IMG/VR virus record: IMGVR_UViG_3300040801_000492
Coordinates: 1 to 20,029 of that record
Length of the DNA: 20,029 nt
Source of the DNA: a virus
Direction: 5' to 3' (one strand)
A program made the position numbers and the translations under genes. Shown piece after piece: positions 1 to 20,029 of this stretch; position 1 is the first letter of the stretch, and each line of letters begins with the position of its first letter. Below the pieces are notes generated by a model. The model saw only the letters and a list, made by a program, of their open reading frames with translations. It searched no databases and was not told the DNA's origin.

Positions 1-111
1 AGTTCCTCGCTCTACCCCTTCACGCCGGTGCGGGTCGGCAAACTCGTCAAAAGATTCCTGACGGCGGGCGGTGCGAGTTCCTCGCTCTACCCCTTCACGC
101 CGGTGCGGGTC
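1..111 (-). repeat. 75-bp (25-codon) tandem repeat, two copies visible
   Basis: Bases 1-36 are identical to bases 76-111, a period of exactly 75 bp that keeps the reading frame. The remaining 39 bp of each period have diverged. On the minus strand the identical part encodes DPHRREGVERGT and the diverged part encodes the ARR-x-E-x-F linker. The array may continue beyond the left edge. Confidence 0.9.
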
Positions 112-342
112 ATTGAACGCGCCGAAATCTTCCTCACGCCGGGCGCCACTGATGCGGATTCCGGTCATTTCCTCTTCGGCTGGGTCAAGGTATCCCTCGC
201 GCCGCAACTGCCGCTGACGGCGATCTCGCAGCCACTCACGATCTTCTTCGCGCTCTTCTGCGTCCTCGCGCATGTCGCGGCCCTCGTAGTAGCCTTTCAG
301 CCCGATGCCGCCGTATTGTGCAAATCTTCCGAACTTGCTCAT
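1..342 (-). CDS. Partial highly charged protein with 25-aa tandem repeats; candidate internal/ejection virion protein
   Basis: The minus strand is open from an ATG at 342 to the window edge, giving 114 residues with no stop, so the C-terminus lies outside. A strong Shine-Dalgarno site (AAGGAG, 6 bases before the ATG) supports the start, 10 bases after the previous stop. The protein begins MSKFGRFAQYGGIG and then becomes very rich in Arg and Glu (residues 20-60), probably helical. From residue 67 a 25-residue unit repeats: unit 1 is 67-91 and unit 2 is 92-114 and continuing. Each unit starts ARR and contains the identical block DPHRREGVERGT. I do not recognise the family. Its position after the tail genes, beside another non-enzymatic candidate virion protein, suggests an internal or ejected protein; this is inference. 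The plus-strand open frame over the same bases (28-408) is an antisense shadow. Confidence 0.8.
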   Translation of the reverse strand, partial: MSKFGRFAQYGGIGLKGYYEGRDMREDAEEREEDREWLRDRRQRQLRREGYLDPAEEEMTGIRISGARREEDFGAFNDPHRREGVERGTRTARRQESFDEFADPHRREGVERGT

Positions 343-352
343 GTTCTGCTCC

Positions 353-1072
353 TTACCAACCCGGATTGTCGTTGCGGCTGTTGCTGTTGCCGGTGCTGCC
401 ATTGTTGAACCAACCTTTCGCACCGTTCCAGATACCACCCCAGTCGATCCCGCCGATGATGTTGCCCCAACCTTGGGCGGCTGCCCCGGCCTGCTGGTTG
501 TAGTAACCGGCGTTGCCGAATGCTGAATTGGCTGAATTTCCGAAGGAATTTGCTACGTTGCCGTAGGCATTCTGAACCGAGTTCGCCTTGTTCGAGCCGA
601 TACCCATGCCTGCACTGTACAGGTCAACGTAACGGCCGTAGCGTTTGTCCTTTGCGCCTTCGCGGGCTTTCGATCGTGCTCCGACGTGCGCGGTTGCCCG
701 CCGGATACCGTAGTCGCGCTGCGACTGCCTGGCGGCGCCGTCGGTCGGCCTGATGCCATACCGGCGCTGATCCCGTTCCTCCATGCCGCGGGCCGTATCG
801 AACGACGTGTTCACATCGCCAGCGATCGCCCCGTAATCGGGTTCCGTGTCATCCATCATGCCCCGGATGTCGTAAAACAGGGGGTCAAACTTCTCTTGAT
901 GGTCGGCATACTGGTCTTTGGCAAATTGCAGCCCTTCGCGCTGCATTTCCAGTTCCTGCTCACGCAGTTGCGCCTCTTGCGCCATCGCCCGATCGGCACG
1001 TCTTGCGTCGCCTCTTGAGGCAAGATAGCCTCCACCGACGGTAATTGCTGCACCTACTGCTACCCAGGCCAT
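353..1072 (-). CDS. Candidate internal virion / DNA ejection protein, Asn/Gly-rich C-terminus
   Basis: 239 residues, with start supported by CAGGAG 8 bases upstream of the ATG. The N-terminus (about residues 2-20, MAWVAVGAAITVGGGYLASR) is a short hydrophobic Gly/Ala/Val segment that could insert in a membrane. Residues 22-65 form a charged, Gln/Glu-rich probable helix or coiled coil. The C-terminal third (about 157-239) is low complexity, with Asn/Ala/Gly repeats (variants of N-x-FGNSA) followed by a Trp-Gly-rich stretch (GWGNIIGGIDWGGIW). Short-tailed phages commonly encode proteins with a small glycine-rich hydrophobic N-terminus and a low-complexity tail among their ejected internal proteins, after the tail hub genes. 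No specific family is recognised, so the role rests on composition and position. The stop is 10 bases from the next ATG. Confidence 0.75.
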   Translation of the reverse strand: MAWVAVGAAITVGGGYLASRGDARRADRAMAQEAQLREQELEMQREGLQFAKDQYADHQEKFDPLFYDIRGMMDDTEPDYGAIAGDVNTSFDTARGMEERDQRRYGIRPTDGAARQSQRDYGIRRATAHVGARSKAREGAKDKRYGRYVDLYSAGMGIGSNKANSVQNAYGNVANSFGNSANSAFGNAGYYNQQAGAAAQGWGNIIGGIDWGGIWNGAKGWFNNGSTGNSNSRNDNPGW

Positions 1073-1075
1073 GTT

Positions 1076-1534
1076 TTATTTCTCCTGTTTCAGTAATTCC
1101 AGATTTTCGGACTCAATTGCATCAAAACTTGGGGCGATCAATCGCTCTTCGAGTTTGGACATATTTTGAGTATTCTCTTCGTTCGGATGCGGGTTCATGA
1201 CGACCGTATCCGTGACGGCGAACGCGGCTTTCTTGGTTCCCGGTTCCGAAACGAACACCGCCGGGCCGGTGATCTCTTTGACGCCTTCTTCGGTCGTGAT
1301 CCTCACCGTGCCGCTGGCGATGATGGTCAGGTGTCGCGTCTTGTGAATTTTTCCTACTGCAACCATACCGGCCGGTATCAATACTTCACGAAGATAAATA
1401 CCATCGGCAAAGTGATGCTTGGTCAGTACGTTGAAATCCACCGGGGGGAGTTGGGTGCGAATAGCATCCTCCAACTCCATGATCTGCTCTCTGGAAACCG
1501 GGTGCTTGCTTTCTTTTTGGATCAGGTCACTCAT
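1076..1534 (-). CDS. Cupin-like phage protein, probably virion-associated
   Basis: 152 residues. The start chosen is the ATG at 1534, in an ATGA overlap with the stop of the preceding gene and preceded by GGGGA at short spacing. The frame stays open further upstream, but that stretch lies inside the preceding gene and its translation is Arg-rich and unlike a real protein. Residues 46-115 show the alternating strand-turn pattern of a small cupin barrel: YLREVLIPAGMVAVG, then KIHKTRHLTIIASG, then VRITTEEG-VKEITGPAVFVSEPG, then KKAAFAVTDTVVMNPHP. His64, His68 and His116 could be metal ligands, but the usual cupin metal motif is not complete. The C-terminus is acidic and helical. Cupin-like proteins of unknown role are found in tail regions of several phages. 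The gene lies between the J-like protein and the candidate ejection proteins, so a structural or host-surface role is more likely than metabolism. Confidence 0.8.
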   Translation of the reverse strand: MSDLIQKESKHPVSREQIMELEDAIRTQLPPVDFNVLTKHHFADGIYLREVLIPAGMVAVGKIHKTRHLTIIASGTVRITTEEGVKEITGPAVFVSEPGTKKAAFAVTDTVVMNPHPNEENTQNMSKLEERLIAPSFDAIESENLELLKQEK

Positions 1535-3570
1535 CGTATCCCCATGACGATGCCGTTGCGGTAGCCGGTTTTCGGTGCAAATCCATCGAATCCGGCAATT
1601 TGAAGTCTGAACTTGCTTTGCACGAACACGCGCGATGCCACGCCAACGAGCACCTTCGTCTCGCCGTAGTAGCGGATGTCGTAGACCGACTGTGAAACAG
1701 TCGTCCAGCCCGCACCCGAATGAGATTGGAATTGCAACCGGGCGCAACCGGCCTGCTGGTTGGTGCCGTACAGTGAGAACGCGACGTTGCAGTATGGGAC
1801 ATGCCCGCTATCGAACGGCGGCGCCGGACACGCCCACTCGCCCACGGTTTTCCATGTCGTATCGGAAATGCCAGAAAGCGTGACGCCTTTCGGGACGACG
1901 TTGGCCGTGTGAATCGAATTGTCTTGAATAAGCGTCGTGCGCGAGATTTCGCCTGAAACAAATTCAGCTTCGAGTTTTCCTTTGAAACGGGCCTCGCCGT
2001 TATTGTCAACCCAGAATGCAAAATTCTCGTTGCTCTTGCTCTTGGTTCCAGTACCAGCCCAAAGCAGAAATTCATCGGCCGGGCCGCCGAGTTCCAGGCG
2101 CCATTCGCCTGCACCAAAGTTTCCCGCAAAAAACTTACCTGCGCCAGTCACATACAACTCACCGGCCAGTTTCAGCGTGCCGCCTTTTTCAAAGTAGAAC
2201 ACGCTGCCCGAGCCGCCGGTCGTGCCGTGGCCGAACCACAACGGGAACAGTTCGTTTTCAGATCCTTCGCCGTTGATTTCGAGCCGGAAATTCGGGTCAA
2301 CACTGGTTGCAAATGAGCCGCCGATGATGTGATCGGCTTCCATCAGGTCGGCATAGACCTCTTGCGCATTCAGTTGCTGCGTGCCGATCTGGCCCGCCTG
2401 AATCATGTTGGCCGTGATCGAACCGTCTACGATGAGTTCGCCGTTGATGCCAACAGTAGCCAGGCCGTCTCGCACGTCAACAATGAACGGATACGCATAA
2501 CGCCATCCGTTATACCAAGGGTTGTTCACGTCGTAGACGTAACCGCCGATCGCGAACGTGCCGACGTTGACGATGAAAGAACTGCCGGACTCTCGCGTCA
2601 CGCCATCCTCGCCAATGCGAGAAAACGCGGAAAGGCCGAACCCGGCGACGTGGCCGTTTGCGTCTACGCGGATCGTGTACTCGCCCGCGGCGTAACCGTC
2701 GCTACTGTTGACCGCCGTGCTGGCGGTCTGCGCAATCGCGGCGTAGATGCCCGATGCGTCCGTGCTGGCTTGCAGGATGCGCTCTTGCACGGATGTCGTG
2801 AACGGGTTGTCCGGGTCGTCCGGGTTGTAATCCACAAGGTCGATGCGGCTGTTCAGCGTTTCGACCAAATGCCCTTCATGAATCTGCCCGGCCAGCAGGC
2901 CGAGGGCGTAAGCCGGATCAATAGCCGTCTCGCCGCGAATGCCATCTTCCCAGAAGTACGGATTCGGGTCGCTGCGATCTACCTCGCCTTTGTTCTCGTC
3001 GTAGTTGTCTTCCCACGCCACCCAGTAGTAACGCACGCCGGGCGCAATCTCGCCCTCTGCGCCACTTGAAAGGCCGAGGCCGGTGTGTGTGAAAAAGTTC
3101 GTGGTGGAATAGCCGACGATGGTCGCATTGTCGAAACTCGGCGTCGCAGACGCCCAGATGACCGCCCGCTTCCAATAGGTGTTCGTGCCTTTTGCGTCCG
3201 GCCAGTCCCACATGACCTGAATGCCGTCCCAGACGGCAAAGGTGCGCACATTCAGCGGCCGTCCTGGCAGCACCAGTCCATCATACGACGGTGGCCTGAG
3301 AAACGACGAGTTCGGGCCGGGAATGGACGTGTCCGGCAACGGGCTGCCGGTTCCACCGAGCATCCCGCGTGAGCCGATCTGTGAGCCGTCGAACCGAATG
3401 TCTGCAATCCTGCCGTCTTTCAGGTCGCGAAACGTCACCTTGGCGTCCAACGGATCGCCGCGGCGCATTTCGCCGACTTCCATCGCCTCTTTCATGGCGA
3501 GAACGACTTCCAGCAAATTACCCTCTGTCGGTTCGGGTATCGCGGGGATTTTTGTTTTACGGACTCCCAT
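1531..3570 (-). CDS. Tail tip / fibre protein with phage-J (DUF1983)-like central region
   Basis: 679 residues. The start ATG overlaps the preceding stop by one base (TAATG). Residues 1-70 are a charged leader. Residues 108-200 look like a fibronectin-III-type sandwich (FAVWDGIQVMWDWP ... GVRYYWVAWEDN). Residues 225-290 are helical. Residues 298-402 match the pattern of the DUF1983 region at the C-terminal end of lambda-J-type tip proteins: YTIRVDANGHVAGFGLS, SFIVNVGTFAIG, PFIVDVRDGLATVGING, then VDGSITANMIQAGQIGT. Residues 429-476 and 491-538 look like two copies of one beta-rich unit. The rest (about 555-679) is a beta-rich C-terminal domain that could bind the receptor. In J proteins this region supports host recognition at the tail tip. 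It follows the hub gene directly, consistent with a distal tail part. The exact host ligand cannot be inferred. Confidence 0.85.
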   Translation of the reverse strand: MGVRKTKIPAIPEPTEGNLLEVVLAMKEAMEVGEMRRGDPLDAKVTFRDLKDGRIADIRFDGSQIGSRGMLGGTGSPLPDTSIPGPNSSFLRPPSYDGLVLPGRPLNVRTFAVWDGIQVMWDWPDAKGTNTYWKRAVIWASATPSFDNATIVGYSTTNFFTHTGLGLSSGAEGEIAPGVRYYWVAWEDNYDENKGEVDRSDPNPYFWEDGIRGETAIDPAYALGLLAGQIHEGHLVETLNSRIDLVDYNPDDPDNPFTTSVQERILQASTDASGIYAAIAQTASTAVNSSDGYAAGEYTIRVDANGHVAGFGLSAFSRIGEDGVTRESGSSFIVNVGTFAIGGYVYDVNNPWYNGWRYAYPFIVDVRDGLATVGINGELIVDGSITANMIQAGQIGTQQLNAQEVYADLMEADHIIGGSFATSVDPNFRLEINGEGSENELFPLWFGHGTTGGSGSVFYFEKGGTLKLAGELYVTGAGKFFAGNFGAGEWRLELGGPADEFLLWAGTGTKSKSNENFAFWVDNNGEARFKGKLEAEFVSGEISRTTLIQDNSIHTANVVPKGVTLSGISDTTWKTVGEWACPAPPFDSGHVPYCNVAFSLYGTNQQAGCARLQFQSHSGAGWTTVSQSVYDIRYYGETKVLVGVASRVFVQSKFRLQIAGFDGFAPKTGYRNGIVMGIR

Positions 3571-5483
3571 TATCGCGCCAGCGCCCCTCGAAGTTCTGAA
3601 ATCGTTTCAGCTACATAGACGCCCTGAACTGAAACCGTCGAGCGCATTTCGAGTGACCATTCCCGCGCAAGGAAACCGGACGGCAGTCGCTGCGGCTCCT
3701 GATCTGTGACAGTGGCCGTGTGCTTCAATACGCCATCGGCGTAGAAATCAATTTCGAGCGATCCGCTGCCCTCAAAGAACACCTGAAATGCACCCATGTT
3801 CACCGTGTACGGCATGACAAACGTCTGCGATGTCCAGTTCGCCGTGATGTAGGTTGTGCCGTCGTCCGGGTTCCATTCATACACTTTCGGGCCGCTGATG
3901 AAGCGCAGCAGGTACAGGCGATCCTTGTCGCGATCGACCGCCATGCCGTAGGTGTTCGGCGTGTTGATGCGCGAGATTTCAAGCGTCTCGGAAGTCGGGT
4001 CGAACACGATGCCCGTTCCGTTGTTCAGCAGCAGGTAGTAACGGCCATTGTGCACGTCGGCAAATGCGCCGTTTGCCATCAGTTCCCGCCATTCCTTTTC
4101 GTCCCATACGCCATCGAGCACGTTGCGGGTGCCTCTGGGCGTGACGACGATCAGGCCATTCGGCGAAGGGTAGGCGGCGCCGTAACCGAGTGTCTTGCAG
4201 GCCCGCTTCGAGATACACGGCTCGACGGAATCAAGCTTCGAGAGTGTCATCGACAACGGATCGGTGGCCGTGCCGACGTAGGGGTTTTCTTCGGTCGCGA
4301 CGATGATCGACTGCGCGAAGGCCGCGAGTCCGACGATCTCATGATCCATTTGCTTGGTGTAGCGTTCCGGCCAGGCATGAGGCTGATACGGCTCGGACAG
4401 GTACAGGGTTCGGCCGACAAATCCGGCGACGATGCCGTTCGCCAGCACGGTCAAGCCTTTCAGTTGTTCCGGCGGTGCCGACCAATCCAGCGACGGCAGG
4501 GGTTCTCCGAGTTCGAGCACGTCAAGGGTATCCTCGAAGTCGGCCTGCGAAACGGGTATCTCGGCGACAAAGTAGAACTCGGCGCCGCCACTGCTGTTCG
4601 GCACCGTGCGGTAGATTCTCTTGTACTCGACAATCGCGTCATCAACGGTCGGGGAAGTGCCGGTCGTGACTGTGACAGACTGGCCCGGCGCAAGCGTGAT
4701 CAACTCCGTCGGGTCGGACGGCGGCCCTTCTTCGCCCTGATCCGTGACCAGCGTCCACACGTAGATGCGATCTTCGTAGTCCTCTGGGTTGTACTCTCGG
4801 AACCACGAACCGCTGCCGCTAGGTGTTGCCGCATCACCGGAATGCGGTGCCGGGTCGTAGTTGTTCAAGCTGAACTGCGTCGGCTCATCCTCGACCTTGG
4901 AGATCGTGAACGTTTTGCCGTCGATGTCCGACCAGTCGGTCGCCAACCCTTCGATGCGCACCCGGTCTTGTTCGCTCAAGCCGTGCTCGGCCGTGCAAAA
5001 GACGACCATCAGGTCGCCCACCGCTTCGAGTTTCGTGAACGTCTTGCTTTCGACCGCAGAGAGTTCGAGGATCGCTTTTGTCGGCGCGGCAGGCACGCCC
5101 AGTTTGCGCCAGGCGATCGGCGGGCCAAAGTAGGCACCGTCCGGGTCAGGCAGTCCGATTCGCTTCGTGCTGTAGACCGGGTACGACTGAAAACCGTTGC
5201 CGATGTAGACCTTGTTGTCCACGTCCTCATCGGCCTGAATCGGCCCATAGGTCGCATCCACGTCATCGCCGAACACGAACCCTTGCGTTTCGCTGAAAAT
5301 GAATGCCGACTTCGGCGTCGTCACGCTAGAAACGTTTGCGATGTGCGCGAGTGAACGGAATGCACGCAAGTCATTCGCCACCAAATTGCTGTCCCATGCC
5401 GCGGCAGCGTGGCCGTCCGGCAGTTTCCGGGGGTTCATCAGTGGACGTTCCCCGGAAAAGCGATCGACGCGGAATACGGTCAT
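3570..5483 (-). CDS. Tail hub / tail tubular B-like or stabilisation protein (beta-propeller-like)
   Basis: 637 residues. I place the start at the ATG at 5483, with AGGAAA ten bases upstream and TGAAATG spacing to the previous stop; the in-frame extension (MRRRRRAEKETE) lies inside the previous gene and is rejected. The N-terminus has the pattern seen in this group of short-tail hub proteins: PLMNPRKLPDGHAAAAWDSN followed by VANDLRAFRS. The body is a long succession of beta strands with repeated Tyr/Trp-rich hairpins (KVYIGNGFQSYPVYSTKRIG; DRIYVWTLVTDQGEEGPPSD; GRYYLLLNNGTGIVFDP; DRLYLLRF...KVYEWNPDDG), as expected for a propeller wrapped around a central channel. An embedded domain at about residues 155-235 interrupts it. 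Such proteins form the nozzle under the adaptor ring in podoviruses. No enzymatic motif is seen. The assignment rests on pattern and position, not on a database match. Confidence 0.8.
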   Translation of the reverse strand: MTVFRVDRFSGERPLMNPRKLPDGHAAAAWDSNLVANDLRAFRSLAHIANVSSVTTPKSAFIFSETQGFVFGDDVDATYGPIQADEDVDNKVYIGNGFQSYPVYSTKRIGLPDPDGAYFGPPIAWRKLGVPAAPTKAILELSAVESKTFTKLEAVGDLMVVFCTAEHGLSEQDRVRIEGLATDWSDIDGKTFTISKVEDEPTQFSLNNYDPAPHSGDAATPSGSGSWFREYNPEDYEDRIYVWTLVTDQGEEGPPSDPTELITLAPGQSVTVTTGTSPTVDDAIVEYKRIYRTVPNSSGGAEFYFVAEIPVSQADFEDTLDVLELGEPLPSLDWSAPPEQLKGLTVLANGIVAGFVGRTLYLSEPYQPHAWPERYTKQMDHEIVGLAAFAQSIIVATEENPYVGTATDPLSMTLSKLDSVEPCISKRACKTLGYGAAYPSPNGLIVVTPRGTRNVLDGVWDEKEWRELMANGAFADVHNGRYYLLLNNGTGIVFDPTSETLEISRINTPNTYGMAVDRDKDRLYLLRFISGPKVYEWNPDDGTTYITANWTSQTFVMPYTVNMGAFQVFFEGSGSLEIDFYADGVLKHTATVTDQEPQRLPSGFLAREWSLEMRSTVSVQGVYVAETISELRGALAR

Positions 5484-5484
5484 T

Positions 5485-5706
5485 TCAGTTTCCTTTTCTG
5501 CCCTTCTTCTCCGTCTCACGTTCGAGCACGGAGATACGGGCTTTCAGTTCGTCCTTGCCCTCTTTGATCGAAGCGATGCAACGATTGACCTGAGCCACGA
5601 ACGGCGCCCGAACAACCGGGGCCAGCGACTCGGCGTAAGTGTTCGCCACTTCGGCCAGGTATTGCAGGGCCAGTTCATCTTGCTGCTGCGGATTTTGTTC
5701 GCTCAT
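5485..5706 (-). CDS. Small hypothetical protein with C-terminal coiled coil
   Basis: 73 residues. The start overlaps the previous stop in an ATGA arrangement, and the stop is one base from the next start, so it is tightly embedded in the tail operon. The N-terminus is polar and Gln-rich (MSEQNPQQQDE). Residues 14-40 are a helical Ala-rich stretch, and residues 45-68 have heptad-like spacing (IASIKEGKDELKARISVLERE), followed by a basic tail. It is too short to assign to a family. Its place between a fibre-tail adaptor-like protein and the tail hub suggests a tail assembly or chaperone role, which is inference only. Confidence 0.75.
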   Translation of the reverse strand: MSEQNPQQQDELALQYLAEVANTYAESLAPVVRAPFVAQVNRCIASIKEGKDELKARISVLERETEKKGRKGN

Positions 5707-6014
5707 GTTTCCTTCACCTTGATTTTGAACTCGATTTCTTCCCGGCGGCCGACGACGGTCGTGATGATGGCGGTCACGATGTACGACTCCCCATCCTTGC
5801 CGCCACCTGTCCAGATTTTCACGGTTTCACGTGGATCGCCGACCAGTTCATACTCGCCCTTGTCGCCGGGGCCGAGTTCCAGCGCGGGGTCGGTGGTGTT
5901 GTCCACTTCGAGGACGACGGACGCGACTTCATCGCCGTCGAGTTCCTCGAAGTATTCTTCCATGTTGATGTCGTAATCGACGATCTCACGCGGTTGCTTG
6001 GCCTTGGTTTCCAT
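5703..6014 (-). CDS. Fibre-tail adaptor-like small beta protein
   Basis: 103 residues, with start supported by GAGGAA seven bases upstream and one base from the previous stop. The layout resembles small phage proteins annotated as fibre-tail adaptors: a DYDINMEEYFEELDGDEVAS opening, a middle strand pair, then VKIWTGGGKDGESYIVTAII and TTVVGRREEIEFKIKV. The W-x-GG-x-x-G-x-x-Y pattern followed by a final strand is characteristic of an immunoglobulin-like small domain. Such proteins sit next to fibre or hub genes and are thought to join fibre and tail. The preceding gene ends in Arg/Val-spaced strands often found next to this type of gene. The family call is from memory of the pattern and is moderate. 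Confidence 0.75.
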   Translation of the reverse strand: METKAKQPREIVDYDINMEEYFEELDGDEVASVVLEVDNTTDPALELGPGDKGEYELVGDPRETVKIWTGGGKDGESYIVTAIITTVVGRREEIEFKIKVKET

Positions 6015-6015
6015 G

Positions 6016-7572
6016 TCAGTTCCTCTGCTGACTGCTCACCCGGATTGCGCGATCACGCAAGCCAACGGCAATCGTTCTGTCTCGGGGGGTGTAGTAGATG
6101 GTGTTCTCGGGAAGGGCCGGGCTGTCGTAGAACCGCGTCATGCTGCCCGCGATGCTCAATGCGGCCTCTATGTCGCCGGACATATCCGTGATTCGGGTCA
6201 ACTGACTGCCGTCCAGAACCATGCCGAACGTTGCGTCGGCGGCCATTGGCAGTCGTCTTTCGATGGTGCTGGCAGCCAATGACATGCCCATGTCGCAGTA
6301 GCCGTACAGGACGTTCTTGGCGCCTACGTCGAGTTCGGCACTCATCGACATGGGGATCGTTCCCTCCATCGCCACAATCGAACCGAGCGATGCGCCCAGG
6401 TGCAGTTCCATCATGAACCCTTCGTCGTTCGCGCTCAGAAAAGCGTGCTGTATCAGCCCGGCACCGAATGAAAGGGTGCTTTCAAGCGTACCCGCCATCA
6501 CGCCCTGAATCTCAAGTTCACCGTTGAGCGACATCGCGGAGTCGAAGTCTCCGAAGATGTTCGTGTGTGTTTCGATCGTGGCCGACAAAGCCATCGACAT
6601 ATTGGTCGTGCCGGTGGTGTCTACCGCATTGATGCCCTTCGTTATGTCAGCGACAAACGTCAACTCGGTTTCAAAGTCGGCACTCATGCCGCCGATGAAC
6701 TCAAGGGCTGCGCCATCCGCATCCATCGAGAACTCGGTACTGCCCTCAATGTCGTTGACCCGCGAAACGGCCTCGGCCGAGAGGTTCATTCCAAAGAACA
6801 GTTCTGCCGTTGCCGGGCCGGGAATCGAAATTGCCTCAATGCCGCGCCAACGCAGTTCGAGAAGGTAATACCCCAGTCTGAGCCGAACGTTTTCTTCGTA
6901 CCCGCCGAATGGATCAAAACCGACGCCAAACATCGCCAGAAACGCATCGTCGTCCTGAATGGCGTCGCGGGCATTGACTACGCCTTCGCCGATCGTCACC
7001 GTGTCTGTAAGGATCGACATCGGGCTGTTGCCGTAAGGAATGGCCTGACCGACCATGCCCGACTGATGCTTGCTGGCGCCCAACAACTCTACGTTGTCGC
7101 ATTCCAGCAGGTGCACGAAAAAGTTCGTGTCGGTTCCGGGCGCCGGGCCATTGTCGTACTCGACACCCACGGCGACCGTCCAGCGCACTTCCTCGATCCA
7201 CGCATCCGCGGGTATTTTGCTAATCGGCAAGGTTTCCCAGTAACTGATCTGCGGGTAATCCTCGCTCCAAATGGACTGTTGGAACGAAATGGCGTTTGCC
7301 GCAATCAGTACATTTTGCGCACGGTAGGTATAGAACTTGGACAGCCAGGTGGGGTCAGCCGCTTCACCGATGGAGTTGTTGTAGGCGTAAGGGTGGCCTG
7401 TGACATCCGTCGGTGGATCGTCGTCTGATGAATACGAGTAGACCGCATTGGCGATGTTATTCCACATCGTCTGGTTCCAGGTATCAATGCTGGGATGCTT
7501 CGACTGCGATGCCCACATGGGCGGGCAAATGTAGATAACACGGCCGTTGCGGCCCTCGTAAGGAAATGCCAC
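6016..7572 (-). CDS. Large virion protein with about 11 tandem beta repeats (GTG start)
   Basis: 518 residues. The only start close to the previous stop is a GTG at 7572, 12 bases downstream of it; the next ATG would remove 18 conserved-looking residues. Residues 1-250 form an aromatic-rich globular domain (YICPPMWASQSKHPSIDTWN; VRLRLGYYLLELRWRGIEAI). Residues about 252-480 are a run of about 11 units of 19-25 residues, each a short G-x-x-x strand with M/F-S-M/L-x-A/G followed by a second strand and turn, for example GTIPMSMSAELDVGAKNVLYG and YCDMGMSLAASTIERRLPMA. The C-terminus (490-518) has spaced R-x-x-x-V strands (RDRTIAVGLRDRAIRV). Related repeat-bearing proteins occur in phage tails. 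A shaft, collar or fibre-attachment role is inferred from the repeats and from the downstream fibre-tail adaptor-like gene. Confidence 0.8.
   Translation of the reverse strand: MAFPYEGRNGRVIYICPPMWASQSKHPSIDTWNQTMWNNIANAVYSYSSDDDPPTDVTGHPYAYNNSIGEAADPTWLSKFYTYRAQNVLIAANAISFQQSIWSEDYPQISYWETLPISKIPADAWIEEVRWTVAVGVEYDNGPAPGTDTNFFVHLLECDNVELLGASKHQSGMVGQAIPYGNSPMSILTDTVTIGEGVVNARDAIQDDDAFLAMFGVGFDPFGGYEENVRLRLGYYLLELRWRGIEAISIPGPATAELFFGMNLSAEAVSRVNDIEGSTEFSMDADGAALEFIGGMSADFETELTFVADITKGINAVDTTGTTNMSMALSATIETHTNIFGDFDSAMSLNGELEIQGVMAGTLESTLSFGAGLIQHAFLSANDEGFMMELHLGASLGSIVAMEGTIPMSMSAELDVGAKNVLYGYCDMGMSLAASTIERRLPMAADATFGMVLDGSQLTRITDMSGDIEAALSIAGSMTRFYDSPALPENTIYYTPRDRTIAVGLRDRAIRVSSQQRN
6133..6819 (-). 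repeat. Coding array of about 11 degenerate 19-25-aa beta repeats
   Basis: This covers residues 252-480 of the 518-aa protein. The repeat is visible at protein level (G-x-x-x-x-x-M/F-S-M/L-x-A/G core) but has diverged at DNA level, so it is an old duplication. Unit boundaries are approximate. Confidence 0.6.
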
Positions 7573-7584
7573 GTCTGTCTCGGC

Positions 7585-7977
7585 TTACGAGAACGTCGCG
7601 ACCAGACTGCCTGCCGGGAACCGAGGCACGTCGCCCTGGCTGAACCCTTTCGGGGTTGCGAGAGCACCGGAGCCGAGGTAGTTGCCGCCCGACGCGGAAT
7701 CCCACAAGCCAAAGTGCGTGATGCTCACGGAACCGACATCGGAAACGGCGTTGAAGAGCACTTCGGCGTCATTTGAGATCGTGCCGGCGCCGGACACGAC
7801 GCTGCCGAACGTGGCAGCCTTCCGGGCGTAACCGGAATCGGCCAGTTCGCTTGCGCCTGATGCATCACCGGGATCGGCCGTGTGCAGCGAAACGTAGACG
7901 CTGGATACCGAGAATGCGGTTGCTTTGAACACGGCCTCGGCGACTTTCTGTTCGAGATAATCGGACATACCGGACAT
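7585..7977 (-). CDS. Minor virion protein of a widespread phage fibre-like family
   Basis: 130 residues, with an AAAGGAG site nine bases before the ATG. The pattern is one I recognise from many phages, often labelled tail fibre or minor capsid protein: SDYLEQKVAEAVFKATAF, then VYVSLHTADPGDASGASELADSGYARKAATF, then ISNDAEVLFNAVSD, then ITHFGLWDSASGGNYLGSGAL, then a hydrophobic FPAGSLVATFS end. It is all beta after an N-terminal helix. The exact place in the virion is not certain. It is the first gene after the terminator at 8000-8027, so its transcription depends on read-through or on a promoter I cannot see. Its stop is 12 bases from the GTG start of the next gene. Confidence 0.85.
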   Translation of the reverse strand: MSGMSDYLEQKVAEAVFKATAFSVSSVYVSLHTADPGDASGASELADSGYARKAATFGSVVSGAGTISNDAEVLFNAVSDVGSVSITHFGLWDSASGGNYLGSGALATPKGFSQGDVPRFPAGSLVATFS

Positions 7978-7999
7978 GGAACATTTCTCCTTTCAGATG

Positions 8000-8027
8000 A
8001 AAAAAAAGACCGCCCCGAAGGGCGGCC
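8000..8027 (-). terminator. Intrinsic terminator after the adaptor genes
   Basis: Read on the minus strand this is GGCCGCCC, loop TTCG, GGGCGGTC (8-bp stem with one G-U pair), followed at once by eight T residues (plus-strand A8 at 8000-8007). The tetraloop and long U tract make it a strong rho-independent terminator. It lies 41 bases after the stop of the 215-aa adaptor gene and separates the head and adaptor genes from the tail genes. Confidence 0.92.
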
Positions 8028-8068
8028 CTGAATAACGGCGATTTACGCCGGGGCTGGTATTGCTCGGT

Positions 8069-8716
8069 TTATGCCAGCGGCGACATGCGAACGTGCTGCT
8101 CGGCCGCTTGGAAGTCTTTTGCTGCAACGGCGCGCGCTTCGCTCTTCGCGATCTCGAAGAAGATCGAACGTTCTTGCGCTTCGGCGCCGTCGTACCAGTC
8201 CTCACCGCGCATTTTCAGCAAGCGGGCAAGCGCACCGTGCGCGATGGCCTCGCGGTACTCGTCCAGCAGGCGGGCGTCTACTCGCTTTGCATTCCGCGTT
8301 GGGATGTATGAACAGTGCAGCGTCAACGCACCGGGAAGATCGTATTCCGGGGTCGGAATCAGCATGATCTCTCGGGGATTGTGATGTACGAAGTTCAGGG
8401 GATAGCGGCCGGTCAAGCCTTCCCACTTGATGCCGCGGTCGATCATCGCAGAGCGATGGAGAGGCGTCACAGGGCCGTTATTGGTCTTGGCCCATACGAC
8501 CTGCCATACCTGAGCAAAAGAACCCGGCACCGGCAGCGTGAGGACGGCCTCGCCCGCGTCCAAGTCCACCCCTTCGACCGTCCACACGGAAACGCCGGTT
8601 TCTTTGCAGAAGTCGATTGCGGCCATGCGCAAACGGGAAATGATGGTGATTTTCGGGCAGCCGGGAACTTCCGGCGCTACGTCATCGAGGAACTCATCGA
8701 ATTTGACGGATTGCAT
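8069..8716 (-). CDS. Head-tail adaptor-like protein, second of a tandem pair
   Basis: 215 residues. The start overlaps the preceding stop by one base (TGATG). Residues 1-40 are helical (KFDEFLDDVAPEVP ... IISRLRMAAIDFCKETGVS). Residues 45-75 form strands (EAVLTLPVPGSFAQVWQVVW). Residues 108-140 carry the signature of this adaptor type, EIMLIPTPEYDLPGALTLHC followed by SYIPTRNAKRV. The C-terminal helices (147-210) begin LLDEYREAIAHGALARLL. The arrangement (helices, small beta module with the I-P-x-P turn, helices) is that of ring-forming connectors that sit below the portal. It has the same layout as its upstream neighbour, so the two are probably distant paralogues. Sequence evidence for the exact family is moderate. 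Confidence 0.78.
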   Translation of the reverse strand: MQSVKFDEFLDDVAPEVPGCPKITIISRLRMAAIDFCKETGVSVWTVEGVDLDAGEAVLTLPVPGSFAQVWQVVWAKTNNGPVTPLHRSAMIDRGIKWEGLTGRYPLNFVHHNPREIMLIPTPEYDLPGALTLHCSYIPTRNAKRVDARLLDEYREAIAHGALARLLKMRGEDWYDGAEAQERSIFFEIAKSEARAVAAKDFQAAEQHVRMSPLA

Positions 8717-9375
8717 CAGGCGTCCTCATTGATCTTGCGGGTGACTGCAAACTCCTTGTCGGCCTGACTCTTGGCTGCAAGGAATTGCGCGAATTTGGTC
8801 ATGTATGCCTGGGCGGTCGCTGATCCGGCGAATTTTTCGTCTTTTTCCAGCGCCCGGTGCATACAGAAGTTGTAAAGGGCATTGACCGCTTCGTCCGGCG
8901 CGCTCAACTCGGTTGCGCCTGAAGTGATCGGCGTCGGCCGGGCTGCGTAGTGCAGTTCAACCTTGCCGCGGTTGGTTTCGGGCTGCGGTGGGACGAGGTA
9001 ATAGCGACTCCACTCGTCCTCTTTCTGCATCCAGTGGTCGGCGCGACTGTCTGCGTCCATCGACATCCAATCGCGTATATGTCGATCAAGAGTCGCTCGA
9101 TCGACACGTGTGAGGCCGCCGACTGGTTCGTCGGCGGCCGAGTAGTTGGCGACGACATCAAACAGGCGATAGCAGTCCGTCGGAACGGATTGCGTGAACC
9201 CTGCCACGGTATCCACGATGGCAAACTTCTCGAAGAGGGTCGGTCGCGCCTCCAAGATAGCTTGCTGCGCATCGTCGATCGCGCGGAAGTGCTCGGCGTC
9301 CGGCCAACGGACACCGCCCAGATCGTTGAGTTTTTCCTGCAAACGATCCAGCAAATCACCTGCCGTCATCGTCAT
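8716..9375 (-). CDS. Head-tail adaptor-like protein (DUF6682-like), first of a tandem pair
   Basis: 219 residues, with start at the first of two close ATGs (9375), GGGAG eight bases upstream and three bases after the previous stop. N-terminal helices (TAGDLLDRLQEKLNDLGGVRWPD, AEHFRAIDDAQQAILEARPT) are followed by FTQSVPTDCYRLFDVVANY, a helical middle (DRATLDRHIRDWMSM), then SRYYLVPPQPETNRGKVELHY-AARPTPI and C-terminal helices (DEAVNALYNFCMHRALEKDE). The Y-x-V-P-P-x-P turn with a following strand and ARPT is typical of the podovirus adaptor proteins that join portal and tail, comparable in role to T7 gp11 or P22 gp4. Position after capsid and before tail hub fits. Confidence 0.82.
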   Translation of the reverse strand: MTMTAGDLLDRLQEKLNDLGGVRWPDAEHFRAIDDAQQAILEARPTLFEKFAIVDTVAGFTQSVPTDCYRLFDVVANYSAADEPVGGLTRVDRATLDRHIRDWMSMDADSRADHWMQKEDEWSRYYLVPPQPETNRGKVELHYAARPTPITSGATELSAPDEAVNALYNFCMHRALEKDEKFAGSATAQAYMTKFAQFLAAKSQADKEFAVTRKINEDA

Positions 9376-9378
9376 CGT

Positions 9379-9792
9379 TTATTCTCCCGCTTTCTGTGCG
9401 GCCTTGATGGTCACGACCTGGGTTTCGATGCGGTCTTTCATCGTGTCCACGGTCATGTTCTTGGTCAGTTTCACGCCCAGTTGGCCGCCGATTGCCATCA
9501 GCCGGACTTTCTCTTCCGATGACCGGGCCTCTTCGAGCAGATCGTCGAGCGCGACTTCTGCCTCTTCGATCATTTCATTGACGGTCGGGCCGCTTTCTTC
9601 CACGGCAACCTCAGCGGGCGCCGTCTCCTTGCGACTGGCCTTGACGGTCGGCGCGTCATCGGGACTGGTGATCCGTTCCAGATCGGTGCGCTTGGCCGTG
9701 ATGGCATTGGCCTTGAAGATTCGGCCAGTCTCCGGGTTACGCAGCAGGCCGCGATAACCGTCGTCTTTGTCTCGCCATGCTTTTACAGGCAT
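9379..9792 (-). CDS. Capsid-proximal hypothetical protein with LEM/HeH-like C-terminus
   Basis: 137 residues, with a strong AAAGGAG site seven bases before the ATG. The N-terminus (residues 1-45) is basic and mentions a small fold (KAWRDKDDGYRGLLRNPETGRIFKA). Residues 45-70 are a low-complexity linker. Residues 70-95 are an acidic helix (NEMIEEAEVALDDLLEEARS). Residues 97-125 (VRLMAIGGQLGVKLTKNMTVDTMKDRIE) have the helix-extended loop-helix spacing of HeH/LEM or SAP-like modules found in small phage head proteins. It follows the capsid terminator, so it should be made at a lower level than capsid. A head decoration or completion role is plausible but unproven. Confidence 0.78.
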   Translation of the reverse strand: MPVKAWRDKDDGYRGLLRNPETGRIFKANAITAKRTDLERITSPDDAPTVKASRKETAPAEVAVEESGPTVNEMIEEAEVALDDLLEEARSSEEKVRLMAIGGQLGVKLTKNMTVDTMKDRIETQVVTIKAAQKAGE

Positions 9793-9827
9793 TGGTACTC
9801 TCCTTTGAGCAAAAAGTTAGAAAGAAA

Positions 9828-9852
9828 GAGGGGGCTGAAAATCAGCCCCCTC
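9828..9852 (-). terminator. Intrinsic terminator directly after the major capsid gene
   Basis: The minus strand forms a perfect 11-bp stem GAGGGGGCTGA / TCAGCCCCCTC around a TTT loop, followed by TTTCTTTCTAACTTTTT. It starts 31 bases after the capsid stop codon and ends about 35 bases before the next ATG. On the plus strand the stem is followed by GC-rich sequence, so it acts in the minus direction only. Confidence 0.93.
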
Positions 9853-9883
9853 CGGTTGGTGAAAATGCAGATCCGATCAAGGA

Positions 9884-10855
9884 TTAGGCATTCTCGGTTG
9901 CGCTGGCGTACAGCAGGCCGAGGGCTTCCGGCTTGATGACTTCGTAGCCGTAGACCTTGAGGCCGCGGTGGATGTCGCCGAACGTGGCGGTCGAGCGCAC
10001 CGTCTCGTTCTTGGTGAACTGACCGGCAAAGGTCAGTGCCGAACGGTGGCCGAACAGGCAGTTCGTGACGTTCGCCGAAGCGGGCGTGCCACTGGTGTCT
10101 GCCGTTACGTCAAGCAGGTTCGAGCGATAAATCTCGAAGCGGTCGATCATGCCGATGCGGCCGTTGCGCAGGATGGACGTACCATCACCGGACAAGCTTG
10201 CATCCTGAAGATCGGACTTCTTGATCATGCCGCACATCCACGCCGGGAGAACCATGAAGCGGTCGCTCTCGGGGACGTTCTGCTCGTCGAGAACCGTGCC
10301 GCAATCCACGATCTTGTCGAGGATGTTGGCCTTGGTCACTTCCACCCACGCGCCGGTGGCGCCGAGATCAACGTTGCCGCTGATGGCACCGGCGGTCGCG
10401 CCAGCGTTGTCGCTGTCCACGTCGGCCGGGATGTCGGCCAGGACGCCGGAATCAACGGCGATCTTGACCTGCTCGGATGCGTCGCGCGTCCAGTCCTCGA
10501 CGTGATCGTAATCCGTCTGATGACTGTCAACGTCCTCATCCAAGAAGGCCCAGTATTTGCCGTGGCTGATTTCCAGCGTCACGATCGCGGGCTGCGGGTT
10601 CTCGATCGTCAGATCGACGCCCTTGGTGTAATCCCGAACGGTGATCGAGGGGGTCGTGCGAATCTTGACGGTATCGCCCTGACTCTTGATCTCACCCTCG
10701 TACTCGGTGTTCGAGATCGCGGGAACGACACTGGCCTCGTAGAACTTGACCAGCAGTTTGCCACTCCACAACTGCGGAATGGTGACGCCTGTCCGGGTCG
10801 GGTTGTAAGTCCCATGCGCCGGAGAGGTCGTATTGGCATTGGCAATAACGGCCAT
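9884..10855 (-). CDS. Major capsid (coat) protein, HK97-fold type
   Basis: 323 residues, with start supported by AAAGGAG eight bases upstream. It is directly downstream of the scaffold candidate and ends in a strong terminator, the usual setting for the most abundant virion protein. Features expected for a P22/HK97-like coat: an N-arm (AVIANANTTSPAHGTYNPTR), a first strand region with a long E-loop-like stretch (SNTEYEGEIKSQGDTVKIRT ... ITVRDYTKG), a helix-rich middle (DYDHVEDWTRDASEQVKIAV), a P-domain-like segment containing DRFMVLPAWMCGMIKKSD, the coat-type turn RNGRIGMIDRFEIYRSN, and a C-terminal HRSALTFAGQFTKNE ... GLKVYGYEVIKPEALGLLY. The last two are characteristic of podovirus coat proteins. 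It lacks a protease-type N-terminal delta domain, consistent with a separate scaffold. Confidence 0.93.
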   Translation of the reverse strand: MAVIANANTTSPAHGTYNPTRTGVTIPQLWSGKLLVKFYEASVVPAISNTEYEGEIKSQGDTVKIRTTPSITVRDYTKGVDLTIENPQPAIVTLEISHGKYWAFLDEDVDSHQTDYDHVEDWTRDASEQVKIAVDSGVLADIPADVDSDNAGATAGAISGNVDLGATGAWVEVTKANILDKIVDCGTVLDEQNVPESDRFMVLPAWMCGMIKKSDLQDASLSGDGTSILRNGRIGMIDRFEIYRSNLLDVTADTSGTPASANVTNCLFGHRSALTFAGQFTKNETVRSTATFGDIHRGLKVYGYEVIKPEALGLLYASATENA

Positions 10856-10863
10856 GATGATGA

Positions 10864-10870
10864 CTCCTTT
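10864..10870 (-). promoter_or_regulatory. Capsid gene ribosome-binding site, partly inside a hairpin
   Basis: AAAGGAG lies eight bases before the capsid ATG. Its first five bases (AAAGG, 10866-10870) are the end of the 3' arm of the 11-bp hairpin at 10866-10907, leaving only AG unpaired when the hairpin forms. Confidence 0.85.
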
Positions 10871-10907
10871 GGGTTTGGTTGCAAATGACTGCCTGAAAAC
10901 CCAAAGG
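10866..10907 (-). promoter_or_regulatory. Perfect 11-bp hairpin in the capsid leader, overlapping its Shine-Dalgarno site
   Basis: CCTTTGGGTTT at minus-strand 10907-10897 pairs perfectly with AAACCCAAAGG at 10876-10866, with a 20-base loop. It fills the spacer between scaffold stop (10934) and capsid ATG (10855). No U tract follows, so it is not a classic terminator. It could control capsid translation, be an RNase III-type processing site, or protect the 5' end of a processed capsid mRNA. Confidence 0.8.
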
Positions 10908-10933
10908 CGCAGTTAATGCCGGGGCGTGAAGTT

Positions 10934-11953
10934 CTACCTCACGCGACCATCGCGCATCGCCTGCGTGTACTGGGTTTCCAGACGTTTGTCCTCATCGCTG
11001 ATCGGCAGACCTTTGGCACGATTCGCCGCCTGGTTCTTGAAGAACAGGTCAATCTCCTGAGCCGAATACACATTCGTGTCCGGCCGGACTGGCTCGTCGG
11101 TGCGCCCGGTGTTGCCGGGAACGACTTGGGATTCCAATGCCGCGCTGCCGCTTTTGGCTTTGCGTTTGAAGGCTGAAAGCACGCGAATGATCGGGCCTGC
11201 GTCACGCCGGGCTTGTGCTCGGTTAATGACTGCCTGCCGGGGTTCCCCGGTGTTGGGATCAACTTCCTTCAGGTAGTTGCGGAACGAAGCGAGTCCGTTC
11301 ACCTTTTCCCAGTCGGGGTGGGCTTTCCCGATTTCATCGAACATCGCCTGGTCGGCACTTGCCTCGTACTGCTGGTCGATTTCATCAACGCGGGAGAGTT
11401 TTTCGACGGCTTTTTCGAGGGACGCTTGAAGGCGGGCAATCTTTTGCTCCTGCGCCATGTATGCGTCGGCCATTTCGTCGCCGTACATTTCCCGCATTTG
11501 ATCCAGATCGGCCGCTTTTTCCGGCGTTTCCGGGGTCGATGCAGTCTGGTTCTGTTCGAGTGCTTCGAGTTTGCCTTTCAGCCCTTTGATCTCGTCGTGC
11601 AACCGGGGGACTTCGGCGTTGTACTTGCCCTGCAACGTCTGCAACTGGGCCAGCGCCCGGTCGCGGTCGTTTTTCAGTGCTTCCGCTTCTTCCTTCCAGT
11701 TGATGTTGAGATCGTCGTCGGACTGATCCTTCTCATTCGCGCCCGATTCCGGTGTCGGCGGGGTTTCCCCCTCGGTCGGTTCGGGTGGCTGAACTCCTTC
11801 GTTCTCGTTCGATCCGGTATCAGGCGTCGGTTCGCCTTCACTGACGTACTGGCCGGGATCGTCCGGGTTGGTCGGGTTCTTCAGGGCTTCCAGCGCCTTG
11901 TCGGCCGCCTCGCCTTGTTCGCGTACAGCTTTGGGGAGTCTTACTCCTGACAT
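10934..11953 (-). CDS. Scaffolding protein (candidate)
   Basis: 339 residues, with AAGGAG eight bases before the ATG. Residues 28-82 are acidic and rich in Pro, Glu, Asp, Ser and Thr, so probably disordered. Residues 86-135 are a strong coiled coil (WKEEAEALKNDRDRALAQLQ; RLHDEIKGLKGKLEALEQ), with a second helical stretch at 150-200 (MAQEQKIARLQASLEKAVEK). Residues 200-265 are a compact helical part, and the C-terminal end is charged (SDEDKRLETQYTQAMRDGRV). Scaffolds are typically acidic, elongated and coiled-coil, with a coat-binding helical C-terminus, and are encoded immediately before the coat gene, as here. Sequence alone does not identify a named family, so the call rests on composition and gene order. 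Confidence 0.85.
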   Translation of the reverse strand: MSGVRLPKAVREQGEAADKALEALKNPTNPDDPGQYVSEGEPTPDTGSNENEGVQPPEPTEGETPPTPESGANEKDQSDDDLNINWKEEAEALKNDRDRALAQLQTLQGKYNAEVPRLHDEIKGLKGKLEALEQNQTASTPETPEKAADLDQMREMYGDEMADAYMAQEQKIARLQASLEKAVEKLSRVDEIDQQYEASADQAMFDEIGKAHPDWEKVNGLASFRNYLKEVDPNTGEPRQAVINRAQARRDAGPIIRVLSAFKRKAKSGSAALESQVVPGNTGRTDEPVRPDTNVYSAQEIDLFFKNQAANRAKGLPISDEDKRLETQYTQAMRDGRVR

Positions 11954-12166
11954 TGGTGGTTCTCCTTGACCGGCCCTTCCGGGTGTCGGTCGTCATTTGC
12001 GGAGTCGGACGAGCCGGTATTCCGCTAGGGTTTTCCCGCCACTGAATGTTTCAACGCAAAACGGCGCGGGCCTGGGCGAACAGGTTTCCGCGCCGTTCTT
12101 TGTCGGCAATCAGTTTTGGGCCAGAAAGGGCGTCCCGTTGGAGATCGAGGCGCCCCGGTTACTGGT
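11954..12166 (-). other. 213-base untranslated leader between the 84-aa gene and the scaffold gene
   Basis: No supported gene is present. The stretch contains the perfect hairpin at 12060-12097, a weaker imperfect hairpin (GACCG...CGGTC) just before the scaffold Shine-Dalgarno site, and the AAGGAG site itself. I see no convincing sigma70 -35/-10 pair. A phage-specific or alternative promoter could be hidden here, since this is the longest spacer in the window. Confidence 0.6.
12060..12097 (-). terminator. Hairpin, possible weak terminator or structured leader element
   Basis: AACGGCGCGG (12060-12069 on the plus strand) is perfectly complementary to CCGCGCCGTT (12088-12097), giving a 10-bp GC-rich stem with an 18-base loop. 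On the minus strand the stem ends in TT and is followed by TTGCGTTG, only a short T run. This makes it at best a weak terminator, or a structure used for processing or stability. Confidence 0.55.
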
Positions 12167-12421
12167 TTAGGCGATCGGTATCTCGCCTTGTTCGGCGATC
12201 TTGTAGTAAGCCTCTTCGGCCTCTGCAAGATCAGATTGAATCCGTTTGATGATCTGTGCCGCGCCCTGATGGCGGGCCGGTTTTTCGTCCTCGATGCACC
12301 GTTCGACCACTTCGTCGAGCAGGCAATCAAGGTAAATTTCTCTGAACCGGACAAAATCCGGGTTCTGGTCGAGTCGTGCCAGCGAGGCCAGAAGGTGCTT
12401 GTTCTGCATCATTTCGCTCAT
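12167..12421 (-). CDS. Small hypothetical helical protein
   Basis: 84 residues, start ATG one base after the stop of the previous gene, so probably translationally coupled; no strong Shine-Dalgarno site is visible. It is almost entirely helical and acidic (SEMMQNKHLLASLARLDQNP; EIYLDCLLDEVVERCIEDE; RIQSDLAEAEEAYYKIAEQG). I do not recognise it. The short length and position between portal and scaffold match small accessory head-assembly genes in other podoviruses, but no function can be given. It is the last gene before the long untranslated spacer. Confidence 0.75.
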   Translation of the reverse strand: MSEMMQNKHLLASLARLDQNPDFVRFREIYLDCLLDEVVERCIEDEKPARHQGAAQIIKRIQSDLAEAEEAYYKIAEQGEIPIA

Positions 12422-12422
12422 G

Positions 12423-12788
12423 TCAGTGCACCGCCTTTTTCTGGCGTTTCAACTGGGCCACGCACTTCTTGCACTGGAATGCCAGTTGATCGGCGACCTG
12501 CTGATCTTCAACACTGGTCAGACCTTCTTCGATCGTGACATCGAAGGCCCGCCAACCGTCGCCCGAATCATTCAGACCGAGGGCGCCGGAAATGGTGTAC
12601 AGCTTTTTGCCTAGTTTGTGGTATGCCATCGCCGCCTCTACGTCCGGCGGCCGGTATTCGGCGACTTGGAACGCTTTCAGTGCGTCCCGATCGTCGCCCA
12701 GTTCTTTTTCGATGGCGGTTCGGAAAAGATTCTCGAACCCGGAAATGTCGGCATGTGCGACTACGACCCCTGCTTCGGTTGCGCTCAT
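12423..12788 (-). CDS. Hypothetical protein after the portal gene
   Basis: 121 residues. The ATG abuts the portal stop (TAAATG) and is preceded by AAGGAG inside the end of the portal gene. Residues 15-35 are helical (ISGFENLFRTAIEKELGDDR). A conserved-looking centre follows (YRPPDVEAAMAYHKLGKKLYTIS; DSGDGWRAFDVTIEEGLTSV). The C-terminus has a single CKKC pair within a basic helix (FQCKKCVAQLKRQKKAVH). One Cys pair without a partner pair is not sufficient for a zinc site call. The family is not recognised. Tight coupling to the portal suggests a head role. Confidence 0.78.
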   Translation of the reverse strand: MSATEAGVVVAHADISGFENLFRTAIEKELGDDRDALKAFQVAEYRPPDVEAAMAYHKLGKKLYTISGALGLNDSGDGWRAFDVTIEEGLTSVEDQQVADQLAFQCKKCVAQLKRQKKAVH

Positions 12789-14810
12789 TTACACTGCTCC
12801 TTGAATTTGCTCCTGCGGTTGTTCTTCCATCGGCCCTTGCTGCGGGTTTTGCTGTTGCTGCATCTGGGCCGCCATCGCCTGCATCAGCATCTGATCGTTC
12901 GACGGCAACACTTTGTCCACGTCCACCGCATCGAGGCCGCGCATACTGGCGCGCAGCAGTTCGAGACGGCCCTTCGCCGACATCAGCGAGAAGTCCACCG
13001 GGTTGTTGGTGGCGGCCAGCGTCTCTGTGACGCGCATCTGCTGCGCCTCACGATGCAAGAGCGCCTGCGATGCTTTCGCGATCACTTCCACGTCGCCCTT
13101 GTTCTCCATTTCGTCGTCGAACAGCATCAGGTGGCGATGTGTCTGCTTCGTCGTGCCGATGATGATCTTGTCCATGTTGCTGATAACGTGCTTCATCGTG
13201 CGCGATGAGGCATTCATCAGCATCGAGAGGCCCGCGGCGGTCTTGCCTGCGCCGCCCACGTCACCCGAGCCGTACTGGTAGCGCGGAATGCCGGTGTACT
13301 CGTCAGCCAGGTTCGAGAAGAACTCGAACACGGCCATCAGTGCCTGCACGTTGCTGTCCGGTTGGAAAAAGCGCACGGCCGGGGCCGGGGTTCCGGTCTT
13401 GTTGGCCTTTGTCTGCACAATGCGCCACGGATAGAGTTTCGTGACTTTTTCGCCGGACGCCAGTCGATCTGCCTCGACCTCGACCATCGGGCCGGATGCG
13501 ATACCCATGTTGTTCGAGATCGCGCGCGCTGCCGCGTCGCACATATTTTGCAGATCATCCATCAGTTCGGGAACACCGCGGCCCCACGGCGAGTTACGCA
13601 CCTTGACGTAGGACGCCATGTGATACGGCCGCTTACCCATTGGATCGTCGTTCAGGGTGGCCCGGATGACGTAGTTGCCGATGATCCAGACGCAGGCGTT
13701 GTACCAACGATCGGGATCGTTGATGTTGTCCATGCCCCACTCGATCAGCCAGGCGCCGCGAACCTTCGTCCAGACTTCGAGCACGTCGATGTCGTTACCA
13801 CCGCCGAGAATCTGTTCATTCGGTCGGCCTTCAAGGCGAGAACGTTCAGAATCGCCCCACAGCCAGTCTTTCAGGCCGGTGTCGGCATGGGTGTCGAGCG
13901 CGCCCCGCAACTGCTCTTCGTCGTAGCCCGGCACGCCGATGAAGTCATACAGAGCGGCCGCCGACATGCGGTGTCGCTCGACCAGTGAACCCTCTTCGGA
14001 GTTCCGTGCTTCGGGCGTCAGATAAATGTCCAGCGGAGAGGCGGCGTACCACGTCCTCTGGAACTTGTTCTTCACTACCGGCTGTAGGGCATTCGGCCGG
14101 GTTGGATCGTTGCTCTGCGCCCACTGGATTGCTTTCTTTGCGTGAATCACCGGGCCTTTGAGGACGGCCGCGGGCAGGTTGACGAAATCCTCGATCAGAT
14201 CGTCAAACGCCTCGTAAAGACCGCCTTCGCGGTATTCGTCGTCGATCTTGTCCTCCATGCGCTCGGCCATCTTCTCGGCCTCACGCTTGGCGTGCTGGCG
14301 CACGATGTCGGTGTACGCCTCGATGCGCTCTCGCACTTCGCGGGGGTTCGGTATCGCGCCTACGATCTGGCGCATTTCCATGTACGCTTCGCGCTCGATC
14401 TCCTGCTGAATCTGCGGCGGGATGTCCGGCAGCGGCGTGGGGTCGCAGGAAAACGGTCTTTCGCCGGTTCCGAGCATCACGTCCTTGATCCATGCGATTG
14501 CAGCCCGGCATTTCACGTCCGTGAGCATCATCTTGATCTCGGAACCACCCATTTGCCGAATCGCTTCCAGTTTCCTCTCTGAATAGCGGCCTTCGCGCTG
14601 GCGCATGGAGCGCAACATGCGTTCCTCGATCGGCTGTTTCGCGTCGCGGGCGCGCTCCCACTCTTTGCGGCAGTGGGCCGCCAAGCGTGAAGTCGGCGTG
14701 GATTCGGTCAGAAGGGCCGCGGCAGCACGTTGTTTTTCCATCGCCTCGGTTGCCTTCATGCGATCCAGTTCGTCATTGTTCATGACTGGGATAATTCCGT
14801 ATTGAGACAT
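12789..14810 (-). CDS. Portal protein
   Basis: 673 residues, close in size to the large P22-type portals. It forms the twelve-fold ring at the packaging vertex, bound by terminase and later by the adaptors. N-terminal helices (residues 15-110) include DVKCRAAIAWIKDVMLGTGERPF, typical of the wing. Residues 130-195 are a charged helical insertion. Residues 245-265 (NKFQRTWYAASPLDIYLTPE) and the strongly conserved portal block at 404-445 (KVRNSPWGRGVPELMDDL; MCDAAARAISNNMGIASGP) identify the core. Residues 480-570 hold a long helix region (FFSNLADEYTGIPRYQYGSG, then a Gly-rich turn and SMLMNASSRTMKHVI) as in the stem and tunnel. The C-terminal 30 residues are Gln/Pro-rich. It starts four bases after the terminase stop. 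The first ATG is used; another in-frame ATG nine codons later has no better ribosome site. Confidence 0.93.
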   Translation of the reverse strand: MSQYGIIPVMNNDELDRMKATEAMEKQRAAAALLTESTPTSRLAAHCRKEWERARDAKQPIEERMLRSMRQREGRYSERKLEAIRQMGGSEIKMMLTDVKCRAAIAWIKDVMLGTGERPFSCDPTPLPDIPPQIQQEIEREAYMEMRQIVGAIPNPREVRERIEAYTDIVRQHAKREAEKMAERMEDKIDDEYREGGLYEAFDDLIEDFVNLPAAVLKGPVIHAKKAIQWAQSNDPTRPNALQPVVKNKFQRTWYAASPLDIYLTPEARNSEEGSLVERHRMSAAALYDFIGVPGYDEEQLRGALDTHADTGLKDWLWGDSERSRLEGRPNEQILGGGNDIDVLEVWTKVRGAWLIEWGMDNINDPDRWYNACVWIIGNYVIRATLNDDPMGKRPYHMASYVKVRNSPWGRGVPELMDDLQNMCDAAARAISNNMGIASGPMVEVEADRLASGEKVTKLYPWRIVQTKANKTGTPAPAVRFFQPDSNVQALMAVFEFFSNLADEYTGIPRYQYGSGDVGGAGKTAAGLSMLMNASSRTMKHVISNMDKIIIGTTKQTHRHLMLFDDEMENKGDVEVIAKASQALLHREAQQMRVTETLAATNNPVDFSLMSAKGRLELLRASMRGLDAVDVDKVLPSNDQMLMQAMAAQMQQQQNPQQGPMEEQPQEQIQGAV

Positions 14811-14814
14811 GCTT

Positions 14815-16272
14815 CTACGTCCATCCAGCGGCGCTCACGCCGTCCACAACGGGTTGTGCTGTCGCGCCCGATGTCGCCTTCGTAATGCCGTTCTTTGCCA
14901 GATCGGCAAGATACTGAAGCGCATCATGCGGGTGCGAGTAGCGATTCTTGGCCGGTTGATCTTTGTACCGGGCGTCACCGGCCACCTGCACGCGCTCGAA
15001 CTGGTAGCCGCCCTTGAATCCGCGGCGCAGCATCTTGCACGTCGGTGACAGAAGAAATCCCGGTTGGCCGTCAACCATTCTCAACAAGAAATAGTCAACG
15101 TTTTCAAGCCGGTACGTTATATCGTTTGAGAGCGCCGTCTCTGTTGGTATGCCCTCTTGTGCCTGTAATTCGTAACAGTTCTCTTCGACTTTCTGTGATC
15201 TGGCACTGCCTGCCGGATCGCCCCAGGACTGAAAAGCGAATCCGGGGTAATGCGTGTCGAGATAGGGTTTCACCACTTCGCGGGTGAACTTGCGAATGCC
15301 CATGCCCGGCCCTTCGGCCTCGACAATGATCTCGTCCAGAACGCGGAATTGACCGCGCGGCGACATTTGGCCGATGATGCAGACCGGCGTCCGACCATAG
15401 TCCCACCCCAGAAGAAGCGGGATGTCTGGAAACGGCGCCAGCGGCTTGTCGGCAACGTGCACCGAGTCATCGAACGACGGATAGCAGGGCCGTCCGGCCT
15501 CGGACGTGCCGTACTGGCCGCGAACAAATACGTCGATCCACTCTTCCTTCTTGCCCGGAATCTGGCGCAGGTAGTATTGATACCCGCCTTCGAGGTTCCG
15601 AATGTTCTCGGCCTCCGGGTTCGGCACGTAAACCGGGCCGTTTTTTCCGGGTATTTTCAGCAAGGCCGGTGGCTGCTTGTAGATCGCGTAGTTTTCGGGC
15701 CTTTCTTCCTCGAACAGCCGATACCACCAGTGATCGTCGTCCGGCGGGTTGGTGTCGAGGATCAGGCAAGGCCGGGTCGCGCCGCCTTCCCGTTTGGCCG
15801 GGTAGCGGCCAACACGGCCGGTTGCCATGTCGAGCACGGCTTTTGGCAGTTCCGACGCTTCGTTCAGGAACGCGCCGGTCAACTCAAGCGATTTCAGCTT
15901 GCCGATGTCTTTTTCTTTGTCGAGGGAGAGGAAATACCACTCCATCCAAACGTCGTTCACTTCCAGCGTCGATACGATCGGCGCATCGTACTTGATCGTC
16001 TGGATCGGCCCGAACCAGTCAAGGTACGTCTTGATCGTCGTCGATTTCAGTTCTGGGTACGTGTTTCGTATCAACGCCCACCGGCTGCGCCGGATGCCGT
16101 CTTTGCCCGGCCGCTGTTCGCAACCCAGGCGAAAGATTTCCTGCACGCACATCACCGACTTGCCCGAACCGATCGGCCCCATCACGCCGCGCACGAACTC
16201 CGTGCCTGCGTGAAACTTCGCCCCGACCGGCTCGGCGATGTAGGTGATTTCCAGATCCTTCCGGTCGGCCAT
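14815..16272 (-). CDS. terL: Terminase large subunit (packaging ATPase and nuclease)
   Basis: 485 residues, a normal length. The ATPase part has a Walker A at 32-39 (GPIGSGKS, Lys38), a Walker B-like strand at 131-139 (LTGAFLNEA, catalytic Glu138 with Asn in place of the preceding Asp), and a coupling motif at 171-177 (ILDTNPP). The nuclease part is RNase H-like, with acidic residues Asp291 (GWDYG), Asp352 (SWGDPAGS) and Asp450 (SHPHDALQY). It cuts and pumps DNA into the procapsid through the portal, guided by the small subunit encoded just before it (one base between stop and ATG). All key residues are present, so the enzyme should be active. The packaging strategy (headful or site-specific) is not evident from sequence alone. 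Confidence 0.97.
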   Translation of the reverse strand: MADRKDLEITYIAEPVGAKFHAGTEFVRGVMGPIGSGKSVMCVQEIFRLGCEQRPGKDGIRRSRWALIRNTYPELKSTTIKTYLDWFGPIQTIKYDAPIVSTLEVNDVWMEWYFLSLDKEKDIGKLKSLELTGAFLNEASELPKAVLDMATGRVGRYPAKREGGATRPCLILDTNPPDDDHWWYRLFEEERPENYAIYKQPPALLKIPGKNGPVYVPNPEAENIRNLEGGYQYYLRQIPGKKEEWIDVFVRGQYGTSEAGRPCYPSFDDSVHVADKPLAPFPDIPLLLGWDYGRTPVCIIGQMSPRGQFRVLDEIIVEAEGPGMGIRKFTREVVKPYLDTHYPGFAFQSWGDPAGSARSQKVEENCYELQAQEGIPTETALSNDITYRLENVDYFLLRMVDGQPGFLLSPTCKMLRRGFKGGYQFERVQVAGDARYKDQPAKNRYSHPHDALQYLADLAKNGITKATSGATAQPVVDGVSAAGWT

Positions 16273-16273
16273 A

Positions 16274-16870
16274 TCAGTTGAGTCTCTTTGCCCGGCCCTC
16301 GATGGCCGGTGGCTGCTCGGAACCCGGTAACTGGCCGCCGTAGTTCATGTTGATGACGACACTGGCGGCCCGGCTGTCGTCCTTCTTCTGGAACATGCCC
16401 AGATTGATGCCGAGTTCCTTCAATGTCTGCTGGGCGACGCGCAAGTCTTTGTACTCGTACCCAACGACGTTGCCCTCGGCGTCCATGATCGGCTTCTCTT
16501 CCAGCGCCTTCTCATAAACGTCGAGCATTTTCAGGATCACCCAGTCCTCGGTGACGGCCATGTCCGTCACTTCCGCGCGCAGGATGGCTCGAATGCGCCT
16601 TTGCACTTCCTCCCGGCGCAGAATCAGGTCAGAGTTCTTGCGCAGCGTTGCCCGCGTCTTGGGTTTTGAATACTTGCCCGCGGCCAGGGCGGCTGCGCGA
16701 TCAAACGATCGCGCCCACTCTTGGGCGAAAAGTTCATGTCTTGGGTTCAGCAGTTCCCCGGTTTCATCATCGAAAAAGTCATCGACCGACGCCGGGTGCT
16801 TGATACTGGTGCATATCTTCGGTTTCTTCTTCGCCGGTGTTTTTTTGGTCGCTCTCTTTTTTCGGGCCAT
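16274..16870 (-). CDS. terS: Terminase small subunit
   Basis: 198 residues, with a GAGGAAAGG site upstream. The first 20 residues are strongly basic (ARKKRATKKTPAKKKPK), probably binding DNA. Residues 46-95 match the Terminase_2-type DNA-binding domain: HELFAQEWARSFDRAAALAA, then a short Lys-rich turn, then LRKNSDLILRREEVQRRI. Residues 106-160 are the oligomerisation helices (VTEDWVILKMLDVYEKALEE ... LRVAQQTLKELGINLGMF). The C-terminus (170-198) is flexible and would contact the large subunit. It recognises the packaging start site. The gene is immediately before the large subunit gene. Confidence 0.92.
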   Translation of the reverse strand: MARKKRATKKTPAKKKPKICTSIKHPASVDDFFDDETGELLNPRHELFAQEWARSFDRAAALAAGKYSKPKTRATLRKNSDLILRREEVQRRIRAILRAEVTDMAVTEDWVILKMLDVYEKALEEKPIMDAEGNVVGYEYKDLRVAQQTLKELGINLGMFQKKDDSRAASVVINMNYGGQLPGSEQPPAIEGRAKRLN

Positions 16871-16899
16871 ACAGGTCGCCTTTCCTCGTCCATTTCGGC

Positions 16900-17187
16900 T
16901 TACAGGTCGCCCTTCGCACCGTCACGCGCCTGCTGCTTGAGGGTCGCGATCTGCTGCTGCAAGTCCTTCACTTGCTGCAACACCTTCGCCTCGGCATTGT
17001 TCGCCATGACCTTCTTCATTTGAGCCAGCAGGGTTTGAAGAAAGGCCGTCGCCAGCGTGGTGAGATCACCTTCTGCGCCGGTCAGGTTCTCAACGATCCG
17101 CTTTTTCTGCTCGTTACTCAGTGACTTACCGGCAAAATCGGCCAGTGCTTCGAGTATCGTGTTCGTGTTCTGGATGTCGGTCGCCAT
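16900..17187 (-). CDS. Small coiled-coil hypothetical protein
   Basis: 95 residues. The start chosen is the ATG at 17187, which overlaps the preceding stop by one base (TAATG) and has GGGAG seven bases upstream. A longer in-frame version starting at 17280 lies within the preceding gene and is rejected. Residues 9-45 are helical (NTILEALADFAGKSLSNEQK). Residues 60-90 form a Gln/Lys-rich coiled coil (VLQQVKDLQQQIATLKQQAR). The family is not recognised. Location just before the terminase genes is compatible with a packaging accessory or fibre chaperone, neither shown. Confidence 0.78.
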   Translation of the reverse strand: MATDIQNTNTILEALADFAGKSLSNEQKKRIVENLTGAEGDLTTLATAFLQTLLAQMKKVMANNAEAKVLQQVKDLQQQIATLKQQARDGAKGDL

Positions 17188-17885
17188 TACAAATCTCCCA
17201 TCAGGAGTCCGCCGCCTCTTGCCACTGCAATCGGTGACAGGTGAATCGAGTACCCGATCGCCTGATCGGTCGGACTGCAACTGAAACTCATCGGTTGAAT
17301 GCCCCGATCGGTTGTGTACTCAGCCGCGTGCTGATAACCTCCAACCGCAGTCGAACTGTTCCACGGCTGGATGTCGATGTGACTTCGCGAAATACCGCTG
17401 GTGTAGTAGGTATCGTCGCTTACATTAACGTCATCGCCATCGGTGACGATCCAATTCAGGATCAAATCGCCATTGAGCGCGGGCGGGCCACCGTAGCCGC
17501 CCGGCGCCAAACTGATGTCGCCAACAGAGTCCGTATCGACAACATCGGCAACGCGCCATTTGTCCGGGCCGCCCGGTGGCGCACTCAGGCCGAGATCGAC
17601 GGTCACATAACTGATGATGTGATCGACGCTTGCGCCAAAAGACAGCAAGTTGGAGTCGTTCGCCGGGACGCCCAGGCGGTAATACACCAGCAGTTGAATG
17701 TAGCCCGACGAGTAATACGTGTTGTGCAGCAACTCCCACTGCGTATTTGCCATCGTCGGCGTGATCTGCGAACCCGTATCGAGTCCGACAAAGAGCAAGT
17801 GCAATTCGTTCGGCCCGTAGGGGTCAGTGAACGATACCGATGAGTCCGTTCCGTACCCGGTGAACTCCCGAACAAAGGAAACCAT
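17187..17885 (-). CDS. Beta-rich virion-type protein, probably fibre-associated
   Basis: 232 residues. The ATG abuts the preceding stop (TAAATG), suggesting coupled translation with the fibre-like gene. The sequence is nearly all beta. It follows a pattern I recognise from phage and secreted beta-sandwich proteins: NELHLLFVGLDTGSQITPTM, then QWELLHNTYYSSGYIQLLVYYRLGVPAND. A second similar segment appears at about residues 136-165 (LNGDLILNWIVTDGDDVNVS ... YYTSG), suggesting two related halves. The C-terminus has SCSPTDQAIGYSIHLSPIAV and a glycine tail. It probably decorates or extends the 467-aa fibre; the substrate or receptor is unknown. Confidence 0.75.
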   Translation of the reverse strand: MVSFVREFTGYGTDSSVSFTDPYGPNELHLLFVGLDTGSQITPTMANTQWELLHNTYYSSGYIQLLVYYRLGVPANDSNLLSFGASVDHIISYVTVDLGLSAPPGGPDKWRVADVVDTDSVGDISLAPGGYGGPPALNGDLILNWIVTDGDDVNVSDDTYYTSGISRSHIDIQPWNSSTAVGGYQHAAEYTTDRGIQPMSFSCSPTDQAIGYSIHLSPIAVARGGGLLMGDL

Positions 17886-19289
17886 TTACAGCCACCGGCC
17901 GACCAAGTGGTCAATTCCGTTGGCCGCGTCGTAGAAATACTCGTACTTGAACAACCGAATGTCGCCAGAGTCGCCCGGTGCGTTGTCGTTGTCGATGTCG
18001 TCCGTCGTCGCGTCACTGTAGATGTTGCAGGTCGCGGTGACGCCCAGATCAAAGATCAGCGAACCCGTTATCCGGTACTTGGTCAGTCCCCGAAACGTTG
18101 CGGCCGGGACATTCAGCGTCAGGTAGTCGTAGGTGCTGCTGGCAACGTAACAACGCGTGTACGCCTCGGCCGTCGTGATGTCGAGGTTGTTGCTGCCGAA
18201 ATTGATCGTGTGCGTGCCGCCCTCGACCGCAATCGGTGCAGTGAAGGCCGCTGCATCCGGGTCAACGCCACTGCTGCCACCGGCCAGCAGATCGGTTACG
18301 TCGCCCGCTTCATCTTGGAACCAGAGGGTGTCGTTGTAGTAGATCAGTCCGCACCAACCCGACTGGGGTGTTGCGGAGATCGACGCCTGCTCTTCCAATT
18401 TCAGCGCACCGTAGATCGTCACCTGATCGTTGACGAACCCGGCGACATTTTGCAGCACGTTGCTGGAATCGTTCGATTTCAGGTAGATGCCGTTTTCTGC
18501 CTGCAAAATCAACGACATGCCGGATTGCATCGCGCTCAGGTAGCCGCTGCCGCCGGTCGATTGCCATAGCTTGACGCCGGTCTTGCCGAGCACGCGCATT
18601 TCGATGCCCGCCTGGTAGCCGGTGTCTTGGCTTTCCATCAGCAACAACGGATCGTCGGTTGCGATCCCGTTGCCCTTGAGGGCCAGCATCGCATCCTCGC
18701 CGACTCCGAGCGAGAACTCGCCGATGTTCACCGCGCCCGTAACGTCGAGGGTAGAACCCACGTCGAGACTGCCGGTAATCACGACATCATCATCAAACGC
18801 GGCTGCAACAGCCTGCGCAACCCTTTGCGCCGTCCAACGACGCACCGTGGTCGCCGTGCCGGTTTCCGCTTCGATCTGGGAAACCACGGCCACCCGGTTG
18901 TTGTAGGCCGTCTCGATCTCGGTGTCTGTCTGATCGCGGGTTGCGTTGTCCTCGATGTCGTCGAGTTTGCTGCCGTCGGCGACCATGTTGCGGGTGTTGA
19001 CCGTGCCGGTGATGGTTGCGTCACCAGTGACAATCAGGTCATCCCCCACCGCCAGCCCGTTGACGACGTTAATGTCGCCATCAGCGTCGATGGTGAAGGT
19101 TTCGGTGGCCGTTCGGTCGATGAACGCGAACTGGCCGACCGTCAGTTCAAGCGCATCCGGCCGGGTGCGATCGGTATGCGCTTTCCAGATCAGGCGCGCC
19201 CACGGAAACTCCGCGGGCTGCAAGTCCTGTTGGCCGAAGAGTAGCCCGGTTTCCGTCTCTTGATACCCGGCAGGAAGTTCGAGCAGCAT
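17886..19289 (-). CDS. Tail fibre / spike-like protein
   Basis: 467 residues, 24 bases after the preceding stop. The Shine-Dalgarno site is weak (AGG at long spacing). The N-terminus (1-60, LLELPAGYQETETGLLFGQQ) is likely the attachment part. Residues 66-100 and 168-195 are short beta repeats (DLIVTGDATITGTVNTRN; VITGSLDVGSTLDVTGAVNI) typical of phage fibre shafts. Between them residues 105-130 carry the fibre motif DGSKLDDIEDNATRDQTDTE, common in fibres of environmental phages. The C-terminal half is a beta-rich domain with aromatic loops (YNDTLWFQDEAGDVTDLLAG) that could bind a host surface ligand. It lies upstream of the terminase genes, far from the other tail genes. Whether it is a main receptor-binding protein or an accessory fibre is not decided by sequence. 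Confidence 0.82.
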   Translation of the reverse strand: MLLELPAGYQETETGLLFGQQDLQPAEFPWARLIWKAHTDRTRPDALELTVGQFAFIDRTATETFTIDADGDINVVNGLAVGDDLIVTGDATITGTVNTRNMVADGSKLDDIEDNATRDQTDTEIETAYNNRVAVVSQIEAETGTATTVRRWTAQRVAQAVAAAFDDDVVITGSLDVGSTLDVTGAVNIGEFSLGVGEDAMLALKGNGIATDDPLLLMESQDTGYQAGIEMRVLGKTGVKLWQSTGGSGYLSAMQSGMSLILQAENGIYLKSNDSSNVLQNVAGFVNDQVTIYGALKLEEQASISATPQSGWCGLIYYNDTLWFQDEAGDVTDLLAGGSSGVDPDAAAFTAPIAVEGGTHTINFGSNNLDITTAEAYTRCYVASSTYDYLTLNVPAATFRGLTKYRITGSLIFDLGVTATCNIYSDATTDDIDNDNAPGDSGDIRLFKYEYFYDAANGIDHLVGRWL

Positions 19290-19313
19290 GTTCTATCGGC
19301 CTGGTGGCGTGAT

Positions 19314-19946
19314 TTACGCCGGTTCGTAGTGCGGGTGATCTTTCAGGTACTGTTCACCCTTGTTCTGGCGCAGGGCCATGCGGTACTGGAAGTCTGCCCA
19401 ACGCAGGCGACGCTTGGCGATCTCGCGCTCTTCTTGCAGTCGGTTCGGGGCAGCATAGAACGCTTCCATTGATTTGCGGGCCTCGATCGGGCCGTAATTG
19501 CCGCCCCACAGGAACATGTAGCCGGTTTCCTCGATGTTCGGCTTGACCAGCGCGAAACCTTCGGACAGGCCACCGCCCCAGCCGACCGTGAACAGGTTTT
19601 CGATCTGCTCCTGCGAGTACATCGCCATGAACTCTTCGGGAACGTCCTCGTCTCGCTCTGCCAGGGTGGTGATGATGCGGCAGTTGAACACCGTGGCCGT
19701 GTTGGCGTAGTACCGATCGGCCCGGTCGCCACTCAGCAGGGCGGTCTTGATGGCATTCACCTGCTTGTTGTAACGAGCACCGTATGGATCATCACCGTCA
19801 TCTTCCCAGTACGGGTTATCGACTTCGGCCGCCGCTTCTTCCAGTTCCAGCTTTTTCACTTCCTTCGCCCGGATCAGTTCGGCCAGCGAGTCCATTTCTC
19901 CGTAGAGAAATTCCAGTTCCATGTTGAGAATTTCGAGATCGTTCAC
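19314..19946 (-). CDS. Hypothetical protein, 210 aa (GTG start)
   Basis: I place the start at a GTG at 19946 because a full AGGAGG site sits five bases before it. An ATG at 19970 would add eight residues (MSQQQEVQ) but has no ribosome site, and the AGGAGG would then lie inside the gene. Residues 1-40 form a Leu/Glu-rich probable coiled coil (DLEILNMELEFLYGEMDSLA). An acidic aromatic stretch follows (NPYWEDDGDDPYGARYN). Residues 110-150 include FTVGWGGGLSEGFALV and GYMFLWGGNYGP. The C-terminus is basic and helical (EREIAKRRLRWADFQYRMAL). The family is not recognised. It is the first complete gene of the window and precedes the fibre-like gene. Confidence 0.78.
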   Translation of the reverse strand: MNDLEILNMELEFLYGEMDSLAELIRAKEVKKLELEEAAAEVDNPYWEDDGDDPYGARYNKQVNAIKTALLSGDRADRYYANTATVFNCRIITTLAERDEDVPEEFMAMYSQEQIENLFTVGWGGGLSEGFALVKPNIEETGYMFLWGGNYGPIEARKSMEAFYAAPNRLQEEREIAKRRLRWADFQYRMALRQNKGEQYLKDHPHYEPA

Positions 19947-19950
19947 TTGT

Positions 19951-19957
19951 ACCTCCT
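19951..19957 (-). promoter_or_regulatory. Strong ribosome-binding site that sets a GTG start
   Basis: AGGAGGT on the minus strand, five bases before GTG at 19946. It is the strongest ribosome site near this gene and favours GTG over the ATG at 19970. Confidence 0.75.
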
Positions 19958-19973
19958 GTTGTTGGCTCATGGT

Positions 19974-20029
19974 TTACACCAATTCAGAAATATAGCGCCT
20001 ATGCATAGCTACGATTTCCTCATCGGTGG
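19974..20029 (-). CDS. C-terminal end of an upstream gene (partial)
   Basis: The minus strand is open from the window edge to a TAA at 19976-19974, encoding TDEEIVAMHRRYISELV. The helical, charged residue pattern and the short gap to the next gene make it likely to be the end of a real protein in the same operon. The product cannot be identified from 18 codons. Confidence 0.55.
   Translation of the reverse strand, partial: TDEEIVAMHRRYISELV

Follow-up and report, generated by a model that had tools for sequence, protein, structure and literature searches.

The truncated gene and its ejection-module neighbours

With a probability of about 70%, the open reading frame at the left end of the window encodes the beginning of a virion-internal, ejected protein of a podovirus-type phage resembling Bcep22 and phiARM81mr, with a tandem repeat that acts as a spacer. 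The window, 20,029 bp in length, is a linear virus contig and the whole of its IMG/VR public record, and base 1 is the end of that record. The repeat array is a small, ordinary and probably recent in-frame duplication in a charged, apparently unstructured stretch, and is most likely no different from any duplicated spacer in a fast-evolving ejection-module protein. Most of the gene, with its stop codon and any C-terminal domain or further units, lies off the contig. Alignment scans using the tail hub and tip proteins recovered 80 related contigs, of which L010 and L091 (IMGVR_UViG_3300033151_000226) are the closest two; L087 is another relative. The features of the locus are as follows.

1-342, minus strand: first 114 codons of a gene for a probable internal/ejected virion protein, truncated at the contig edge (ATG at 342 with AAGGAG upstream; N-terminus matches L091 and L087)
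199-306, minus strand: N-terminal charged helix, residues 13-48 (AlphaFold2 prediction with pLDDT about 67-71 over residues 31-50, and alignment to L087 and L091)
112-186, minus strand: repeat unit u1, decayed, DPAEEEMTGIRISGARREEDFGAFN (37 of 75 nt identical to u2, codon-shuffle p 1.5e-4)
37-111, minus strand: repeat unit u2, DPHRREGVERGTRTARRQESFDEFA (lag-75 repeat comparison)
1-36, minus strand: repeat unit u3, incomplete at the contig edge, DPHRREGVERGT (equal to the head of u2)
353-1072, minus strand: DNA-ejection-type protein of 239 aa, immediately upstream within the operon (phrog_26383, 2e-12; phrog_21132 'DNA ejection', 1e-5; 45% identical to the syntenic L091 gene)

The sequence-only reading had proposed a truncated, charged reading frame at the window edge that encodes an Arg/Glu-rich protein in the ejection position, and both proposals held up: the frame runs for 114 codons from the ATG at 342 to the contig edge, and it adjoins an ejection-type gene in a podovirus-type gene order. 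On the same strand as the 239-aa ejection-type gene, the truncated gene starts 11 bp downstream of it, and the product of the truncated gene possesses the G-rich N-terminus and subsequent charged helix of a Bcep22-type ejection-module protein, with modest similarity. A 649-aa protein encoded at 3570-5519 matches phrog_511, an internal virion protein, and through this protein the phage is a distant relative of the Bcep22-like (Lessievirus) phages, Ochrobactrum POI1126, Agrobacterium ph08 and Aeromonas phiARM81mr.

A short-tail-fibre-type protein (phrog_12032, 4e-37) is encoded at 1076-1747 on the minus strand of the window. The listed start is a TTG at 1747, well within the tip gene (1531-3570); a likelier start is an ATG near 1534 that overlaps the stop of the tip gene.

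Counterparts in related phages

Single-sequence searches of Pfam, PHROGs, phage records and viral contigs identified no direct homologues of the truncated protein or of its repeated block. A single-sequence scan with the tail hub likewise found no relatives, whereas the alignment scans did, and a search of bacterial genome contigs with the ejection and tip proteins found none. The order of tip gene, ejection gene, truncated-type gene and giant ORF is kept in L091, where the third position is occupied by a 388-aa gene (10708-11874) and the fourth by an ORF of at least 1,975 codons. The N-termini of the two proteins pair up (GLGIRGYYNGKQMR and GIGLKGYYEGRDMR), with an E value of 1e-5 in a pairwise BLASTP comparison and of 0.004 in a six-frame search of the L091 record, and the gene at the matching position in L087 also matches the window protein at its N-terminus (E 1.6e-6). 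When scored with a model of six such N-termini from which the window was left out, the window protein tied with one of 2,000 shuffles and exceeded all the others. This narrower model did better than a broad N-terminal profile built on distant counterparts, which matched the window weakly (2.8 bits).

The 388-aa gene of L091 resembles the truncated gene in its position after the ejection protein, in its N-terminus and in the charged, near-neutral stretch that follows the helix, but it does not contain a tandem array at the DNA level. Its RRDE-type motifs are irregular, lying 18-28 residues apart, and match the unit of the window weakly.

In the Lessievirus phage JC1, gp64 (ejection), gp68 and gp69 (giant) are the counterparts by position of the ejection gene, the truncated gene and the giant ORF, and all three were detected in purified virions by mass spectrometry (PMC9144972). 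The product of the truncated gene is itself a probable virion component that is injected along with the phage DNA. JC1 gp68 and BcepIL02 gp69 (phrog_9667, virion structural protein) lie between ejection-module genes and a giant DarB-like gene and exhibit a G-rich N-terminus followed by a linker; however, this linker is Pro/Ala-rich, whereas that of the window is Arg/Glu-rich, and other genes separate the two from the ejection gene. The phrog_9667 profile matched neither the window protein nor L091, and hhalign comparisons with eight members were insignificant, so the relationship claimed here is limited to position and N-terminal kinship and does not extend to membership of the family.

Geometry of the repeat array

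Bases 1-36 recur without change at 76-111, a spacing of 75 bp that preserves the minus-strand reading frame, and both copies translate to DPHRREGVERGT in that frame, which confirms the exact 36-bp match, its period and its peptide as they had been read from the sequence alone. Beyond the block, the lag-75 match extends with reduced identity as far as base 145 and is 84% identical over 70 bp overall. All 15 lag-75 mismatches fall within 37-75, and a clean run of at least 36 bases arises in about 1 in 5,000 random placements. Because the record stops at base 1, the block has no defined left edge and is at least 36 bp long. No further copies of the block with up to three mismatches are present in the window, and none were present in shuffles either.

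The unit is 25 codons in length and, in coding order, the array consists of u1 (186-112), u2 (111-37) and u3 (36-1, cut). Identity decreases in steps from 100% between u3 and the head of u2, to 62% between the tails of u2 and u1, and to 36%, near background, between the heads of u2 and u1. The overall similarity of u1 and u2 comes from the last 39 nt of u1, of which 24 are identical, and the head of u1 is not significant alone (13 of 36 nt, p 0.18; 12 aa, p 0.055). In its tail, u1 is a decayed repeat copy; the status of its head is uncertain.

Three other interpretations of the repeat were rejected. A CRISPR-like array of 36-bp repeats and 39-bp 'spacers' was dropped because the 'spacers' are 62% alike, are in frame and keep the coding pattern; a terminal direct repeat of a complete genome was ruled out, as none of at least 11 bp is present; and a DNA hairpin was ruled out by a stability below that of shuffles (z +1.2).

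Origin of the identical block

The block had been described as an identical stretch beside 39 diverged bases in each of two adjacent periods. Both stretches are real, but they compare different pairs of units, u3 with u2 and u2 with u1, so the comparison reveals one breakpoint only and not a conserved island inside each period. The best single breakpoint in identity lies at base 36, with 100% identity up to and including that base and 46% across the next 114 bases. An array with an old, decayed unit at its edge and a fresh tandem duplication inside would look like this.

Within the block, 0 of 12 codons differ between u3 and u2, although 3.5 million synonymous spellings are possible, whereas 3 of the 6 residue-conserved codons in the tails of u1 and u2 differ synonymously. 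Selection on the peptide would leave synonymous change free and none is seen in the block, so recent copying is the better reading. This comparison of codons inside the block and in the older copy favours recency over the strong selection that had been suggested. The sequence-only reading had also raised recent recombination or gene conversion, and here the recent copying event stands while gene conversion is not needed, because one breakpoint is visible. That breakpoint fits both processes, and duplication is the simpler.

It is improbable that the block (DPHRREGVERGT) serves as a functional motif kept constant in many units by gene conversion or selection while the remaining 39 bp diverge. 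In favour of this reading, the exact identity stops sharply at base 36, but the identical and diverged stretches belong to different unit pairs, the contig edge cuts the block, the head of u1 does not carry the motif (DPAEEEMTGIRI), and synonymous change would persist under selection on the peptide. There is a similarly small chance that the final 36 bp arose as an artefact of assembly. Contig ends are the least reliable part of short-read assemblies, the repeat reaches the very end of the record, and an artefact would leave one full unit and a decayed neighbour only; however, the copies stay in frame, and the older pair (37-75 and 112-150) is 15 substitutions apart and is no artefact.

Predicted structure and composition of the array

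AlphaFold2 models of the window protein and the L091 protein are both weak (pTM 0.21 and 0.24). In the window protein, a helix is predicted at residues 13-48 and the array is mostly low-confidence coil, with pLDDT near or under 50; in L091, a long N-terminal helix gives way to a charged stretch of low confidence (84-193), after which the C-terminus is again helical. On these models, the array stretch is probably disordered. Its residues are 45% charged and 19% Arg, and its net charge is -0.06 per residue. The repeat had been suggested to bind DNA or to form an injected filament, and neither idea gained support: the array does not have the net positive charge of a basic DNA-binding repeat protein, its near-neutral charge speaking against DNA binding, and a filament is not indicated because the array is predicted to be mostly low-confidence coil.

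A broader version of this idea, in which the 25-residue units are joined into an uninterrupted coiled coil, a filament or a DNA-binding surface and are injected along with the genome, is likewise improbable. It is consistent with the Arg content, with a significant 25-residue period in the window protein in which Phe positions are conserved, and with the 11-residue periods of some counterparts, but a net charge of about zero and the predicted coil argue against it, and the Asp-Pro and Gly in every unit would fit a continuous helix poorly.

The charged region of counterparts in L034 (e.g. EAREGRQEVREVAREGRAQQR), L038, L018, L060 and L045 exhibits an 11-residue period, suggesting hendecad coiled coils in these proteins.

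The site of the array varies among the counterparts. The matching site is a Pro/Ala-rich linker in gp69 of the Lessievirus BcepIL02, and it contains P/Q-rich 27-bp repeats in L087. Arrays at the DNA level are present in 3 of 27 counterpart genes and are no commoner there than elsewhere in those loci, and self-similarity at the protein level is weakly enriched in the counterparts (14 of 27 versus 51 of 162, p 0.05). The site looks like a tolerant linker, and a habit of array expansion is not supported by the counterpart counts. The amino-acid tandem repeats of Borg elements similarly arise from recent in-frame DNA repeats and are mostly disordered (PMC9879509); however, these elements are unrelated and their arrays are pervasive and A-enriched, whereas the window possesses one long-period array only.

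Proposed mechanism and implications

The charged stretch would be a disordered spacer ahead of an off-contig, helical C-terminal domain, as in L091, and may have grown as slippage or unequal recombination duplicated 75-bp units in frame, with units 2 and 3 as young copies and unit 1 as an old one. The repeat would have no sequence-specific task and would determine how long and how flexible a tether is. By analogy with the ejection proteins of the T7 and P22 types (reviewed in PMC8954989), the protein may be packed in the head, unfold, pass through the tail and join a conduit across the periplasm, and a charged tether of this kind would be expected to tolerate duplication. It is improbable that the array continues with several young units, differing in number among the genomes of one phage population, and that slippage thereby adjusts the length of the ejected tether to the envelope of the host. 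Were the copy number to vary, the locus would offer a natural length series for testing what sets the reach of the ejection conduit. With this gene, the ejection module of Bcep22-like phages, so far poorly described, gains one diverged member, and the repeat illustrates that a simple recent duplication at a contig edge can resemble a conserved mosaic.

Other observations in related ejection modules

A short motif is duplicated within the first 130 residues of 6 of 23 giant ejection-module proteins, compared with 5 of 74 segments from other parts of these proteins (Fisher p 0.02), and the motif is different in each phage. The ORFs concerned start at 16260 in L010, 15415 in L015, 16367 in L016, 16532 in L018, 15040 in L049 and 13372 in L060, and examples of the motifs are LDSSRFEPADSPKAGQ, PIRLxRAPWxxP, YQPLFxD and FDxAKARAxxKxDTQIAxYLxK. 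These duplicated N-terminal motifs could be multivalent capsid- or portal-loading motifs.

Extra genes related to sulfur are present in or beside the ejection module of L010, L091 and BcepIL02. The L010 gene (14453-15022) matches Sulfotransfer_4; the L091 gene (7375-8001) encodes a PRSGTAW protein that looks similar to the L010 protein and has no Pfam match; and BcepIL02 (L007, 15267-15986) encodes a PAPS reductase. In L087, a radical SAM protein (PF04055, 5e-14) is encoded at 13196-14461 within the ejection module, just before the ejection-type gene.
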